NCBI RefSeq assembly: GCF_000024345.1
Contig: NC_013729.1
Coordinates: 62,001 to 126,000, forward strand
DNA: 64,000 nt
Source of the DNA: Kribbella flavida DSM 17836
Lineage (GTDB): Bacteria; Actinomycetota; Actinomycetes; Propionibacteriales; Kribbellaceae
Direction: 5' to 3'
This document shows, one piece after another, positions 1 to 64,000 of the stretch. Both the position numbers and the translations under genes were made by a program. The notes under the pieces were generated by a model. It was not told the DNA's origin, searched no databases, and was given only the letters and a program-made list of their open reading frames with translations. Positions within the stretch are counted from its first letter, which is position 1; each line of letters opens with the position of its first letter.

Positions 1-932
1 TGGGTGGCAGCCGCCGGCGCGATCGCCGCACCGGCCATCGCGCGGGTCTCGCCGACCGCGGTCATCGGCGCGGTCACCTGCTGACCGGCCAGCACCCGGT
101 GGATGTCCTGGCGCATCTCGGCCGCGCTCTGATAGCGCTCCTCGCGGCTCTTGGCCAGCGCCTTGAGCACGACCGCGTCGACCTCCGGCGGGATCTCGGG
201 GTCGAACGACGACGGCGGGACCGGCTGCTCCCGGACGTGCTGGTAGGCCACCGAGACCGGCGACTCGCCGACGAACGGCGGCCGGCCGGTGAGCAGTTCG
301 TACAGCAGGCAGCCGGTGGAGTACAGGTCGGAGCGGGCGTCGACGGTCTCGCCGCGGGCCTGCTCCGGCGACAGGTACTGCGCGGTGCCGATCACGGCCG
401 CGGTCTGGGTCATGTCCGAGGTGGTGTCGGCGACCGCGCGGGCGATGCCGAAGTCCATCACCTTGACCTGGCCCTGCGGGGTCAGCATCACGTTGCCGGG
501 CTTGATGTCGCGGTGCACGATGCCGGCCCGGTGGCTGTAGTCGAGCGCCTCCAGCACGCCGGAGGTGATCTCCAGCGCCCGCTCCGGCATGATCTTGCGG
601 CCTTCGCGGATCAGGTCGCGCAGCGTCTTGCCGGTCACCAGTTCCATCACGATGTACGGAATGGTGATGCCGGAGCCGTTCGGGTCCGGTTCCTCGCCGG
701 TGTCGTAGACCGACACGATCGTGGGGTGGTTCAGCGAGGCCGCCGACTGCGCTTCACGCCGGAATCTGGCCTGGAAGGTGGAGTCACTGGCCAGGTCCAC
801 CCGCAGCCGCTTGATCGCGACGGCCCGGCCGAGCCGGTTGTCGACGCCCCTGCGGACGTCGGCCATGCCCCCTCGCCCCAGCGGTTCGCCTTCCTCGTAG
901 CGCCCGCCGACGAGACGTGCCTGCGATGTCAT
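1..932 (-). CDS. pknB: Serine/threonine protein kinase PknB-like (partial, 3' end outside window)
   Basis: Eukaryotic-type Ser/Thr kinase that in actinobacteria phosphorylates cell-wall and division proteins. About 310 N-terminal residues are visible. They include a Gly-rich loop (LGRGGMADV), the VAIK lysine, a catalytic loop HRDIKPGN, the DFG motif in VMDFGIARA, an activation segment with TQTAAVIGTAQY and an APE-equivalent SPEQARG. The activation loop and the SPVSVAYQHVRE stretch resemble mycobacterial PknB more than PknA. The juxtamembrane, transmembrane and PASTA parts expected of PknB would lie beyond position 1 and cannot be confirmed. It is the last visible gene of the fhaA-to-pknB series and starts 64 nt after pbpA ends. 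ATG at 932 was chosen because it opens directly before the kinase fold. Confidence 0.93.
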   Translation of the reverse strand, partial: MTSQARLVGGRYEEGEPLGRGGMADVRRGVDNRLGRAVAIKRLRVDLASDSTFQARFRREAQSAASLNHPTIVSVYDTGEEPDPNGSGITIPYIVMELVTGKTLRDLIREGRKIMPERALEITSGVLEALDYSHRAGIVHRDIKPGNVMLTPQGQVKVMDFGIARAVADTTSDMTQTAAVIGTAQYLSPEQARGETVDARSDLYSTGCLLYELLTGRPPFVGESPVSVAYQHVREQPVPPSSFDPEIPPEVDAVVLKALAKSREERYQSAAEMRQDIHRVLAGQQVTAPMTAVGETRAMAGAAIAPAAAT

Positions 933-996
933 TGCTCTGCCTTCCGCCCTGCGCGAATCGATCTGCCTGCTGTCACGGGATCCTTCCGTACCGGGC

Positions 997-2448
997 TCAC
1001 CGGCCCATCACCGCCTCCATCACGTCTTTCGCGATCGGCGCGGCCAGCGTGCCGCCGGCGATGTCGGTGCGCGGCACGTTCGCGTCCTCGATCATCACCG
1101 CGACCGCGACCTGCGGATCATTGGCCGGTGCGAACGAGGTGAACCAGGCGAACGGCGGGCGGTCCGGCGCCGTCTGCGCCGTCCCGGTCTTGCCGGCCAC
1201 CTGTACGCCGTTGATCCGGGCCGGCCTGCCGGTGCCGTTCTCGACGACGTCGACCATCATCTGGGTCAGCTGCGTGGCGACCTCGGACGAGACCGCCTGG
1301 TGCAGCGACTCCGGCTTGGTCTCGGAGATCGTTTTCAGGTCCGCGGTCCGTACGGTCTGCACCAGGTACGGCTTCATCACGTCACCGCCGTTGGCGATCC
1401 CGGCCGCCACCATCGCCATCTGCAAGGGGGTGGCCTGGACGTCGAACTGGCCGATCGCGGACTGCGCGACCTGCGGCGCGTTCGGATCAGCCGGGAACCG
1501 GCTGGCGACGGCCCCCAGGTCGGGCAGCTGACGCTCGCCGAAGCCGAACTTCTCCGCCTGCTCCCGCAGCGCCTCGGCGCCGAGGTCGAGACCGACCGAG
1601 CCGAACGCGGAGTTGCACGACTCGCGCAGCGCGACCGTCAGGGTGGCGTTGTCGCTACCGCCGCAGTTGCGGCCGTTCTGGTTCGGCAGGCCGACCGTGG
1701 TCTGCGGCAGCTCCAGCACGGCAGGGCTGCGCACCTTGGTCTCCGGCGTGTACCGGCCGCTGGACAGCGCCGCGGCCGCGGTGACCAGCTTGAACGTCGA
1801 CCCCGGCGGGTACAGCTCCTTGATCGCCCGGTTCGTCAGCGGCTTGTTCTTGTCCGCGTTCAGCTTCTTCCAGGCGGCGCCGGTCTTCTCCAGGTCGTGC
1901 GAGGCCAGCTCGTTCGGGTTGTACGACGGCCGGGACACCAGCGCGAGGATCTTGCCGGTCTTCGGCTCGATCGCGACCACGGCGCCCTTCTTGCCGGCCA
2001 GCCCCCGGTACGCCGCCAGTTGGGCCTTCGCGTTCAGCGTGAGCCCGACGCTCGCCCCCTGCTGGCGGCGGTTCGTGATCACGTCGACGACGCGGCGGAA
2101 GGCCAGCGACGGGTCGGAGCCGTTCAGCTGCGAGTTCTGGTTGAGCTCGATGCCGGACCGGCCGTACAGGTAGGAGTAGTAGCCGGTCACCGGCGCGTAC
2201 TCCGGCCCGAGCTGGTAGCTGCGCTGGTACTCGAACCGGTCCTTGGAGGGCTTGCTCTGCGCGATCGGCGTACTGCCGATCAGGATCGGGCCGCGGTTGA
2301 CCGAGAACTGCGCGTCCCGCACCCGGCGGTTGTCGTTGCGTCCGTTCAGCTCGTCCGCCCGGAACGCCTGCAGGTAGGTGGAGTTGGCCATCAGCGCGAG
2401 CATCAGGATGATCGCCGCCACGGCCAGTCGTCGGATTGCTGAGTTCAC
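997..2448 (-). CDS. pbpA: Peptidoglycan transpeptidase, class B penicillin-binding protein PbpA
   Basis: 483-residue monofunctional class B PBP that cross-links peptidoglycan outside the membrane. One N-terminal membrane segment (about residues 7-27) is followed by a dimerisation domain starting near FSVNRGPIL and a transpeptidase domain. The three active-site motifs are present: STFK (217-220, in YPPGSTFKLV), SCN (about 277-279) and KTGTAQ (about 420). Its ATG overlaps the rodA stop in an ATGA, so the SEDS glycosyltransferase RodA and its partner PBP are translationally coupled. Gene order and length match the mycobacterial rodA-pbpA pair. Confidence 0.95.
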   Translation of the reverse strand: MNSAIRRLAVAAIILMLALMANSTYLQAFRADELNGRNDNRRVRDAQFSVNRGPILIGSTPIAQSKPSKDRFEYQRSYQLGPEYAPVTGYYSYLYGRSGIELNQNSQLNGSDPSLAFRRVVDVITNRRQQGASVGLTLNAKAQLAAYRGLAGKKGAVVAIEPKTGKILALVSRPSYNPNELASHDLEKTGAAWKKLNADKNKPLTNRAIKELYPPGSTFKLVTAAAALSSGRYTPETKVRSPAVLELPQTTVGLPNQNGRNCGGSDNATLTVALRESCNSAFGSVGLDLGAEALREQAEKFGFGERQLPDLGAVASRFPADPNAPQVAQSAIGQFDVQATPLQMAMVAAGIANGGDVMKPYLVQTVRTADLKTISETKPESLHQAVSSEVATQLTQMMVDVVENGTGRPARINGVQVAGKTGTAQTAPDRPPFAWFTSFAPANDPQVAVAVMIEDANVPRTDIAGGTLAAPIAKDVMEAVMGR

Positions 2449-3845
2449 TGCTTCTGCACCGCCATGGCGATCGTGTCGTCGGAGACCGGCGCCGCGGGGG
2501 TCTGCGGCCGGCGGGCCTGGTCGCTGATCCGCAGCAGTAGGGCGATGATCGCCCAGTTCGCCACCAGCGAGGTCCCGCCGAGCGCCATGAACGGCGTGGC
2601 CAGACCGGTCAGCGGAATCAGCCCGGTCACTCCGCCGACGATCACGAACACCTGGAGCGCGAACGACATCGCCAGACCGGTCGCGAGCAGCTTGCCGAAG
2701 ACGTCCCGGCAGCCGAGGGCGGTGCGCAGGCCGCGCTCCACGATCAGCGTGTAGATCAGGATGATCGCGATGAGCCCGGTCAGGCCGAGCTCCTCACCGA
2801 ACGAGGAGATGATGAAGTCGCTCTGCGCGTAGAACTGGAGCAGTTCCGGCCGGCCCTGACCCAGACCGCGGCCGAGCACCCCGCCCCAGGCCTGGCCGAA
2901 CAGGCCGTTGGCGACCTGGCCGCCGACCTCGTTGAACGGGTTCAGCCAGTCCGCCACCCGTTTCTGCACGTGGCCGAACAGCTGGGAGGCGACGTACGCG
3001 CCGCCGGCGAAGAGCAGGCCACCGATGATCAGCCAGCCGGCCCGCTCGGTCGCGACGTACAGCAGGAACAGGAACAGGCCGAAGAACAGCAGTGAGGAGC
3101 CGAGGTCCTTCTCGAAGATCAGTACGCCGAGGCTGACGCCCCAGGCGATCAGGATCGGTCCGAGGTCGCGGGCGCGGGGCAGATCCAGGCCGAGGAACCG
3201 GTGCCCGGCCAGCGTCAGCACGTCGCGCTTGACCACCAGGTAGCCGGCGAAGAAGACCACCAGGCACAGCTTCGCGAACTCACCGGGCTGGAACGACATG
3301 CCGAGCGCCCGGATCCAGATCCGGGCGCCGTTGATGTCGACGCCCAGCCCCGGGACCAGCGGCAGCACCAGCAGCACCAGACCGGCCAGGCCGGCGGTGT
3401 AGGTGAGCGCCTGCAGGCGGCGATGGTCCCGGACCACCAGGATCACCACCAGGAACAAGATGATGCCGACCGCGGTCCAGGTGATCTGCTGCGGCGCCGC
3501 CGGGCCGCGGGGCTCCCGGCCGGCCGCCTCGGCCGCCGCCTTGAGGCCGAGATCGACCCGGTGGATCATCGCCACGCCGAGCCCGTTCAGCAGCACCGCG
3601 CACGGCAGGATCACCGGGTCGGCGTACGGCGCGCGGTAGCGCAGCGCGAGATGCGCGATCAGGGCGAGCAGGCCGATCCCGGCGGCGTAGTACCCGGTGC
3701 TGGCCGGGACGTTGCCCTGGACCGCCAGGCCGATGCTCACGTAGGCGGCGACCGAGACAGCGGTGGCGATGACCAGCAGCATCAGCTCCACCCCGCGGCG
3801 GCTGCGCGGGATGATCTGGATGGTCGAGGTGGGCGCGATGCTCAT
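2445..3845 (-). CDS. rodA: SEDS-family peptidoglycan glycosyltransferase RodA/FtsW-like
   Basis: 466-residue polytopic membrane protein of the SEDS family, which polymerises lipid II into glycan strands together with a class B PBP. Many hydrophobic segments are visible, as is the family signature region around FSEFGEEL-like SSFGEELG and the C-terminal LPLTGLATPFMALGG stretch. The start is ATG at 3845 (MSIAPTST), which overlaps the pstP stop as ATGA; a longer reading frame upstream lies inside pstP and is a shadow. Coupled to pbpA downstream. Confidence 0.95.
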   Translation of the reverse strand: MSIAPTSTIQIIPRSRRGVELMLLVIATAVSVAAYVSIGLAVQGNVPASTGYYAAGIGLLALIAHLALRYRAPYADPVILPCAVLLNGLGVAMIHRVDLGLKAAAEAAGREPRGPAAPQQITWTAVGIILFLVVILVVRDHRRLQALTYTAGLAGLVLLVLPLVPGLGVDINGARIWIRALGMSFQPGEFAKLCLVVFFAGYLVVKRDVLTLAGHRFLGLDLPRARDLGPILIAWGVSLGVLIFEKDLGSSLLFFGLFLFLLYVATERAGWLIIGGLLFAGGAYVASQLFGHVQKRVADWLNPFNEVGGQVANGLFGQAWGGVLGRGLGQGRPELLQFYAQSDFIISSFGEELGLTGLIAIILIYTLIVERGLRTALGCRDVFGKLLATGLAMSFALQVFVIVGGVTGLIPLTGLATPFMALGGTSLVANWAIIALLLRISDQARRPQTPAAPVSDDTIAMAVQKQ

Positions 3846-5239
3846 CGGACCCCGTCGCAGTCGTCGGGTCCGACCGCGCCGTTGGTCGGCGTCGAGCTGG
3901 GCGGTGCGACCGGGACGCTGACCGGCGGCTTCGACACCACCGGCTTGCCGCTGGCCGGCGGCGTGGACGGCGCCGGGGTCCCGGGCCGCGGTGACGGCGT
4001 CGTCTTCGCCTGCTGCCCGGCGCACGCGTCGGCGGCGCGCTGCAGCTCCTCGACGATCTCGCGGGCCGCGGCCAGGTCGTCGGCCTGGATCGTGCCCTCC
4101 ACCTGCTCACGGTTGTACGTCGGCAGCTTGTCGACCTCGAGCGTCTTCTGCTCGTGCACCCTGGACAGCGTGAGCCCAGGGACCTGCTCGTCGACGCCGC
4201 GGTAGATCGCCACGTAGTCGCCGTCGGTCCCGACGTAGTACTGCTGCTGGGACCAGCTGTACGCGAACCAGCCGCCGCCGGCGACCAGGGCCAGCACGAC
4301 CGCGAGCGCGCCGAGCCGGCGCAGCCAGATGAACCGCTTCGGCGGGCGCGGCGCGTACCGGAGCTCCTCGGGGTCGAGGTGCTCGCCGGACTCGCTGGCC
4401 CCGGCCCCCTCGCCGCCACCACCGCGGACGGCGATCGTCGGCTCCGCCCCGCCGGTCCCGCCCTGGGCGAGCTCCGCGGCGGCTCCGACGAGCTGAGGCG
4501 CGCCCGCGCCGGTCTGGGCGGTCTCCACCACGTCGGCGACGATGCAGGTGACGTTGTCGTTCGAGCCGGCCTCGAGTGCGTGCGTGATCAGGTCGACGAC
4601 CACCGAGTCCGGCGTACCGTCGGCCATCGCGGCGGCGATCACGTCGTCGTTGACGTAGTCCGGCAGGCCGTCACTGCACAGCAGCAGCCGGTCGCCGGCC
4701 TGGACGTCGAGCATCTGCAGGTCCGGGTCGGAGTCGGGCCGGCCGTCCAGCACCCGCAGGATCAGGTTGCGGTGCGGGTGGGTGAAGGCCTCCTCCTGGG
4801 AGATCCGGCCCTCGTCGACCAGCGACTGGACGAACGTGTGGTCGTGGCTGAGCTGCTGCAACCGGCCGTCGCGCATCCGGTAGGCCCGGGAGTCGCCGAG
4901 GTGGGCCAGCCCGAGCTGCTCGCCGTCGAACATCAGCGCGGTCACCGTGGAGCCCATGCCCTCGCGCTCGGGGTCCTCCTCGACCAGTTCGGAGAGCCGC
5001 TCGTTGGCGCGGTGCACGGCGCCGGCGAGCGCCTCGATCATGTCCTCGCCGGTGATCGTCGCGGTGTCCAGCCGGCGCAGCACCTGGACGGCGGCCGCGC
5101 TGGCCACCTCGCCCGCCGCGGCGCCGCCCATGCCGTCGGCGAGCAGCAGCAGGTGCGGACCGGCGTACGCGGAGTCCTCGTTGTTGCGCCGGACGCGTCC
5201 GACGTCGGACAGTGCGGCGTAGTCGAGCGACAGGGTCAT
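3842..5239 (-). CDS. pstP: PP2C-family serine/threonine phosphatase PstP
   Basis: 465-residue membrane-anchored metal-dependent phosphatase that reverses phosphorylation by PknA/PknB-type kinases. The N-terminal PP2C domain (about 1-240) shows RRNNEDSAY, LLADGMGGAAAGE, GMGSTVTAL, HLGDSRAYR and LCSDGLPDYVNDD, which together carry the metal-binding aspartates. A single transmembrane segment (about 308-328, ALAVVLALVAGGGWFAY) follows, then an extracytoplasmic tail rich in Pro, Ser and Thr. It lies 10 nt downstream of fhaB and overlaps rodA. Same order as in Mycobacterium. Confidence 0.95.
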   Translation of the reverse strand: MTLSLDYAALSDVGRVRRNNEDSAYAGPHLLLLADGMGGAAAGEVASAAAVQVLRRLDTATITGEDMIEALAGAVHRANERLSELVEEDPEREGMGSTVTALMFDGEQLGLAHLGDSRAYRMRDGRLQQLSHDHTFVQSLVDEGRISQEEAFTHPHRNLILRVLDGRPDSDPDLQMLDVQAGDRLLLCSDGLPDYVNDDVIAAAMADGTPDSVVVDLITHALEAGSNDNVTCIVADVVETAQTGAGAPQLVGAAAELAQGGTGGAEPTIAVRGGGGEGAGASESGEHLDPEELRYAPRPPKRFIWLRRLGALAVVLALVAGGGWFAYSWSQQQYYVGTDGDYVAIYRGVDEQVPGLTLSRVHEQKTLEVDKLPTYNREQVEGTIQADDLAAAREIVEELQRAADACAGQQAKTTPSPRPGTPAPSTPPASGKPVVSKPPVSVPVAPPSSTPTNGAVGPDDCDGVR

Positions 5240-5249
5240 GGACGCACGC

Positions 5250-5732
5250 CTACTTCGCGATGTTCAGCGTCGTGCGGCCGATCCGGATCGATCCGCCGAT
5301 CTCGGCCGGCACCGGCCGGGTCACCCGCTGGCCGTCGAGATAGGTGCCGTTGGTGGAACCGAGGTCCTCGACCCACCACTGCCCCTCGGACTGGAACACC
5401 CGGGCGTGCCGGGTGGAGGAGTAGTCGTCGTCGAGCCGGATCTGGCAGTCCGAGCCACGGCCGATCACCACCGGCTCGTCGCCCAGGGCGGCGCCCACGC
5501 CGGCCTGCGGGCCGTCGGCGATGGTCACCGAGCCGGGCAGGCCCTTCTTCTTCTTGACCGGTTTCGCCGGTTTCGGGGTCCGGCCCGCGGCCGGGACGGC
5601 GCCGGCCAGCGCCCGGCTGTCCACCTTCGCCCCGAACAGGTCCGAGCGGATCACGGACAGCACCGCCAGGACGAACATCCAGAGCAGGGCGAGGAACCCC
5701 AGTTTGATCAGGGTCAGCGTCAGTTCCGACAT
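5250..5732 (-). CDS. fhaB: FHA-domain protein FhaB (FipA-like)
   Basis: 160-residue protein with one N-terminal membrane helix (about 8-27, LGFLALLWMFVLAVLSVI) and a C-terminal FHA phosphothreonine-binding domain (about 85-155) containing the conserved GRGSDCQIRL, SSTRHARV and GSTNGTYLDG motifs. In mycobacteria the homologue is phosphorylated by PknA/B and links them to division and wall synthesis proteins. It sits between fhaA and pstP with short gaps of about 10 nt, so it is very likely cotranscribed with both. Confidence 0.93.
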   Translation of the reverse strand: MSELTLTLIKLGFLALLWMFVLAVLSVIRSDLFGAKVDSRALAGAVPAAGRTPKPAKPVKKKKGLPGSVTIADGPQAGVGAALGDEPVVIGRGSDCQIRLDDDYSSTRHARVFQSEGQWWVEDLGSTNGTYLDGQRVTRPVPAEIGGSIRIGRTTLNIAK

Positions 5733-5742
5733 GGAAGGCCAG

Positions 5743-6561
5743 TCACCACCCGCTGCTGGGTGGCTGGGCGATCGGCTCGTCCGCCAGGCGCAGCGTCATC
5801 GTGGTGTTCCCGATCCGCACGGTCGATCCGTCGGTCAGCTCGGCCTCGGCCGCCCGGCGGCCGTTCACCAGCGTGCCGTTGGTGGACCCGAGATCGACCA
5901 GCACCACCCGGACACCGCCGGGGCCCTCCGGCATCAGCCGGATCTCGGCGTGCCGCCGGGACACCCCCGGGTCGTTGATCTGGATGTCGGCGTCGGTGCC
6001 GCGGCCGAGCACGACGCCCGGCGGGTTGACCGGCCGGCGGCGGCCGTTCACCTCGAGCATCACCTGCGGGTGACCGCGACGGGCCGGCGGCGGTGGCGGC
6101 GGGGGCACCGGCGCGCTCTGCGGCTGGGTCCGGCCGTCGTCGTACGGGTCGAGCGGCGGGGGCGGCGTCTGGGGGCGGGGCCGCGCGGGCGTCCCGACGG
6201 TGGCGCTGACGACACGGAACTTGCCGGTCGGCAGGTCGTCCTGCTGGGTCAACTCGATCTCGATCGGTCCGGAGAAGGTGTAGCGCTGGATGTCGGCGTG
6301 GTCGCGGAGCTCGTTGGCGAGCTCGTGGTTCAGGGTGCGGCCGTAGGCGTTCAGCCGCTCGAAGTCCTCCGGGCCGAGCTCGATCGTGAAGTGGTTCGGC
6401 ACCAGCCGGCGGTCCCTGGACAGGATCCGCGCGGTGTTGTCGATCTCACGCTTGAGGGCGGCGGCCAGTTCGATCGGCTCCACGTCACCCTTGAACGCGC
6501 GCGCGAAGACACCACTCACGATGCCCTCCAGGCGTCGTTCGAAGCGCTGCAGCGGTCGCAC
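5743..6561 (-). CDS. fhaA: FHA-domain protein FhaA with N-terminal DUF3662
   Basis: 272-residue cytosolic protein. The N-terminal DUF3662 domain (about 1-120, starting RPLQRFERRLEGIVSG) is followed by a Pro-rich linker (PPPPPPPARR) and a C-terminal FHA domain with LGRGTDADIQI, SRRHAEIRL and GSTNGTLVNG. In mycobacteria FhaA binds phosphorylated MviN and regulates peptidoglycan precursor flipping. The start is GTG at 6561, because it follows a GGAGGAGG ribosome-binding site by four bases and begins at the conserved domain. A longer in-frame extension to 6726 has no family support. First gene of the minus-strand cell-wall operon. Confidence 0.92.
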   Translation of the reverse strand: MRPLQRFERRLEGIVSGVFARAFKGDVEPIELAAALKREIDNTARILSRDRRLVPNHFTIELGPEDFERLNAYGRTLNHELANELRDHADIQRYTFSGPIEIELTQQDDLPTGKFRVVSATVGTPARPRPQTPPPPLDPYDDGRTQPQSAPVPPPPPPPARRGHPQVMLEVNGRRRPVNPPGVVLGRGTDADIQINDPGVSRRHAEIRLMPEGPGGVRVVLVDLGSTNGTLVNGRRAAEAELTDGSTVRIGNTTMTLRLADEPIAQPPSSGW

Positions 6562-6804
6562 GCGTCCTCCTCCACGGTCGGTCGTCGGCTGCCGGGGTCG
6601 GCACCAACGATCGTGCTTGCCGTCCGGTGCCCTCGGCAGGCTCGCCGTACGCCGCGACCACCGGGCTGCGGTGGCCGCACTGGGTACGACGATCGATCGT
6701 ATCGGGAGGTTCGACCCAACCCGCAATGCACGACTCCCGGAGAACCCGTGCTAATGTTTCCCCTCGGTTGGGGATGGCGCTTCAAGAGGCCGGAAACAGC
6801 CAGC

Positions 6805-6888
6805 GCGCGGGTGGCGGAATAGGCAGACGCGCACGGTTCAGGTCCGTGTGCCCGAAAGGGCGTGGGGGTTCAACTCCCCCCTCGCGCA
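6805..6888 (+). tRNA. tRNA-Leu (anticodon CAG)
   Basis: 84-nt class II tRNA. The acceptor stem GCGCGGG (6805-6811) pairs with CTCGCGC (6881-6887). The anticodon stem-loop CACGG-TTCAGGT-CCGTG places CAG at 6839-6841. A long variable arm (about TGCCCGAAAGGGCG) and a T-arm GGGGGTTCAACTCCCCC are visible. The CCA end is not encoded. A terminator follows within 7 nt. The neighbourhood with the fha/pst/pkn cluster is a common actinobacterial arrangement. Confidence 0.97.
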
Positions 6889-6894
6889 CAGCAC

Positions 6895-6924
6895 AAAGTC
6901 CCGGTCTCACGACCGGGACTTTTT
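6895..6924 (+). terminator. Intrinsic terminator after tRNA-Leu
   Basis: Perfect 12-bp hairpin AAAGTCCCGGTC / GACCGGGACTTT with loop TCAC, running into TT. It ends the tRNA transcript. In the other direction it would also stop the small minus-strand membrane-protein gene that ends at 6956. Confidence 0.9.
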
Positions 6925-6955
6925 GTTGTGCCCAGGCTGTGCCCGGGGTCCCGCC

Positions 6956-7144
6956 TCAGCGGCGCAGCCGGTGCAGCAGGTGGCCCGGGTCCGCCCGGTG
7001 GCGGGCCGGGCGGGGGTCGGTGGTCGGGGCGGAGTGGCGTGGATCACCGCGGTGCGGGGTGGTGCTGGCGCCCAGCAGCATCCACAGGGCGAGCAGGGCA
7101 GCGGCAACCAGGCCGAGGATTCCGGCGAAGTCGGTCACGGTCAT
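6956..7144 (-). CDS. Small single-pass membrane protein, unknown function
   Basis: 62-residue ORF starting MTVTDFAGILG. One clear hydrophobic helix (about 6-25, FAGILGLVAAALLALWMLL) is followed by a basic, Pro/His/Arg-rich tail. ATG at 7144 was chosen because a purine-rich GAGAGA stretch precedes it by six bases; the frame extends to 7240 but the added residues look like translated non-coding DNA. It reads towards the tRNA terminator. I do not recognise a family, and the gene could be lineage-restricted. Confidence 0.5.
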   Translation of the reverse strand: MTVTDFAGILGLVAAALLALWMLLGASTTPHRGDPRHSAPTTDPRPARHRADPGHLLHRLRR

Positions 7145-7298
7145 GGCGATCTCTCTCACAACGGGCTCGGGCGGGGAGCGACTGGGGTTACCGGGGAGGG
7201 ACGGTCCGCCGGGCGGAACGTGATGGCACGGCGGTGCCACCAGTGCCGGCTCGGGTGATGGCCCAGCAGTGCCGACCTCCAGAACTGCTCGGCGGCGT

Positions 7299-7318
7299 AC
7301 CTAGGTCATGACTTAGGT
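7299..7318. promoter_or_regulatory. 20-bp near-perfect palindrome, candidate operator
   Basis: ACCTA-G-GTCATGAC-T-TAGGT. The arms ACCTA/TAGGT and the centre GTCATGAC are self-complementary, and only one symmetric pair (G/T) breaks the symmetry. It lies 30 bp upstream of the regulator gene starting at 7348, where an autoregulatory operator would be expected. No experiment is available. Confidence 0.55.
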
Positions 7319-7347
7319 TGAGCGTCGAGCACAGGAGGTGGGGTCCG

Positions 7348-8325
7348 ATGCAGGACGGCGCGTTGCTGGACGCTCGGGAGGAGCAGGCCTACCGCCTGCT
7401 GGTGGGGCTGTCCGTGGCGCGGGCCCAGGACCTTGCCGAGGTCGCCGAGCTTCCGCAGCAGGAGATCGACGAGCTGCTGCAGCGGCTGCAGGCCAAGGGG
7501 CTGGTCGCGGTGTCACCGGGCGACGAGCCGGTGTTCCGGCCGCTGCCGCCCGATGTCGCTCTCGGTACGACGCTGCTGCGGCAGCAGGAGTCGCTGGAGT
7601 CGGCACGGAAGACCGTGGCGTCGCTGAGCGAGGAGTTCCGCGCCAGCGCGAGCCGCCGGGACGCCCACCACCTGGTCGAGGTGATCGTCGGTGCGACCGC
7701 GCTGCGGGACCGCCTGCGCGACCTGCAGGAGTCGGCGCGGGAGGAGATCCTCTGGTTCTGCCGGGCCAACCCGCTGGCGATGCAGGGCGCCGAGAACACC
7801 GAGGAGTACGGCGCGCTGAGCCGTGGCGTCCGCTACCGGGCCATCTACGAGCGGGCGCTGCTGGAGACGCCCGGTGAGCTGGACACCATCGCCGAGGGAG
7901 TCAGCTGGGGAGAAGAGGCCCGCACGCTGCCCAGCCTTCCGGTCCGGCTGGCCATCGTCGACCGGGCGACTGCTGTCTGCCCGCTGGTCCGTGACAACGA
8001 GCTCGGCATCGGTGAGCCGACCGCCGCGGTGATCGGCCGCGGCCAGTTGCTGGATGCGCTGCTGGCGCTGTTCGAGAGCCACTGGGAGGCGGCGACGCCG
8101 GTCAAGCTGCAGGCCGACGACGCCGAGGTCGGCGAAGGACTGGACGGCTCGGAGCGGTTCCTGCTGTCGCTGATGGTGGCCGGCGTACCGGACAAGTCGA
8201 TCGCGTCGCAGCTGGGCATCAGCCGGCGGACGGTGCAGCGCCGGCTCGACCGGATGATGGCGCTGGCCGGCGTCGACACCCGGACCGGACTCGCCTTCCA
8301 GGCCGCCAAGCGCAAGTGGCTGTGA
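7348..8325 (+). CDS. Helix-turn-helix transcriptional regulator (TrmB-like N-terminus, LuxR-type C-terminal HTH)
   Basis: 325-residue regulator. The N-terminal winged-helix region (about 1-70: YRLLVGLSVARAQDLAEVAE) resembles TrmB-type domains. A middle phospholipase D-like or ligand-sensing region follows. The C-terminal HTH (about 272-325) contains GVPDKSIASQLGISRRTVQRRL, typical of the LuxR/GerE fold. ATG at 7348 is preceded by AGGAGGTG with a 7-nt spacer; an upstream in-frame start at 7318 would overlap the palindrome. Convergent with the subtilase gene, sharing a bidirectional terminator. In actinomycetes such regulators often neighbour secreted peptidases, but the target here is not shown. 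Confidence 0.82.
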   Translation: MQDGALLDAREEQAYRLLVGLSVARAQDLAEVAELPQQEIDELLQRLQAKGLVAVSPGDEPVFRPLPPDVALGTTLLRQQESLESARKTVASLSEEFRASASRRDAHHLVEVIVGATALRDRLRDLQESAREEILWFCRANPLAMQGAENTEEYGALSRGVRYRAIYERALLETPGELDTIAEGVSWGEEARTLPSLPVRLAIVDRATAVCPLVRDNELGIGEPTAAVIGRGQLLDALLALFESHWEAATPVKLQADDAEVGEGLDGSERFLLSLMVAGVPDKSIASQLGISRRTVQRRLDRMMALAGVDTRTGLAFQAAKRKWL

Positions 8326-8330
8326 GCACG

Positions 8331-8368
8331 GATCGGCCCGGGCAGGCTGCTCCCCGCCCGGGCCGATC
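8331..8368. terminator. Bidirectional terminator between convergent genes
   Basis: Perfect 13-bp inverted repeat GATCGGCCCGGGC / GCCCGGGCCGATC with a 12-nt loop, between the regulator stop (8325) and the subtilase stop (8378). A short T-rich stretch follows on the plus strand. Confidence 0.85.
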
Positions 8369-8377
8369 GGTTTGGTG

Positions 8378-11300
8378 CTACCTCAGGCCGTAGGCCCGGA
8401 TCACCGTCTGGGTGACCTTGTTGCCGGCGTTGTCGGCGGCCGAGACCCGCAGCGACACCGTGCCCTTGCCGGCCGGTACGACGGCGATGTACTTGCCGAA
8501 GGCCCCGACTGCGGCGATCCGCCGCCAGCTCTTGCCCTCGTCGAACGACACCTCGGCCTGCAGCGCGGTCGACCGCGGCGCCGGAGCACCCGCCTGCTGC
8601 TGAACCTTGAAGCCGATCACATGCGCCCGGCCGGCAACTCGCCCGGTCAGATCAGCCGGTACGTCGTACCCGACCTGCAGCAGCGGCAGCGCGACGGCTT
8701 GCTCACCCGCGGCCGTCTTCGACCGGAAGTCCCAGGCGGTCTGGGTCCTGGTCCCCCAGTTCCACTCGCCCGCCTCGTCGACCCGCTCGGTTGCCACCTC
8801 CAGCCGGTACGCCGCGTCGCCGCCGCTGGTCAGCACGTCCTGCCACGCGTCCGGCAGGTCCGCGACGACCGCGCCGTTCCGCTTCAGTACCGCGGACGAC
8901 GAGGTGGTCTCACCGAGCGTGTAGTGCCCGGCCGCGTCCACGAACGACGGGACCCGCAGCGAGAACCGGTCGCCGGTCCGCGTCGACACCAACCCCGGTG
9001 CAGCCGCCGGACGGACCACGGGCTCGAACCAGGTTTCGCTGGACGTCCCCGTCCGGTACGAACGCGGCAGGCTCGTCATGCCACCGGCCAGCGGGTTCAG
9101 CGTGTCCCAGGTGTACAGATGGTGCACCCGGTGCTTCCAGAGCGAGTCACCCGCGCTCACCCACTCCTCACGGACCTTGGGCGTCTGCACGAATCGCTGG
9201 GAGTCGTTCCAGCTGTAGTCCTGCCACGGACGCCAGCCGAACCGCTGCTCCTTGGCCCAGCCGAAGCCGCCGTTGTCGGCGTACGAGGTGCTGATCCGCG
9301 CGCTGTTCGCGGTGGTCACCCGGTGGTCGATCTTCGCTGGGATGTGGCCGGCCGAGACCTGGAACACGTCGTACAGGTACGGGCTGGACGTGGTCAGGGT
9401 CAGGTCGATCGTGGCCCGGCCCGCCTTGGCCCGGTTGACCAGCCTGGCGCCGTCGCGCTGCGTGGTGACCATGGCCGGGATCGGCTCACGCTCACCGGTC
9501 GGGACCCAGACCGTCCAGGCCGACCAGTCCGCTGGCCGGACGAGGATGACGCCGGCCGCGCCGGCCTTCGCCGCCTCGGCGATCTGGTCCTGCTCACTGC
9601 CGTTGCCCCAGCCGTCCTCGCTGGACTCGAGCACCGCGATCGCACCCTTGACCCCGCGCAGGTCGGGACCGGCGGCGACGAGGCTGAACCGCTTCCTGCC
9701 CTCGTACGACGGCGAACGGTGCAGCAGATTGATGTCCAGCGGGCCGGACACCCCCTGCACGGAGGCCTGCACCAGCGGCGCGACCAACTGCCAGCGCGAC
9801 GCGAACTCGAAGCTGCCGCCCTTCACCGGCCGCGTCGGCGTGACCAGCACCTGGCTGACGGTGCTGAAGTGCATAACGCCGTGGCTGACCTTGCGGCCGT
9901 TCGGGTACTCGCGGTGCACGTAGTAGCTGAGCACCGCCCGCTGCTCGGACGGCTTCGGGGTGTGGATGGTGATCGGCGCCGCCTTCCGGGCGTCGATGAC
10001 GATCTCCCGGTCGCGGTCCACGACGATGTTCGGGTCGGTGAACAGGCTGACCTTCTCGTCCTGCGGGTCGTTGTTCTCGACCAGCGAGTGCAGCAGGTAG
10101 GTCCCTTCCTCGACCTGCGCGGTGAGCGTCTGGCCGTCGTCGAGCCAGGCGAGCGTGTCGGAGCGCGGGTTGTCGCCGTACAGCGAGATCACCGGGACGC
10201 CGGTCGGCTGACCGTCCAGGCCGACCGCGCGCAGCCTGACCTGGTGGGTCGGGCCGGCCTTGAGGCTGCCGACCGCGGTCCGAACGCTGACACCGTTCGG
10301 ACCGGTGGCCACGAGCCAGCCGCTGAACAGGCCGCGCTCCAGCTTCGCCGGGTCGAGCGCCAGCGGTACGTCGACGCTGCCGCCGGCCGGAACCGTCACG
10401 GTCGCCGGCACGCCGAACGCGTCGGTCTCCGGCTGGTGGCTGTCCAGGTTGTCCACGTCGACGGCGAGGTTCAGCGTGACCGGCGCGGGGGTGTCGTTGC
10501 GGTAGGTGATCGGGCGCGTGGTCGGGCTGCTGCCGACACCGGTCAGGCCGAAGTCGGCGACGCCGGTCGCGTAGACCTTCTGCGCGACCGCGCGGGCGAG
10601 GTCCACCCGGCCGGTGCCCTGCGCGTAGACACTCAGGTCCGGCGTGGTCTTGGCCGTGCTGGTGAGCGCGTTCTTGATCCGGTCCGCCGTCCAGTCCGGG
10701 TGGGCCTGGGCCAGCAGGACGGCGGCGCCCGCCACGTGCGGCGTGGCCATCGAGGTGCCGGACGCCGCGGTGTAGAGGTTGTCCAGCGGGGTGCCCATCG
10801 CGGTCCCGGTGGCCCGGGCGGCGACGATGTCCACGCCCGGCGCGGTGATCTCCGGCTTGAGGCCGGAGTCGCCGACCCGCGGGCCGCGGCTGGAGAAGTC
10901 CGCCAGCGCGTCGTTGCGGTCGACGGCGCCGACGGTCAGGGCCGCGGCGGCGGCGCCGGGCGTACCGACGGACTGGTCCTGGCCCTCGTTGCCGGCGGCC
11001 ACGACGAACAGGGTGCCCGAGTCGGCGGTGATGTCGTTCACGGCCTGGCTGAGCGGGTCGGTGCCGTCGGTGGCGCCGCCCCCGAGGCTCATGTTGACCA
11101 CCTTCGCGCCCTCGGCGGCGGCCCACTCCATCCCGGCGATGATCCAGGACTCGTAGCCGCTGCCGTCGTCGCCGAGCACCTTGCCGACCAGCAGGTCGGC
11201 CTTCGGGGCGACGCCCTTGCGGGTCCCGCCCGCACCCGCGCCGGTGCCGGCGATGGTCGCGGCGACGTGCGTGCCGTGGCCGAAGTGGTCCTCGGCGCCG

Positions 11301-12064
11301 GTCGGGCTGCCGGAGAAGTCCTCGGCCTTCTGCACCTTGCCGGCCAGGTCCGGGTGGTGCGCGTCCACGCCGGTGTCCAGTACGGCGACCTCGATGCCGC
11401 TGCCCTCGAGCCCGGCCTGCCAGGCCGCCGGGGCGCCGATCTGCGCCACGCTGCGGTCGAGCACCGGCTTGACCTTGCCGTCGAGCCAGACCTTGGACAC
11501 GCCCTGGTCGAGCGACCGGGCCGTCGGGGCGGCCGGCTTGAGCGACTCCCACAGGCCGGGCAGTTCGGCCTTGGTGGCGGACACCGCCGCGCCGCCGATC
11601 GACGCCAGCGGGCGGTTGTTCGTCGTACCGGCCAGCGACTGGATCCGGGCGCCGTCGGCGTAGCGCACGATCAGCGGCAGGGTGCCGGTGGCCGCGTCGC
11701 CGTAGCCGTCGGCCAGCAGCTCCTCGACGTCGAACAGGTCGGAGTCGACCAGGCCGGACGAGATGTACGGGACGGCGTCGCTGGGCAGGACGCGCAGTCC
11801 GCCGTCGACCTCGACGGTGTGGAACGCGACCCGCTCGCGGCCCGGGGCGGGCAGCACGGTGGCGGACTTCTTGCCGGCACCGGCGTCGGCGATCTCGACG
11901 ACGTCACCGGTGATCAGGGTGACCTTCTGGGCCTTGCCGGCGGCAACGGGTGACGCGGCCTGCGCGGCCGGACCGGGTGGGGCCGCGGTGGCGGTCAGGC
12001 TCGACGTGGCGGCCAGGGCGAGACCAGCCGCGAAAAGGGCAGCTTTCTGCACGGGGGTGGACAT
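8378..12064 (-). CDS. Large secreted S8-family subtilisin-like serine protease
   Basis: 1228 residues. Sec signal peptide (about 1-28, with [13 protein letters not shown] and an ATA-AP cleavage region), then a propeptide-like segment to about 210, then the peptidase S8 domain. The catalytic triad is visible as Asp230 (VAVLDTGVD), His263 (GHGTHVA) and Ser438 (GTSMATPHVAG), with oxyanion Asn in AAGNEG. The C-terminal 750 residues hold a PA-like segment (GVILVRPADWSAWT) and beta-rich domains of unknown role. ATG at 12064 was chosen because AAGGAGT precedes it and a signal peptide starts there; the open frame runs on to 13369 but overlaps the aminotransferase. Secreted protein degradation is the likely role. 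Confidence 0.93.
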   Translation of the reverse strand: MSTPVQKAALFAAGLALAATSSLTATAAPPGPAAQAASPVAAGKAQKVTLITGDVVEIADAGAGKKSATVLPAPGRERVAFHTVEVDGGLRVLPSDAVPYISSGLVDSDLFDVEELLADGYGDAATGTLPLIVRYADGARIQSLAGTTNNRPLASIGGAAVSATKAELPGLWESLKPAAPTARSLDQGVSKVWLDGKVKPVLDRSVAQIGAPAAWQAGLEGSGIEVAVLDTGVDAHHPDLAGKVQKAEDFSGSPTGAEDHFGHGTHVAATIAGTGAGAGGTRKGVAPKADLLVGKVLGDDGSGYESWIIAGMEWAAAEGAKVVNMSLGGGATDGTDPLSQAVNDITADSGTLFVVAAGNEGQDQSVGTPGAAAAALTVGAVDRNDALADFSSRGPRVGDSGLKPEITAPGVDIVAARATGTAMGTPLDNLYTAASGTSMATPHVAGAAVLLAQAHPDWTADRIKNALTSTAKTTPDLSVYAQGTGRVDLARAVAQKVYATGVADFGLTGVGSSPTTRPITYRNDTPAPVTLNLAVDVDNLDSHQPETDAFGVPATVTVPAGGSVDVPLALDPAKLERGLFSGWLVATGPNGVSVRTAVGSLKAGPTHQVRLRAVGLDGQPTGVPVISLYGDNPRSDTLAWLDDGQTLTAQVEEGTYLLHSLVENNDPQDEKVSLFTDPNIVVDRDREIVIDARKAAPITIHTPKPSEQRAVLSYYVHREYPNGRKVSHGVMHFSTVSQVLVTPTRPVKGGSFEFASRWQLVAPLVQASVQGVSGPLDINLLHRSPSYEGRKRFSLVAAGPDLRGVKGAIAVLESSEDGWGNGSEQDQIAEAAKAGAAGVILVRPADWSAWTVWVPTGEREPIPAMVTTQRDGARLVNRAKAGRATIDLTLTTSSPYLYDVFQVSAGHIPAKIDHRVTTANSARISTSYADNGGFGWAKEQRFGWRPWQDYSWNDSQRFVQTPKVREEWVSAGDSLWKHRVHHLYTWDTLNPLAGGMTSLPRSYRTGTSSETWFEPVVRPAAAPGLVSTRTGDRFSLRVPSFVDAAGHYTLGETTSSSAVLKRNGAVVADLPDAWQDVLTSGGDAAYRLEVATERVDEAGEWNWGTRTQTAWDFRSKTAAGEQAVALPLLQVGYDVPADLTGRVAGRAHVIGFKVQQQAGAPAPRSTALQAEVSFDEGKSWRRIAAVGAFGKYIAVVPAGKGTVSLRVSAADNAGNKVTQTVIRAYGLR

Positions 12065-12383
12065 GGGCGGACTCCTTCGAGAGGTAAAGGGGCAAGCACC
12101 TCTTGACTGGGAGTCTGCGGGCGGACACCACCTCCACGCCCTGTCCAGCACTGCCGTTCCTGTGACATGACGCATGCACGCCACCGGGCCGGTAACGCAG
12201 CGTTGACGGAACGCGTACGCCGGATGAGCGGTGCGGGCGCGCGCGTGCTGCCGCCCGCCCGGCGAACTCCTACCGTTTGAAGCTGCTGCGGGCGGGATAC
12301 TGCTCGCGACGTGATGGGCTCGCGGACGGTGCTGGCAGCGGTGGTTGCGTCGTTGGCCGGCGCGATTCATGGAGGAGGTCGTG

Positions 12384-12845
12384 GTGGCGGAGAGCATCGC
12401 GGAGTCGATCGACGTCGAGACGCCGGTCAGCGTCGCGTACCGGCGGTGGAACGAGTTTGCGTCGTTTCCGGAGTACATGGAGGGCGTCGACGACGTCCGC
12501 GGGTCCGATGAGATCCACTCGCACTGGGTGACCTCGTTCGGCGGTGTCGTCCGCGAGTTCGACGCGACGATCACCGACCAGGAACCCGGTGAGCGGATCG
12601 CATGGGTGTGCTCGTCCGGCCCGCTGCGCGCCGGATCCGTCACGTTCGCCCCGGTGACCGACCGCCGGACCCGGATCACCGTGCAGCTCGAGCTGGAACC
12701 GCACGGCCTGGCGGAGAACTTCGCCGAGAAGACCGGCATCCTGCACCGCATGGTGGTCGCCGACATGTACCGCTTCAAGAACGTCGTCGAGGCGGAGACC
12801 CAAGACCCGGCGCCGTCCCCGGCGTCCTCCGCACAGTTGTCCTGA
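12384..12845 (+). CDS. SRPBCC-family (polyketide cyclase/dehydrase-like) protein
   Basis: About 153 residues with the START/Bet v1-like fold: an N-terminal IAESIDVETPVSVAYRRWNEF, then FPEYMEGVDDV, and the central FDATITDQEPGERIAW and VTFAPVTDRRTRI strands. Members bind hydrophobic ligands in a cavity, and coenzyme Q-binding COQ10-like and stress-type members look like this. The start is uncertain: GTG at 12381 or 12384 is preceded by GGAGGAGG, while ATG at 12369 lies upstream of that site. It is followed after 5 nt by the aminotransferase, so the two are probably cotranscribed. Confidence 0.8.
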   Translation: MAESIAESIDVETPVSVAYRRWNEFASFPEYMEGVDDVRGSDEIHSHWVTSFGGVVREFDATITDQEPGERIAWVCSSGPLRAGSVTFAPVTDRRTRITVQLELEPHGLAENFAEKTGILHRMVVADMYRFKNVVEAETQDPAPSPASSAQLS

Positions 12846-12850
12846 CCGCG

Positions 12851-13990
12851 ATGCCGAGCCTTCCTGAGTTCCGGCTGGAGACCTACTTCTCGCGCTGGGA
12901 GTTCGGTGCGCGCTTCCACCTGACCGCGTCGGACGCGCAGACCCTGCCGCTGTCCGAGCTGCTCGCGCTCGCCGACGACGACGGCCGGGAGCGGTGGGAG
13001 TCGCTCGCGCTGGGCTACACCGAGACCCGGGGACTGCCGGCGCTGCGGGAGGAGATCGCCCGCACCTACGAGCACGTCGTACCGGAGGACGTGCTGTGCT
13101 TCGCGGGAGCCGAAGAGGCGCTCTACCTGGCGATGCGGACGCTGCTCGCGCCGGGCGACCACGTGGTGGTGCTGACGCCGAACTACCAGGCGGCCGAGAC
13201 GGTCCCGCTCGAGATCTGCGACGTCACCGGAGTCGCGTTGCGGGCTGAGGACGACTGGGCGCTCGACGTCGACGCGATCGAGCAGGCGTTGCGCCCCGCG
13301 ACCCGGATGGTGTCGGTGAACTTCCCGAACAACCCGACCGGCGCGCTGCCGTCGCCGGAAGCGTGGCACCGGCTGGTCCGGTTGTGCGACGCGCGTGGCA
13401 TCACGTTGTTCAGCGACGAGGTGTACCGCGGCCTCGAGCTGGACCGTGCTTCATTGCCCCAGGCAACCGACCTTTCGCCGTCGGCGCTGTCGCTGAACGT
13501 GATGTCGAAGGCGTACGGCCTGCCGGGCCTGCGGATCGGGTGGATCGCCTGCCGCGACCGGTCGGTGCTCGACCGGCTGGAACGGGCGAAGCACTACACC
13601 ACGATCTGCAACTCCGCGCCGAGCGAGGTGCTGGCGCTGATCGCGCTGCGGGCGCGCGACCGGCTGCTGTCCCGCAACCGGGAGATCGTCGCGCGCAACC
13701 TGCCGGTCTTCGACGAGTTCTTCCGGGGCTACCCGGACCTGTTCGAGTGGGCACCCCCACAGGGTGGGTGCGTCTGCTACCCCCGGTACGCCGGGGCGGA
13801 CGGGGTCGAGGCGATGTGCGCGGACCTGGTCGAGCAGGCCGGCGTGCTGCTGCTGCCGTCGAGCATCTACCGGTCGGAGCTGACCGAGACGCCGCAGGAC
13901 CGGTTCCGCCTCGGCGTCGGCCGGCTCGATCCGGAACCGGCGCTGGCCGCGTGGGGCGCGTGGCTGGACCAGCGCCCAACGGTTGCCTAG
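12851..13990 (+). CDS. PLP-dependent aminotransferase, class I/II
   Basis: 379-residue fold-type I aminotransferase. Recognisable parts are the N-terminal ETYFSRWEFGARFHL, LGYTETRGLPALREEIA, the NFPNNPTGALP motif, FSDEVYRGLE carrying the PLP-ring aspartate, and SKAYGLPGLRIGW with the Schiff-base lysine. The C-terminal RFRLGVGR supplies the carboxylate-binding arginine. The CYPRY segment and short length resemble the capreomycidine synthase-like and MalY-like subgroups, but the substrate cannot be read from sequence. ATG at 12851 is 5 nt after the SRPBCC stop. Confidence 0.88.
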   Translation: MPSLPEFRLETYFSRWEFGARFHLTASDAQTLPLSELLALADDDGRERWESLALGYTETRGLPALREEIARTYEHVVPEDVLCFAGAEEALYLAMRTLLAPGDHVVVLTPNYQAAETVPLEICDVTGVALRAEDDWALDVDAIEQALRPATRMVSVNFPNNPTGALPSPEAWHRLVRLCDARGITLFSDEVYRGLELDRASLPQATDLSPSALSLNVMSKAYGLPGLRIGWIACRDRSVLDRLERAKHYTTICNSAPSEVLALIALRARDRLLSRNREIVARNLPVFDEFFRGYPDLFEWAPPQGGCVCYPRYAGADGVEAMCADLVEQAGVLLLPSSIYRSELTETPQDRFRLGVGRLDPEPALAAWGAWLDQRPTVA

Positions 13991-14014
13991 AGCCCCCGAC
14001 TGGTCCGATTCGAG

Positions 14015-14038
14015 CAGACCACCAAGCGACGTGGTCTG
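14015..14038. terminator. Inverted repeat after the aminotransferase: terminator or GntR-type operator
   Basis: Perfect 8-bp arms CAGACCAC / GTGGTCTG with an 8-nt spacer, 25 nt after the aminotransferase stop. It could end that transcript. The arms also resemble the GGTC/GACC half-sites of the palindrome next to the gntR gene (18039-18053), and another ACTGGTCCGA copy lies at 13999-14008, so a regulatory role for the sugar operon is possible. The 14039-14249 gap also holds GTGCTGC direct repeats but no gene. Confidence 0.45.
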
Positions 14039-14249
14039 TTGCGTAGTTTGCAATCAGTGCTGCGAGACGTGCTGCAAATGCCAGCAGTGATGACCCATGA
14101 TGCGGCTGTGTGCGCTCTCACGACTTAGTAACGGAACCTCCTGAACTATTGACGCCAGTAGCGGGGTCGGCCAGTGTCGACGCCACTGAACGACAGGTTC
14201 ATACCAGTCAGCCGGCCGCCGGTCCGGCTACTCCGCCAGAGGTGATCCG

Positions 14250-15509
14250 ATGAAGTTCCGTTCCCTTGCCGTGGCCGCCGTCACGGCTCTCTCCTTGACC
14301 GCGCTCGCTGCCTGCGGCTCCTCCGACGGCGACAGCAACGCCGCCGCCGGGCCGACCACCATCGACGTCTGGCTGATGAAGGGCAGCGTCTCCGACGACT
14401 TCCTCCAGCGGTTCACCGCCGACTTCGCCGCCAAGCACCCGGACATCAAGGCCAACGTCCAGATCCAGGAGTGGAACGGGATCGGCCCGAAGATCATCGG
14501 CGCGCTGGCCAGCAAGGACGCGCCGGACGTGATCGAGGTCGGCAACACCCAGGTGGCGCAGTACTCGGCCTCCGGCGGCGTCAAGGACCTGACCGACAAG
14601 AAGGCCGACCTCAAGGGCGACGACTGGATCGAGGGCCTGGCCGGACCCGGCAACTACGAGGGCAAGCAGTACGGCATCCCGTACTACGCCGCGAACCGGG
14701 TTGTGATCTACCGCAAGGACCTGTTCCAGGCGGCCGGCGTGACCCCGCCGAAGACCCGCGCGGAGTGGCTGGCCGCGTCCGCCAAGCTGAACACCGGCGG
14801 CAACCAGGGCATCTACCTGCCGGGCCAGAACTTCTACGTGCTGTCGGGCTTCATCTGGGACGAGGGCGGCGACCTGGCGGTCAAGGAGGGCGACTCCTGG
14901 AAGGGTGCGCTGTCCACGCCGGAGGCGCTGAAGGGCATGGAGTTCTACCGGCAGATCCAGGCGCTCGGCAAGGGCCCGAAGGACTCCGACGAGGCCAAGC
15001 CGACCCAGACCGACGTGTTCGCGCAGGGCAAGGTCGCGCAGATGATCGCCGTCCCGGGGGCGGCCGAGCTGATCGCCCAGGCCAACCCGGCGCTGAAGGA
15101 CAAGCTGGGCTTCTTCCCGATCCCGGGCAAGACCGCCGACAAGCCGGGCGCGGTCTTCACCGGCGGCTCGGACCTGATCATCCCGGAGGCCTCGGACGGC
15201 CAGGACGCGGCGTACACGTTCATCAAGGAGCTGGCCGGTGAGCAGTGGCAGACCGACCTGGCCAAGACGATGAAGTACGTGCCGAACCGCAAGGCGCTGG
15301 CGACCTCGGTCGGCTCCGACGAGGGCGTCGCGGCGATGGCGGCCGGTGCCGCGAACGGCAAGGCCACCCCGAACTCGCCGAACTGGGCCGCGGTGGAGGC
15401 GAAGAACCCGATCAAGGAGTACCAGACCAAGGTGCTGACCGGTGGTGACCCGGTGGCCGCAGCGAAGGCGGCCGACGAGATCATCACCCAGGCCCTGAAC
15501 GCCAAGTAG
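14250..15509 (+). CDS. Sugar ABC transporter substrate-binding lipoprotein (family 1 extracellular SBP)
   Basis: 419-residue lipoprotein. The signal peptide ends in a lipobox-type LTALAAC, giving Cys about residue 23. The body is a type 1 periplasmic-binding fold with TIDVWLMKGSVSDDF, VIEVGNTQVAQYSASGG and GIPYYAANRVVIYRKD, which resemble carbohydrate SBPs of the MalE/CUT1 group. It starts the operon with the two permeases (4-nt gap to the next). No ATPase gene is present, as is usual for actinobacterial CUT1 systems that share MsiK. The neighbouring GntR repressor and GH16-like enzyme suggest an oligosaccharide substrate. Confidence 0.92.
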   Translation: MKFRSLAVAAVTALSLTALAACGSSDGDSNAAAGPTTIDVWLMKGSVSDDFLQRFTADFAAKHPDIKANVQIQEWNGIGPKIIGALASKDAPDVIEVGNTQVAQYSASGGVKDLTDKKADLKGDDWIEGLAGPGNYEGKQYGIPYYAANRVVIYRKDLFQAAGVTPPKTRAEWLAASAKLNTGGNQGIYLPGQNFYVLSGFIWDEGGDLAVKEGDSWKGALSTPEALKGMEFYRQIQALGKGPKDSDEAKPTQTDVFAQGKVAQMIAVPGAAELIAQANPALKDKLGFFPIPGKTADKPGAVFTGGSDLIIPEASDGQDAAYTFIKELAGEQWQTDLAKTMKYVPNRKALATSVGSDEGVAAMAAGAANGKATPNSPNWAAVEAKNPIKEYQTKVLTGGDPVAAAKAADEIITQALNAK

Positions 15510-15513
15510 CACC

Positions 15514-16488
15514 GTGGCCGTAACGCACGCCGAGAGCCCGGCGGCACCGGCCCCCGTCGCCCCGACCGGTTCGCCGGCCCCGGGGCGACGGGGGCGCTCG
15601 CTGCCGGTGCGTCTGCTGCCGTACCTGCTGGTCGTACCGACCGTGCTCGGTACGGCGTACCTGCTGGTCTACCCGTTGATCCGGAACCTGGTCATCTCGT
15701 TCCAGAAGTTCGGCATCGCCCAGCTGATCCGGGGCGGTGCCGACTTCGTCGGGCTGGACAACTACCGGCAGATCCTGTCCGACGGCATGTTCTGGTCGGT
15801 GGTGGCCCGGACCTTCGTCTTCACCGCGATCAACGTCGCGCTGATCATGGGCCTGGCCACCGCGGTCGCCCTGCTGATCGGTGCTCTGGGCAAGGGTCTG
15901 CGACTGGCCGTGATGGGCGGCCTGGTGGTCGCCTGGGCGATCCCGGTGATCGCCGCGACGACGGTGTTCCAGTGGCTGTTCCAGTCCCAGCTCGGGGTGG
16001 TGAACTGGGTCCTGGTCGCGCTCGGCTTCGAGCGGTTCGAGGGCTACGCCTGGTTCGCCAACGGCACCTCGACGTTCGCCATCATCGTGGTGCTGATCGT
16101 CTGGCAGTCGGTGCCGTTCGCGGCACTGACCCTGTACGCCGCGATGACCACGGTGCCCCGGGAACTGCACGAGTCGGCCCAGATCGACGGCGCCGGCGGG
16201 GTGCGGACGTTCACGCTGATCACCTTTCCGATCCTGCGGCCGATGTTCGGGCTGATCCTCTGCCTGGAGATCATCTGGGTGTTCAAGTGCTTCGTGCAGA
16301 TCTGGGCGATCAGCCAGGGCGGCCCGGGCAACGCGACACTGACCCTGCCGGTCTACGCCTACCAGGTGGCCCAGTCGCTGAACCGGTACGACCTGGGCGC
16401 GGCGATCTCGATGGTGACCGTGCTGATCCTGGCCGTCGTGCTGCTGGCCTACTTCCGGCAGATGTTCAAGGAAGAAGGTGAGCTGTGA
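15514..16488 (+). CDS. Sugar ABC transporter permease (MalF-type)
   Basis: 324-residue membrane protein with six predicted helices and the permease EAA loop (ELHESAQIDGAGGVRTF...ITFPIL). The N-terminal tail is Pro/Ala-rich, and the first helix begins near LLPYLLVVPTVLG. It starts at GTG 15514, four bases after the binding-protein stop, and its stop overlaps the next permease as GTGA. It forms the inner-membrane channel with that permease. Confidence 0.93.
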   Translation: MAVTHAESPAAPAPVAPTGSPAPGRRGRSLPVRLLPYLLVVPTVLGTAYLLVYPLIRNLVISFQKFGIAQLIRGGADFVGLDNYRQILSDGMFWSVVARTFVFTAINVALIMGLATAVALLIGALGKGLRLAVMGGLVVAWAIPVIAATTVFQWLFQSQLGVVNWVLVALGFERFEGYAWFANGTSTFAIIVVLIVWQSVPFAALTLYAAMTTVPRELHESAQIDGAGGVRTFTLITFPILRPMFGLILCLEIIWVFKCFVQIWAISQGGPGNATLTLPVYAYQVAQSLNRYDLGAAISMVTVLILAVVLLAYFRQMFKEEGEL

Positions 16489-17318
16489 GGCCCCGGATCG
16501 GACGCAGGATCTCGCTGAACGTCCTGGCGCTGATCGTGGTCGCCTGCTCGGTGTTCCCGGTCTACTGGATGGTGCTGACGGCGTTCAAGCCGACCAAGGA
16601 CATCCAGGCCGAGACGCCCTCGTTCCTCCCGACGAATGTCACCTTCACGCATTTCGGCACCGCGGTGAACGCGGACGGCTTCTGGCTGTTCTGGCGCAAC
16701 AGCGCGCTGGTGGCGGTGACGGCGGTGCTGCTCGCGCTGGTGGTCGCCTGCCTGGCGGCGTACGCGGTCGCGCGGATGAAGTGGCGCGGCCGCAAGCAGT
16801 TCATCCTGATGGTGTTCATCGCCCAGATGACGCCGTGGGAGGCGCTGCTGATCCCGATGTACGTGATCGCCCGCGACACCGACATGCTGGACAAGCTGAC
16901 CATGCTGACACTGATCTACTTCATGGTCACGCTGCCGTTCACGATCGTGACGCTGCGCGGGTTCCTGAAGGCGATCCCGATCGAGCTGGAGGAGGCGGCG
17001 CAGGTCGACGGCTGTAACCAGTTCCAGGCGTTCCGGCGGATCGTCTTCCCGCTGCTGGCGCCCGGGCTGCTGTCCACCTCGCTGTTCGGCTTCATCACCG
17101 CGTGGAACGAGTTCGCCTTCGCCAACCTGCTGATCATCAAGAACCAGGACCAGCGCACGCTGCCGGTCTGGCTCTCGTCGTTCAGCAACACCTTCGGCAC
17201 CGACTGGGGCGCCACGATGGCCGCGGCGACCCTGTTCATGCTGCCCGTCCTGCTGATCTTCCTGGTCCTGCAGGGCCGGGTCACCTCGGGCGTGGCCGCG
17301 GGTGCGGTGAAAGGCTGA
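16485..17318 (+). CDS. Sugar ABC transporter permease (MalG-type)
   Basis: 277-residue partner permease of the CUT1 family. Hydrophobic helices start at ISLNVLALIVVACSVFPVYW; the EAA loop IPIELEEAAQVDGCNQFQAFRR is conserved, followed by FPLLAPGL. The GTG start overlaps the previous stop. Its own stop touches the stop of the convergent gntR gene with no intergenic base. No ATPase gene follows, so the system probably borrows a shared MsiK-like ATPase encoded elsewhere. Confidence 0.93.
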   Translation: MRPRIGRRISLNVLALIVVACSVFPVYWMVLTAFKPTKDIQAETPSFLPTNVTFTHFGTAVNADGFWLFWRNSALVAVTAVLLALVVACLAAYAVARMKWRGRKQFILMVFIAQMTPWEALLIPMYVIARDTDMLDKLTMLTLIYFMVTLPFTIVTLRGFLKAIPIELEEAAQVDGCNQFQAFRRIVFPLLAPGLLSTSLFGFITAWNEFAFANLLIIKNQDQRTLPVWLSSFSNTFGTDWGATMAAATLFMLPVLLIFLVLQGRVTSGVAAGAVKG

Positions 17319-18023
17319 TCAGTCGGCGAACGTGAGCCGCGTCGTGATCCGGTACCGGTCTCCGCGGTAGACGGAGCGGGTGTACTCGATCACGGCGCGG
17401 TCGGCGGTGCGGGTGGTCCGCTCGATCAGCAGCGCCGGCGAGTGCAGCGGGACGTCGAGCAGCGCCGACTCCTGCGCGTCGGTCACGGTCGGCTCGGTGA
17501 CCTGGACGGCGTCCTTCGGCGCGACCCCGTACCGGCCGCGCAGCAGGCCGTAGAACGAGCCGAGCTCGAAGTCCCGGCCGGTGATGCCGGGCACCGCGGC
17601 GGCCGGGACCAGGATCCGCTCGATGCACATCGGCAGGCCGTCGACCAGCCGGAGCCGGACCACTGACACCAGCTCCGTACCCGGCGAGACCTCCAGCCGC
17701 CGCCCCATCCGGGCGCCGGCCGGCTCCAGGCCGAAGCTGACCAGCCGGCTGTGCCACGGACTGCCCTCGGCGGGCGGTACGGCGAAGTCGCCGGCCTCGG
17801 TCGGCTCCAGCTCCTGGTGGATCTTCCGGGCACTGATGAAGGTGCCGCGGCCGTGCTCGCGAACCACCAGCCCGTCGCGGGCGAGGTCGTCCAGCGCCGC
17901 TCGCAACGTCGGCCGGGAGACCCCGAGCGTCTCGCTCAGGCTGCGCTCGGACGGCAGCACCTGCCCCGGCCCGCTGTCCTCGATCAGGGCCAGCAGCCGA
18001 TCCCGGGTTTCCTTCCGTCGCAT
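17319..18023 (-). CDS. GntR-family transcriptional regulator (HutC/UTRA type)
   Basis: 234 residues. The N-terminal winged helix (about 1-67) contains LPSERSLSETLGVSRPTLRAALDDLARDGLV. A C-terminal UTRA ligand domain follows (about 85-234, with LVSVVRLRLVDGLPMCIERILVP and FYGLLRGRYGVAP). Such proteins repress sugar-uptake operons and release DNA on binding a phosphosugar or related effector. It is convergent with the ABC operon and divergent from the GH16-like gene, with a TGGTC-C-GACCA palindrome 16 bp upstream of its start. Confidence 0.92.
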   Translation of the reverse strand: MRRKETRDRLLALIEDSGPGQVLPSERSLSETLGVSRPTLRAALDDLARDGLVVREHGRGTFISARKIHQELEPTEAGDFAVPPAEGSPWHSRLVSFGLEPAGARMGRRLEVSPGTELVSVVRLRLVDGLPMCIERILVPAAAVPGITGRDFELGSFYGLLRGRYGVAPKDAVQVTEPTVTDAQESALLDVPLHSPALLIERTTRTADRAVIEYTRSVYRGDRYRITTRLTFAD

Positions 18024-18038
18024 GCGGTGGACTTTACC

Positions 18039-18053
18039 AGTGGTCCGACCAGT
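18039..18053. promoter_or_regulatory. GntR-type operator candidate
   Basis: AGTGGTC-C-GACCAGT, with perfect inner arms TGGTC/GACCA. It resembles the DasR-type dre consensus (AGTGGTC-TA-GACCACT) with a one-base-shorter centre. It overlaps a possible -10 (TAAAGT on the minus strand) of the gntR gene and lies upstream of the divergent GH16-like gene, so one site could control both. Confidence 0.6.
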
Positions 18054-18082
18054 GAGAGCGATCCCACGGTTTAGCTAGGGTC

Positions 18083-18111
18083 TTGACTTAACCACTCGAA
18101 CCCGCAAGATT
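18083..18111 (+). promoter_or_regulatory. Candidate promoter of the GH16-like gene
   Basis: TTGACT (18083-18088), 17-nt spacer, AAGATT (18106-18111). The -35 matches the vegetative consensus well and the -10 only weakly. It lies about 54 bp upstream of the ATG at 18165. Confidence 0.4.
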
Positions 18112-18164
18112 GCCAGGAGTGACCCAGTGGTCACACCCTCTCCGCCCCGAGAAAGGTGTTCACC

Positions 18165-19115
18165 ATGGCTCGATCCCGTGTTTTCCGGCTCACCTCGGCC
18201 GTTGCCGTCCTGGCCGCCGTCGGCGCCGCGGCCGGCTCCGGCGTCCCGGCGTCCGCGCGGCCGTCGCCGGACCGGTCCCCGCAGCAGGCGGCCGCCTGCG
18301 GCGCGTTCTTCGACGACTTCAACTACAGCTCCCGGACCGACCCGGCGTTCACCGCGCGCGACTGGAGCATCCGGACCTCGGCCGGCGGTCCCGGCGTCGG
18401 CGGCGCGACCTGGTCGGCGAGCAACATCAGCTTCCCGGTCGTGGACGGCCAGAAGTCCCTGCAGCTGCGAGCGACTACGAACGGTACGGCCGCCGGCACC
18501 ACGCACGCCCAGGTTCAGCAGAACCGGCAGCGGTTCTTCGAGGGCACCTACGCGACCCGGTTCAAGTTCAGCGACACCCCGGTCAGCGGCGCCGACGGCG
18601 ACACGATCAACCAGACCTTCTACACGATCTCGCCGCTGCGCTACGACTGGGACCCGATTTACAGCGAGCTCGACATCTCCGAGTACCTGCCGAACGGCGG
18701 CTGGGGCGAGACGAGCGCGACCAACTTCTTCACCAGCTGGAACACCTACCAGGCCGACCCCTTCGACGGCTGGCGGGCGACCACCGCGCGGCGCCAGAGC
18801 CACGCCGGCTGGCACACGCTCGTCGCGACCGTGAGCGGCGGGCACGTGAAGTACTACGTCGACGGCACGCTGGTCGCCGACCACACCACCGACAGCGCGG
18901 GCCGCACGGTCTACCCCCGGCAGGCCATGACGCTGAACTACAACCAGTGGTTCATCGACCTGACCGGGCACACCGGCGGCACCAGCGTCTGGGCCCAGTC
19001 GGCCGACTGGGTGTACTACGCGAAGAACGAGGTGCTGAGCCCGTCCGCGGCGGTCGCCCGGGTGTCGTCGTACCGGTCGGCGGGCAGGACGCACGCCGAC
19101 ACGATCAGCTGCTGA
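18165..19115 (+). CDS. Secreted concanavalin-fold protein, probable GH16-type glucan hydrolase
   Basis: 316 residues with an N-terminal secretion signal (about 1-31, LTSAVAVLAAVGAAAGSG, ASA cleavage). The mature part looks like a GH16/laminarinase-like jelly roll: FFDDFNYSS near the N-terminus, RFFEGTYATRFKFS, and the stretch SELDISEY, which fits the GH16 E-x-D-x-x-E catalytic signature (Glu168, Asp170, Glu173), followed by WHTLVATVSGGHVKYYVDG and MTLNYNQWF. Substrate is not determined; a beta-glucan or galactan is plausible. The start is ATG at 18165 with GAAAGG eight bases upstream. It probably releases oligosaccharides for the neighbouring ABC importer. Confidence 0.75.
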   Translation: MARSRVFRLTSAVAVLAAVGAAAGSGVPASARPSPDRSPQQAAACGAFFDDFNYSSRTDPAFTARDWSIRTSAGGPGVGGATWSASNISFPVVDGQKSLQLRATTNGTAAGTTHAQVQQNRQRFFEGTYATRFKFSDTPVSGADGDTINQTFYTISPLRYDWDPIYSELDISEYLPNGGWGETSATNFFTSWNTYQADPFDGWRATTARRQSHAGWHTLVATVSGGHVKYYVDGTLVADHTTDSAGRTVYPRQAMTLNYNQWFIDLTGHTGGTSVWAQSADWVYYAKNEVLSPSAAVARVSSYRSAGRTHADTISC

Positions 19116-19205
19116 CACAGTTAACGGTCAGTAGCGTGAGACGGCCCCCGCGAACCCATGGACATTCCGTCCCGGACTGAGTACGGTCCGTTACGGCGTC
19201 CGCAC

Positions 19206-19395
19206 CACGCCATCACCGAGGAAGGTGGAGACCTTCCTTCCACCGGTCGGTGAGGTGCTGCCCGCCAGTAGCGCCTCACTGGTGGCTGGGCGAGCAGACC
19301 CCGGTAGCAGCCGGGGTTTGATGGGGGCCCGGACACCTAGGTGGGGCGGGCGCAGCGCGGTCATCCGACCATCGCGCTCCCCGCCCCACCGACTC
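19206..19395 (+). ncRNA. Structured leader upstream of the sigma-factor gene, candidate cis-regulatory RNA
   Basis: The 360-nt gap between the GH16-like gene and the sigma factor holds no convincing ORF but five consecutive hairpins. Two at the 5' end are mutually exclusive: GGAAGGT-ggag-ACCTTCC (19220-19237) versus CACCGA/TCGGTG enclosing GGTGGA/TCCACC (19214-19252). Next come a bulged stem 19258-19297 (GCCAGT/ACTGGT core), ACCCCGG/CCGGGGT (19298-19317) followed by TT, and a 49-nt hairpin 19341-19389 (GTGGGGCGGG/CCCGCCCCAC) followed by a T/C-rich run. Competing 5' stems and terminator-like 3' stems suggest attenuation. I do not recognise a known riboswitch class. Part could simply be the terminator of the upstream gene. 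Confidence 0.35.
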
Positions 19396-19477
19396 AACTT
19401 TCTTCCGCACCGGCCCCAACGGTCCCGGCTGCCCGGTCGTCTAGCTTGGCGACAGGGAAAACCGAGGGACGGTGCCG

Positions 19478-19972
19478 GTGGCTGACTGGAAGAGCGCGTT
19501 CGACGAGCTGGTCGCGGTGCGCGGCCCGGCACTGCGCGGCTACGCGTACCTGCTGGCCGGGGACGCGCCGACGGCCGCCGACCTGGTCCAGGAGGCGCTG
19601 GTCCGGGTGTTCGGCCGGCTCCGCGTCGGCAGCGACGTCCAGCAGCTCGAAGGCTACGTCCGGCGCGCCATCCTGAACCTGTACGTCGACGACCGGCGGC
19701 GGGAGAAGCGGTGGCGCGAGACCCGCCACCTCCTGGTGGACCCAGACCCGCCCGGTGAGGACCTCGTCACCACGAACGCGGTCCGCCAGGCACTGTCCGA
19801 CCTGTCACCCAAGCAGCGCGCCTGCGTGGTGCTGCGGTACTACGAGGACCTCACCGTCCCGGAGATCGCGGACCAGCTCGGCTGCGCCGAAGGCACCGTG
19901 AAACGCCATCTAGCCGATGCGAGAAGCAGGTTGGCAGCGCAGCTCGGCGTGACAGAGGAGAGTGTGCAATGA
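19478..19972 (+). CDS. SigE-family ECF RNA polymerase sigma factor
   Basis: 164 residues with region 2 (YAYLLAGDAPTAADLVQEALVRVF, the -10 recognition and core-binding helix) and region 4 (LSDLSPKQRACVVLRYYEDLTVPEIADQLGCAEGTVKRHLADARSRL, the -35-binding HTH). Length and sequence fit the actinobacterial SigE-like ECF subgroup. GTG at 19478 was preferred over 19472 because GAGGG lies nine bases upstream. Its stop overlaps the next gene in ATGA, so sigma factor and putative regulator are coupled. A structured leader lies directly upstream. Confidence 0.9.
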   Translation: MADWKSAFDELVAVRGPALRGYAYLLAGDAPTAADLVQEALVRVFGRLRVGSDVQQLEGYVRRAILNLYVDDRRREKRWRETRHLLVDPDPPGEDLVTTNAVRQALSDLSPKQRACVVLRYYEDLTVPEIADQLGCAEGTVKRHLADARSRLAAQLGVTEESVQ

Positions 19973-20658
19973 CGTCGAAGGACCTGAAGGATCTTCTCGG
20001 CGCGGTGGCGGACGAGGGCCGCGAGACCGTGGCCGTGGACGAGCAGCAGGTGGCCGGCCGGATCAAGAGCCGTCGCCGGCGGCAGAGCGTGGTGGTGGCG
20101 GCCGCGAGCGTGGGCACGGCCGCGGTGATCGCCGCGGCGGCGGTCGCGATCGTGCCGAACTTGGGCACGGAGCAGGCCCCTGTCGCCGGCCCCCGCCAGG
20201 CGGCGACCGGAGTGGCCATCGGCGGCTGCGGAGAAACGGTCAGCGGTGAGCCGCGGGCCGACGCGCCGCTGACGATGAGCGCGGTGACGGGCGTGAAGCC
20301 GGTCAGCGGGACGACGGACTACGCGACGATCGACCTGGTGGTCACCAACACCACGCAGCAGACCCTTCACCTGTCGACCGGCCGCAGCGCGGCGATCACG
20401 GTCGCGCAGGGCGGCAAGGTGGTGGCGACGCCGGCCCCGGCCCGGGACGCGGCGGTCCAGCTGACCCTGCTGCCGGGCGAGAAGAAGACCGTCACGTCGA
20501 CGGTCGGTCTGCGCCGTTGCGACGGGGCGACGACGCAGACCGGTGGCCGGCTGGCAGCGGGTGGCTACCAGCTCTACGCGACCCAGAAGTTCAACCCCAC
20601 CGAGGGCGGCGAGGTGCTCGAGGCCCAGGGCGGACCCTGGACCGTCGAGCTGAAGTGA
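19969..20658 (+). CDS. Membrane-anchored protein coupled to the sigma factor (possible anti-sigma partner)
   Basis: 229 residues. A cytoplasmic N-terminus (about 1-36, SKDLKDLLGAVADEGRETVAVDEQ) is followed by a basic stop RRRRQ, one transmembrane helix (about 38-60, VVVAAASVGTAAVIAAAAVAIV) and an extracytoplasmic beta-rich domain with two Cys (GGCGETV, LRRCDGA) that resembles DUF4232-like or intracellular-proteinase-inhibitor folds. No zinc-binding anti-sigma HxxxCxxC motif is visible. Overlap with the sigma gene makes a regulatory role likely, but this is inference from position. Confidence 0.7.
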   Translation: MTSKDLKDLLGAVADEGRETVAVDEQQVAGRIKSRRRRQSVVVAAASVGTAAVIAAAAVAIVPNLGTEQAPVAGPRQAATGVAIGGCGETVSGEPRADAPLTMSAVTGVKPVSGTTDYATIDLVVTNTTQQTLHLSTGRSAAITVAQGGKVVATPAPARDAAVQLTLLPGEKKTVTSTVGLRRCDGATTQTGGRLAAGGYQLYATQKFNPTEGGEVLEAQGGPWTVELK

Positions 20659-20661
20659 GGA

Positions 20662-21852
20662 CTACCTGATTGCGATGTTCGCCTTGAAGACGGACCTGAT
20701 CGTGGTCCACCGCTCGGCGTACATCGTGTCGTCGGCGTGCGCGATGTGCATGCCGCGGATCTGGACCGTGCCGTTCACGTACTGGTACAGCGGGGCGCCG
20801 GAGTCGCCGCCGGAACTGGCCGGACCCCGGTAGGCGATCAGCTCGACCGTGCAGCCGGACTCGTCGCAGAACTGGGCGTGCAGGCTGGTCACCACCTGCG
20901 AGCACCGCTCGAAGGTGGTCTGGCCGCTCCGGCAGTACGCCGCGCCGACGGCGGGGTCGGAGGCGCCGCTGACCAGGATCGTCCGGCCGGTCGCGTTGCC
21001 GACGTAGATGACCGAGCCGTAGCTGCCGCCGCCGACCGCCTCGAAGTCGTAGTACGGGAAGCGGGGGCGGTTCCGGACGGTGCCCCACAGCTGGCCGCCG
21101 CCGGTCGAGTAGACCCGCTGGTTGATCGTGAAGCAGTGCCCGGCGGTGACCATGTAGCGAGCCGTCGAGGTGATCGTGAATCCGCTGGTGCAGACCCCCG
21201 TGCCGTTGGTGATCGACGCGCCGCCGCGGTGCGGAGCCGGGTCGCTGCGCCGGCTGGCGCGGCCCACGTCGCCGTACTTCGCCTGCACCAGCGACGGGTA
21301 CTTGGCCAGCAGCGGCTTCATCACGGCGGCCGGCGCGTTCGTCGTCACCGACATCACGTCGCCCTGCGCGTCGTAGTGGAAGCCGTAGCTGTACTTCTTC
21401 GCGCCGGCCGTCCACTGCCGGCTCTCCAGCGTGGAGCGGATCGCGGTCAGCTCGGCCTGGGTGGTGCGGCTCGGCTGGACCACGGTCTCCGCACCGGCGA
21501 TGCGGACCGACCGGGCGGCCTTCGACGCCATCGCGTTCCGCGGCATCCGGACGACGTACTTGCCGGTGGTGCTGTCGAGGTACACGCCCAGACCGCCGGC
21601 CTTGGTGGCGTAGTCGTCGACCTGGCCGAACTTCTTCTCCTGCGCCGTCTGCGGCCCGTCGGGCGCGGTCGCGGCGGCTCGTTGCTTGTCTGCTCGGGCG
21701 GCGGCCAGCGCGGGGTCGGCCGCAGCCGGTGCCGCGACGGCGGTCTCGCCGAGCGGCTGGGCCAGTGACGGCTGGCCGGCCACGACGAGGCCACCGGCAC
21801 CGACCGACACCGCGGCGATCGCCAGCGAGAGCGATCTCCTAGTCATACGCAT
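20662..21852 (-). CDS. Secreted S1-family serine protease, streptogrisin-like
   Basis: 396 residues: signal peptide (about 1-33), a propeptide with QWTAGAKKYSYGFHYDAQGDVMSV, which resembles the alpha-lytic protease/streptogrisin pro-domain, and a chymotrypsin-fold domain. Catalytic His is in VTAGHCF, Asp probably in YYDFEAV and Ser in SSGGDSGAPLY. Cys pairs flank the His (GVCTSGF...GHC) and occur in FCDESGC. The start is ATG at 21852 (MRMTRRS), eight bases after GGGGAG. Convergent with the sigma operon (3-nt gap) and divergent from the endonuclease gene. Confidence 0.9.
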   Translation of the reverse strand: MRMTRRSLSLAIAAVSVGAGGLVVAGQPSLAQPLGETAVAAPAAADPALAAARADKQRAAATAPDGPQTAQEKKFGQVDDYATKAGGLGVYLDSTTGKYVVRMPRNAMASKAARSVRIAGAETVVQPSRTTQAELTAIRSTLESRQWTAGAKKYSYGFHYDAQGDVMSVTTNAPAAVMKPLLAKYPSLVQAKYGDVGRASRRSDPAPHRGGASITNGTGVCTSGFTITSTARYMVTAGHCFTINQRVYSTGGGQLWGTVRNRPRFPYYDFEAVGGGSYGSVIYVGNATGRTILVSGASDPAVGAAYCRSGQTTFERCSQVVTSLHAQFCDESGCTVELIAYRGPASSGGDSGAPLYQYVNGTVQIRGMHIAHADDTMYAERWTTIRSVFKANIAIR

Positions 21853-22055
21853 GCATCCCACTCCCCAGAGGTCTTCGGGCAAGGTGCTGAACCTGCAGTC
21901 TGCCGAACTTCGGGCCCGCTGCCGAACCGAGGCAGGAACCTGCCGTGTCGTTCGCCCGAATGTCGGGCAGTGTTGGCCCCGCGGCGGGTTCGGGCGCAGC
22001 GCCGGCGGGGCAGACTGGCTCTCGACGTGTCCACACCGCCCCGTGGGAGACCGCC

Positions 22056-23213
22056 GTGACCGTGCCCCGTTCTCGCCGTGCCCTTCGCGCCGGCCGCCCC
22101 GTCCTGATCGTCGGCGTGCTGCTCGCCCTGCTCGGCTTCGGCGTCACGCCGGCGCCGGCGGCGGTCAGCGCCCCGCTCACCGTCGCGGCCGCGTTGCAGC
22201 AGCAGAACGGCGGCGTCGGCACCGTCGAGGGCTACGTGGTCGGGCAACCGACCGCCACCAGCACGGTTGTCCGCAGCAACTTCCCGAGCGACTACGCGCT
22301 GGCGCTCGCCGACTCGGCCACCCAGACCAGCACCTCGAGCATGCTCTACGTGCAGATCCCGACCGCCTTCCGGGCGTCGTACGGGTTGCGGTCGAACCCG
22401 GGCCTGCTCGGCCGCAAGATCTCGGTCACCGGCACGCTGACGGCGTACTTCACGCATCCCGGCCTGAAGGACGCGACCGCGTTCAGCGGCGCCGGCGGCG
22501 GCGCGGACCCGGGCGATCCCGGTACGCCGGGCGACTACTACGCGACCGCGGTCGGCAAGACCGGCCCGGCGCTGCGGTCCGCGCTGCACTCGATCATCGC
22601 GAACCAGACCAAGCTGAGCTACGACCAGGTCTGGAACGCGCTGAAGGACACCGACCAGGACCCGGCCAACCCGAACAACGTGATCCTGCTGTACTCCGGC
22701 CGGTCGCAGAGCAAGGCCGGTAACGGCGGCGGCGCGAACGACTGGAACCGCGAGCACGTCTGGGCCAAGTCGCACGGGGACTTCGGCACCGCGACCGGCC
22801 CCGGCACCGACGTGCACCACCTGCGGCCGGAGGACGTGTCGGTGAACGCGGCCCGCGGCAATCTCGACTTCGACAACGGCGGCGGCGCCGTCGCGGAGTG
22901 CGCGGGCTGCGCGGCCGACGGCGACTCGTTCGCGCCGCGCGCGGCGGTCCGCGGCGACGTCGCCCGGATGATCTTCTACCTGGCGATCCGCTACGAGGGC
23001 GGCGACGGCTTCGCGAACCTGGAACCGAACGACGCGGTGACCAACGGCTCCGCGCCGTACCACGGCCGGCTGTCGGTGCTGAAGGCCTGGAACCAGGCGG
23101 ACCCGCCGGACGCCTTCGAGAAGCGCCGCAACCAGGTCATCTTCGACACCTGGCAGCACAACCGCAACCCGTTCATCGACCACCCCGAGTGGGTCGGCGC
23201 GATCTGGCCGTGA
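22056..23213 (+). CDS. Secreted endonuclease I-family nuclease with N-terminal OB-like domain
   Basis: 385 residues. Signal peptide (about 1-30, PVLIVGVLLALLGFGVTPAPAA), then an N-terminal domain (about 40-135, TVEGYVVGQ...LLGRKISVTGTLTAYF) like the DUF6359/OB-type domain often fused to bacterial nucleases, then an endonuclease I (EndA/NucM) domain with NDWNREHVWAKSHGDFG and TDVHHLRPEDVSVNAARGN, holding the His and Asn of the beta-beta-alpha-metal active site. GTG at 22056 follows GGGAGA by five bases. Probably degrades extracellular DNA. Confidence 0.88.
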   Translation: MTVPRSRRALRAGRPVLIVGVLLALLGFGVTPAPAAVSAPLTVAAALQQQNGGVGTVEGYVVGQPTATSTVVRSNFPSDYALALADSATQTSTSSMLYVQIPTAFRASYGLRSNPGLLGRKISVTGTLTAYFTHPGLKDATAFSGAGGGADPGDPGTPGDYYATAVGKTGPALRSALHSIIANQTKLSYDQVWNALKDTDQDPANPNNVILLYSGRSQSKAGNGGGANDWNREHVWAKSHGDFGTATGPGTDVHHLRPEDVSVNAARGNLDFDNGGGAVAECAGCAADGDSFAPRAAVRGDVARMIFYLAIRYEGGDGFANLEPNDAVTNGSAPYHGRLSVLKAWNQADPPDAFEKRRNQVIFDTWQHNRNPFIDHPEWVGAIWP

Positions 23214-23229
23214 CGGTTAGGTTCGAACC

Positions 23230-23652
23230 ATGACCTCCTCACTGCCCCGCTTCCATCTCGCCATGCCGGTCGACGACCTCGCCGCGGCGGCGGAGTTCTA
23301 CGGCTCCGTCGTCGGCTGCGAGCGCGGCCGGTCGTCCGACACCTGGATCGACTGGAACCTGCGTGGTCACCAGTTCGTCACCCACCTCGCGCCCGGGCGC
23401 TCGGTGGGCATGCACAACCCGGTCGACGGCCACGACGTCCCGGTCCCGCACTTCGGCCTGATCCTCGAGGTCGCGGACTTCCACGCGCTCGCCGACCGCT
23501 TCCGGGCCGCCGGTACGCCGTTCGCGATCGAGCCGTACCTGCGCTTCGAGGGCCAGCCGGGCGAGCAGTGGACGATGTTCCTGCACGATCCGGCCGGCAA
23601 CGCGCTGGAGTTCAAGGCGTTCGCCGACGAGGCGCAGATCTTCGCGACCTGA
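23230..23652 (+). CDS. VOC-family (glyoxalase/bleomycin resistance-like) protein
   Basis: 140 residues with the paired beta-alpha-beta-beta-beta VOC fold: FHLAMPVDDLAAAAEFYGSVVGCERG at the N-terminus, HFGLILEVADFHALADRFRAAG in the second module, and FLHDPAGNALEFKAF with the metal-coordinating Glu near the C-terminus. His2 and Glu131-type ligands are in place, so metal binding is likely. Substrate unknown. Short gaps to the endonuclease (16 nt) and to the downstream metal-efflux pair. Confidence 0.85.
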   Translation: MTSSLPRFHLAMPVDDLAAAAEFYGSVVGCERGRSSDTWIDWNLRGHQFVTHLAPGRSVGMHNPVDGHDVPVPHFGLILEVADFHALADRFRAAGTPFAIEPYLRFEGQPGEQWTMFLHDPAGNALEFKAFADEAQIFAT

Positions 23653-23668
23653 GTACAGCTTCCGGTGA

Positions 23669-23686
23669 ATACATCGGAGGCTGTAT
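23669..23686. promoter_or_regulatory. ArsR/CmtR-type operator
   Basis: ATACA-N8-TGTAT, just upstream of the metal-sensor gene. It lies inside a longer imperfect inverted repeat (TACAGC near 23654 to GCTGTA near 23685). AT-rich hyphenated palindromes of this type are bound by ArsR-family repressors. Confidence 0.6.
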
Positions 23687-23696
23687 CGTTCCGGCT

Positions 23697-24026
23697 GTGG
23701 ACACCATCAGCCGGAGTGAGGTGCTGGCCCGGTTCGGGCACGCGCTGTCGGACCCGACCCGGACCAGGGTGCTGCTCGCCCTGCAGGACGGCCCGGGCTA
23801 CCCGGCCGACCTGGCCGAGCGGATCGGGGTGAGCCGGCAGTCGCTGTCGAACCACCTGGCCTGTCTGCGCGGGTGCGGTCTCGTGGTCGCCGAGCCGGAG
23901 GGCCGCCGGACGCGGTACGAGCTGGCCGACCCGCAGCTGGGGACGGCGCTGACCGAGTTGCTGAACGTCGTACTCGCGGTCGATCCGGCGTGCTGCCGCC
24001 CGGACCAGAGCGGCGAGTGCCGATGA
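23697..24026 (+). CDS. ArsR/SmtB-family metal sensor, CmtR-like
   Basis: 109 residues with a winged helix: ALSDPTRTRVLLALQDGPGYPADLAERIGVSRQSLSNHLACL. The motif HLACLRGCGLV places two Cys exactly as in the recognition-helix Cys57/Cys61 of M. tuberculosis CmtR, which senses Cd(II)/Pb(II). Additional Cys occur in the C-terminal tail (DPACCRPDQSGEC), where CmtR uses Cys102. GTG at 23697 lies 10 bp after the operator half-site. Overlap (ATGA) with the CDF exporter supports metal-induced co-expression. Confidence 0.9.
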   Translation: MDTISRSEVLARFGHALSDPTRTRVLLALQDGPGYPADLAERIGVSRQSLSNHLACLRGCGLVVAEPEGRRTRYELADPQLGTALTELLNVVLAVDPACCRPDQSGECR

Positions 24027-24694
24027 GTTCGTCGCCCGAGCTGCCCCTGCTCTCGGTCGGACCGGCCCCGGACCGGCGGAAGCTCGGCCGGCGCGCGCAG
24101 TGGCTGGCGGGCGCGAGCGTCGCCTACAACCTGGTCGAGGCCGTGGTGGCGATCTCGGCGGGCGCGGTGGCCGGATCGGTCGCGCTGATCGGCTTCGGGC
24201 TGGACTCGATCGTCGAGGTGGCGAGCGGGCTGATCATCCTGTGGCAGTTCCGCCACCCGCTGCCCGAGACCCGGGAACGGCGGGCGTTGCGGCTGATCGC
24301 GGTCTCCTTCTTCGCGCTCGCCGCGTACGTCACCTTCGAGTCCGTGCGGGCGCTGACGGACCGGTCGAGCCCGGACAACTCGAGCATCGGCATCGGTCTG
24401 GCGATCGCGTCGCTGATCGTGATGCCGGTGCTGTCCACCCTGCAGCGGCGTACCGGCCGGGCGCTCGGTTCCGGCTCGGTAGTTGCCGACGGCACCCAAA
24501 CGCTGCTCTGCACCTACCTGTCGGCGGTGCTGCTCGCCGGCCTGCTGCTGAACGCCACGCTCGGCTGGTTCTGGCTCGACCCGGTCGCCGCGCTGGTGAT
24601 CGCCGCGGTCGCCGTTCGCGAAGGCGTCGAGGCGTGGCAGGGCATGGGCTGCTGCGCCCCCAGCCAGGCCGGCTGCGACGACGGCTGTTGCTAG
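24023..24694 (+). CDS. Cation diffusion facilitator-type metal exporter
   Basis: 223 residues with about six membrane helices starting near LAGASVAYNLVEAVVAI. Conserved CDF-like Asp residues occur in GFGLDSIVEV and VADGTQTLLCTY. It lacks the usual long cytoplasmic ZT-dimer domain and ends in a Cys cluster (MGCCAPSQAGCDDGCC), suggesting a thiophilic metal such as Cd, Pb or Zn. ATG overlaps the sensor stop. It is convergent, with a 4-nt gap, to the AAA ATPase gene. Confidence 0.88.
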   Translation: MSSSPELPLLSVGPAPDRRKLGRRAQWLAGASVAYNLVEAVVAISAGAVAGSVALIGFGLDSIVEVASGLIILWQFRHPLPETRERRALRLIAVSFFALAAYVTFESVRALTDRSSPDNSSIGIGLAIASLIVMPVLSTLQRRTGRALGSGSVVADGTQTLLCTYLSAVLLAGLLLNATLGWFWLDPVAALVIAAVAVREGVEAWQGMGCCAPSQAGCDDGCC

Positions 24695-24698
24695 ACAG

Positions 24699-26030
24699 TC
24701 ACCGGTTGACGGTGAAGGTCGTGTTGCCGGCCTGCCGGGTCGCCGTACTCGGGCCTTGGGCGTGGCGGCCGGGTGTCTGGGGCGTGATCGCCGGCGCCGG
24801 AGAGCCCGCGAGCGCGACGCCCGCGTGCGCCGCCGACTTGCCGATCCGCATCTCGACCCAGTCGCGCAGACCGGGGTCGGCGATGCTGATCCGCTGACCG
24901 CTCGCGCTCTCCCGCACCAGGCCACGGGCGACCAGGCCCTGCCGTGCCTTGTCGACCTCCTGCCACTTGCCGGGGCCGGCCGCCTGCGTCTCGGCCGGCA
25001 TCGACAACCCGCGCGCACCACGAGCGGCTGTCTTGGCCAGCAGCTCCTTCTCGGCGTCGGAGCAGGTGTTCCACGCGGCCTGGTAGACGACCCGCGACCG
25101 CGCGTTGACCTGCGCTGTCGCCACCTCCGCGACCTCGGGGGTGATGCCCTCCGGCGGCCGGGCGAGCTGTACCGCTTCGTCGGCCAGGTCGCGCAACCGG
25201 CCGGGGTTTCCGCCGGCCGCGTGCAGCAGCTGGTCCACCGCCTCGGACCGGAACGGCACCCCGGCCTGCCGCAACGGCTCGGTGAGGGCCGGCCGGAGCT
25301 CCTCGGTCGACAACGGACCGCACTCGCGGACGTCGAACCGGTGCGTCACCCCGGTCGCGATGCCGGACACCCCGCCGGAGGCGGTCATCAGCCGCGTCGC
25401 CGCCATCTCGCCGCCGGCGCCGATCAGGTAGACCGGCTGGCCGCTGCGCTCCAGGTGCGCCGACAGCTCGGTCAGCGCCGCCAGGTCCCGGTCCGAGGCG
25501 ACGTCGAGGTTGTCGACCATCAGCATCACCGGCTGCCCCTTCTTGGCGGCCAGCTCGCCCAGGTCCGACGCGAGCTGGTCGAGCGTCGTACCGACGCCGT
25601 CCTTGCCCGGGGCGTCCCACTGCTTCTTGGCGACCAGCTGTACCGGCGCGACCCCGAACCGGACCTCCGCGCCGTTCTGCTGGCTGCGGGACCGCTGGGT
25701 CAGGTCCTTCAGTGTCTTCTTCAGCTTGCGCAGCGCGAAAAACCCGTACCGCTTGCGCATTCCACCGAGATCCTGGGTGGCCGCCCGCACGAACCGGTTC
25801 TCCAGCGGCTCCCGCGGCGAGGCGTCGACCCGCAGACAGGTCCAGCCGTTCTGCCGCGCCAGCTGCTGCGCCCGGTCGAGCTCCACGGTCTTGCCCATTC
25901 CGGGCGCACCGGTGAACAGCACCGAGTGCCCACTGGGTCCGCGCAGATCCAGCGAGATCGGCTGCCCCGACGGGTCGGTCCTGGTCACCGTGTACGCCGG
26001 TCGCCGCGGCGTACCGAAGATCGGGCTCAT
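24699..26030 (-). CDS. AAA+ / Orc1-like ATP-binding protein
   Basis: 443 residues with Walker A GAPGMGKT (about 38-45), Walker B VMLMVDNLD, an arginine-containing sensor region and a C-terminal helical/winged-helix part (ALLAKTAARGARGLSMPAE). The pattern fits AAA_16/STAND-type or Orc1/Cdc6-like ATPases of unknown cellular role. ATG at 26030 (MSPIFGTP) was chosen over TTG at 26063 because of codon preference and a GAGG ten bases upstream. A second long frame (24691-26082) on the same strand is a shadow. No partner gene is apparent. Confidence 0.75.
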   Translation of the reverse strand: MSPIFGTPRRPAYTVTRTDPSGQPISLDLRGPSGHSVLFTGAPGMGKTVELDRAQQLARQNGWTCLRVDASPREPLENRFVRAATQDLGGMRKRYGFFALRKLKKTLKDLTQRSRSQQNGAEVRFGVAPVQLVAKKQWDAPGKDGVGTTLDQLASDLGELAAKKGQPVMLMVDNLDVASDRDLAALTELSAHLERSGQPVYLIGAGGEMAATRLMTASGGVSGIATGVTHRFDVRECGPLSTEELRPALTEPLRQAGVPFRSEAVDQLLHAAGGNPGRLRDLADEAVQLARPPEGITPEVAEVATAQVNARSRVVYQAAWNTCSDAEKELLAKTAARGARGLSMPAETQAAGPGKWQEVDKARQGLVARGLVRESASGQRISIADPGLRDWVEMRIGKSAAHAGVALAGSPAPAITPQTPGRHAQGPSTATRQAGNTTFTVNR

Positions 26031-26167
26031 CGCAGCAGCCTCGGCGCCCGAACGGTCCGCCAAGCGTGCCAGTGGCGACCACCAGGTGAACAGCGATCCA
26101 GCCTTCGCTGAACCCGGCGGCGCGCCCGGCGTCCGGCCGGCTGGTTGCGGCCCTGGGTTATGGTGAG

Positions 26168-26181
26168 TTAGGTAAGCCTAA
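26168..26181. promoter_or_regulatory. Iron box (IdeR/DmdR1-type operator)
   Basis: TTAGGTAAGCCTAA matches the first 14 positions of the 19-bp actinobacterial consensus TWAGGTWAGSCTWACCTWA. It lies about 75 bp upstream of the siderophore-interacting protein gene, indicating iron repression. Confidence 0.8.
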
Positions 26182-26256
26182 GTAGCGGGTGATCGACGTA
26201 CGTCCCGCGCCGGACCGGCGCTTCCGCCTGATCGTCTCGAGAGGACCCGTGGTCGC

Positions 26257-27087
26257 GTGAGCAAGCCCGCACCCCGTACCCGCCGCGCCAAACTGGGCGT
26301 GGTGCGCCGGACCGAGCGTCTCACGCCGCACATGATCCGGGTGGTGCTGAGCTGCGACGAGTTCACCGGCAACGGGAACACCGACATGTACGTGAAGCTG
26401 CTCTTCCCCCAGCCCGGCGTCGAGTACCCGGACCCGCTGGACCTGGGGCTCGTGCGCGAGCAGTACCCGTCCGAGCAGTGGCCGACGATGCGGACCTACA
26501 CCGTGCGGAACTGGGACGAGGCGGCCCAGGAACTGACCATCGACTTCGTGCACCACGGGGACGAGGGCGTCGCCGGGCCGTGGGCCGCGAACGCGCAGCC
26601 CGGCGACAAGCTCTGGTTCAACGGGCCGGGCGGTGCGTACGCGCCGGACGAGGCGGCGGACTGGCACCTGCTGGTCGGTGACGAGAGCGCGCTGCCGGCC
26701 ATCGGCGCGACGATCGAGGCGCTGCCCGCCGGTGCCCGGGCGACGGTCCTGCTCGAGGTCGAGGACGAGTCGGAGCAGCAGAAGTTCGACGGGCCGGGCG
26801 ACGTGGACCTGACCTGGTTCCACCGCGCCGGGGCGGACCGCGCCCGCGGCGACCGCCTCGTCGAGGCGGTCGAGGCACTCGAGTTCCCGGCCGGGGACGT
26901 GCAGGCGTTCGTGCACGGCGAAGCGGGCTTCGTGCTCCGGATCCGCCGCAACCTGTTCGCCACCCGCGGCCTGCCGCGTGACCGCGTCTCCCTGTCCGGC
27001 TACTGGCGCCTGGGCAAGAACGAGGACGGCTGGCAGGCCGAGAAGGCCGAGACCGCCCGCAAGGAACGCGAGGCCGCCGGGGCCTGA
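26257..27087 (+). CDS. Siderophore-interacting protein (FAD-dependent ferric-siderophore reductase)
   Basis: 276 residues of the SIP/ViuB family, which reduces ferric siderophores in the cytoplasm with NAD(P)H and FAD. Visible signatures are MRTYTVRNW (FAD binding), TIDFVHHGDEGVAGPWA and PGDKLWFNGPGG, with a C-terminal SIP domain including LVGDESALPAIGATIEAL and GYWRLGKNED. GTG at 26257 is at the end of the iron-box promoter region, so expression should rise under iron limitation. No siderophore biosynthesis or uptake genes are adjacent. Confidence 0.93.
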   Translation: MSKPAPRTRRAKLGVVRRTERLTPHMIRVVLSCDEFTGNGNTDMYVKLLFPQPGVEYPDPLDLGLVREQYPSEQWPTMRTYTVRNWDEAAQELTIDFVHHGDEGVAGPWAANAQPGDKLWFNGPGGAYAPDEAADWHLLVGDESALPAIGATIEALPAGARATVLLEVEDESEQQKFDGPGDVDLTWFHRAGADRARGDRLVEAVEALEFPAGDVQAFVHGEAGFVLRIRRNLFATRGLPRDRVSLSGYWRLGKNEDGWQAEKAETARKEREAAGA

Positions 27088-27157
27088 TCCTCGCCCCTGC
27101 GGCCTGGATGATTCGCGACCGGGCCGTTGTTGTGGCGGTGGAGAGGAGATTCCACCC

Positions 27158-27817
27158 ATGAAGATCGGCATCATCGGAACAGGCAACATCGGCGGCACGC
27201 TCACCCGGCGGCTGACCGCGCTCGGGCACGAGGTGAAGGTCGCCAACTCGCGCGGCCCGCAGACCCTGCGGGAGCTCGAGCAGGAGACCGGCGCGACCGC
27301 GGCCGAGGTGAAGGACGTTGCCCACGACGCGGAGCTCGTGGTGGTGACGATCCCGCAGAAGGCGGTCCCGGCGCTGCCGGCCCAGGTGTTCGACGGCGCG
27401 GCCCCCGGGCTCGTGGTCGTTGACACAGGCAACTACTACCCACAGCGCGACGGCCGGATCGCCGGGATCGAGGACGACGGCCTGACCGAGAGCGGCTGGG
27501 TCGCGCAGCAGCTCGGCCGACCGGTGGTCAAGGCGTTCAACAACATCCAGGCCCGGCACCTGCTGCAGAACGGCCGCCCGGCCGGTACGCCGGGCCGCAT
27601 CGCGCTGCCGGTCGCCGGTGACGACGAGGCCGGCAAGGCGAAGGTGCTCGCATTGATCGAGCAACTCGGCTTCGACGCGATCGATGCCGGCCCGCTCGCC
27701 GAGTCGTGGCGTCAGCAGCCCGGCACACCGGCGTACGGCACCGACCTGGACGTCGACGGGCTGCGTGCGGCCCTCAGCGCCGCCTCCCCGGAGCGCCCCG
27801 CGGAGCTGCGCGGCTGA
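27158..27817 (+). CDS. NAD(P)-binding oxidoreductase, F420-dependent NADP reductase-like
   Basis: 219-residue Rossmann protein starting MKIGIIGTGNIGGTLTRRL, then VKVANSRGPQTL and VVVTIPQKAVP. It belongs to the 'coenzyme F420-dependent NADP oxidoreductase' (F420_oxidored) group, whose members transfer hydride between F420H2 and NADP; many paralogues have other substrates. ATG at 27158 is preceded by GAGAGGAG. Its stop touches the convergent membrane-protein stop (27818). Confidence 0.82.
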   Translation: MKIGIIGTGNIGGTLTRRLTALGHEVKVANSRGPQTLRELEQETGATAAEVKDVAHDAELVVVTIPQKAVPALPAQVFDGAAPGLVVVDTGNYYPQRDGRIAGIEDDGLTESGWVAQQLGRPVVKAFNNIQARHLLQNGRPAGTPGRIALPVAGDDEAGKAKVLALIEQLGFDAIDAGPLAESWRQQPGTPAYGTDLDVDGLRAALSAASPERPAELRG

Positions 27818-28570
27818 TCAGGCTTCGTCGCCCAGCTCCTGGTCGGTCGTGCTGTTGACGCGATGGGTCAGGAGCTGGGCGAGAGTCGGAGCCAGATCGG
27901 TGGGCAGCACCCAGTCGTCGCCGGCGGCCTGGAGAATGACGGCCGGACCGGCGGTCCCGACAGCGGGAATCGGCAACGCGACCGGGAACCGCAGCCGTTC
28001 GGCACCGGTGAGTGAGACGTCGTAGACGCCGGTCACCTTGCTCAGCGGATAGGTCCGCGCCAGGTCCGCCGGCTTCGGGCCGCGGCGGCCGAGCGGGATG
28101 CTCTGGATGGTGACCGAGTCCTTGCCGAGCACCAGGGTCGTCAGCCGCAACCCGCGCAGCCGGAAGGCCAGCTCGTACGGCGTGTCGGCCAGTTCGGGAA
28201 CGGCCGGGACCAGCAGCGTGCGTTCGGCGTACCGGGCGAGGGCGACGCACAGCACCACGCCGGCCCACAGCGCGGGCAGGAAGAGGAACGCGGGCCAGTA
28301 GTGGCCCTGCGCGAGCGGATAGAGCGCCACGAACAACCCCGCGACCGCGCCGAACGCCGCGGCCGTCACGCCCCAGCGCTGCGGCCGGTACCGGTGCCGC
28401 GGCAGCAGGAACGCGCCCACGGCCAGCAGGGCGACCGGCAGTACGGCGGCCGTCCAGGCGCCCGAGCCGAGCCACAGGCCGACGCCGAGCAGCACCACCG
28501 GGATGCCGAGGTAGATGGTTCCCACGACCAGTTGGACCTTGCGATGCCGTCGTGCCAGTTCGCTGCTCAC
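27818..28570 (-). CDS. Membrane protein of unknown function
   Basis: About 250 residues. Four hydrophobic helices occupy the first 120 residues (VQLVVGTIYLGIPVVLLGVGL, AVLPVALLAVGAFLL, ...), followed by a soluble C-terminal domain with a PH-like look (LVLGKDSVTIQSIPLG...YPLSKVTGVYDV). I do not recognise a named family. The start may be GTG 28570 (given) or ATG 28588. Divergent from the phosphotransferase gene. Confidence 0.7.
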   Translation of the reverse strand: MSSELARRHRKVQLVVGTIYLGIPVVLLGVGLWLGSGAWTAAVLPVALLAVGAFLLPRHRYRPQRWGVTAAAFGAVAGLFVALYPLAQGHYWPAFLFLPALWAGVVLCVALARYAERTLLVPAVPELADTPYELAFRLRGLRLTTLVLGKDSVTIQSIPLGRRGPKPADLARTYPLSKVTGVYDVSLTGAERLRFPVALPIPAVGTAGPAVILQAAGDDWVLPTDLAPTLAQLLTHRVNSTTDQELGDEA

Positions 28571-28617
28571 GGGAAAACCCAAGCACATCCCGCCGCGACG
28601 ACCTACTGTGCTGACCG

Positions 28618-29529
28618 ATGACCGACTTCGTGATCCCGCCGGCCCTGTGGCACGCCCACGCCGAGGACGAGGACGCGCTGCGGTGGCTGAAGTCCCTGCC
28701 GGAGACGGCGAACAGCTACTTGGACCGCTGGCAGCTCACCGTCGACGGGCCTCCCCTGCACGGCGGCGCCTCGCTGGTCCTTCCCGTACGCCGGTCCGAC
28801 GGCGTCCCCGCGATGCTCAAGCTCCAGCCGCTCAACGAAGAGAACGCGGCGGAGGCACTGGGGCTGCGCACGTGGGACAGCAACGACGTGGTCCAGGTCC
28901 TGCGCGCTGACGACAGCACCGCCACGCTCCTGCTCGAGCGGCTCCAGCCGCGGTCGCTCAGCGATGTCCCGGACGACGTGGAGGCCACCCGCATCCTGGC
29001 CGAACTACTCGCCCGGCTGAGCGTCGTACCGGCTCCTGCGCAGGTGCGGACGCTCGCGGAGGTCGCCGGGGAGATGGTGGCCGACGCCCCCGAGCTGATC
29101 CCCGAACTGAGCGACCCGGCCGAGCGAGCCCTGGTCCGCCGGTGCGTCGCGCGGGTGACCGAGTTGCTGGCGGAACCGGGCGACCGGCTGCTGCACTGGG
29201 ACCTGCACTACGACAACGTGCTGGGCTCCGAGCGGGCGCCCTGGCTGGTGATCGACCCCAAGCCGCTGGCCGGCGACCCCGCCTTCGAGTTGCTGCCGGC
29301 GCTCGGCAACCGCTGGGACGACCTGATCGCGACCGGCGACCTGTCCGGGGCGATCAGGTACCGGTTCGACCTGATGGTCGACGTCGTGGACCTCGACCGC
29401 GACCGCGCGGTCGGCTGGACGCTCGGCCGCATCCTGCAGAACGTGCTCTGGGACGTCGAGGACGGCGAGCGCCGGATCGACCGGCACCAACTCGCGATCG
29501 CCAGGGCCTTGTCCCCGACCCTCGGATGA
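28618..29529 (+). CDS. Aminoglycoside/hydroxyurea antibiotic resistance kinase-like protein (APH(6) type)
   Basis: 303 residues with the kinase-like APH fold. The catalytic motif is HWDLHYDNVLG (about 198-208) and the metal site is IDPKPLAGDPAFE, which is typical of streptomycin 6-kinase/hydroxyurea phosphotransferase-family proteins. An ATP-anchoring Lys is probably in MLKLQPL. Most chromosomal members have unknown physiological substrates, so resistance should not be assumed. ATG at 28618, 29 nt after a possible start of the divergent gene. Confidence 0.88.
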   Translation: MTDFVIPPALWHAHAEDEDALRWLKSLPETANSYLDRWQLTVDGPPLHGGASLVLPVRRSDGVPAMLKLQPLNEENAAEALGLRTWDSNDVVQVLRADDSTATLLLERLQPRSLSDVPDDVEATRILAELLARLSVVPAPAQVRTLAEVAGEMVADAPELIPELSDPAERALVRRCVARVTELLAEPGDRLLHWDLHYDNVLGSERAPWLVIDPKPLAGDPAFELLPALGNRWDDLIATGDLSGAIRYRFDLMVDVVDLDRDRAVGWTLGRILQNVLWDVEDGERRIDRHQLAIARALSPTLG

Positions 29530-29561
29530 TTACATGATTACCTCCAGCCGAGGAGGGTGAG

Positions 29562-30023
29562 ATGAGCACACCGACCGTCTACGAGTGGGCCGGCGGCGCC
29601 GAGGCGTTCCGCCGGCTGACCGAGGTCTTCTACGACAAGGTCCGGTCCGACGAGCTGCTGGCTCCGGTCTTCGCCGGAATGAGCCCGCACCACCGCGAGC
29701 ACGTCGCGCTCTGGCTCGGTGAGGTCTTCGGCGGGCCGTCGCGCTACACCGACGAGCTCGGCGGCTACCCGGCGATGCTCGGCCATCACGTGAACCTCGG
29801 GCTGACCGAGCCGCAGCGGGCCCGCTGGGCCGCGCTGATCGCCGCCAGCGCCGACCCGGCCGGGCTGCCGGACGATCCCGAGTTCCGCTCGGCCTTCGTC
29901 GCGTACGTCGAGTGGGGCACCCGTCTCGCGCTGGCCAACTCCCAGCCCGGCGCCACCCCACCACCCCGGGCGCCCGTCCCGCGCTGGGGCTGGGGCGAGG
30001 CGCCGCCGTACCTGCCGGGCTGA
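29562..30023 (+). CDS. Truncated haemoglobin (group II-like globin)
   Basis: 153 residues with a 2-on-2 globin core: YEWAGGAEAFRRLTEVFYDKVRSDELLAPVF, then HREHVALWLGEVFGGP, and a proximal-histidine region GHHVNLGLTEPQRARW. The C-terminal Pro-rich tail (PPPRAPVPRWGWGEAPPYLPG) is longer than usual. Group II truncated globins bind O2 or NO and are linked to oxidative stress. Preceded by a GAGGAGG-type site and 32 nt after the kinase gene, possibly cotranscribed. Confidence 0.9.
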   Translation: MSTPTVYEWAGGAEAFRRLTEVFYDKVRSDELLAPVFAGMSPHHREHVALWLGEVFGGPSRYTDELGGYPAMLGHHVNLGLTEPQRARWAALIAASADPAGLPDDPEFRSAFVAYVEWGTRLALANSQPGATPPPRAPVPRWGWGEAPPYLPG

Positions 30024-30071
30024 CCGCAGGCGCCGTGAGCCGGGCCCTGCTTTGGTCAGGATCGGGTCAAT

Positions 30072-30087
30072 GTTTGAGCGCTCAGAC
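30072..30087. promoter_or_regulatory. 16-bp palindrome upstream of the betaine transporter operon
   Basis: GTTTGAGCGCTCAGAC has a perfect TGAGCGCTCA core with one symmetric mismatch in the arms. It is about 90 bp upstream of the ABC ATPase start and could be an operator for a TetR- or MarR-type osmotic regulator. No regulator gene is adjacent. Confidence 0.4.
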
Positions 30088-30175
30088 ACCCGGACCACCG
30101 CTGCGGGCCCGGCCATTCGATAAAGTCACGGTTCACGACGAACCCCGGTGGCCGGGGATGCGAGGGTGAACCATT

Positions 30176-31231
<1,056 letters not shown>

Positions 31232-31234
31232 GCC

Positions 31235-33196
31235 ATGGCCTCCATCACCGGCTCGATCGAGCTGAACGTGCGCAAGCCCCGGCGGATCGTGCTCGTCGGC
31301 GGCCTGCTGGTCGTCTGGCTCGCGCTCTGGTTCGTGCTCCGCGGTGTGCACACGTTGGCGCTGGGCGGCCAGGAGACCACGCCGTTCCACCGGTGGCTGA
31401 CCGAGCAGGCCGGCGTGGTCGGCAGCGGCAACGCGATCTCGGACGCCATTCGGGTCACCGTCGACCAGCTCGTCGTGCTGCTGCAGAACGTGATCGCCCA
31501 GCCGTCGTACGGGCGGCCGGTGCCGGTGGTCGGGTGGCTCGGCGTGGTCGCGGTGGCGGCGTTCCTGGCCTGGGCCTTCGGCAACTGGAAGGTCGCGCTG
31601 CTGACCGCGGCCGGGCTGACCTTCATCGGTCTGCAGGGGTTGTGGCAGGAGAGCATGGACACGCTCTCGCTCACCCTCGCGGCGGTGCTGCTCGCGCTGC
31701 TGGCCGGCATCCCGCTCGGGATCTGGGCCGGCCTGTCGGACCGGTGCTTCAAGGTCGCGACGCTGGTGCTCGACCTGATGCAGACGCTGCCGACCTTCGT
31801 CTACCTGGCACCGCTCACGCTGTTCTTCGCGATCGGCCCGGCCGCGGCCACGATCGCGACCCTGGTCTACGCCGCCCCGCCGGTGATCCGGCTGACCGCG
31901 CACGCGATCCGGTCGGTGCCGTCGGAGAGCGTCGAAGCGGCCAGGTCGCTCGGCTCCACCCGCGGCCAGACGCTCACCAAGGTGCTGCTGCCGATGTCGC
32001 GCAGCACGGTCGTGGTCGGCATCAACCAGACCATCATGGCCGCGCTGTCGATGGTCACGGTCGCCGCGCTGATCGACGCGCCCGGCCTCGGCCAGACCGT
32101 GCTGAAGGCGCTGCAGACACTCGACGTCGGGGTCGCGTTCAACGCCGGCCTGGCGATCGTCGTGCTGGCGATCGTGCTCGACCGGGTGACCACCGCCGCC
32201 GGGGACCGGCCGTGGCGGACGGCGAGCCGGCGGCGCAAGGTGCTGCTCGGCCTGGGAGCCGTCGCGGCGCTGGTCGCGGTCTGGTTCTCCCGCACCTACC
32301 TGTGGGCGGCGGAGTTCCCCTCCGAGCCGGCCATCGGCTCCCGGATCGCGGTCGCCGCGGCCGACGTGACCACCTGGGTCCAGGACGTGTTCGGCGGTTT
32401 CACCTACGGCGTCCGCGACGCGGTCACGGTCGGCGTGCTCAACCCGCTGGAGGCGTTGCTCACCGAGTCGCCGTGGTGGCTGGTGACCGCGGTCGTGGTC
32501 GCGCTCGGGGCGGTGCTCGGCGGCTGGCGGGGCGCCCTGCCCGCCGCCGTCTGCCTGCTCCTGCTGGTCGGCACCGGGGTCTGGCGCGACGCGATGGTGA
32601 CGCTCGCCTCGACCCTGCTGGCCACCGTCGTGGTCGTTGCCGTCGGCATCGTGCTCGGGGTGTGGACCGGCCGGAACCGGCGGGTCGACCAGTGGGTCCG
32701 GCCGGTGCTGGACGCCGGCCAGACGATGCCGCCGTTCGTGTACCTGGTGCCGTTCCTGGCGCTGTTCGGGACCAGCCGGTTCACCGCGATCGCGGCGGCC
32801 GTCGTGTTCGCCGTGCCGGTCACCACCAAGATCGTGGCCGACGGCATCCGGGCGGTCCCGGTGGCCACCGTCGAGGCGGCGAACTCGGTCGGCTCCAGCA
32901 CCTGGCAGGTGATCAGCAAGGTCCAGCTGCCGGTCGCCCGCCGGGCGATCACGCTGGCGGTGAACCAGGGCCTGATCTACGTGCTGTCGATGGTCGTCGT
33001 CGGTGGTCTGGTCGGCGCCGGGGCGCTCGGCTACGACGTGGCCGCGGGCTTCGCGCAGAGCGAGCTGTACGGCAAGGGCCTGGCAGCCGGGCTGGCGATC
33101 GTGCTGCTCGGGGTGATGCTCGACCGGATCACCCAGGCCGCGGCCCGGCGTACGAGGAAGTTCCGAGGAACAGTCAGAGGAGACAACCTGTGGTGA
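31235..33196 (+). CDS. Glycine betaine ABC transporter permease with two fused permease domains
   Basis: 653 residues containing two BPD_transp_1 (ProW-like) domains in one chain: about residues 130-310 and about 440-635. Each has a six-helix core and an EAA loop: SVPSESVEAARSLGSTRGQTLTKVLLP in the first and AVPVATVEAANSVGSSTWQVISKVQLP in the second. Ordinary OpuAB/ProW proteins carry one domain and work as homodimers. Here both halves of the channel are in one polypeptide, as in some actinobacterial systems. The stop overlaps the start of the binding-protein gene. Confidence 0.92.
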   Translation: MASITGSIELNVRKPRRIVLVGGLLVVWLALWFVLRGVHTLALGGQETTPFHRWLTEQAGVVGSGNAISDAIRVTVDQLVVLLQNVIAQPSYGRPVPVVGWLGVVAVAAFLAWAFGNWKVALLTAAGLTFIGLQGLWQESMDTLSLTLAAVLLALLAGIPLGIWAGLSDRCFKVATLVLDLMQTLPTFVYLAPLTLFFAIGPAAATIATLVYAAPPVIRLTAHAIRSVPSESVEAARSLGSTRGQTLTKVLLPMSRSTVVVGINQTIMAALSMVTVAALIDAPGLGQTVLKALQTLDVGVAFNAGLAIVVLAIVLDRVTTAAGDRPWRTASRRRKVLLGLGAVAALVAVWFSRTYLWAAEFPSEPAIGSRIAVAAADVTTWVQDVFGGFTYGVRDAVTVGVLNPLEALLTESPWWLVTAVVVALGAVLGGWRGALPAAVCLLLLVGTGVWRDAMVTLASTLLATVVVVAVGIVLGVWTGRNRRVDQWVRPVLDAGQTMPPFVYLVPFLALFGTSRFTAIAAAVVFAVPVTTKIVADGIRAVPVATVEAANSVGSSTWQVISKVQLPVARRAITLAVNQGLIYVLSMVVVGGLVGAGALGYDVAAGFAQSELYGKGLAAGLAIVLLGVMLDRITQAAARRTRKFRGTVRGDNLW

Positions 33197-34152
33197 CGAA
33201 CAAGCTCCGCTCCGCCGGAGTGCTGGCCGCTGTGGCCCTGGCCCTGACCGCCTGCGGCGGCGCGAAGGTCGGCGAAGCGGACCAGCCGGCGGCCGGCGGC
33301 AAGGAGTGCGGCACCTTCAACCTGGCCGTCAGCCCGTGGGTCGGGTACGAGGCGAACGCCGCGGTGGTGGCGTACGTGGCGACCAAGGACCTCGGCTGCA
33401 CGGTGAACAAGAAGAACCTCAAGGAGGAGATCTCCTGGCAGGGCTTCGCCACCGGTGAGGTGGACGCCGTGCTGGAGAACTGGGGCCACGAGGACCTGAA
33501 GAAGAAGTACGTCGAGCAGCAGAAGGTCGCGGTCGTGGTCGGCCCGTCCGGCAACCAGGGCGTGATCGGCTGGTACCTGCCGCCGTGGCTGGCCGCGCAG
33601 CACCCGGAGCTCAAGGACTGGAAGAACCTGAACAAGTACGCGTCGCTGTTCAAGACCTCGGAGTCCGGCGGCAAGGGCCAGCTGCTCGACGGGGACCCGT
33701 CGTTCGTCACCAACGACGAGGCGCTGGTGAAGAACCTGAAGCTGAACTTCAAGGTGGTCTACGCCGGCAGCGAGACCGCGTTGATCCAGGCGTTCCGGGA
33801 CGCGGAGAAGAACAAGAAGCCGGTGATCGGCTACTTCTACGAGCCGCAGTGGTTCTTCAACGAGCTGAAGCTGGTCAAGGTCGACCTGCCGAAGCACACG
33901 CCCGGCTGCGACGCCGACCCGGCGAAGGTCGCCTGCGACTACCCGGCGTACGCGCTGGACAAGATCGTGTCGAAGAAGTTCGCCGACTCCGGCAGCCCGG
34001 CGTACGACCTGGTGAAGAACTTCAGCTGGACCAACGACGACCAGAACCAGGTCGCGAAGTACATCGCCGAGGACAAGCTGTCCCCGGACGCGGCGGCCGA
34101 GAAGTGGGTCAACGACAACCGCGCCAAGGTCGACGGCTGGCTCGGCAAGTAG
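33190..34152 (+). CDS. Glycine betaine/proline-binding lipoprotein
   Basis: 320 residues with a lipoprotein signal ending LALTACGG. The mature part is an OpuAC/ProX-like domain: FNLAVSPWVGYEANAAVVAYV, WQGFATGEVDAVLENWGHED and GWYLPPWLA, with Trp residues that would build an aromatic cage for a quaternary ammonium. GTG at 33190 (or 33193) follows AGAGGAG. Overlaps the permease stop. A strong terminator follows, ending the three-gene operon. Confidence 0.92.
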   Translation: MVTNKLRSAGVLAAVALALTACGGAKVGEADQPAAGGKECGTFNLAVSPWVGYEANAAVVAYVATKDLGCTVNKKNLKEEISWQGFATGEVDAVLENWGHEDLKKKYVEQQKVAVVVGPSGNQGVIGWYLPPWLAAQHPELKDWKNLNKYASLFKTSESGGKGQLLDGDPSFVTNDEALVKNLKLNFKVVYAGSETALIQAFRDAEKNKKPVIGYFYEPQWFFNELKLVKVDLPKHTPGCDADPAKVACDYPAYALDKIVSKKFADSGSPAYDLVKNFSWTNDDQNQVAKYIAEDKLSPDAAAEKWVNDNRAKVDGWLGK

Positions 34153-34162
34153 CGTCCCGCCA

Positions 34163-34187
34163 GGGCCTCGGACGACGTCCGAGGCCC
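34163..34187 (+). terminator. Terminator of the betaine transporter operon
   Basis: Perfect 11-bp hairpin GGGCCTCGGAC / GTCCGAGGCCC with a 3-nt loop, 10 nt after the binding-protein stop. It lacks a T-tract, as is common in high-GC actinomycetes. Confidence 0.85.
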
Positions 34188-34189
34188 CG

Positions 34190-34268
34190 GGGCGTGTTGA
34201 TCAATTCCCTGCGCGCTGCGCGGCACCCGGCACCTGCTCGCGACTGCACGGAATCGATCAACACGCCC
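34190..34268. repeat. Long inverted repeat (79 bp) with 18-19 bp arms
   Basis: Outer arms GGGCGTGTTGATC (34190-34202) and GATCAACACGCCC (34256-34268) pair perfectly. The pairing continues inward with AATTCC/GGAATC (one mismatch). The 41-nt centre is GC-rich. It lies immediately after the operon terminator and before the orphan ParA gene. It may be a miniature repeat, a replication/partition site for the ParA or a transcriptional element; no ORF is inside. Confidence 0.7.
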
Positions 34269-34345
34269 TCGGCAACTATCACGACGCGTCCGGGCAACGC
34301 CGACGACACGCCGGAAATCGGACAGGACCGGGTAGCGTCGGTTCC

Positions 34346-34942
34346 ATGATCATCGTGACAGCTGCACTGAAGGGCGGGGTCGGCAAGACAACCACGTCGG
34401 TGTACCTCGCCGCGCTGGCATCGTCCAACCGCCGTACGTCCACCCTGATCGACGCCGATCCGCAAGGCAGCGCCGCCGACTGGATCGAGACGTCCGACGA
34501 CGACCACCTGGCCCGGATCGAGATCACCGAGGCGCCGACCGAGCGGTTGCTCACCAAGGCGCTGGACAAGGTGCCGCCGGAGGGCATCGGCGTGGTCGAC
34601 ATGCCACCGTCGCACGAGCGGCTGCTGAACAAGGCGCTCGAACGGGCCCGGATCGTGATCATCCCGACCCGGGTCGGCGGCGTCGAGACCCCGCGGGTGA
34701 AGGCGGTGCTCGACCTGGTCCCGGACGACACCCCGGTCGGCCTGGTGATCTGCTCGGCGCGCACCTACACCCGCTCCTACCAGGAGACGATGCAGCAGTA
34801 CGCCGACGAGAACATCCCGGTCTGGGGTTCGATCCCCGAGCGCGTCTCGATCACCGCCGGCCCCACCGGTCCGCTCGCCGAGGACGGCCTGGAGGCCTAC
34901 CGCAAGGTCTGGCGCAAGATCCTCGCGGCCGCCCGCAGCTGA
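34346..34942 (+). CDS. Orphan ParA/MinD-like Walker ATPase
   Basis: 198 residues with a deviant Walker A motif KGGVGKTTTS (about 9-18), a signature LIDADPQGSAADW and a short Walker B-type VVDMPPS. It is shorter than chromosomal ParA (about 270-320) and resembles plasmid-type ParA-like proteins such as ParF. No ParB gene is adjacent. A 79-bp inverted repeat lies 78 bp upstream. Convergent to the ROK regulator with a bidirectional terminator between them. It may position a cellular cargo or a plasmid relic. Confidence 0.85.
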   Translation: MIIVTAALKGGVGKTTTSVYLAALASSNRRTSTLIDADPQGSAADWIETSDDDHLARIEITEAPTERLLTKALDKVPPEGIGVVDMPPSHERLLNKALERARIVIIPTRVGGVETPRVKAVLDLVPDDTPVGLVICSARTYTRSYQETMQQYADENIPVWGSIPERVSITAGPTGPLAEDGLEAYRKVWRKILAAARS

Positions 34943-34951
34943 TTCTCGCCC

Positions 34952-34979
34952 GCCGGCGCCGGCCCTGGTCGGCGCCGGC
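34952..34979. terminator. Bidirectional terminator between parA-like and ROK genes
   Basis: Perfect 10-bp arms GCCGGCGCCG / CGGCGCCGGC, with an 8-nt loop, between convergent stops at 34942 and 34987. Confidence 0.8.
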
Positions 34980-34986
34980 TCGCGGG

Positions 34987-36195
34987 TCAGCGCTGCAGCG
35001 GTGGTTCACCCCGGACGTACGAGCGGATCACGGTGGCGGCGGCGCCGCGGGCCCAGTCGTCGAAGGTGTGCGAGCGCAGCATCAGGCGGCAGTCGCCGGC
35101 CGCTCCGAAGGCGTGGGCGGAGAAGGCCCGCCGCATCCGCTGCTCGTACAGGTCGTAGTCGGCCACGCCCTCACCGGCGATGACGACCAGCTCCGGTCCG
35201 ACCAGGTTCACCATCGCGGCCAGCGCCGACCCGATCACCTCACCGGCCTGGTCGAACGCCTCCCGGGCATGCTCGTCGCCGGCGTGCGCGAGCTCAATCG
35301 CCCCGGCCAGGTCCAGCTCCGGCCGGCCGGTGGTCTCCCGGGTCCGGGCCAAGATCGCGTCCGACGATGCGACGGTCTCCACGCACCCCCGTCGTCCACA
35401 GGTACAGATCAGCTCGCCGGGCGCCAGCGGCAGATGCCCCAGCTCGCCGGAGACGCCGTACGCGCCCGACACGACCTCGCCGTTCAGGTACAGGCCGCAG
35501 CCGACGCCCGACCCGATCGTCACCACCGCGAACGAGTCGGCGTCCACGCCGACCCCGAACCAGTGCTCGGCCACCGTCAGCGCCCGGACGTCGTTCGTCA
35601 CCACCACCGGCGCCCCGAGCTCCTCGGTCAGCGTCGCGGCCAGCGGCACCTCCCGCCACCCCATGAACGGCGAGTCCCGCACCACGCCGTGCGCGGCGTC
35701 GACGTCGCCGGACACCGCGACGCCGATCCCGATCAGCGGACCGGCCCCGTTCGCCTGGTCGTCCAGGAAGTCCATCAGCTCCCGAGCCAGCTCCACGATC
35801 CGCGGGATCACCGTCTCGGTCGAGCTGTCCCGCAGCGGGCTGTGCCGAACGGTCCGGATCCCGGCGGTGAGGTCCGTGGTCACGCCGATCAGGCCGGTCG
35901 GCGTCACCTTCACCCCGATCACCGAGACGCTGTCGGCCAGGACCGTCAGCGGGCTGACCGGCCGTCCGATGCCGAGCTGGCTCTCGCCGCTTCCCTCGGT
36001 CGGCGCGACCGGCTCGTCGGTGACGAATCCGGCCTCGATCAGCGGCGCGACCGCCTTCGTCACGGCCGCCTGGGACAGCCCGGTCCGCCGGGCGATCTGC
36101 ACCCGCGGAATCGGGCCCTGGGTGAGGATCCTGGTCAGCACCTCGACCCCGGCCGGCGTCGCCAGCGGCAGCGGTCGGTTCGGGCGCAGCGGCAT
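34987..36195 (-). CDS. ROK-family transcriptional regulator (NagC/XylR-like)
   Basis: 402 residues. An N-terminal winged helix (about 18-70, GPIPRVQIARRTGLSQAAVTKAVAPLIEAG) is followed by a ROK sugar-binding domain with SVIGVKV, IGIGVAVSGDVD and a VTIGSGVGCGLYLNGEV phosphate-binding loop. The zinc site CTCGRRGCVE and GELGHLPL are conserved. Such proteins repress sugar catabolic operons and are released by a sugar. No sugar transporter is adjacent, so the target may be remote or itself. Confidence 0.92.
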   Translation of the reverse strand: MPLRPNRPLPLATPAGVEVLTRILTQGPIPRVQIARRTGLSQAAVTKAVAPLIEAGFVTDEPVAPTEGSGESQLGIGRPVSPLTVLADSVSVIGVKVTPTGLIGVTTDLTAGIRTVRHSPLRDSSTETVIPRIVELARELMDFLDDQANGAGPLIGIGVAVSGDVDAAHGVVRDSPFMGWREVPLAATLTEELGAPVVVTNDVRALTVAEHWFGVGVDADSFAVVTIGSGVGCGLYLNGEVVSGAYGVSGELGHLPLAPGELICTCGRRGCVETVASSDAILARTRETTGRPELDLAGAIELAHAGDEHAREAFDQAGEVIGSALAAMVNLVGPELVVIAGEGVADYDLYEQRMRRAFSAHAFGAAGDCRLMLRSHTFDDWARGAAATVIRSYVRGEPPLQR

Positions 36196-36274
36196 GACAG
36201 CAAACTACCGGCGATACCGGCCGATCGAGCGGGCCGGCAGCAGGCAGGTGCGCACAAAACCGCGGTGGCCGGCG

Positions 36275-37174
36275 TCAGCCGGTGGATTTGTCGACATCGA
36301 CCAGAATCGGCGAGGTCAGCGCCCAGCGAATCGTCCGGGTCAGGCCTTCGCCGGCCGCCCGGACGACCGTGCCCTCGGCCAGCGGCAGGTAGGGCAGCCG
36401 GAGCGGCCAGCGTGTCCACCAGGGAAGCAGGCCGACCGCCGCCGCCGTCAGTACGCCGTACGCGGGCCGCGCGGCGAACGGGACCGGCGGGTGCACCAGG
36501 ATGAATCGCGCCGCCTGCCGCGCCTCGGTGGTGCCGCGCAGTTCCGGCCGGTACGCCTGCAGCATCTCGTGCAGCTCGGCCACGGTCGTCGGCGGATCCA
36601 GCACGCCCAGCGCGCGAGCGACCCGCGCGGTGTCCTCCACGTAGCCGTCCTGCTCGGCCGCGTCGAGCGGAGTCTCGCCGTACCGCTGGTGGGCGACCAG
36701 GAAGCTGTCCACCTCGGCCAAGTGCACCCACTCGAGCAGGTGCGGGTCGCCCGCCCGGTACGGCCGGCCGTCAGGACTGGTGCCGCGGACGCGCTCGTGC
36801 ACCGCCTTCACCCGGGCGATCGCCGCCTCCGCGTCCGCCTCCGCGCCGTACGTCGTGATGGCGAGGAAGAAGCTCGTCCGCTGCAGCCGGCCCCACGGGT
36901 CGCCGCGGTAGCCCGAGTGCGCGGACACCGCCGCCATCGCCAGCGGGTGCAGCGACTGCAGCAGCAGCGCGCGCAGCCCGCCGGCGAACATCGACGCGTC
37001 CCCGTGCACCCGTCGAATCGGCCGGTCCGGGGCAAACCACCTAGGCCCAGGCGTGTTGTGGACCCGGTTGCGCTCGGCCCGTGGATCCGGACCGGCCACC
37101 TTGGTCATGATCATCTTGGCGAGGCCGTCCCTCACGGGGTCCAGCAGCGCGTTCTGGGCGGGGATCGCGGTCAT
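36275..37174 (-). CDS. Oxygenase MpaB-family protein (DUF2236)
   Basis: 299 residues of the DUF2236/MpaB group, which includes latex-clearing protein-type haem b oxygenases. Conserved stretches are HGDASMFAGGLRALLLQSLHPLAMAAVSAHSGYRGDPWGR and THLLEWVHLAEVDSFLVAHQRYG-like LEWVHLAEVDSF, giving several His that could bind haem. Substrate unknown. Located 40 nt downstream of the PHP metallohydrolase gene on the same strand, possibly cotranscribed. Confidence 0.85.
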   Translation of the reverse strand: MTAIPAQNALLDPVRDGLAKMIMTKVAGPDPRAERNRVHNTPGPRWFAPDRPIRRVHGDASMFAGGLRALLLQSLHPLAMAAVSAHSGYRGDPWGRLQRTSFFLAITTYGAEADAEAAIARVKAVHERVRGTSPDGRPYRAGDPHLLEWVHLAEVDSFLVAHQRYGETPLDAAEQDGYVEDTARVARALGVLDPPTTVAELHEMLQAYRPELRGTTEARQAARFILVHPPVPFAARPAYGVLTAAAVGLLPWWTRWPLRLPYLPLAEGTVVRAAGEGLTRTIRWALTSPILVDVDKSTG

Positions 37175-37213
37175 ACGACCAGTCTCCCCACCACTCCAAG
37201 CCCTCGATGATCG

Positions 37214-38875
37214 TCACCGCTGCACGTCCACGAAAACCGGGTTGGTGTAGAGCCAGGTGTCCAGCCACGGGTCGCCGTCGTTCACCGGGTGCTGGATCGG
37301 TCCGGCCGGGTCGATGGCGCGGCCCAGGTAGCCCGGACCGTTGCGCCGGCCGTCGCTGCCGCGCAGGCGCAGGTAGTGGCTCCGCTCCGCCCGGCCGAGC
37401 GGAATCCGCAGCGTGTAGGTGCCGGTCTTCCGCCGTACGTCGAGCTGCTCGACCACTCGGGTGTCCGGAGCCTTCCAGCTGTCCCGGTCCGCGGCAGGGC
37501 CGGTCACCAGGCCGCGGATGACATCCAGGTGGGCCAGTCGCGGCAGGATCCCGTGGAAGTTCGGCCGGGTCGCGCTGGTGACGGTGACGCGCAGCTCCAG
37601 CCGCTCGCCGCGCCGCACCTTCAGCCGCCCGCCCAGCGTGACGCCGCGCTGCCGCGATCCGGCCGTCGTGAGCCGGACGTCCAGGCCGTCGACCAGTTGG
37701 CCGTGGTCCACCCAGACGCGCCCGGCGCGCAGTCCGGCCATCACGTCCAGGTAGGAGTAGCGCGTCACGCCGACATGCGTACGGCTGAACTGACCCGGCC
37801 AGAAGTCGCTGCCGGCCTGCGGTACGCCGCTGTCGGTCGGCGCGGGCTTCCAGCCCAGTGAGTCGAAGTTCTGGCCGGGCGGGAACTCGCCGTCCTTCCA
37901 GGTGTCCCAGATGGTCCGGTGGTTGTCGCTGTTGGAGGTGATCGAGAACAGCCGGCCCTCGGCGAGCAGGGAGTCCCAGAGCCCGCCGACGGTCGCGGTG
38001 GCCCAGTCGAAGCCGCCGTACGTGCGGTAGGCGTCCGCAGGGTAGCCCGGATGGCTGCCAGCGCCCGGTGCATTCACGTACTCGCCGCGCTGCGCGTTGG
38101 TGGCGCCGCGGTGTGCGACCCAGGCCGGCTCGGCGTCGCCCTGCGCACCGGGAGCGCCTTCCATGCCGATGCAGATCCCGGTGTCCCGCCAGGCGCGCAG
38201 CTCGTGCGGCGAGTCGATGCCGAGGCGCAGTGGGTGGTTCGCGAGGACCAGCACGTCGTCGACGTAGCCGCTGCGCTTCTGCTCCGCGAGCCAGCGCAGC
38301 GCTTGCACGGCGTACTGCTCGTTCTCCGCGGTGTTGCCGGAGCGGTTGGTGAGCTTGCCGTCGTACTGGCGCTCGAAGGCCTGCAGCAGCGCGACGTCGT
38401 TGGGGCCTGGCGCGACCAGCACCGTGCCGTGCTCGGCCGCCGGGATGTACCACTCCAGGCCCTGGAAGATCAGCATCCGCGGGTTCTCGGCCCGGGCATT
38501 GACCACCTCGGCGTGCTCGGCCACGGCTCCCTTGTCGGCGTGACCGACGTTGCTGTGCTCGGTGAACGCCATCCAGTCCAGCCCGAACTGTGCGCCCCGC
38601 TGCGCCAACTGCCCGAACCCGTACTTCGCGTCGTGGCTGTAGCGGCTGTGCACATGGTGGTCGCCCACCAGCCACACCAACTCCGGATCACCCGAGGACG
38701 CCGTACCGGTCGCTGCCGCCTCGGACGTGCCGCCCGCGACCGCCCCCGCCGCCAATCCGGCTCCCAGCAGCCCCGCGCCCCGCAGCATCCCTCGCCGCGA
38801 CACTCCCTGCGCATCCAGTGCCTGCTCAGGCACTCCCGGATCCGCCCACTCCGGCAACTGCTGCCCACTCGTCAT
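37214..38875 (-). CDS. CehA/McbA-family PHP-type metallohydrolase, Tat-exported
   Basis: 553 residues. An N-terminal twin-arginine signal (SRRGMLRGAGLLGAGLAAGA) leads to a PHP-domain hydrolase with DHHVHSRYSHD, FTEHSNVGH and SNSDNHRTIWDTWKDG motifs that would bind a metal cluster. The C-terminal part is beta-rich. CehA/McbA members hydrolyse carbamate or phosphate esters extracellularly; the substrate here is unknown. ATG at 38875 (MTSGQQ) follows AAGGAGG by nine bases; an upstream GTG at 38884 overlaps the ribosome-binding site. Confidence 0.88.
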   Translation of the reverse strand: MTSGQQLPEWADPGVPEQALDAQGVSRRGMLRGAGLLGAGLAAGAVAGGTSEAAATGTASSGDPELVWLVGDHHVHSRYSHDAKYGFGQLAQRGAQFGLDWMAFTEHSNVGHADKGAVAEHAEVVNARAENPRMLIFQGLEWYIPAAEHGTVLVAPGPNDVALLQAFERQYDGKLTNRSGNTAENEQYAVQALRWLAEQKRSGYVDDVLVLANHPLRLGIDSPHELRAWRDTGICIGMEGAPGAQGDAEPAWVAHRGATNAQRGEYVNAPGAGSHPGYPADAYRTYGGFDWATATVGGLWDSLLAEGRLFSITSNSDNHRTIWDTWKDGEFPPGQNFDSLGWKPAPTDSGVPQAGSDFWPGQFSRTHVGVTRYSYLDVMAGLRAGRVWVDHGQLVDGLDVRLTTAGSRQRGVTLGGRLKVRRGERLELRVTVTSATRPNFHGILPRLAHLDVIRGLVTGPAADRDSWKAPDTRVVEQLDVRRKTGTYTLRIPLGRAERSHYLRLRGSDGRRNGPGYLGRAIDPAGPIQHPVNDGDPWLDTWLYTNPVFVDVQR

Positions 38876-39004
38876 CCGTGCCACCCTCCTTGTGCTGACA
38901 AGCCACTCTCAGGGACCGCGGTGACGCGGACATGTGCACCAGGTGAACGACGATTGGATAAGCCGACCGTTGTTATATGACGATGAAATGACTATGGTGC
39001 GCCG

Positions 39005-39343
39005 ATGTCCTCCTCCGAGATGCGTGAGCCGACGTTCTTCGTGCTGGCCGCGCTGGCCGACGGCCGCAAGCACGGCTACGCGGTGATCGCCGAAGTGAAA
39101 ACGTTGTCCGACGGCCGCCTCCGGCTGCGGCCGGGCACGTTGTACGCCGCGCTCGACCGACTGAGCGAGCAGGGCCTGGTCCGGGCCGCGGGAGAGGAGG
39201 TCGTCGACGGCCGGCACCGCCGGTACTACGAGATGACGCCGGCCGGCGCGGACACGTTGGCCGCCGAGGCGGCACGGCTGCAGGCGAACGCGGAACAGGC
39301 GTTCCGCCGGTTGCGGCTGCGCCCGGCGGGTGGCGCGGCGTGA
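39005..39343 (+). CDS. PadR-family transcriptional regulator
   Basis: 112 residues with the PadR winged helix: PTFFVLAALADGRKHGYAVIAEVKTLSDGRLRLRPGTLYAALDRLSEQGLV, then GRHRRYYEMTPAGADTL, and a short C-terminal dimerisation helix. Acts as a repressor of membrane or transport genes. The stop overlaps the next ORF in GTGA. The upstream region carries an ATGAC direct repeat that could be its operator. Usually such regulators sit with a membrane-protein partner; here the partner appears truncated. Confidence 0.92.
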   Translation: MSSSEMREPTFFVLAALADGRKHGYAVIAEVKTLSDGRLRLRPGTLYAALDRLSEQGLVRAAGEEVVDGRHRRYYEMTPAGADTLAAEAARLQANAEQAFRRLRLRPAGGAA

Positions 39344-39591
39344 GCAAACTGGAGCGCGACTACCGCACCGCCCTGCTCTGCTACCCGCGCTGGTGGCGGG
39401 AGGCCCGCGGCGAGGAGGCCCTCGGCGTACTGCTGGACAGCGCTGAGGCTGCCGGCCGCTACCGGGCTGATCCGCGTGATCTGCTGGACCTGGCGGTCCA
39501 TGGCGTCCTGGCCCGCGACGGTGGCCTTGCTGGCCGGAGCGCTGGCGGCTGGATCAGCTGTGCGGGCCGGTCGGCGTCCACTCGTCGGTGA
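39340..39591 (+). pseudogene. Truncated partner of the PadR regulator (83 aa)
   Basis: 83-residue ORF coupled by GTGA overlap to the PadR gene. It begins SKLERDYRTALLCYPRWWREARGEEALGVLLDSAE, which resembles the N-terminus of the roughly 200-300 residue membrane proteins that usually follow PadR genes in actinobacteria. After about residue 60 the sequence turns low-complexity (GGLAGRSAGGWISCAGRSASTRR), and the frame ends inside the opposite-strand GNAT gene (overlap 38 nt). No membrane segment is left. Truncation is my interpretation; the family cannot be confirmed here. Confidence 0.55.
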
Positions 39592-40102
39592 GCAGCGAGT
39601 AGAGCAGTGAGTCGCGCCAGGCGTTGTTGGTGAAGACGTGGTGGCGGATGCGGCCCTCGTAGCTGAAGCCGAGGCGGTCGACGACGGCGATCGAGGCCTG
39701 GTTGTCCGGGCCGATCGCGGCGCTGACCCGGTGCAGGGTCAGGTCGGTGAAGGCCAGCCGGAGCATTGTCCGGGCGGCGTCGGTGGCGTAGCCGTGCCCC
39801 CAGTACCGGTGGGCGATCGCGTAGCCGAGGTGGGCGGCCTGGACGCCGGTCGGGCCGAGCCGCGCGAAGCCGATCATCCGGTCGTCGTCCAGGCGGGTGA
39901 CCGCGAGCAGGTAGTCGGGCCGGTCGGCGCGGGCCGAGCGGTCGACGGCGGCACGCAGCGAGCGCTGGGCGCCGTCCCGGGTGTGGCTGTCGAAGGACAG
40001 CCAGCTGGTCACCCGGTTGTCACCGGTGATCGCCAGGTAGTCGTCGAGGTCGTCGAGCCGGACCTCGCGCAGCCTGCAGCGCTCACCGGTGAGTGGGTCC
40101 AT
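39554..40102 (-). CDS. GNAT-family N-acetyltransferase (RimJ/RimL-like)
   Basis: 182 residues. GNAT fold with CRLREVRLDDLDDYLAI, LGYAIAHRYWGHGYATDAARTMLRLAF (acetyl-CoA-binding motif A) and NQASIAVVDRLGFSYEGRIRHHV (motif B). This is the RimJ/RimL ribosomal protein or small-molecule acetyltransferase type; substrate unknown. ATG shares one base with the TGA of the upstream regulator gene, so they are cotranscribed. Confidence 0.9.
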   Translation of the reverse strand: MDPLTGERCRLREVRLDDLDDYLAITGDNRVTSWLSFDSHTRDGAQRSLRAAVDRSARADRPDYLLAVTRLDDDRMIGFARLGPTGVQAAHLGYAIAHRYWGHGYATDAARTMLRLAFTDLTLHRVSAAIGPDNQASIAVVDRLGFSYEGRIRHHVFTNNAWRDSLLYSLLTDEWTPTGPHS

Positions 40103-41397
40103 CAGTGCGGGAACGACTGCATCGGGGTCCGGGTGAAGGCCTCGATCTCCTCCTGCAGCTCGCGGGCGTCGTCGGCGTGGCCGGACTGCCGCAGCGCCTG
40201 GTGGACCCGGCGGGCCGAGTGCACCACGCCGTTGATCCGGCGCTCGGCCGGCAGGCCCAGAACCGGGGCGATGGCGTCCGCGGCGCCGTCCAGCTCGCCG
40301 CTGGCGATCCGGGTGATCGCCATCGCGGCGTGGCTGCCGGCGGCGTCACCGAAGGCCCACTCGGGGTGCGACTGGTCGGTGTAGGCGTCGACTGCCTGGT
40401 TGGAGTAGCGCTCGGCGGTCTCCATCTCACCGGGCAGCCAGGCGAGCGCGTCGGCCGCGTAGTACAGCTGCCGGTTGCGGCCGAAGGTGCACAGGCCGCC
40501 CATCTCGTCCAGCTCGTCGTTGCGGACCGAGTTCCACGCGTTCTCGGCGCGCTCGAGCGCGGCGCGGGTGGCGTCGGGGTTGCCGAGGGCGGCCCAGGCG
40601 CGGGCCTCGCTGACCGGCAGCCAGACGCTGGTGGTGCTGTTGGCCTGCTCGGCGTAGCCGGCGCCCAGCTGGGCGTACCGGACGGAGTCGTGCGGGTTGC
40701 CGGCCCAGTACGAGACCAGGGACTGCAGGCCGCGGACCCAGGCGCGCAGGCCGTGGTGGTCGGCGTTGTCGGCGCAGAGGAACGCCGTCCGCGCCTGGGT
40801 CAGCGCGGCGTGCGGGTTGCCGAGGTCGTGCGACGCCTTGGCCAGCAGACCGCCGGTGACGCCGCCCAGGAAGTACAGCTGCCGCAGGTGTTCCGGACGC
40901 TGCCGGCTCTCCAGCAGTGCGAAGACCAGGTCCTGCGTCTCGACCAGCTGGCCGAGGATCTCCGGCAGCGGGCGCTGCGGGTAGGCCTTCGCGACGTGCT
41001 TGACGTCGTCGTACACCTGTTCCATGGCCTCGCTCCCGAGACCGGTCTGGGCCGCGAGGGCGAATGCCCGCGCACGGCTGGCAGCCATGTCGAGTACCTC
41101 CATCTCATTACCTGTCGTGATCCGTCCACTCGCGGCAGGTACCGGCACCACCTGGGCAGCCTGTTCGGGGACGTACGGGGCGAGGAGCTCCTCGACCGGC
41201 TTGCCGAACATGCGTTGCAGGGTGCGCCGGGTCTGAGGAGTGGTCCCTGCGCGCTCGCCCGATGCGAGGCGCCGCAGGTGCCGCTCGGTGATGGTTCCAC
41301 CCAGCTCGACGAACTCGGCGACGATTTCGGAGTAGGTCTGGTTCCGGCGCTGGATCAGGTGCGCCAGGACCGTTCTCGGCGCATACCTACCCGCCAT
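40102..41397 (-). CDS. Transcriptional regulator with N-terminal HTH and TPR-like C-terminus
   Basis: 431 residues. The N-terminal XRE-like helix-turn-helix (about 10-70: TVLAHLIQRRNQTYSEIVAEF...TERHLRRLASGE) is followed by an all-helical body (about 95-425) with repeated A-x-x-x-A-type helix pairs (ALTQARTAFLCADNADHHGLRAWVRGLQSLVSYWAGN), as in TPR-containing regulators of Streptomyces and relatives. ATG 41397 follows GGAGGAACG. Divergent from a 63-aa ORF; the shared promoter region carries four AGGTCC iterons with 11-bp spacing (41479-41517), likely the binding site of this protein. Confidence 0.85.
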   Translation of the reverse strand: MAGRYAPRTVLAHLIQRRNQTYSEIVAEFVELGGTITERHLRRLASGERAGTTPQTRRTLQRMFGKPVEELLAPYVPEQAAQVVPVPAASGRITTGNEMEVLDMAASRARAFALAAQTGLGSEAMEQVYDDVKHVAKAYPQRPLPEILGQLVETQDLVFALLESRQRPEHLRQLYFLGGVTGGLLAKASHDLGNPHAALTQARTAFLCADNADHHGLRAWVRGLQSLVSYWAGNPHDSVRYAQLGAGYAEQANSTTSVWLPVSEARAWAALGNPDATRAALERAENAWNSVRNDELDEMGGLCTFGRNRQLYYAADALAWLPGEMETAERYSNQAVDAYTDQSHPEWAFGDAAGSHAAMAITRIASGELDGAADAIAPVLGLPAERRINGVVHSARRVHQALRQSGHADDARELQEEIEAFTRTPMQSFPH

Positions 41398-41478
41398 CGT
41401 TCCTCCCGTTCACGTCAGATCAGACGTTGTCTCGACTCGTGCCCCACGACAAGGTGCAGACCCCCTGATGTCCGCCAG

Positions 41479-41517
41479 AGGTCCTGAAGAGGTCCGGCAA
41501 AGGTCCGCCTCAGGTCC
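41479..41517. promoter_or_regulatory. Four AGGTCC direct repeats with exact 11-bp period
   Basis: AGGTCC occurs at 41479, 41490, 41501 and 41512, each exactly 11 bp apart, or one helical turn on the same DNA face. Flanking bases vary. The array lies in the 215-bp divergent region between the TPR regulator and the 63-aa ORF, 82 bp from the regulator start. Best explanation: cooperative operator for the adjacent regulator. Confidence 0.75.
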
Positions 41518-41612
41518 TAGAGCGGTCACGGTCGGCTTGTGCACCATTACTGCCATGACAACCAGTAAGTCCAACTGGTTGCAAGGCCTGAGAGTTACGG
41601 GGTGAGCGAGTA

Positions 41613-41804
41613 GTGACTATCGCGGAGATGACGTCGAGGCAGCACCGCCGCCGGGTGCGGGTCTGGTTCGGCGAGCACGTGATCGCGCAGTACGTCGCGG
41701 AGGCACCGCTGGCGGCGCGGTACGAGCAGGCGATGCGGAGGCGGTTCGCCGGTCTCCGGGTCACCAACGACCTCCTCGGGCCGCAGGACAGCACGGACAA
41801 CTGA
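41613..41804 (+). CDS. Small Arg-rich protein, unknown function
   Basis: 63 residues starting TIAEMTSRQHRRRVRVWFGEH, with about ten Arg and two basic patches (HRRRVRVW and MRRRFAGLRV), no membrane helix and no Cys. GTG at 41613 follows a GGGGTGAG purine stretch. It is divergent from the TPR regulator and directly followed by the hairpin array, which starts at the stop codon. The composition suits nucleic-acid binding; I do not recognise a family. The arrangement of small basic ORF plus anti-SD hairpins recalls the ccaF1-CcsR locus of Rhodobacter, though this is not a DUF1127 sequence. Confidence 0.65.
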   Translation: MTIAEMTSRQHRRRVRVWFGEHVIAQYVAEAPLAARYEQAMRRRFAGLRVTNDLLGPQDSTDN

Positions 41805-42126
41805 GCTCGCCCGGGTCCTCCTCAGACCCGAGCGGCTGCGCCTGGAGTCTCCTCACGTCCAGGAGCAGCATCCGGAAAGGTCCGGGACCCTCCTCAGTCC
41901 CCGGACACCACCCAGGTGTGGTCCGAAGCACTCCTCAGCTTCGGACCACACCGCCCACAGCCCGGCTGGGCTGGCGGCTGGATCCCTGTGTCGCCGCCGC
42001 CCAGCCGTTCCAACCCACCTCCTGGCCGACACCTCGGGCCGGGCGGGGTCAGTGCCCCACGCCGGAGATCGGGCGGATCGTACGGCGGGACACGTGATGG
42101 CTCGTGACACCTCACCACGAGCCATC
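41805..42126 (+). ncRNA. Tandem hairpin array with CTCCTCA loops (candidate small RNAs)
   Basis: At least six hairpins follow each other. H1 41805-41833 (CGGGTC/GACCCG), loop CTCCTCA. H2 41835-41869 (CCTGGA/TCCAGG plus GCTGC/GCAGC), loop GTCTCCTCACG. H3 41880-41906 (GTCCGGGAC/GTCCCCGGAC, one bulge), loop CCTCCTCA. H4 41915-41952, perfect 15 bp, loop ACTCCTCA. H5 41963-42007, 15 bp with one bulge, loop TGGATCCCTGTGTC. H6 42096-42126, perfect 11 bp (GATGGCTCGTG/CACGAGCCATC), loop ACACCTCAC, which could also pair with TGAGGTG at 42130-42136. Stems differ but the first four loops share CTCCTCA, complementary to TGAGGAG, an SD-like sequence. A terminator with T-tract follows on the plus strand. 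Confidence 0.6.
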
Positions 42127-42140
42127 CCCTGAGGTGGCCG

Positions 42141-42189
42141 GCTCCGTTGTGTGACCGCCGCGCCTGGGCGGTCACACAACGGAGCTTTT
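42141..42189 (+). terminator. Perfect 19-bp intrinsic terminator with TTTT tail
   Basis: GCTCCGTTGTGTGACCGCC (42141-42159), 7-nt loop, and its exact complement at 42167-42185, followed by TTTT at 42186-42189. The T-tract is on the plus strand only, which indicates rightward transcription of the 63-aa ORF and hairpin array. It also separates them from the convergent marR gene. Confidence 0.93.
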
Positions 42190-42194
42190 GTGCT

Positions 42195-42584
42195 TCACGA
42201 GCGCGCGTTGACCGCCATCCGCCGCAGCACGTCCACCGCCATGGCGTACTCCGTCGCGTCGATTCCGGCCGTCAACCGTCGCCGCTGCGCGGTCATCCGC
42301 TCGGTCAGCCGGTCGAGTGCCGCCCTGCCCGCCGGCGTGAGCTGCTCGCCGTCCAGCCAGCCGCGGCCGGCCAGCGGATCGGTCACAGCCGCGAGCTCCG
42401 CCGGGTCGCCGGCGAGGAACGGCGCCAGCGCCACTGCGATCGGCTGCTCCTCGGAGGCGGCGTTGAGCGCCTGCCACTGCCGCCGACTCAGGCCTTCGGT
42501 GGCCAGAACGGAGTCGAGGGACGCCTCGATGAGGCGGTCCAGCTCCTTCAGCCACCAGCCGATAGGCTTGTTGTCGTCCGACAT
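42195..42584 (-). CDS. MarR-like regulator (first of a divergent pair)
   Basis: About 129 residues: SDDNKPIGWWLKELDRLIEASLDSVLATEGLSRRQWQALNAASEEQPIAVALAPFL and a C-terminal helical part RLTERMTAQRRRLTAGIDATEYAMAVDVLRRMA. Weak MarR-type winged-helix pattern (LTPAGRAALDRLTERM). The start could be ATG 42584, 42590 or 42602; the shortest was chosen because the longer forms read through the CATATAC repeats. Divergent to the second marR-like gene, with shared operator candidates. Confidence 0.75.
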   Translation of the reverse strand: MSDDNKPIGWWLKELDRLIEASLDSVLATEGLSRRQWQALNAASEEQPIAVALAPFLAGDPAELAAVTDPLAGRGWLDGEQLTPAGRAALDRLTERMTAQRRRLTAGIDATEYAMAVDVLRRMAVNARS

Positions 42585-42609
42585 ATACATGTCAACGAGC
42601 ATATACCTG
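42582..42609. promoter_or_regulatory. Direct repeat CATATAC(A/C)TG in divergent promoter
   Basis: Two 10-bp copies, CATATACATG at 42582 and CATATACCTG at 42600, 18 bp apart. The sequence is AT-rich against a GC-rich background. They lie between the two divergent MarR-like genes and may be operators of one or both. Confidence 0.55.
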
Positions 42610-42619
42610 AGGGGGCGGC

Positions 42620-43075
42620 GTGCCCAGTGCCGATCCGGCCGCGGCGGTGGAGACCGCGATGGTCGCCGTGCGCCGGCGGCAGACCCGGCGGGCCTTCGCG
42701 GCGGAGACCGGTGGTGACGCGAGCCAGCAGGTCCTCGACGCGATCGAGGCGGCGGGTCGCACGCCGATCGGCGTGAACGGCATCGCCGAGGCGCTCGGCG
42801 TGGACCAGCCACGGGCGAGCAAGCTGGTCGCGGCCGTGGTGTCGGCCGGGCTGGTCCGGCGGGAAGCGGACCAGCAGGACGGCCGGCGGACCCACCTGGT
42901 CCTGACCGCGGCGGGGCGGGACCGGCTGACCGAGGTCCACGCCTTTCGGCGGCAGCGGTTCGCTGCGGCGATGCGCGACTGGTCCGACGTGGAGCGCGCC
43001 ACCTTCGCGACGTTGCTGACCCGTTTCGTGTCCGCGCTCGATCAGCGGCCCGCCGGCGGGGAGGTCCGGCCCTGA
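42620..43075 (+). CDS. MarR-family transcriptional regulator (second of the pair)
   Basis: 151 residues with a clear winged helix: ASQQVLDAIEAAGRTPIGVNGIAEALGVDQPRASKLVAAVVSAGLVRREADQQDGRRTHLVLTAAGRDRL. GTG at 42620 is preceded by GAGGGGG. Binds DNA as a dimer and usually responds to phenolic or oxidative ligands; ligand and target not visible. The 43076-43204 gap downstream contains no ORF, only repeated GTCGGCCGG strings. Confidence 0.88.
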   Translation: MPSADPAAAVETAMVAVRRRQTRRAFAAETGGDASQQVLDAIEAAGRTPIGVNGIAEALGVDQPRASKLVAAVVSAGLVRREADQQDGRRTHLVLTAAGRDRLTEVHAFRRQRFAAAMRDWSDVERATFATLLTRFVSALDQRPAGGEVRP

Positions 43076-43204
43076 GGTGCTCCGCCGGAGAAACCGCAGG
43101 TCAGCGCGGCGCAGGTCCGCTTCTGGTCTGGTGTCGGGCCGGGGTGGTCCGTTCGCGTCGGCCGGTCGGCGGTCGAGGTCGGCCGGAGCGTCGGCCGCCG
43201 TTCC

Positions 43205-44218
43205 TCAGCCGCCTCGGCGGGCCTGGTAGACCGCGAACGGAGCGTCCGGGCGTACGCCGGCAGCGCCGTCGACCAGGCCCTCGGCGGTGAGCTCGCCCGC
43301 GTAGGTCATGCCGAGCCGTTCCATCACCGCCCGCGAGGCGTGGTTGTGCCGCTCGGTGAACGCGACGACCGCACGGGCTCCCAGCTGCTCGAACGCGAAG
43401 TCCAGTCCCGCCGCGCCGATCTCCGTCGCGTACCCCCGGCCGCGGGCGGACGCCACCAAGGCCCAGCCCAGTTCCAGCCGGTCAGCCACCCAGTCCGGGC
43501 CGGCCAGAGCGGCGAGCTGCTCGGTCACGGCGGCGTTCGCGCCCAGCCGCGACAAACCGCCCCGCCCGACGAGCGCCCCGCCCGACCGCTCGTACGCCAT
43601 CCACTTGCTCACCCCGTCGCGCTCCCACGCCGCTTGCATCTCGGTTGCGCGCCGTACGGACTGCTCCGCGGACCACGTCCCGGCGTACCACTCGGCGACC
43701 CAGGGATCCGCGAACAGCCGCTCCAGGTCCGCCGCATGTCCGGCCAGGACCTCACCCGGGCCCCGGACCGGCTCCAGCCGCAACCGCTCGGTCAGCCGGA
43801 TCCGCACCGCGTGCGCCACGATGTCCAGCAGCCGCCGGTCGCCGTCGGTCCGCCCGACCATCAGCAGCTCGACGTCGTCCGGCCCGACCCAGGCCCCGGC
43901 GTCGTGCTTGCCCTGCTCCAGCCGCGGCCGCTCCAGGTCCCCGTCGACCGCGACCAGGAAGTCCAGCTCCCGGCGGACCCGCCCCGCGTACTCCCACTCC
44001 CAGTCCGCCACCGGCGCCAGCACCTCGCGCACGGTCCAGCCGGTCTCCTCCTCCACCTCCCGCGCCAGCGCCTGCTCCGGCGTCTCACCAGCCTCCAGAT
44101 GCCCGCCGACGATGTCCCAGATTCCCGGCAGCAACCGCCGCTCCGCCGTACGCCGGTGCACGTAGACCCGCTGCCGCGCGTCCCGGATCAACGCCCCGAC
44201 ACAATCCACCTCACGCAT
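43205..44218 (-). CDS. Fusion of Nudix hydrolase and GNAT acetyltransferase
   Basis: 337 residues with two domains. The N-terminal Nudix domain (about 1-130) has the box GGHLEAGETPEQALAREVEEETGW, which fits G-x5-E-x7-REUxEExGU, and hydrolyses nucleoside-diphosphate-linked compounds. The C-terminal GNAT domain (about 145-337) shows ADPWVAEWYAGTW, ELGWALVASARGRGYATEIGAAGLDFAF and NHASRAVMERLGMTY. The fusion suggests successive steps or housekeeping of a modified metabolite. Substrate not apparent. Confidence 0.88.
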   Translation of the reverse strand: MREVDCVGALIRDARQRVYVHRRTAERRLLPGIWDIVGGHLEAGETPEQALAREVEEETGWTVREVLAPVADWEWEYAGRVRRELDFLVAVDGDLERPRLEQGKHDAGAWVGPDDVELLMVGRTDGDRRLLDIVAHAVRIRLTERLRLEPVRGPGEVLAGHAADLERLFADPWVAEWYAGTWSAEQSVRRATEMQAAWERDGVSKWMAYERSGGALVGRGGLSRLGANAAVTEQLAALAGPDWVADRLELGWALVASARGRGYATEIGAAGLDFAFEQLGARAVVAFTERHNHASRAVMERLGMTYAGELTAEGLVDGAAGVRPDAPFAVYQARRGG

Positions 44219-44297
44219 CCCGCCAACCTAGACGCGTTGTTCGAAGTCGTCCCCACCGACCTGATCCGGCCCGCGCTGCTTCAGGGTTGCGCCTCGT

Positions 44298-45200
44298 CTA
44301 CTCCGGCGCGGTGAACTTCTCCGAGGCCCACGTCTCGAAGGTCGTGGTCGGGATGCCGAGGGCCGCGGCGAGCGCCGGGCGCGCGGGATTCTGGTACGTG
44401 TTCAGCCACTGCTGATTGTCGATGAGCTCCGGCACCATGCCTCGCGCCTTCGCCTCCTCCGCTGCGACGACCTCCACGCGCGCGGGCGCTCCCACTGCGG
44501 TCAGCCTCGCCGCCAACTCCGGCAGCGTGCGGATGTCGCCGGCGAGATCGAGCGCGACTCCGTTGAAGCGGACCGGGTCCGCGAACGCCGCGGCCGCCGC
44601 CGTACCGATGTCCTGAACCGCGACCACTGGCAGCCGGGTCTGCGGGCTGACGACCGTCACGATCGCCTCACCGGTCATCCCCTCGAACCAGATCGACGGC
44701 CGGAGCAGGTTCTCCATGAAAAACGCCGGACGCAGCTCGGTCCACGACTCGAACCCACTCTCCGGGAGAAGCTGCCCGACCCGCGCCTTGCTGCCCCAGT
44801 AGTGCGTGCTCCACCCTTCCGTGCGACCCACCGCTGCCTGCCGGACGTAGTCACCGACACCTGCCACCGACGTGTGCACGTACTGCGCGACGCCGGCTTC
44901 CCGCGCGGCCGCGACCAGGTTCTCGCCCTGGCTCCGCTCGCTGTCGGAGCCGAGATCGGCGAGGTCGGGGGTCTGCACCGAGAAGACCGCTCGGGCACCG
45001 CGGAGCGCCGATCCCAACGACGTGGGATCGGTCAGGTCCGCCGTGACCAGCTCAGCTCCCGCCTGCGCGATCGCCTTCGCCGCCGCGGTTTCCGGTCGCC
45101 GCACCAACGCCCGTACCGGTACGCCGGCCGCCAGCAACCGCCGCGCCACCGCCCCACCCTGCTGCCCGGTCGCGCCGGTCACCACCACTACGTCACTCAT
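44298..45200 (-). CDS. NmrA/HSCARG-type NAD(P)-binding protein
   Basis: 300 residues. Rossmann fold starting DVVVVTGATGQQGGAVARRLLAAGVPVRALVRRPE, then VFSVQTPDLADLG. Atypical short-chain dehydrogenase/NmrA-like family; many are redox sensors or NADPH-dependent reductases. Conserved active-site Tyr is not evident. Divergent from the TetR regulator; two GGGG-CCCC palindromes lie between, suggesting repression by that regulator. Confidence 0.87.
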   Translation of the reverse strand: MSDVVVVTGATGQQGGAVARRLLAAGVPVRALVRRPETAAAKAIAQAGAELVTADLTDPTSLGSALRGARAVFSVQTPDLADLGSDSERSQGENLVAAAREAGVAQYVHTSVAGVGDYVRQAAVGRTEGWSTHYWGSKARVGQLLPESGFESWTELRPAFFMENLLRPSIWFEGMTGEAIVTVVSPQTRLPVVAVQDIGTAAAAAFADPVRFNGVALDLAGDIRTLPELAARLTAVGAPARVEVVAAEEAKARGMVPELIDNQQWLNTYQNPARPALAAALGIPTTTFETWASEKFTAPE

Positions 45201-45220
45201 CCGAAGCTCCGATCGCCAGT

Positions 45221-45241
45221 AACTGGGGGGTGCCCCCAGTT
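45221..45241. promoter_or_regulatory. TetR operator candidate 1
   Basis: AACTGGGGG-GTG-CCCCCAGTT: perfect 9-bp arms around a 3-bp centre, 21 bp upstream of the NmrA-like start and about 53 bp from the TetR start. Confidence 0.65.
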
Positions 45242-45256
45242 ATCTGCTTGCTACGA

Positions 45257-45277
45257 TATGGGGGACCACCCCAGATA
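45257..45277. promoter_or_regulatory. TetR operator candidate 2
   Basis: TATGGGG-GACCA-CCCCAGATA region: TGGGG/CCCCA arms with AT-rich flanks, centred 36 bp from operator 1 and just upstream of the TetR gene (45294). Confidence 0.55.
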
Positions 45278-45293
45278 GCAATCGGGAGAGCTG

Positions 45294-45905
45294 ATGACGC
45301 CGGACAGGCGGCTGCGCGCGGACGCCCGGCGCAGCCGGGAGCAGATTCTGCGGGCCGCCGAGGTGGCCTTCGCCCGGGACGGATTCGAGGCGTCTCTGGA
45401 AGCGATCGCCAAGGACGCCGGCGTCGGATCGGCGACTCTGCACCGTCACTTCCGCTCCCGGCGGCAACTGGTCGAAGCGGTCTTCCACGAGCGCACCGAA
45501 GCAGTCATCGGCGAAGCGACCCAGCTCGCGACGACCAATCCACCGGGGCCTGCCCTGTACTACTGGCTGCGCTCCGTCCTCCGGGTCACCGTCGAGAACC
45601 GTGGTCTGGCCGTCGCTCTCCTGCCTCTTCCCGAGGGCACTCCGACGGACTCGAGCTGTCACAGCAGGTTGACGGACGTTGCGGAGGGCCTGATCGAGGC
45701 GGCCCGCGCTACTGGCGACATCCGCGCCGACGTCACCGCGGCCGACGTACTGTCGCTGGTCAACGCGATCGCACTCCTGGCTGAGCAGCCGGGCTGCACG
45801 CACCTCGACGCGGAGCGGCTGCTCGGTCTGACCATCACCGGCATCGGCCCGGAGGCCTGCGCCTCGGGCAAGGATGCGTCGCCGCGCCACTCGCTCCCAG
45901 GCTGA
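45294..45905 (+). CDS. TetR-family transcriptional regulator
   Basis: 203 residues. N-terminal HTH: RLRADARRSREQILRAAEVAFARDGFEASLEAIAKDAGVGSATLHRHFRSRRQLVEAVF. Ligand domain of the TetR_C type follows, with VLSLVNAIALLAEQPG near the C-terminus. ATG at 45294 follows GGGAG. Likely represses the divergent NmrA-like gene and itself through the two palindromes. The end overlaps a possible longer frame of the next gene. Confidence 0.92.
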   Translation: MTPDRRLRADARRSREQILRAAEVAFARDGFEASLEAIAKDAGVGSATLHRHFRSRRQLVEAVFHERTEAVIGEATQLATTNPPGPALYYWLRSVLRVTVENRGLAVALLPLPEGTPTDSSCHSRLTDVAEGLIEAARATGDIRADVTAADVLSLVNAIALLAEQPGCTHLDAERLLGLTITGIGPEACASGKDASPRHSLPG

Positions 45906-46002
45906 CCCGCGCGACGCCTGCCGCGGCTCGCTGCAGTCCGTGCTGTACCCGCCCGCGCCAAGCGACGTGAGGGAGAACCGCTCAGGTGACAGGGTTGGGG
46001 TT

Positions 46003-46551
46003 GTGGCTACCGAGCAGCGTCCACCGCCCCACGTACGCCGGGGCGTCGCGACGGGGTTCCTGGTCGCCGTGACCTGTGGACTCGGTGGCGCCTTCGTGGG
46101 TGAGGAGGTCGTCGGCACCATCGCGCGGGTCGTCGGGCACCGCGAGCTCGTACTGCGCGGTCTCGGTTGGTGCTGGGGTGGTCTGCCGTTCGTGCTGGCG
46201 ATGGTCGCGCTGCTGGCCCAGCGACGGATCGCGGCGCGGGCGAAGCCGGTGGTGACGACCGTGCTGGTGGTGTGGGCGGCCAGTGGCGCCCTGCTCATTC
46301 CCGGGCGGGGCAGCGATCTGGAGGGGCGGTTCGAGTCGGCGTACCCGGAGGCGCGGCTGATCGGGTTCGGCTGGGCCGCTGGGTTTCTGTCGGTGGTGCT
46401 GGTGGGGGCGGCGCTCGTGGTGGGAGTGCTGGTGGTGCAGAAGGTGTTCGGCGCTCGCGGTGGGACCGCGTTCGCGTGGTTCATCGGGGTGGTGGGCGCG
46501 GCTGTGATCGGCGCCGGGCTCGCTGCCGCGTTGGTGGCACCGGTGTTCTGA
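46003..46551 (+). CDS. Membrane protein of unknown function
   Basis: About 182 residues with four hydrophobic segments (VATGFLVAVTCGLGGAFVG, GLPFVLAMVALLA, VVTTVLVVWAASGALLI, and a C-terminal pair LSVVLVGAALVVGVLVV/FIGVVGAAVIGAGLAAAL). GTG at 46003 (VATEQRPPP) was chosen because AGGG lies upstream; the open frame runs back into the TetR gene. No family recognised. Followed 20 nt later by proline dehydrogenase. Confidence 0.7.
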   Translation: MATEQRPPPHVRRGVATGFLVAVTCGLGGAFVGEEVVGTIARVVGHRELVLRGLGWCWGGLPFVLAMVALLAQRRIAARAKPVVTTVLVVWAASGALLIPGRGSDLEGRFESAYPEARLIGFGWAAGFLSVVLVGAALVVGVLVVQKVFGARGGTAFAWFIGVVGAAVIGAGLAAALVAPVF

Positions 46552-46571
46552 ATCACTGGCAGACTTCGGGC

Positions 46572-47546
46572 ATGCGTGCGGACCGGGCGATTCTGTTCAA
46601 GCTGGCGACCAACGAGCGACTCGAGCACGTGGTGAAAGCTCTGCCCGGCGGCGAGGCGAACGCCTACCGCGCGGCCTCCCGGTACGTCGCGGGCCGGACC
46701 CGCGAGGAGGCGCTGGCCAAGGCGACGGAGCTGCTCGGGCAGGGCCACGGCGTCAGCCTCGACCTCTTCGGTGAGCTCTCCACCAGTACGACGGACGCCC
46801 GCCGCGTCGCCGACGACTACCTCGCGCTGGCCGACTCCCTGCCGAAGGCATCACCCGACTCCGCGACGCAGGGATCGACCGACTCCCCGGCGCAGGCATC
46901 ACCCGACTCCCCGGCGCAAGCCCCGACCGGCGACCAGGCCGGTAGCGTCCCCGCGGACGCCTGGCTCTCGGTCGACCTGTCACACCTCGCGCTCGACGTG
47001 GACCCCCGCCGGACCGCGGACCTGCTCGCGCAGATCGCCGGCGCCCTGCCGCCCGGCCGGCGGATCCAGGTCGGCGCCGAGGACCTCCGCCGCGCGGAGG
47101 AGATCCTGACCTGCGTGCTCGACGCCGCCGGCCGCGGTCTCGCCGACCGCCTCGGCGCGACGATCCAGGCGAATCTGCTGCGCTCCCCCAGCGATGTCGA
47201 GGCCCTGACGGAGGCCGGCGTGCACGTCCGCCTGGTCAAGGGCGCGTACGTCGAACCGCGCGGCGTCCACCCGTACGGCGAACCCACCGACATCGCCTAC
47301 CTCCAGCTGGCCCACCAACTCGCCGCCGCCGGCACGCCGTGGTCCCTGGCCACCCACGACGGCCGCCTCCGGGAAGCGGTCCTGCTGGCGCTCGGCCCGG
47401 TCCCCGTCGAGCAGCTGCTCGGCGTACGGCCCGAGGTCCTCGACGACCTTCGCTCGCGCGGCGTCCCCACCCGCGTCTACCTGCCGTACGGTCCCGACTG
47501 GTTCCGTTACTGGCTGCGCCGCATCGCCGAGTCCCGCGGCGCGTGA
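46572..47546 (+). CDS. Proline dehydrogenase family protein
   Basis: 324 residues with a FAD-dependent TIM-barrel: SVDLSHLALDVDP, an AEEILTCVLDAAGRG helix, and conserved HVRLVKGAYVEPRGVHPYGEPTD and C-terminal PYGPDWFRYWLRRIAESRG matching the substrate-binding Arg motif of ProDH. The N-terminal third carries a low-complexity insert of repeated SPDSxxQxSTDSPAQ units (about 94-120). Oxidises proline to pyrroline-5-carboxylate, first step of proline use. No P5C dehydrogenase gene is adjacent. Confidence 0.85.
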   Translation: MRADRAILFKLATNERLEHVVKALPGGEANAYRAASRYVAGRTREEALAKATELLGQGHGVSLDLFGELSTSTTDARRVADDYLALADSLPKASPDSATQGSTDSPAQASPDSPAQAPTGDQAGSVPADAWLSVDLSHLALDVDPRRTADLLAQIAGALPPGRRIQVGAEDLRRAEEILTCVLDAAGRGLADRLGATIQANLLRSPSDVEALTEAGVHVRLVKGAYVEPRGVHPYGEPTDIAYLQLAHQLAAAGTPWSLATHDGRLREAVLLALGPVPVEQLLGVRPEVLDDLRSRGVPTRVYLPYGPDWFRYWLRRIAESRGA

Positions 47547-47577
47547 CCATGGGCTGAGCAGCCGAGGCGGCGTTCGA

Positions 47578-49032
47578 TCAGGCCGGGCCGCGGGGTTGTT
47601 CGGCGACGCGGTTCGGCATGAAGACGACGGCGGCGACGAGCAGGACCGCGGCGGCGGCCGCGCCGAGGTACACGTCGTGGATGGCCGCCGCGAGCACGTC
47701 GCCGGACAGGTGCTCGAGGTCTCCGTGGTTCGAGCCGAGGCGGGCGGCGACGACGGCGTTCGCGACCGCGCCGAAGACGGCGACGCCGACCGCGCTGCCG
47801 ACCGACCGGGCGAACATGTTGGCGCCGGTGACGACGCCGCGGCTGGTCCAGTCGACCGAGGACTGGGCCGCGACGACGCCTGGTGAGGCGGAGAAACCGA
47901 GTCCGAGGCCGATCACGAAGCAGGCCAGCGCGAGCGAGAGCACCGAACTGTCCGCGCTGACCGTGAGCAGCAGGATCGAGCCGATCACGACAATCACGGC
48001 GCCGAACAGCATCGTCGTACGGAAGCCGAGCCGCAGGTAGAGCCGGCCCGCCAGCGAGGCCGCGATCGGCCAGCCCAGCGTCATCGCGGCGAGTGCGAAG
48101 CCGGCGACGAGCGCGCTCGTGCCCAGCACGCCCTGGGCGTACAGCGGCACGTACGTGGACAGGCCGACCATCAGTACGCCGACCAGCAGCGCCGAGGAGT
48201 TCGCCGAGTTCAGCACCCGGTGACCGAGCACCCACAGCGGCAGCACCGGCTCGGGCGCACGCCGCTCGACCAGCACGAACGCGGTCAGCAGCAGGACGGA
48301 GACGGCCAGGATCGTGACGCTGGCGACCGAGTCCCAGGCCCAGATCACGCCGCCTTCGAGCAGCCCGAGCAGCAGCAGCGAGCCACCGACCGCGAGCAGG
48401 ATCGTGCCCCAGTAGTCGATCTGGTGCCGGGTCCCGCGGTCGACGTTCTCCTGGAACCGGCGGACCAGCACCCAGGCGGCGGCCAGGCCGAGCGGGATGT
48501 TCACGAAGAAGATCCAGCGCCAGGACACGTAGTCGGCGAACACCCCGCCGAGCGCCGGGCCGACGAACGACGAGATGCCCCAGACGCTGGCGATGTAGCC
48601 CTGCACCCGGGCCCGCTCGGCGACCGAGTAGATGTCGCCGATGATCGTCATGCCGATCGGCTGGATCGCGCCGGCGCCGAGGCCCTGGATCAGCCGGAAG
48701 GCGATCAGCGCGGGCATGCTCCAGGCGAACCCGCACAGGACCGAGCCGAGCACGAACAGGCCGACGCCGAGCAGCATCACCGGCTTGCGGCCGCGCAGGT
48801 CGGCGAGCTTGCCGAAGATCGGTACCGAGATCGCCTGGGCCAGCAGGTAGATCGAGAACAGCCAGGGGAACTGGGTGAACCCGCCGAGGTCCTCGACCAC
48901 GGCCGGCACCGCCGTGGCGAGAATGGTGGCGTCGATCGCGACCAGGCCGATACTCAGCATCACCGACAGCAGGATGGGCCCGCGCGCGGAGCGCAGCCCC
49001 ACACCGGTGGGGTCGGTCTGCTCGGTAGTCAT
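47578..49032 (-). CDS. MFS drug exporter of the DHA2 (EmrB/QacA) type
   Basis: 484 residues with 14 predicted transmembrane segments, starting LLSVMLSIGLVAIDATILATAVPAVVEDLGG (motif D1-like), then GKLADLRGRKPVMLLG (motif A), RLIQGLGAGAIQPIGMTIIGD (motif B region) and WRWIFFVNIPLG (motif C). Proton-coupled efflux of drugs or metabolites. ATG at 49032; the frame continues further upstream as a shadow. No regulator gene is directly adjacent on the same side; the TetR gene at 51.5 kb belongs to another operon. Confidence 0.93.
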   Translation of the reverse strand: MTTEQTDPTGVGLRSARGPILLSVMLSIGLVAIDATILATAVPAVVEDLGGFTQFPWLFSIYLLAQAISVPIFGKLADLRGRKPVMLLGVGLFVLGSVLCGFAWSMPALIAFRLIQGLGAGAIQPIGMTIIGDIYSVAERARVQGYIASVWGISSFVGPALGGVFADYVSWRWIFFVNIPLGLAAAWVLVRRFQENVDRGTRHQIDYWGTILLAVGGSLLLLGLLEGGVIWAWDSVASVTILAVSVLLLTAFVLVERRAPEPVLPLWVLGHRVLNSANSSALLVGVLMVGLSTYVPLYAQGVLGTSALVAGFALAAMTLGWPIAASLAGRLYLRLGFRTTMLFGAVIVVIGSILLLTVSADSSVLSLALACFVIGLGLGFSASPGVVAAQSSVDWTSRGVVTGANMFARSVGSAVGVAVFGAVANAVVAARLGSNHGDLEHLSGDVLAAAIHDVYLGAAAAAVLLVAAVVFMPNRVAEQPRGPA

Positions 49033-49224
49033 GACAAATCGCAACCTAGCTGAACACACAACCATTCCACGATCCCCGAACCACCCCGTGAAACAGCAGA
49101 GAAGAGCAAGGGGAACCCGCGACGGGGACCGGCGGGGCGGCCAGGGCCGTGGACCGCGTCCGCAGTCGGCCGGGGAAACGCTGGCGGTGGGGCGGTGGGA
49201 CCGGGTGATGGATACGCTCCGTGG

Positions 49225-51483
49225 GTGAGGATGCGCGGGGTGCTGAGGGTCGCGCTGGTGGTGCTGACCCTGTCGCTCACGCTGGTGCTGCTGCCGATCG
49301 CGATCAACGTCGGCACCGGTGGCACCGCCCCGGACTTCCTCGCGCCGTACGTCGGCTGGACCTGGCCGGCGATCGGGGTGCTCTGGCTGGTCGCGATCGT
49401 CACCGGTCTCTGGGAGCTGCGTAGCCGCCGGCTGGGCGTCACGCTCACCGCGCGCTCCGCCGACCAGCCCCGCAACCGCCCGAACGCCCTCGCCCGCGTC
49501 GACCGGTACTACGCCGAACGGGTCGCCGGCTCGCTCGCGGCCCGAACCCGGCTGGCGCTGGCTGTCGAGGAGTCCCCCGAGGCGGTCGTCCGGCCGTACG
49601 ACCTGCTGGTCCAGCCGCTGCACGGTGAAGTCCACGAGGTCCGGCAGAACGCCGACATCGCCGAGGTGTTCGACGACCTGCAGGACTCGATGCTGATCCT
49701 CGGCGCCCCGGGAGCCGGCAAGACCACGCTCCTGCTCGAGCTGGCCCGAGCCCTTGCCGCCACAGCACACCAGCAAGCCGACCAGCCGATCCCCCTACTG
49801 CTCGACCTGTCCGGCTGGAACGGCCCCATCGCCACGCGGCGGGAGGACGACGATCCCGGCGACAGCCCGCTCCTGGCCGGCTTCGTGCGCTGGCTGCTGG
49901 ACGACCTCCACAGCCGCTACCAGATCCCGCCTCCCGTCGGCCGGGTATGGCTGCGCAACGGCTCGCTGGCCCTGCTGCTCGACGGCGTCGACGAGATCGC
50001 CCCCGCCCACCGGGTCAAGCTCACCCCTGTGCTGGAGGAGCTCCAGCAGCGCTACCTGGTCGGCCAACTGGCGGTCACCTGCCGCATCCACGACTACGAG
50101 CTGCTCCCCCAACCGCTCAAGCTGTACGGCGCGGTCCGGATCCGCCCGCTGAGCCGCGCCCAGGTGCTCGACTACTTCGCCAGCGCCGGCCGCGAGCTGG
50201 CCGGCGCCCGGGCGGCGATCGAGCAGGACGACGAGCTGTGGGACCTGATCACGTCCCCGCTGATGCTGAACGTGATGGCGCTGGCCTACCAGGGCCGCGA
50301 CGCCGACGAGATCGCCGCGGGCGCCGTCGCCGACCACCGCCGCGACCTGTTCGACACGTACCTCTCCGAGGTGCTGGCGCGTCCCCGCCCGGCCAGTCGC
50401 CAGTACGACTCGCGCACCGCCGTGCGATCCCTGTGGTGCCTGGCCTGGTGGACCCGTACCCGCGCCGGCGACCGCACCGCCGTACCGCGCTGGCTGACGC
50501 CCAACGGCTGGTACGGCCTGCCGCTGCCCGCAGTCGGCTACCTGGCCCACATGGTGTGCCTGCCGGCACTCTTCGCCGGTCTGGTCGGTGGAGCCGCGCT
50601 CGCCGTCGCCGCCCTGTACGGCGTACTGGCGGGCGTCGCGGTCGGCGCGATGAGCCTGCTGCTGGTGCACATCCGGCCGCGGCCGTGGCGGGTCTTCCGG
50701 GACGGTTCAGGGCAGCCGCGGCTGCTGGTCGCCGTCGCGATGGTGGCGACGGGCGCCGTTGCGGGCTTCGGCTGGGCGCTCGCCGGGGCGCTGGTGTTCG
50801 CCGCGCTGCCGGGCTGGCTCGCGCTTGCCGTCCTGGGAGCGACCGTCGCCGCGTCGTACGGGGTCGAGCTGATCCTGTCGGAGGGACACCGCCGCCGGCT
50901 GCTGCTCGGTCTGCGGTTGCTCGTGGTCGTCGTGGGCAGCTGGCTGGTGCTGACCCTGTTCGATCACCCCAGCACGTTCCTGGCCTGCGCCGCCGTCGGC
51001 ATGATCGTTGCTCAGGGCATCCGACTGGTGAAGGCGCTGCCGATGGACCACCTGGTGCACCAGGTGAACGACGAGCCGCGCGCCCGGGACCGGATGGACC
51101 TGTGGGTGGTCGGTGGCCTCGCGGCGGCCGTGCTGGTCGCGCTGGCGCTCGGCGCGGATCCGGTCGGCAGCCGGGTGGAGGCGGTGCTCGGCATCGTGGC
51201 CGGGGTGGTCACCGCGAAGGCGTGGCGTCGCCGGCCGCCGCTGTTCGCCGGGCCGATCTCCCGGCTGATGCACGGCCTGCTGCTGCGCTGGACCGGCTAC
51301 CTGCCGTGGCGCCGTCGCGCCTTCCTCCGGTACGCCGCCGACCGGTACGTGCTGACCAGGACCGGCCGCGACGAGTACGCGTTCATCCACCTGCTGGTCC
51401 GCGACCACCTGGCCGAGTGCCACCCCGACACCCTCGCCGCCAAGGTCGAGCGCCGCATCGCGAGCCGTCGCCGCCCCCGCTGA
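49225..51483 (+). CDS. Membrane-anchored NACHT-domain NTPase
   Basis: 752 residues. Two N-terminal helices (about 6-28 and 46-62) precede a STAND/NACHT ATPase: Walker A GAPGAGKTT (160-168), Walker B LALLLDGVDEI (about 248-258), then CRIHDYELLPQPL and the winged-helix region with SPLMLNVMALAYQGR. The C-terminal half has about six to eight more membrane helices instead of the leucine-rich or TPR sensor. The start is GTG at 49225 (or ATG 49231); a TACGCT box six bases upstream suggests a leaderless mRNA. NACHT proteins act in signal sensing, including phage defence, but the role here is unproven. Confidence 0.85.
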   Translation: MRMRGVLRVALVVLTLSLTLVLLPIAINVGTGGTAPDFLAPYVGWTWPAIGVLWLVAIVTGLWELRSRRLGVTLTARSADQPRNRPNALARVDRYYAERVAGSLAARTRLALAVEESPEAVVRPYDLLVQPLHGEVHEVRQNADIAEVFDDLQDSMLILGAPGAGKTTLLLELARALAATAHQQADQPIPLLLDLSGWNGPIATRREDDDPGDSPLLAGFVRWLLDDLHSRYQIPPPVGRVWLRNGSLALLLDGVDEIAPAHRVKLTPVLEELQQRYLVGQLAVTCRIHDYELLPQPLKLYGAVRIRPLSRAQVLDYFASAGRELAGARAAIEQDDELWDLITSPLMLNVMALAYQGRDADEIAAGAVADHRRDLFDTYLSEVLARPRPASRQYDSRTAVRSLWCLAWWTRTRAGDRTAVPRWLTPNGWYGLPLPAVGYLAHMVCLPALFAGLVGGAALAVAALYGVLAGVAVGAMSLLLVHIRPRPWRVFRDGSGQPRLLVAVAMVATGAVAGFGWALAGALVFAALPGWLALAVLGATVAASYGVELILSEGHRRRLLLGLRLLVVVVGSWLVLTLFDHPSTFLACAAVGMIVAQGIRLVKALPMDHLVHQVNDEPRARDRMDLWVVGGLAAAVLVALALGADPVGSRVEAVLGIVAGVVTAKAWRRRPPLFAGPISRLMHGLLLRWTGYLPWRRRAFLRYAADRYVLTRTGRDEYAFIHLLVRDHLAECHPDTLAAKVERRIASRRRPR

Positions 51484-51491
51484 CCCGTCTG

Positions 51492-52124
51492 TCAGCCGGC
51501 GCTGAGTGCCTGGTCGAGGATTTTCGACCACTGCCGCACGATCCCCGTGCGCCGCGCGCTGTCGTCGCTGAGCAGGTCCGCCAGCCCCAGACCGCGCGCC
51601 ATGTCCAGCACTCCCTGCACCGTCTCCCGCACCCCGGGCGTCCGCTCGCTCACCTCGAGCACTTCCAGCAACGCCCGGTGCGCCTGCCGCCCGACGTGCG
51701 CCTCCAGCCGGAGGATCTGCCGGCGCAGCGGCTCCTCCGTCGACGCCGCCACCCACAGGTGCAGCGCGGCCCGGAACAGCGGCCCGGTGTACACGTCGGC
51801 GAGCATCGACACGATCGCCTCGGTCCGGCCCGCCCCGACCGGCAGCGCCGCGGCCTGCGACCGGATCTCCGCCAGCCGTACCTCGGTCATGTACTCGACC
51901 GCCGCCTCGAACAGGTCCGCCCGGGTCGGGAAGTGGTGCTGCGCCGCGCCCCGCGACACCCCGGCCCGGGCCGCGACGACGGCGACCGTCGTCGCGGCGT
52001 ACCCGACCTGCGCCAGCGACTCCACCGCGGCCTCGAGCAGCTTCTGCCGCGTCACCCGGCTGCGGTCCTGCTGCGGCTCCCGCAGCGGCTCGCCCGTCCG
52101 GATCCCGCGCAGCGCCTCGCTCAC
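51492..52124 (-). CDS. TetR-family regulator of the acyl-CoA operon
   Basis: About 210 residues. HTH: RSRVTRQKLLEAAVESLAQVGYAATTVAVVAARAGVSRGAAQHHFPTRADLFEAAV. The remainder is a helical ligand domain. It is the last gene of the minus-strand carboxylase operon, right after the acyl-CoA ligase. Starts GTG 52124 (after AGGTGG) or GTG 52160, which abuts the ligase stop. Probably responds to an acyl-CoA and autoregulates the operon, as do FadR/KstR-like TetR proteins. Confidence 0.9.
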   Translation of the reverse strand: MSEALRGIRTGEPLREPQQDRSRVTRQKLLEAAVESLAQVGYAATTVAVVAARAGVSRGAAQHHFPTRADLFEAAVEYMTEVRLAEIRSQAAALPVGAGRTEAIVSMLADVYTGPLFRAALHLWVAASTEEPLRRQILRLEAHVGRQAHRALLEVLEVSERTPGVRETVQGVLDMARGLGLADLLSDDSARRTGIVRQWSKILDQALSAG

Positions 52125-52160
52125 GGTGACACCACCTGGAGAACTCTCACCGGGCCTCAC

Positions 52161-53723
52161 TCACGCGCCGGCCTCCCGGGCCCGCAGTTCGCGGCGCAGG
52201 ATCTTGCCCGACGCCGCCTTCGGCACCGCCTCGATGAACTCGACCTGCCGGATCTTCTTGTACGGCGCCACCCGGGCGGCGACGTAGTCCATCACGTCCT
52301 GCTCGGTCAGCTCCACCCCCGGCATCGGCACCACGAACGCCTTCGGCACCTCGTTGCCGTCGGCCTGGATCCCGATCACCGCCGCGTCGGCGACCCGCTC
52401 GTCGGTCAGCAGCACCGCCTCCAGCTCGGCCGGCGGCACCTGGTACCCGTGGTACTTGATCAACTCCTTCACCCGGTCCACGACGTACAGGTAGCCGCGC
52501 TCGTCGACCCGCCCGATGTCGCCGGTGTGCAGCCAGCCGTCCGGGTCGATCGTCGCGTCGGTCTCGGCCTGGCGGCCCAGGTAGCCCTTCATCACCTGCG
52601 GCCCGCGGATCCAGATCTCACCGGTCTCGCCGTCGCCGACATCGTTGCCGTCGGCCCCGACCAGCCGCATCTCGGTGGACGGGAACAGCTTGCCGACCGC
52701 CCCGGGCGGCGGATCCTGGTCGTCCTGCGGTACGGCGTGCGTGCCCGGCGACAGCTCGGTCATCCCGTACGCCTGCAGGACCGCGTGCAGCCCGAGCCGC
52801 TTCGCGCAGGCCTCGGCCAGTTCCGCGTCGAGCGGCGCCGCCGCACTGGTCACGTACTTCAGCCCGGACAGGTCCACGCCGTCCACCGCCGGGTGCTTGG
52901 CCAGCGCCAGCACCACCGGCGGCGCGACGAACGCCCGGGTGATCCGCTGCTGGTCCAGCGTGGTCAGGAACTGCTCCAGGTCGAACTTCGGCAGCACCAC
53001 CACGGTCGCGCCGAGCCGCAACGGCAGGTTCATCAGCACGGTCAGCCCGTAGATGTGGAAGAACGGCAGGATCGCGATGATGCGCTCGTTCTCGGCGACG
53101 TTGATCGTCACCTCGGCCTGGGCGATGTTGGTGGCGATGTTGCGATGGGTCAGCATCACGCCCTTGGCCGCGCCGGTCGTGCCGCTGGAGTACGGCAGCA
53201 CCGCGACGTCCTCGGCCGGGTCGAACTCGACCACCGGCTCCGGTCCGGTCGACGCCACCAGCTCCAGCACCGAGCGGTACCCCTCGGCCTGGTCGCAGAC
53301 GAAGATCTCCTGCACGTCGGTGCCTGCGGCCGCCTCGGTCGCCACCGGCAGGAACAGCGAGATCGTCACCAGCAACTTCGCCTTCGAGTCCAGCAGCTGC
53401 TTGTGCAGCTCGGAGGCGTTGTAGAGCGCGTTGACCGTGGTCACCGTCGCGCCGGCCCGGGTCGCGCCGTAGAAGACCACCGGGTAGAGGATCGTGTTCG
53501 GGCTGTAGAGCGCGATCACGTCGCCCTTGCGGATGCCGAGCTCGGCGAACCCCGCCGCCACCCGGCGGCTCATGCCGTCGAGCTGGGCGTAGCTGATCTC
53601 CTTGCCGGTCACACCGTCGACCATCGCCGGGCGGTCGCCGTACTCCTGGGCCCGGCCGAGCACCGCGTCGTGGATCGGGACGTCGAGCACTTCGACCGGC
53701 GGGAACTCGCTGTACATCACCAT
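52161..53723 (-). CDS. Acyl-CoA synthetase / 4-coumarate-CoA ligase-like AMP-forming enzyme
   Basis: 520 residues of the ANL superfamily. The A3 P-loop is PYSSGTTGAAKGVML, A5 QAYGMTELS, A7 GWLHTGDIG, A8 YVVDRVKELIKYHGYQV and A10 PKAASGKILRREL with the catalytic Lys. Length and motifs resemble plant-type 4-coumarate:CoA ligase. It would activate the substrate of the operon, for example an aromatic or branched acid, to the CoA ester. ATG 53723 follows AAAGGA by six bases. Confidence 0.93.
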   Translation of the reverse strand: MVMYSEFPPVEVLDVPIHDAVLGRAQEYGDRPAMVDGVTGKEISYAQLDGMSRRVAAGFAELGIRKGDVIALYSPNTILYPVVFYGATRAGATVTTVNALYNASELHKQLLDSKAKLLVTISLFLPVATEAAAGTDVQEIFVCDQAEGYRSVLELVASTGPEPVVEFDPAEDVAVLPYSSGTTGAAKGVMLTHRNIATNIAQAEVTINVAENERIIAILPFFHIYGLTVLMNLPLRLGATVVVLPKFDLEQFLTTLDQQRITRAFVAPPVVLALAKHPAVDGVDLSGLKYVTSAAAPLDAELAEACAKRLGLHAVLQAYGMTELSPGTHAVPQDDQDPPPGAVGKLFPSTEMRLVGADGNDVGDGETGEIWIRGPQVMKGYLGRQAETDATIDPDGWLHTGDIGRVDERGYLYVVDRVKELIKYHGYQVPPAELEAVLLTDERVADAAVIGIQADGNEVPKAFVVPMPGVELTEQDVMDYVAARVAPYKKIRQVEFIEAVPKAASGKILRRELRAREAGA

Positions 53724-53765
53724 GGGCGGTCCTTTCAGAAGGCTGAGAGCACGACTGTGGCGAAC

Positions 53766-54923
53766 TCAGTACGACTTGGGTAGACCGAGGCTGTGCTGGG
53801 CGACGAAGTTCAATATCATCTCCCGGCTGACCGGGGCGATCCGGGTCGCCCGGGCGGCGGCGACCAGCGACGCCACGCCGTACTCGACCGTCATGCCGTT
53901 GCCGCCGAGCGACTGGACCGCCTGGTCGGTGGAGCGGACGCAGGCCTCGCCGGCGGCGTACTTGGCCATGTTCGCGGCCTCGCCGGCGGCCAGGTCGTCG
54001 CCGGCGTCGTACAGCGCGGCCGCCTTCTGCATCATCAGCCGGGCCAGCTCCAGCTCGATCTTGACCTGCGCGAGCGGGTGCGCGATGCCCTGGTGCGCGC
54101 CGATCGGGCCCGTCCAGACCTGCCGGTCCCGGACGTAGGCGACGGCCTTGCCGAGTGCGTGCCGCCCGATCCCGATCGCGAAGGCGGCCGCCATGATGCG
54201 CTCGGGGTTGAGCCCGGCGAACAGCTGCAGCAGGCCTGCGTCCGCGGACCCGACGAGCGCGTCGTCGGGCAGCGTGACGTCGTCCAGGAACAGCGCGAAC
54301 TGCTTGTCCGGGCTGATCAGATCCATCTCGATCTGCCGGAACTCGACCCCGGGCGCGGCGGTCGGCACGACGAACAGCGCGGGTCGGAGCCGGCCGGTGC
54401 GGGCGTCCTCGGTCCGGCCGACGACCAGCACGGCGTGGGCCACGTCGAGGCCGGAGATGTAGACCTTGCGGCCGGACAGCGACCAGCCGTCGCCGGCCCG
54501 CCGGGCGGTGGTGGTGAGGTTGTGCGCGTTCGACCCGGCGTCCGGCTCGGTGATCGCGAACGCCATCGTGACCGAGCCGTCCGCGAGCCCCGGCAGCCAG
54601 CGCCGCTTCTGCTCGTCGGTACCGAACCGGCTGATCACCGTGCCGCAGATGGCCGGCGAGACGACCATCATCAGCAACGGGCAGCCGGCCGCGCCGAGCT
54701 CCTCCAGCACGATCGACAGGTCGGCCATCCCGCCGCCGCCTCCGCCGTACTGCTCGGGCAGGTTCACGCCGAGGTAGCCGAGCTTGCCGGCCTCCTGCCA
54801 CAGCTCGGTGGTCTGCCCGCCCGACCGCGCCCGCTCGGTGAACCAGGCGTAGCCGTACTTGCTGCCCAGTTCGCTGACCGCCGCCCGCAACGCCCGGCGT
54901 TCCTCGGTCTCGACGAAGCTCAT
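53766..54923 (-). CDS. Acyl-CoA dehydrogenase
   Basis: 385 residues, FAD-dependent. Typical motifs: FGTDEQKRRWLPGLADG, FAITEPDAGSNAHNLTTTA with ADGWSLSGRKVYISG-like GDGWSLSGRKVYISG, and near the C-terminus QAVQSLGGNGMTVEYGVASL. Position of the catalytic Glu is not certain. It overlaps the upstream biotin carboxylase stop as ATGA. One of two dehydrogenases in the operon, introducing the alpha-beta double bond needed before carboxylation or after side-chain shortening. Confidence 0.9.
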   Translation of the reverse strand: MSFVETEERRALRAAVSELGSKYGYAWFTERARSGGQTTELWQEAGKLGYLGVNLPEQYGGGGGGMADLSIVLEELGAAGCPLLMMVVSPAICGTVISRFGTDEQKRRWLPGLADGSVTMAFAITEPDAGSNAHNLTTTARRAGDGWSLSGRKVYISGLDVAHAVLVVGRTEDARTGRLRPALFVVPTAAPGVEFRQIEMDLISPDKQFALFLDDVTLPDDALVGSADAGLLQLFAGLNPERIMAAAFAIGIGRHALGKAVAYVRDRQVWTGPIGAHQGIAHPLAQVKIELELARLMMQKAAALYDAGDDLAAGEAANMAKYAAGEACVRSTDQAVQSLGGNGMTVEYGVASLVAAARATRIAPVSREMILNFVAQHSLGLPKSY

Positions 54924-56917
54924 GCATCCTCCCCTGCTCGGACCACGGCCAGAACGGCCCCCACCTCGACCTGCTGTCCCGCTTCCACCGCGAGCTTCTC
55001 GACGACTCCGTCGGCCGGAGCGGCGATCGTGTGCTCCATCTTCATCGCCTCCAGCCAGAGCAGCGGCTGCCCTTGGCTCACCTCGTCGCCGACCGCGACG
55101 GCGACCCGGATCACCGAGCCCGGCATCGGCGCGAGCAACGAGCCCGCCGCCACCTGCCGGGACGGATCCGGGAAGCGCGCCACCGGGGTCAGCGCGACCG
55201 GCCCGAGCGACGAGTCGACACACACCAGACCGGGGTGGACCGAGACCGCGAAGGACCGTCGTACTCCGTCGGCCTCGAGCACGACCTCGGCGCCTGGCCC
55301 GGAGGTGGTCCTCGCCGAGACCAGCCGTACGCCGCCGTCCGTCTCCAGCCCGTCGCGGGTCAACCGGTACGCGACCTCGTACGTCGCGTCGCCGGCCAGG
55401 TACGCCTTGCGCTGCGGCTGGGACGGCACGTTCCGCCACCCGCTGGGCAACCGTCCCTGCACCTTCGCGCGCTGCCGGTTCAGCGCCGCGTCGCCGAGTG
55501 CCGCCGCCAGGGCCGACAACTCCTGCGCCTGCTTGTCCGCCAGCGGCTCACCCACGCCGTACCGCTCGAAGAACCCGGTGTCGGTGTCTCCGGCCAGGAA
55601 CGCCGGATGCCGCAGCACCCACACCAGCAGGTCCCGGTTGGTCCGCACCCCGTGAATCCGGGCCGCCGTCAGCTCCCGCGCCAACCGCCCGGCGGCCGCT
55701 CGGCGAGACGGCCCCCACACGATCACCTTCGCCAGCATCGCGTCGTAGAAGGGCGAGACCTCCGACCCGTCCACCACCCCGGAATCCACCCGCAGCCACG
55801 GCGAATTCTGCCGAGGACCTCCCGGGGCGAACTCGGAGCGAACTCGCCCTACCGCGAAGCGGTGCAGCCGGCCGGTCTGGGGTAACCAGTCCTGCGCCGG
55901 GTCCTCGGCGTACAGCCGCACTTCGATGGAGTGGCCGACGGCAACGGGTGGCTCGGGCGGCAGCGCAGCTCCGTCGGCGATGGCGAACTGCAACGCGACC
56001 AGATCCAGCCCGGTCACCGACTCCGTCACCGGATGCTCGACCTGCAGCCGCGTGTTCATCTCCAGGAAGAAGAAGTTGCCGTTCTGGTCGGCCAGGAACT
56101 CGACGGTGCCCGCGCCGACGTACCCGATCGCCTCGGCCGCCGCGCGGGCCGCGGTGAACAGCGACTCCCGCATCCCCGGCACCCGCTCGACCAGTGGCGA
56201 CGGCGACTCCTCGACCACCTTCTGGTGCCGGCGCTGGATCGAGCACTCGCGCTCCCCGACCGCCCACACCGTCCCGTGCCGATCGGCCAGCACCTGCACC
56301 TCGATGTGTCGTCCGGTGGCCAGGTACCGCTCGCAGAACACCGTGCCGTCCCCGAACGCCGACTCCGCCTCCGCGGACGCCGCCTCGATCTCCCCGGCCA
56401 GCTTCTCCAGCCGGTGCACCACCCGCATCCCGCGCCCGCCACCGCCCGCCGACGCCTTCACCAGCACCGGCAGGTCCTCGGCCGTCACCGACTCCGGCGT
56501 CAGCTCCGCCAGCACCGGTACGCCGGCCGCCGCCATCAGCTTCTTCGCCTCGATCTTCGACCCCATCGCCGCGATCGCCGCGACCGGCGGCCCGATCCAG
56601 GTCAGCCCCGCGTCGAGCACCGCCTGCGCGAACCCCGCGTTCTCGGACAGGAACCCGTACCCCGGATGCACCGCGTCGGCCCCCGCCCGCCGCGCCGCCT
56701 CGATCACCAGCTCGCCGCGCAGGTACGTCTCACCCGGCGCCGCCCCGGGCAGCTCCACCGCCGCGTCCGCCTCCCCGACGTACGGCAGCCCCGCGTCGGC
56801 CGTCGAGTACACCGCCACCGTCGACACCCCGAGCGCCCGCGCGGTCGCGAACACCCGCCGCGCGATCTCCCCGCGGTTGGCCACCAGAACCGAGCTGATG
56901 GGGAGTGAGTTCGTCAA
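54920..56917 (-). CDS. Biotin-dependent acyl-CoA carboxylase alpha subunit (BC-BCCP; methylcrotonyl/geranyl-CoA type)
   Basis: 665 residues. The N-terminal biotin carboxylase starts VLVANRGEIARRVFATA. The ATP-grasp includes KASAGGGGRGMRVV; FLEMNTRLQVEHPVTE and DLVALQFAIA follow. The C-terminus is a biotinyl domain with EAMKMEHTI, biotinylated Lys about residue 626. The architecture matches MccA/AtuF. The start appears to be TTG at 56917 (after GAGGGGACGAAGG). The IS element at 56.9-58.2 kb separates it from its beta subunit; 3' overlap with the dehydrogenase is ATGA. Confidence 0.92.
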   Translation of the reverse strand: MTNSLPISSVLVANRGEIARRVFATARALGVSTVAVYSTADAGLPYVGEADAAVELPGAAPGETYLRGELVIEAARRAGADAVHPGYGFLSENAGFAQAVLDAGLTWIGPPVAAIAAMGSKIEAKKLMAAAGVPVLAELTPESVTAEDLPVLVKASAGGGGRGMRVVHRLEKLAGEIEAASAEAESAFGDGTVFCERYLATGRHIEVQVLADRHGTVWAVGERECSIQRRHQKVVEESPSPLVERVPGMRESLFTAARAAAEAIGYVGAGTVEFLADQNGNFFFLEMNTRLQVEHPVTESVTGLDLVALQFAIADGAALPPEPPVAVGHSIEVRLYAEDPAQDWLPQTGRLHRFAVGRVRSEFAPGGPRQNSPWLRVDSGVVDGSEVSPFYDAMLAKVIVWGPSRRAAAGRLARELTAARIHGVRTNRDLLVWVLRHPAFLAGDTDTGFFERYGVGEPLADKQAQELSALAAALGDAALNRQRAKVQGRLPSGWRNVPSQPQRKAYLAGDATYEVAYRLTRDGLETDGGVRLVSARTTSGPGAEVVLEADGVRRSFAVSVHPGLVCVDSSLGPVALTPVARFPDPSRQVAAGSLLAPMPGSVIRVAVAVGDEVSQGQPLLWLEAMKMEHTIAAPADGVVEKLAVEAGQQVEVGAVLAVVRAGEDA

Positions 56918-56958
56918 GGCCTTCGTCCCCTCAAGAAATGTCGGTGAGGTGATGGATC

Positions 56959-58173
56959 GTGAACGGTATGGCGAGGTACCGGCTGTATCCGACGAGCGCA
57001 GAAGAGCACGCGCTGCTGGAGCACTGCGCGCATGCGCGCTTCGTCTGGAATCTTGCGGTGGAACAACATCGCCGTTCGACAGAAGGGCAACGCCGCACGC
57101 AAGGTTTCGGTGAGCACTGTCGGCAGCTCACTGAAGCCAGAGCGGAGTCCGCCTGGTTGGCCTCCGGCTCGTGCACCGTGCAGCAGCAGGCGCTCAAAGA
57201 CTTCGCCGTCTGTACAGCAGCGTGGCGGTCGGGCCGCAGCGGCCGTCCGAGCTGGCGCAAGCGAGGCAGGCACGAAAGCTTCCGTATCGTTGCTGTGCGC
57301 CCTGATCACGTCCGGAGGACGAGTCGGAGGTTCGGCAGTGTCTTTGTGCCGAAGGTGGGCCACGTCCGATTCCGATGGAGCCGTCCGGTCCGAGTTGCCA
57401 AGTCGTTTCGCATCAAGCAGGAGAGCGACGGCCGGTGGTACGTAGCGTTCGCCACTGTGCCAGCGTCGGTCCCGGGTCCCGGGAACGGCGCCGTTGTCGG
57501 CCTGGACCGCGGCGTGGTCAGCTCCGTTACGTTGTCCACCGGCGAGATGTACCGGTGCCCGATGCCCAGGTCGGCCGACATCACGCGCAGGCGCCGGTTG
57601 CAGCGGCGCCTGGCTCGGGCTGAGCGTGGATCGAACCGTCGTCAACGGACGAAACGAGCGCTGGGTCGGCTCACCGTACGGGAGGTCGACCGCCGCCGGG
57701 ACTGGATCGAGAAGCTGAGTACGGAGCTTGCTCGGCGCTTCGATCTGATTCGGGTGGAAGATCTGAGGATCGGAAACATGGTCAGGTCTGCTCGCGGGAC
57801 GATCGATCATCCTTCGCGCGGATCCCGGTGCAAGGCACGTCTCGACGGAAGGATCCTCAGCAACGGCTGGGGTCTCCTGGTCCGCCGCCTGGAGGACAAG
57901 GCAGCGGGCAGGGTCGAGCGGGTCCATCCTGCTTTCACTTCGCAGCGTTGCTCGGTGTGCAGCTACCGCAGTTCGGAAAACCGCAAGAGCCAAGCGGTCT
58001 TCCTCTGCGGGCGATGTGGCCACCGGGCAAATGCAGACGTCAACGCTGCACGGAACATCGCGGCCGGACGGGTCGTGACTGCGCGGGGAGGCGGACCGAC
58101 AGGTCCGCCGGTGAACCGCGAACCTCGGCATTCGGCCTCCCTGGTCGCTGTGTCGGAACCTTCTCATCGCTGA
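56959..58173 (+). CDS. tnpB: TnpB RNA-guided nuclease of IS605/IS1341 family
   Basis: 404 residues. RuvC-like active-site residues are all present: Asp183 (VVGLDRGVV), Glu267 (IRVEDLRIGNM) and Asp360 (GHRANADVNAARN). The zinc ribbon is CSVC (331-334) and CGRC (350-353). N-terminal wedge-type helix-turn-helix domain is RYRLYPTSAEEHALLEHCAHARFVWN. Full-length and apparently intact. No TnpA, so autonomous transposition is unlikely; the protein is expected to use an omega RNA from the right end as guide. GTG 56959 is chosen (ATG at 56968 is possible). Located on the opposite strand to the operon. Confidence 0.92.
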   Translation: MNGMARYRLYPTSAEEHALLEHCAHARFVWNLAVEQHRRSTEGQRRTQGFGEHCRQLTEARAESAWLASGSCTVQQQALKDFAVCTAAWRSGRSGRPSWRKRGRHESFRIVAVRPDHVRRTSRRFGSVFVPKVGHVRFRWSRPVRVAKSFRIKQESDGRWYVAFATVPASVPGPGNGAVVGLDRGVVSSVTLSTGEMYRCPMPRSADITRRRRLQRRLARAERGSNRRQRTKRALGRLTVREVDRRRDWIEKLSTELARRFDLIRVEDLRIGNMVRSARGTIDHPSRGSRCKARLDGRILSNGWGLLVRRLEDKAAGRVERVHPAFTSQRCSVCSYRSSENRKSQAVFLCGRCGHRANADVNAARNIAAGRVVTARGGGPTGPPVNREPRHSASLVAVSEPSHR

Positions 58174-58185
58174 AGGGGACGTCAA
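58040..58185 (+). ncRNA. Candidate omega RNA/right end of the TnpB element
   Basis: The 3' end of tnpB and the short downstream sequence contain hairpins: GGCGGACC/GGTCCGCC with loop GACA (58090-58109), followed by GTGAACCGCGAACC, and CCTTC/GAAGG (58159-58175). In IS605-type elements the guide RNA scaffold overlaps this part of tnpB and ends at the element border, with the guide lying outside, here reading into the beta subunit gene. Inferred from position and secondary structure only. Confidence 0.4.
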
Positions 58186-59747
58186 ATCCGGAAGACGCCG
58201 AAGTTGGCGCCGTCGAAGCGGGTTCCCTCGACCGGGGCCGAGTGGATGGCGGACAGGCACAGGCCCAGCACGGTGCGGGTGTCGCGCGGGTCGATGACGC
58301 CGTCGTCGTAGAGCCGGCCGGACAGGAACAGTGGCAGCGACTCGGCCTCGATCTGGCCTTGCACGTAGGCCTGCATCGCTGCGTCGGCGTCTTCGTCGTA
58401 CGGCTGGTTCTTGGCGGCCGCGGCGGCCCGGGCGACGATCGACAGCACGCCGGCGAGCTGCTGCGGCCCCATCACCGCGGACTTCGCCGACGGCCAGGCG
58501 AACAGGAAGCGTGGGTCGAAGGCCCGGCCGCACATGCCGTAGTGGCCGGCGCCGTAGGAGGCACCCATCAGGATCGAGAGGTGCGGCACCCGGGAGTTGG
58601 AGACGGCGTTGATCATCTGCGCGCCGTGCTTGATGATGCCGCCCTGCTCGTACTCCTGGCCGACCATGTAGCCGGTCGTGTTGTGCAGGAAGATCAGCGG
58701 CGTGCTCGACTGGTTGGCCAGCTGGATGAACTGCGCGGCCTTCTGCGACTCCTCGCTGAACAGCACGCCCCGCGCGTTCGCCAGGATGCCGACCGGGTAG
58801 CCGTGCAGCGAGGCCCAGCCCGTCGCCAGCGACGACCCGTACAGCGGCTTGAACTCGTCGAACACCGACCCGTCCACCACCCGGGCGATCACGTCCCGCG
58901 GGTCGAACGGGATCTTCAGGTCCGCCGGCACGATGCCGAGCAACTCGTCCGCGTCGTACAGCGGCTCGTCGTACCGCGCGGCCGGCGGCGGGCCGAGCTT
59001 CTTCCAGTTCAGCCGGGAGACGATCTGCCGGCCGAGCCGGATCGCGTCGGGCTCGTCGACGGCGAAGTAGTCGGCCAGCCCCGACACCCGCGCGTGCATG
59101 CCGGCCCCGCCGAGCGACTCGTCGTCGGCGTCCTCGCCGGTCGCCATCTTCACCAGCGGCGGGCCGGCCAGAAACACCTTCGCGCCGCCGTCGACCATCA
59201 CCACGTGGTCGCTCAGGCCGGGGATGTACGCGCCCCCGGCGGTCGAGTTGCCGAACACCAGCGCGATCGTCGGGATCCCCTCGGCCGAAAACCGGGTCAG
59301 GTTGCGGAACATCGCGCCGCCCGGGATGAAGATCTCCTTCTGGGTGGGCAGATCGGCGCCGCCGGACTCGACCAGGCTGATCACCGGCAACCGGTTCGCC
59401 CGGGCGATCTCGTCGGCCCGCAACGCCTTCTTCAGCGTCCACGGGTTGCTCGCGCCGCCCTTGACGGTCGGGTCGTTCGCGGTGATCAGGCACTCGACGC
59501 CCTCCACCACGCCGATCCCGGTGACCAGGCTCGCCCCGACCGTGAAGTCGGAGCCCCAGCCGGCCAGCGGCGACAGCTCGAGGAATGCCGAGTCCGGGTC
59601 GAGCAGCAGCTCGATCCGCTCCCGCGCCAGCAGCTTGCCGCGTTGGTGGTGACGCGCGACGTACTTCTCGCCGCCACCCGCCAGCGCCTTGGCGTGCTCG
59701 ACGTCCAGCGCGGCCAGCTTCTCCAGCATCGCCTCACGATTGCTCAT
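58182..59747 (-). CDS. Acyl-CoA carboxylase beta subunit (carboxyltransferase)
   Basis: 521 residues, carboxyltransferase of the MccB/AtuC type. The crotonase-fold halves show RGKLLARERIELLLDPDSAF, FVGNSTAGGAYIPG-like VFGNSTAGGAYIPGLSDHVVMV, FLHNTTGYMVGQEYEQGG and FLFAWPSAKSAVMGP. Its C-terminus GVFRI is typical. Stop TGA abuts the right end of the IS element. ATG 59747 overlaps the upstream dehydrogenase stop (ATGA). Pairs with the alpha subunit at 54.9 kb for methylcrotonyl-, geranyl- or related branched CoA carboxylation. Confidence 0.92.
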   Translation of the reverse strand: MSNREAMLEKLAALDVEHAKALAGGGEKYVARHHQRGKLLARERIELLLDPDSAFLELSPLAGWGSDFTVGASLVTGIGVVEGVECLITANDPTVKGGASNPWTLKKALRADEIARANRLPVISLVESGGADLPTQKEIFIPGGAMFRNLTRFSAEGIPTIALVFGNSTAGGAYIPGLSDHVVMVDGGAKVFLAGPPLVKMATGEDADDESLGGAGMHARVSGLADYFAVDEPDAIRLGRQIVSRLNWKKLGPPPAARYDEPLYDADELLGIVPADLKIPFDPRDVIARVVDGSVFDEFKPLYGSSLATGWASLHGYPVGILANARGVLFSEESQKAAQFIQLANQSSTPLIFLHNTTGYMVGQEYEQGGIIKHGAQMINAVSNSRVPHLSILMGASYGAGHYGMCGRAFDPRFLFAWPSAKSAVMGPQQLAGVLSIVARAAAAAKNQPYDEDADAAMQAYVQGQIEAESLPLFLSGRLYDDGVIDPRDTRTVLGLCLSAIHSAPVEGTRFDGANFGVFRI

Positions 59748-60865
59748 CCGGTGAACCCCAGTCTCTTGGCGGCAAGGCCGGTCAGGATCTCCGTCGTGCC
59801 GCCGCCGAGGGCGAGGATCTTCTGGTCGCGGTACTGCCGCTCGACCTCGGCCTCCCGCAGGTAGCCGAAACCGCCGTGCAGTTGCAGCGCCTGGTCGCAG
59901 ACCCACTGGCCGGCTTCCACCGCGGTGTTCTTGGCGAAGCAGACCTCCGCGATCACGTCGTCCCCTGCCTCGGCCCGGCGTACGACGTCGTGCACGTAGA
60001 CCCGGGCGACGTCGATCCGCCGGGCCATCTCGGTCAGCGTGTGCTGCACGGTCTGCCGGGAGATCAGCGGCCGCCCGAAGGTCTCCCGAGCCCGGCACCA
60101 CTCGACGGTCAGGTCCAGCGCTCGCTGCGCGCCGGCGTACGCCTGAACCGCCGGCGTCAGCCGCTCGGCGACGAAGTTCTGCGCGAGTTGCACGAAGCCC
60201 GAGCCCTCGGCGCCGACCAGGTTCTCCACCGGCACGCGGACCTCGGCGAACGACAGCTCAGCGGTGTCCGAGCACAGCCAGCCCAGCTTCTCGAGCTTGC
60301 GCGACACCACGAAGCCGGGCATCCCGCGCTCGATCACCAGCAGCGAGATCCCGTGCGCTCCCGGCCCGCCGGTGCGCACCGCGGTCGTGACGAAGTCCGC
60401 GCGGCACCCGGACGTGATGTAGGTCTTCGCACCGTTGACGACGAAGTGGTCGCCGTCCCGTCGGGCCGTCGTGCGCAGCGACGCCACGTCCGACCCACCG
60501 TCCGGCTCGGTGATCGCCAGCGCTCCGATCAGCTCACCTTCGAGCGTCGGCCGCACCCACCGGTCGAGCTGCTGCTCATTGCCTCCGACAACAATGTGGG
60601 GCACGGCGATGCCGCCGGTCAGCAGCGACGCGACCAGCCCGCCGGACCCACCGCTGTAGTGCATCTCCTCGACCACCGCGACCGCGTCCGCCAGGGAGCC
60701 ACCGCCTCCGCCGACCGACTCCGGGAAGCCCACGCCGAGCAGCCCGACCTTGCCCGCCTTGCGATGCAGCTCCCGCGGCAGCTCCCCGGCGCGCTCCCAG
60801 TCGGCGAGCTCGGGCAGCACCTCGGTCGCCATGAACCGCCGGACGCTCTCCCGGAAGTCGGTCAC
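59744..60865 (-). CDS. Acyl-CoA dehydrogenase
   Basis: 373 residues with EVLPELADWERAGELPRELHRKAGKVGLLGVGFPE, ALAITEPDGGSDVASLRTTAR, HFVVNGAKTYITSG and a C-terminal QALQLHGGFGYLREAEVERQYRDQKIL. This resembles isovaleryl-/citronellyl-CoA dehydrogenases. GTG 60865 overlaps the upstream AtuA-like stop as GTGA; the frame upstream to 60997 is a shadow. Coupled to the carboxylase beta subunit. Second dehydrogenase of the operon. Confidence 0.9.
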   Translation of the reverse strand: MTDFRESVRRFMATEVLPELADWERAGELPRELHRKAGKVGLLGVGFPESVGGGGGSLADAVAVVEEMHYSGGSGGLVASLLTGGIAVPHIVVGGNEQQLDRWVRPTLEGELIGALAITEPDGGSDVASLRTTARRDGDHFVVNGAKTYITSGCRADFVTTAVRTGGPGAHGISLLVIERGMPGFVVSRKLEKLGWLCSDTAELSFAEVRVPVENLVGAEGSGFVQLAQNFVAERLTPAVQAYAGAQRALDLTVEWCRARETFGRPLISRQTVQHTLTEMARRIDVARVYVHDVVRRAEAGDDVIAEVCFAKNTAVEAGQWVCDQALQLHGGFGYLREAEVERQYRDQKILALGGGTTEILTGLAAKRLGFTG

Positions 60866-62583
60866 AGCAACACCTCCGGCACGTCGACGTAGCGGGAGCG
60901 CAGCCACTCGCCGACCGCCTTCGCCTGCGGGTCGAACCGCGCCTGCGCCGCCACGCCCTCGCCCAGCAGGCCTTCCACCACGAAATTCAGCGCCCACAGG
61001 TTCGGCAGCACGTACCGCGTCACCCGGAGGTCCTCCGTCTCCGGCAGCAACTCCTTGAACAGCCCGATCGTCAGCGTGTGGGCCAGCCAGCGCCAGGCGG
61101 TCTCGTTACGCACCCAGACACCGACGTTCGCGTCGCCGCCCTTGTCGCCGCTCCGGGCCCCGACGACCCGGCCGAGCGGCACCTCCCGCGTCAGCGACCG
61201 GGCCGGCCGTCCGGCCGCGACCAGCTGCGGCAACGGCATCGGCAGGTCGGCGTCCTCCACCGGCTCCAGCGGCCGGGTCTCGGCCGCGGCGTCGATCCCC
61301 CGGCGGGTCCCGTCCGGCAGCACCACGGCGTGCTCCACCTCGCCGACCTCGACGAACCCGGCCGTGAACACCCCGTACGGCGCGGCGTCCTCCGGCGGCT
61401 TGGTCACGTGGAAGCCCGGGTAGCTCGCCAGGGCCAGCTCGACCGCGGCGCTGGAGAACGCCCGGCCGACGGTCTTGGGGTCCGGGTCCTTCACCGTGCA
61501 CCGGAGCAGCACGCTCGCCAGTTCCTCGGTCTCCGCGTTCGGCTGCTCGGTCCAGGTGAGCGACCACTTCAGCTCGGCCGGCTTGCTGGTCAGCCCGTGC
61601 TCGAGCTGCCGCTGGACGAGTTCGGCCTTGGCTTCCAGGTCCAGTCCCGTCAGCACGAACTGCACTTCGTTCCGGAAACCGCCGAGGGTGTTCAGCGACA
61701 CCTTGTACGTCGGTGGCGGCGGCTCCCCGAGTGCGCCGGTGATCCGGACCCGGTCCGGGCCGTCGTCGGCCAGCTCGACCGTGTCCAGCCGGGTGGTCAC
61801 GTCCGGACCGGCGTACCGGGCGCCGGTGATCTCGTACAGCAATTGCGCCTTGACGGTGTCGACGGTGACCGCGCCGCCGGTGCCGTCGTGCTTGGTGATC
61901 ACGCTGGAGCCGTCGGCGTGGACCTCCGCGATCGGGAAGCCAGGCCGGTCGAGGTTGCGCAGCTCGCGGAAGAACGCGTAGTTGCCGCCGGTCGCCTGGC
62001 AGCCGCACTCGATCACGTGACCGGCGACGACCGCGCCCGCCAGTTCGTCGTACTGGTCGCGTTGCCAGCCGTGGTGGGCGGCGGCGGGCCCGACGATCAC
62101 CGACGCGTCGGTGACCCGGCCGGTGACGACGACGTCGGCGCCTTCGCGCAGTGCCTCGGCGATGCCCCAGGCGCCGAGGTAGGCGTTCGCGGTGAGTGGG
62201 CTGCCGAAACCGAGCTCCGCGGCGCGATCCAGCAGGTCGTCGCCTTCGACGTACGCGATGCGGGGGTGCAGCCCGAGGGTGCCGGCGAGCTGCTGAATCG
62301 CCTCGGCGAGGCCGGCGGGGTTGAGGCCGCCGGCGTTGCTGACCACCTTGACGCCGCGGTCGAGCGCTTCGCCGAGGCCGGTCTCCAGCTGCTTGAGAAA
62401 GGTCCGGGCGTAGCCGAGCGAGGAGTCCTTCAAGCGGTCGCGGCCGAGAATCAGCATGGTCAGCTCGGCCAGGTAGTCGCCGGTGACGTAGTCGAGCGGA
62501 CCGCCGGTCACCATCTCGTGGAACGCGCTGAACCGGTCGCCGTAGAACCCCGACGCGTTCCCGATCCGTACCGGTGCCGTCAC
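60862..62583 (-). CDS. AtuA-like protein (acyclic terpene utilization, DUF1446)
   Basis: 573 residues of the AtuA/DUF1446 family: an N-terminal RIGNASGFYGDRFSAF, then GGPLDYVTGDYLAELTMLIL, and a C-terminal RSGDKGGDANVGVWVRNE. In Pseudomonas AtuA is encoded with the citronellol/geranyl-CoA catabolic genes, though its reaction is unknown. GTG 62583 start; the stop overlaps the dehydrogenase. Together with a carboxylase, two dehydrogenases and a ligase, the operon could process isoprenoid or leucine-derived acids. Confidence 0.9.
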   Translation of the reverse strand: MTAPVRIGNASGFYGDRFSAFHEMVTGGPLDYVTGDYLAELTMLILGRDRLKDSSLGYARTFLKQLETGLGEALDRGVKVVSNAGGLNPAGLAEAIQQLAGTLGLHPRIAYVEGDDLLDRAAELGFGSPLTANAYLGAWGIAEALREGADVVVTGRVTDASVIVGPAAAHHGWQRDQYDELAGAVVAGHVIECGCQATGGNYAFFRELRNLDRPGFPIAEVHADGSSVITKHDGTGGAVTVDTVKAQLLYEITGARYAGPDVTTRLDTVELADDGPDRVRITGALGEPPPPTYKVSLNTLGGFRNEVQFVLTGLDLEAKAELVQRQLEHGLTSKPAELKWSLTWTEQPNAETEELASVLLRCTVKDPDPKTVGRAFSSAAVELALASYPGFHVTKPPEDAAPYGVFTAGFVEVGEVEHAVVLPDGTRRGIDAAAETRPLEPVEDADLPMPLPQLVAAGRPARSLTREVPLGRVVGARSGDKGGDANVGVWVRNETAWRWLAHTLTIGLFKELLPETEDLRVTRYVLPNLWALNFVVEGLLGEGVAAQARFDPQAKAVGEWLRSRYVDVPEVLL

Positions 62584-62617
62584 TGCAGCTCTTCCCTTCG
62601 CCGCGCCGTCGTCCCGC

Positions 62618-63406
62618 TCAGCCGAACTGCCCCGCGGTCCGCCCCTTGCCCGGCAGGCCCGCGAACGCCTGGATGATGCCCAGCCACTCCTCCGCGTCGG
62701 CGCCGACCGCCTCGACGGCCAGGTCGTCGCGGTGCCGTCGCTGGGTCGCCAGCAGACAGAAGTCGAGCGCCGGTCCGGTGACCCGCTGCTCGGCGCTCTC
62801 GTCGCCGTAGCTCCAGATCTGGCCGTCCGGTCCGGTCAGTTCCACGTGGAACGGCGCCGCCGGCGGCTTCCGGTCGTGCAGCAGGTACGAGAAGTCCCGC
62901 GCCCGCACCGCCAAGTGCGCGACGTGCCGCAGCCGGGTGGACGGCTGCCGTGTGACGCCCAGCCCGTCGACGACGTCCTGACCGTGCGCCCAGGTCTCCA
63001 TCAACCGGGCGGTCGCCATCGACACCGGACTCATCGGCGGCCCGAACCACGGCACCTTCTGCCCGGCCGGCACCTGCTTCAACGCCTCGGCCAGCTCGGC
63101 CCGGGTCTCCCGCCAGTACGGCAGCAACTCCTCGGCCGGCAACGCGGCACCCTCAGCCGCGCCTCGATCGACGTGCCCGGCCGGATCGGCCGCGGCGTGG
63201 TCCAGGACCGCCTGGAATGCGTCCGGATCGGTCACCGCCCGCAACGCGGCCTCGTCGGTCCATGCCAGATGGGCGATCTGGTGCGCGACGGTCCAGCCCT
63301 CGGCCGGTGTCGGCGTCGCCCACCCGTCGGCCGCCAGCCCTCCGACCAGCATGTCCAGCTCAGTGCTCTCGGCCCACAGATCAGCCAGTACTTCGTCCAG
63401 TTGCAC
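62618..63406 (-). CDS. TIGR03084-like metal-binding protein (maleylpyruvate isomerase/DinB-type fold)
   Basis: 262 residues with a four-helix DinB/MDMPI N-terminal domain: [21 protein letters not shown] and [15 protein letters not shown], whose three His bind a metal, followed by a C-terminal alpha-beta domain ([20 protein letters not shown]). The protein family is commonly encoded next to AtuA-like operons in actinobacteria. GTG 63406 follows AGGGAG by eight bases. First gene of the operon; 34-nt gap to the AtuA-like gene. Confidence 0.85.
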
Positions 63407-63499
63407 GCGCGGACTCCCTGCGATCAGCAGCTCAGTGCGTCCGAGCGTCCCATCCGCACGAAAAAGAATCAAGAGCGCTTGTTTTTATCATGCCTGAGC

Positions 63500-63528
63500 T
63501 TGACTATCTGTTTAACGCATAGAAATAT
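63500..63528 (+). promoter_or_regulatory. Candidate promoter in AT-rich leader
   Basis: TTGACT at 63500-63505, 17-nt spacer, AAATAT at 63523-63528, seven bases before an ATG, which would allow a leaderless mRNA. The 63470-63538 stretch is conspicuously AT-rich (long T and A runs) for this genome. Confidence 0.45.
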
Positions 63529-63535
63529 CTACGAT

Positions 63536-64000
63536 ATGGTTAGCGCTGCGCCACCGCTGTTGCCGATTTTCCGGTCAGATGCGCAGGCCCGGATCCTGAG
63601 CTGGTTGCTGCTCGTCCCTGAGCGCGAGCAGCCGATCGCCACCCTCGTTCCGGTTGCGGGTGTCGCGCAGTCGAACGTCCTGCGCGAGGTCAACCGCTTG
63701 GTTTCCGCCGGCTTGCTCACAGAGCGTCGGGCAGGCCCTACCCGGCTGGTCTCCGCCAATCGGAGCAGCCCGTACTTCGAGCCGTTGGTGCAGCTTCTCG
63801 GCCGGGCCTTCGGTCCGGCGAGCCTCGTCCCGGAGGAACTGGAACAAGTCCCCGGCGTCGAGCGGGCAGTGATCGCAGGCTCCTGGGCGCGACGCTTCCA
63901 TGGGGAGCCGGGACCGCCGCCGAACGATGTCGACGTCGTGGTGGTCGGCGAACCGGACCGCAGGCGGCTCCGCCGAGCCAATGCTCGACTGGAGGAACGC
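63536..64000 (+). CDS. Winged-helix protein with nucleotidyltransferase domain (partial, C-terminus outside window)
   Basis: 155 residues open to the window end. N-terminal HTH: RSDAQARILSWLLLVPEREQPIATLVPVAGVAQSNVLREVNRLVSAGLLTERRAGPTRLV. Then a nucleotidyltransferase motif GSWARRFHG...PNDVDVVVVGEPD, matching the G-S-x9-D-x-D pattern of MNT/DNA polymerase beta-like NTases. Such HTH-NTase proteins occur as toxin-antitoxin or regulatory enzymes. ATG 63536 is suggested by the leaderless promoter; no stop reached. Confidence 0.75.
   Translation, partial: MVSAAPPLLPIFRSDAQARILSWLLLVPEREQPIATLVPVAGVAQSNVLREVNRLVSAGLLTERRAGPTRLVSANRSSPYFEPLVQLLGRAFGPASLVPEELEQVPGVERAVIAGSWARRFHGEPGPPPNDVDVVVVGEPDRRRLRRANARLEER

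Follow-up and report, generated by a model that had tools for sequence, protein, structure and literature searches.

A tandem hairpin array with a constant UCCUCA loop behind a small-protein gene in Kribbella, a candidate Shine-Dalgarno-masking RNA

The alpha-r14 RNAs of Rhizobiales (NfeR1/SmelA075, RF02344), known as 'cuckoo' RNAs, are 123-nt alphaproteobacterial transcripts of three hairpins, in which divergent stems carry an identical, ultraconserved anti-Shine-Dalgarno (anti-SD) loop (PMC10746234; PMC3927594). NfeR1 is reported to act independently of Hfq and with redundant loops, and the two targets tested both encode periplasmic components of ABC transporters (PMC10746234). A related arrangement, ccaF1-CcsR1-4 (CIN1) of Rhodobacter, unites a small-protein gene, four sRNAs and a Rho-independent terminator in one unit. 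Actinobacterial sRNAs with C-rich loops have also been described. The mycobacterial 6C/B11 sRNA has two such loops, which complement a guanosine run, and reporter repression persisted when either loop was mutated, while scr5583 and scr1434 of Streptomyces have one loop each, with no repeated motif in the available portions of their descriptions.

The locus described here lies in the actinomycete Kribbella flavida and resembles alpha-r14 in its divergent stems and identical anti-SD-like loop, and 6C/B11, scr5583 and scr1434 in being actinobacterial, but it is a longer series of hairpins than alpha-r14 and its loops repeat UCCUCA. The window, by which we mean the whole 64,000-nucleotide stretch that was analysed, corresponds to positions 62001-126000 of the K. 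flavida genome, a single contig of 7,579,488 bases; the type strain has 7,086 protein genes (PMC3035274). The family comprises 38 genomes taken as Kribbella, K. flavida among them (37 others). Pairing was scored in alignment A4 (H1-H5; 38 rows, 37 of them distinct, two being identical) and alignment A5 (H5b, H6 and terminator; 37 rows, genome G001, without the terminator hairpin, being excluded). The features, in window coordinates, are:

40102-41397, minus strand: gene for an NsdA-family TPR-like regulator, transcribed away from the array unit (matches NCBIfam NF053720 at 92 bits; cut-off 75)
41469-41534, no strand assigned: six 11-bp direct repeats, core (T/G)GTC(C/A), a putative multi-site operator for an activator
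41545-41551, plus strand: CATTACT, possible -10 element, invariant in the 38-genome alignment
41560-41580, plus strand: inverted repeat AACCAGT-N7-ACTGGTT, a 5' hairpin or operator, arms kept in 38/38
41599-41606, plus strand: GGGGTGAG, putative ribosome-binding region of the 63-aa ORF, kept in 38/38
41613-41804, plus strand: gene for the 63-aa small protein, GTG start, directly upstream of the array
41808-41834, plus strand: hairpin H1, CTCCTCA at 41818-41824; 4 of 7 pairs changed on both sides
41835-41869, plus strand: hairpin H2, CTCCTCA at 41849-41855; 3 of 9 pairs changed on both sides
41880-41906, plus strand: hairpin H3, loop CCTCCTCA at 41889-41896; 3 of 9 pairs changed on both sides
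41915-41952, plus strand: hairpin H4, loop ACTCCTCA at 41930-41937; 7 of 15 pairs changed on both sides, 100% of cells paired
41963-42007, plus strand: hairpin H5, with a different conserved top, CCCTG; 100% of cells paired
42016-42023, plus strand: CACCTCCT, identical to the core of the 16S anti-SD tail; kept in 33 of 37 rows
42021-42043, plus strand: hairpin H5b, loop GACACCTCG; 98.1% of cells paired, 1 of 7 pairs changed on both sides
42096-42126, plus strand: hairpin H6, loop ACACCTCAC; 9 of 11 pairs changed on both sides
42140-42189, plus strand: intrinsic terminator, 20-pair stem and T run; 10 of 20 pairs changed on both sides, 90.9% of cells paired

Conservation, structure, strand and gene order of this unit are direct observations. 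Its parts follow one another as repeats, inverted repeat, small-protein gene, hairpins and terminator, all within 41469-42189. In each of the 17 relatives examined (of the 37 others), the NsdA-family neighbour is divergent, at about the same distance and 91-98% identical, and the flank downstream of the array is variable. CTCCTCA occurs on the plus strand at 41818, 41849, 41890 and 41931, each time topping a different hairpin. Window-wide the heptamer is not enriched (10 matches, 7.9 expected), but four lie within 130 nt; when the window was simulated 100 times with a first-order Markov model, the best cluster held one heptamer in 91 runs and two in 9. For a 396-nt stretch the predicted folding energy is -233.6 kcal/mol (z = -9.2 relative to 100 shuffled versions, all of them less stable). 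Positions, clustering and fold confirm the four CTCCTCA hairpins of the preliminary description, which was also right that H5 does not share their motif (its top is CCCTG) and that the array closes with a 19-bp terminator and T-tract, a stem of 19 Watson-Crick pairs and an outer G-T pair followed by four T. Its list of hairpins H1-H6 stands, except that H5b (42021-42043) had been overlooked.

A pattern of three CTCCTCA boxes matched 30 of the 38 family genomes, as well as unrelated repeats, whereas its reversed control matched 2 of 38; the matches L023 and L029 and two places in K. flavida's own genome are examples of such repeats, and L023 and L029 were excluded from alignment A1. With a covariance model of H1-H5 (R1, built from 28 loci), one strong match was found in each of the 38 genomes (E 1.4e-54 to 3.8e-37), and further matches within the family were weak and mostly the H4 palindrome read on the opposite strand. 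All 152 hairpins H1-H4 of the 38 genomes contain UCCUCA. Because 30 genomes had been chosen by the heptamer, the cleanest figure comes from the eight that the heptamer pattern missed, in which UCCUCA is present four times each (32/32) and the base preceding it in H3 is not C. The conserved loop heptamer proposed earlier therefore holds for UCCUCA (152/152) but not for CTCCTCA as a whole, which is kept in 38, 38, 30 and 35 of 38 genomes in H1 to H4. Likewise, CCTCCT is present in H3, as had been pointed out, but is not confined to it, since H1 has it too, with the first C paired in the model. When the folds of the 38 arrays were predicted, at least five of the six motif bases fell in a hairpin loop for 146 of the 152 motifs, and the other six motifs have four to five bases unpaired. 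Mean column identity over the 38 genomes is 0.996 in loops, 0.919 in stems and 0.697 in linkers.

The stems themselves covary. In A4, 98.1% of the cells in the H1-H5 helices are paired, and 18 pairs and 62 cells have changed on both sides. Shuffled alignments give 5.7 pairs and 11.6 +/- 3.5 cells, and none of 500 attained the observed values, though these counts ignore phylogeny and are inflated by kinship; when the helices were slid, a control that retains relatedness, pairing dropped to 32-46%. Of the five shuffle measures, one (further pair types) was equalled or exceeded in 28 of 500 shuffles. In H5, 12 of the 17 pairs are invariant and one has changed on both sides. For H5b, H6 and the terminator (A5), 92.9% of cells are paired, and 20 pairs and 99 cells have changed on both sides (30.1 +/- 6.3 cells in shuffles, reached by 0 of 500). 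Stem covariation in relatives and loop conservation between genomes, the two checks that the preliminary description had proposed and that could be run on genomes, thus both came out in its favour, and its claim of a constant loop under selection on differing stems is supported by the 152 UCCUCA loops together with the covarying stems. The H1-H5 helices contain 87 G-U and 11 A-C cells, and because the two would swap on the opposite strand, the plus-strand RNA is the selected molecule. Inverted repeats alone do not prove an RNA, and the array could in principle be a feature of the DNA (a mobile repeat, or DNA hairpins bound by protein) or the product of chance; but with the 87 to 11 ratio, a single strong match per genome in 38/38, a terminator and a fixed position after the ORF, we regard this as scarcely credible.

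Model R1 was run on 293 genomes belonging to the order, and 41 matched at E<=0.01, of which 38 are the family; the other three (G182, G170 and G252) are weak, lack UCCUCA and have hairpins unlike those of the array, and were rejected on reading. Beyond the family, the order's 255 other genomes gave no accepted array under stricter filters and a one-genus model, which distant analogues with different stems would escape. Rfam 15 gave no family at gathering score in window positions 38000-46000, 6C/B11 being absent from the matches. The RF02344 model aligns with H2-H4 and their loops across 221 nt, scoring 24.2 bits (E 0.0068) where 58.8 is the gathering threshold, and the sub-threshold matches to alpha-r14, Scr3202 and sX13 were set aside as shared architecture or chance, not membership. 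Among the entries listed, open-licence literature on Kribbella sRNAs, cuckoo RNA and C-rich or anti-SD loops in Actinobacteria or Streptomyces contained, in the portions available, no description of the locus.

The ORF upstream of the array was described beforehand as a 63-aa ORF, and this is borne out by a highly similar, basic protein of 59-64 aa in all 38 genomes, with codon positions 1, 2 and 3 conserved at 0.93, 0.96 and 0.81, the third being the freest. Neither Pfam (E<=0.001) nor NCBIfam (E<=1) has a family that it matches, and the PDB has no relative by sequence (E<=1) or by fold (E<=0.001). AlphaFold models it as beta-beta-alpha-beta (mean pLDDT 80), and Foldseek with this model returned no significant match (best E 0.66). 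The protein belongs to a family of small basic proteins (L001-L006, L117-L175; RRVRVWFGxHxIADY...RRFAGLRVTN), which is likewise unmatched in Pfam, NCBIfam and the PDB; K. flavida has six members (the 63-aa protein and five paralogues) and relatives have many. The named loci with its relatives are from Kribbella, except for three from Nocardioides, one from Microlunatus, one from a Propionibacteriales bin, and four in a record titled Streptomyces sp. SID13031; of these four, one bears an array like that of Kribbella. Of 80 relatives kept, the 22 orthologues (L096-L116, L118) each have three to four strict hairpins, whereas the other 58 have a single weak hairpin in three cases (L117, L156, L165) and none in 55, so that the idea of small-protein paralogues as general array carriers was rejected. 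Among the five paralogues in K. flavida, one (L006) has two downstream hairpins with CTCCTCCTCAA, at 1810-1881 (G000:C1, about 2006864-2006935), the second of them terminator-like; CTCCTCCTCAA is the exact complement of TTGAGGAGGAG, the ribosome site of another paralogue, L003.

Many identical loops on unlike stems are also the architecture of a sponge of the CsrB type, which titrates an RNA-binding protein, and here the adjoining product, small, basic and conserved in 38/38 genomes, could be the protein that the UCCUCA loops bind. A parallel exists in Rhodobacter CcaF1, a small RNA-binding protein from a comparable operon. However, the loops match the Shine-Dalgarno code, as pairing predicts, the predicted fold of the 63-aa protein (pLDDT 80) has no significant match among solved structures, and its paralogues are mostly without such hairpins. 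We therefore think titration of a protein rather unlikely.

The region upstream of the ORF, which the preliminary description left out of its feature list, is conserved, positions 41540-41607 being almost invariant (column identity 0.974 in 38 genomes). The 11-bp repeats are spaced at exactly 11 bp, at 41470, 41481, 41492, 41503, 41514 and 41525, with a mean column identity of 0.945 over the 38 genomes; the strict repeat pattern gives 6 or 7 consecutive units in 21 genomes and 4 or 5 in 17, and an alignment gap of 11 columns in G031 corresponds to one unit. They stand upstream of both the array unit and the divergent NsdA-family gene and are likely an activator operator. Control by an OmpR/PhoB-family or SARP-family regulator would fit such repeats. 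A consensus promoter scan of 41300-42700 found no match. The inverted repeat differs in only two genomes of the 38-genome alignment, always inside its 7-nt middle. Since these changes would alter the residues of a 16-aa leader peptide read from the ATG at 41555, such a peptide was rejected as the reason for conservation.

The eight bases of CACCTCCT overlap the start of H5b. The loop GACACCTCG is found in 36 of 37 rows, H6 has CCTCACC in 38/38 genomes, extended to ACACCTCACC in 26 of 37 rows, and in K. flavida GACACCTC is common to the H5b and H6 loops. An alternative is an element acting in cis, a 3'-UTR that stabilises its mRNA or controls translation of the 63-aa protein, for example by pairing of the H6 CCUCACC with GGGGUGAG. 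The array is directly 3' of the ORF, both stretches are kept in 38/38, and six pairs are possible when read from the sequence. Yet two invariant stretches make covariation uninformative, SD and anti-SD-like stretches pair by nature, and mere stability needs no invariant UCCUCA in four loops; between H1-H4 and the unit's own ribosome site, comparison by eye gave no conserved complement. We judge an action in cis unlikely.

We consider it fairly probable, going by sequence, that the array is a trans-acting sRNA, or a cluster of them, made from the small-protein unit, whose loops would block SD-type sites. The precedent of alpha-r14 and NfeR1 leads us to infer such SD-masking in trans (PMC10746234; PMC3927594). 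The plus-strand unit would begin near 41555, encode the 63-aa basic protein and end in seven hairpins and the terminator. Four hairpins would offer UCCUCA and two more CACCUC, all resembling the anti-Shine-Dalgarno tail of 16S rRNA. The 3' region, intact or cut into hairpin units, would then work as an sRNA in trans, its loops base-pairing first with mRNA Shine-Dalgarno sites of the UGAGGA(G) type so that translation is blocked; repeated loops may be redundant or may multiply the dose, and the operator of 11-bp repeats would render the unit conditional. Start of transcription, processing, pairing in trans, repression and the class of regulator are all parts of this model that we infer. The earlier suggestion of a translation-inhibiting sRNA or a sponge holds as to selection on the loops and the CcsR analogy, while for the putative inhibition at SD sites the evidence on targets is mixed. 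That the array instead soaks up another sRNA bearing UGAGGA would follow the same repeated-loop logic, but the motif is of the ordinary Shine-Dalgarno type and we know of no partner RNA with UGAGGA, which makes this sponge very improbable.

For targets, the pattern CTGAGGAG(N4-11)ATG has 42 sites in the K. flavida genome (19 for the reversed-pattern control), compared with 16 CAGAGGAG sites and 15 GAAAGGAG sites, the last counted and not classified by Pfam. Pfam scans excluded frames of <60 aa, namely three of the 42 CTGAGGAG frames (L179, L199, L222) and one of the 16 CAGAGGAG frames (L210). The remaining 39 CTGAGGAG frames include, besides other proteins, five SBP_bac_1 proteins, two permeases, one ABC ATPase, one fucosidase and one GH43 enzyme, against one ABC ATPase and no SBP_bac_1 in the 15 CAGAGGAG frames. 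As the genome has 58 SBP_bac_1 proteins, the five at 42 sites correspond to a hypergeometric p of 2e-5 on 7,086 genes, for a link spotted post hoc in one Kribbella genome among 59 families; multiplying by 59 gives about 0.001. In three genomes that lack the array, all from a single other genus and with 129 SBP_bac_1 genes, none of 88 CTGAGGAG sites (89 minus one overlapping duplicate row of G045) precedes such a gene (Fisher 0.003), a favourable control because these genomes belong to the family with the lowest CTGAGGAG:CAGAGGAG ratio. TGAGGA precedes 6 of 58 SBP_bac_1 genes and 3 of 215 sampled genes (p = 0.004) with a crude gene caller, the six being one too low, since for L258 the start assigned automatically was not the CTGAGGAG one.

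Other comparisons temper this picture. By hand sums, CTGAGGAG:CAGAGGAG is 788:352 (2.24) in 17 Kribbella genomes and 377:210 (1.80) in 17 array-less genomes, with 80:30, 126:55 and 171:125 in the outgroup families; because the first two equal or exceed Kribbella, there is no genus-wide SD shift, and a Kribbella-specific SD lexicon was rejected, as start sites show no special preference for CTGAGGAG. The CTGAGGAG 8-mer is also produced when an SD shares bases with a TGA stop. The binding-protein gene at 133,521 has TGAGGAG, and its orthologue was found in two of the relatives' 20 stretches (20-40 kb past the array), with the site absent in one of the two; no target pairing with covariation was found. 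In favour of pairing, isolated-duplex calculations, which leave accessibility aside, give -11 to -20 kcal/mol for the array loops on five candidate start regions, against -8.6 to -11.5 kcal/mol for the 16S tail. Sequence matches suggest mRNAs of sugar ABC-transporter binding proteins as the leading candidate targets, and the transporter regulon is a lead rather than a result. Separately, a 44-bp tandem repeat starting CTCCTCAGTCCAGGCC occurs at L010, L013 and L015 (G000:C1, about 651330, 5863779 and 5950065) with no array-type hairpins; the start-site-like GGGAGGCCCCATG lies inside it at L010 and L015, L013 having been read in part.

Set against the described systems, the array has the cuckoo-type architecture of several hairpins with an identical anti-SD-like loop on divergent stems, and, as in CIN1, a terminator closes the protein-sRNA unit (hairpin in 37/38 genomes). 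The analogy drawn earlier to CcsR/cuckoo RNAs after a small-protein gene finds support in the literature (PMC10253847, PMC10746234, PMC3927594). ABC-transporter binding components, the tested targets in alpha-r14, are the best candidates in Kribbella. Differences are equally clear. The loop is CCUCCUCCC in alpha-r14 and (C)UCCUCA in Kribbella (152/152 UCCUCA), and CcaF1 of CIN1 is a DUF1127 protein whereas the 63-aa protein matches no Pfam family; CIN1 has RNase E processing into separate sRNAs and an RpoH promoter, neither of which is described for the Kribbella array. We class the array as a variant of the cuckoo/alpha-r14/CcsR design, because it would work alike but departs from that design in loop motif, model score and DUF1127 content. 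It is probably convergent with the alphaproteobacterial RNAs.

A broader reading, possible but doubtful, is that Kribbella independently evolved an inducible cuckoo-like operon, in which a small, basic, RNA-binding protein and six anti-SD hairpins (four UCCUCA and two CACCUC), transcribed together under an OmpR/PhoB- or SARP-like 11-bp operator, would set the translation of sugar ABC transporters, presumably without Hfq. Hfq is not known from actinobacteria, and no RNAs with so many anti-SD loops are known to us from that phylum. If the reading is true, the operon would have reached its solution there by convergence. Repeated anti-SD loops on unrelated stems beside a small-protein gene seem to have separate origins in alphaproteobacteria and in an actinobacterial genus. 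Were this shown, multi-valent SD-masking RNAs would be a recurring design that escapes family searches, as with the lack of any Rfam gathering score here, and actinomycetes would gain a defined RNA with a testable target rule, UGAGGA at the ribosome site.
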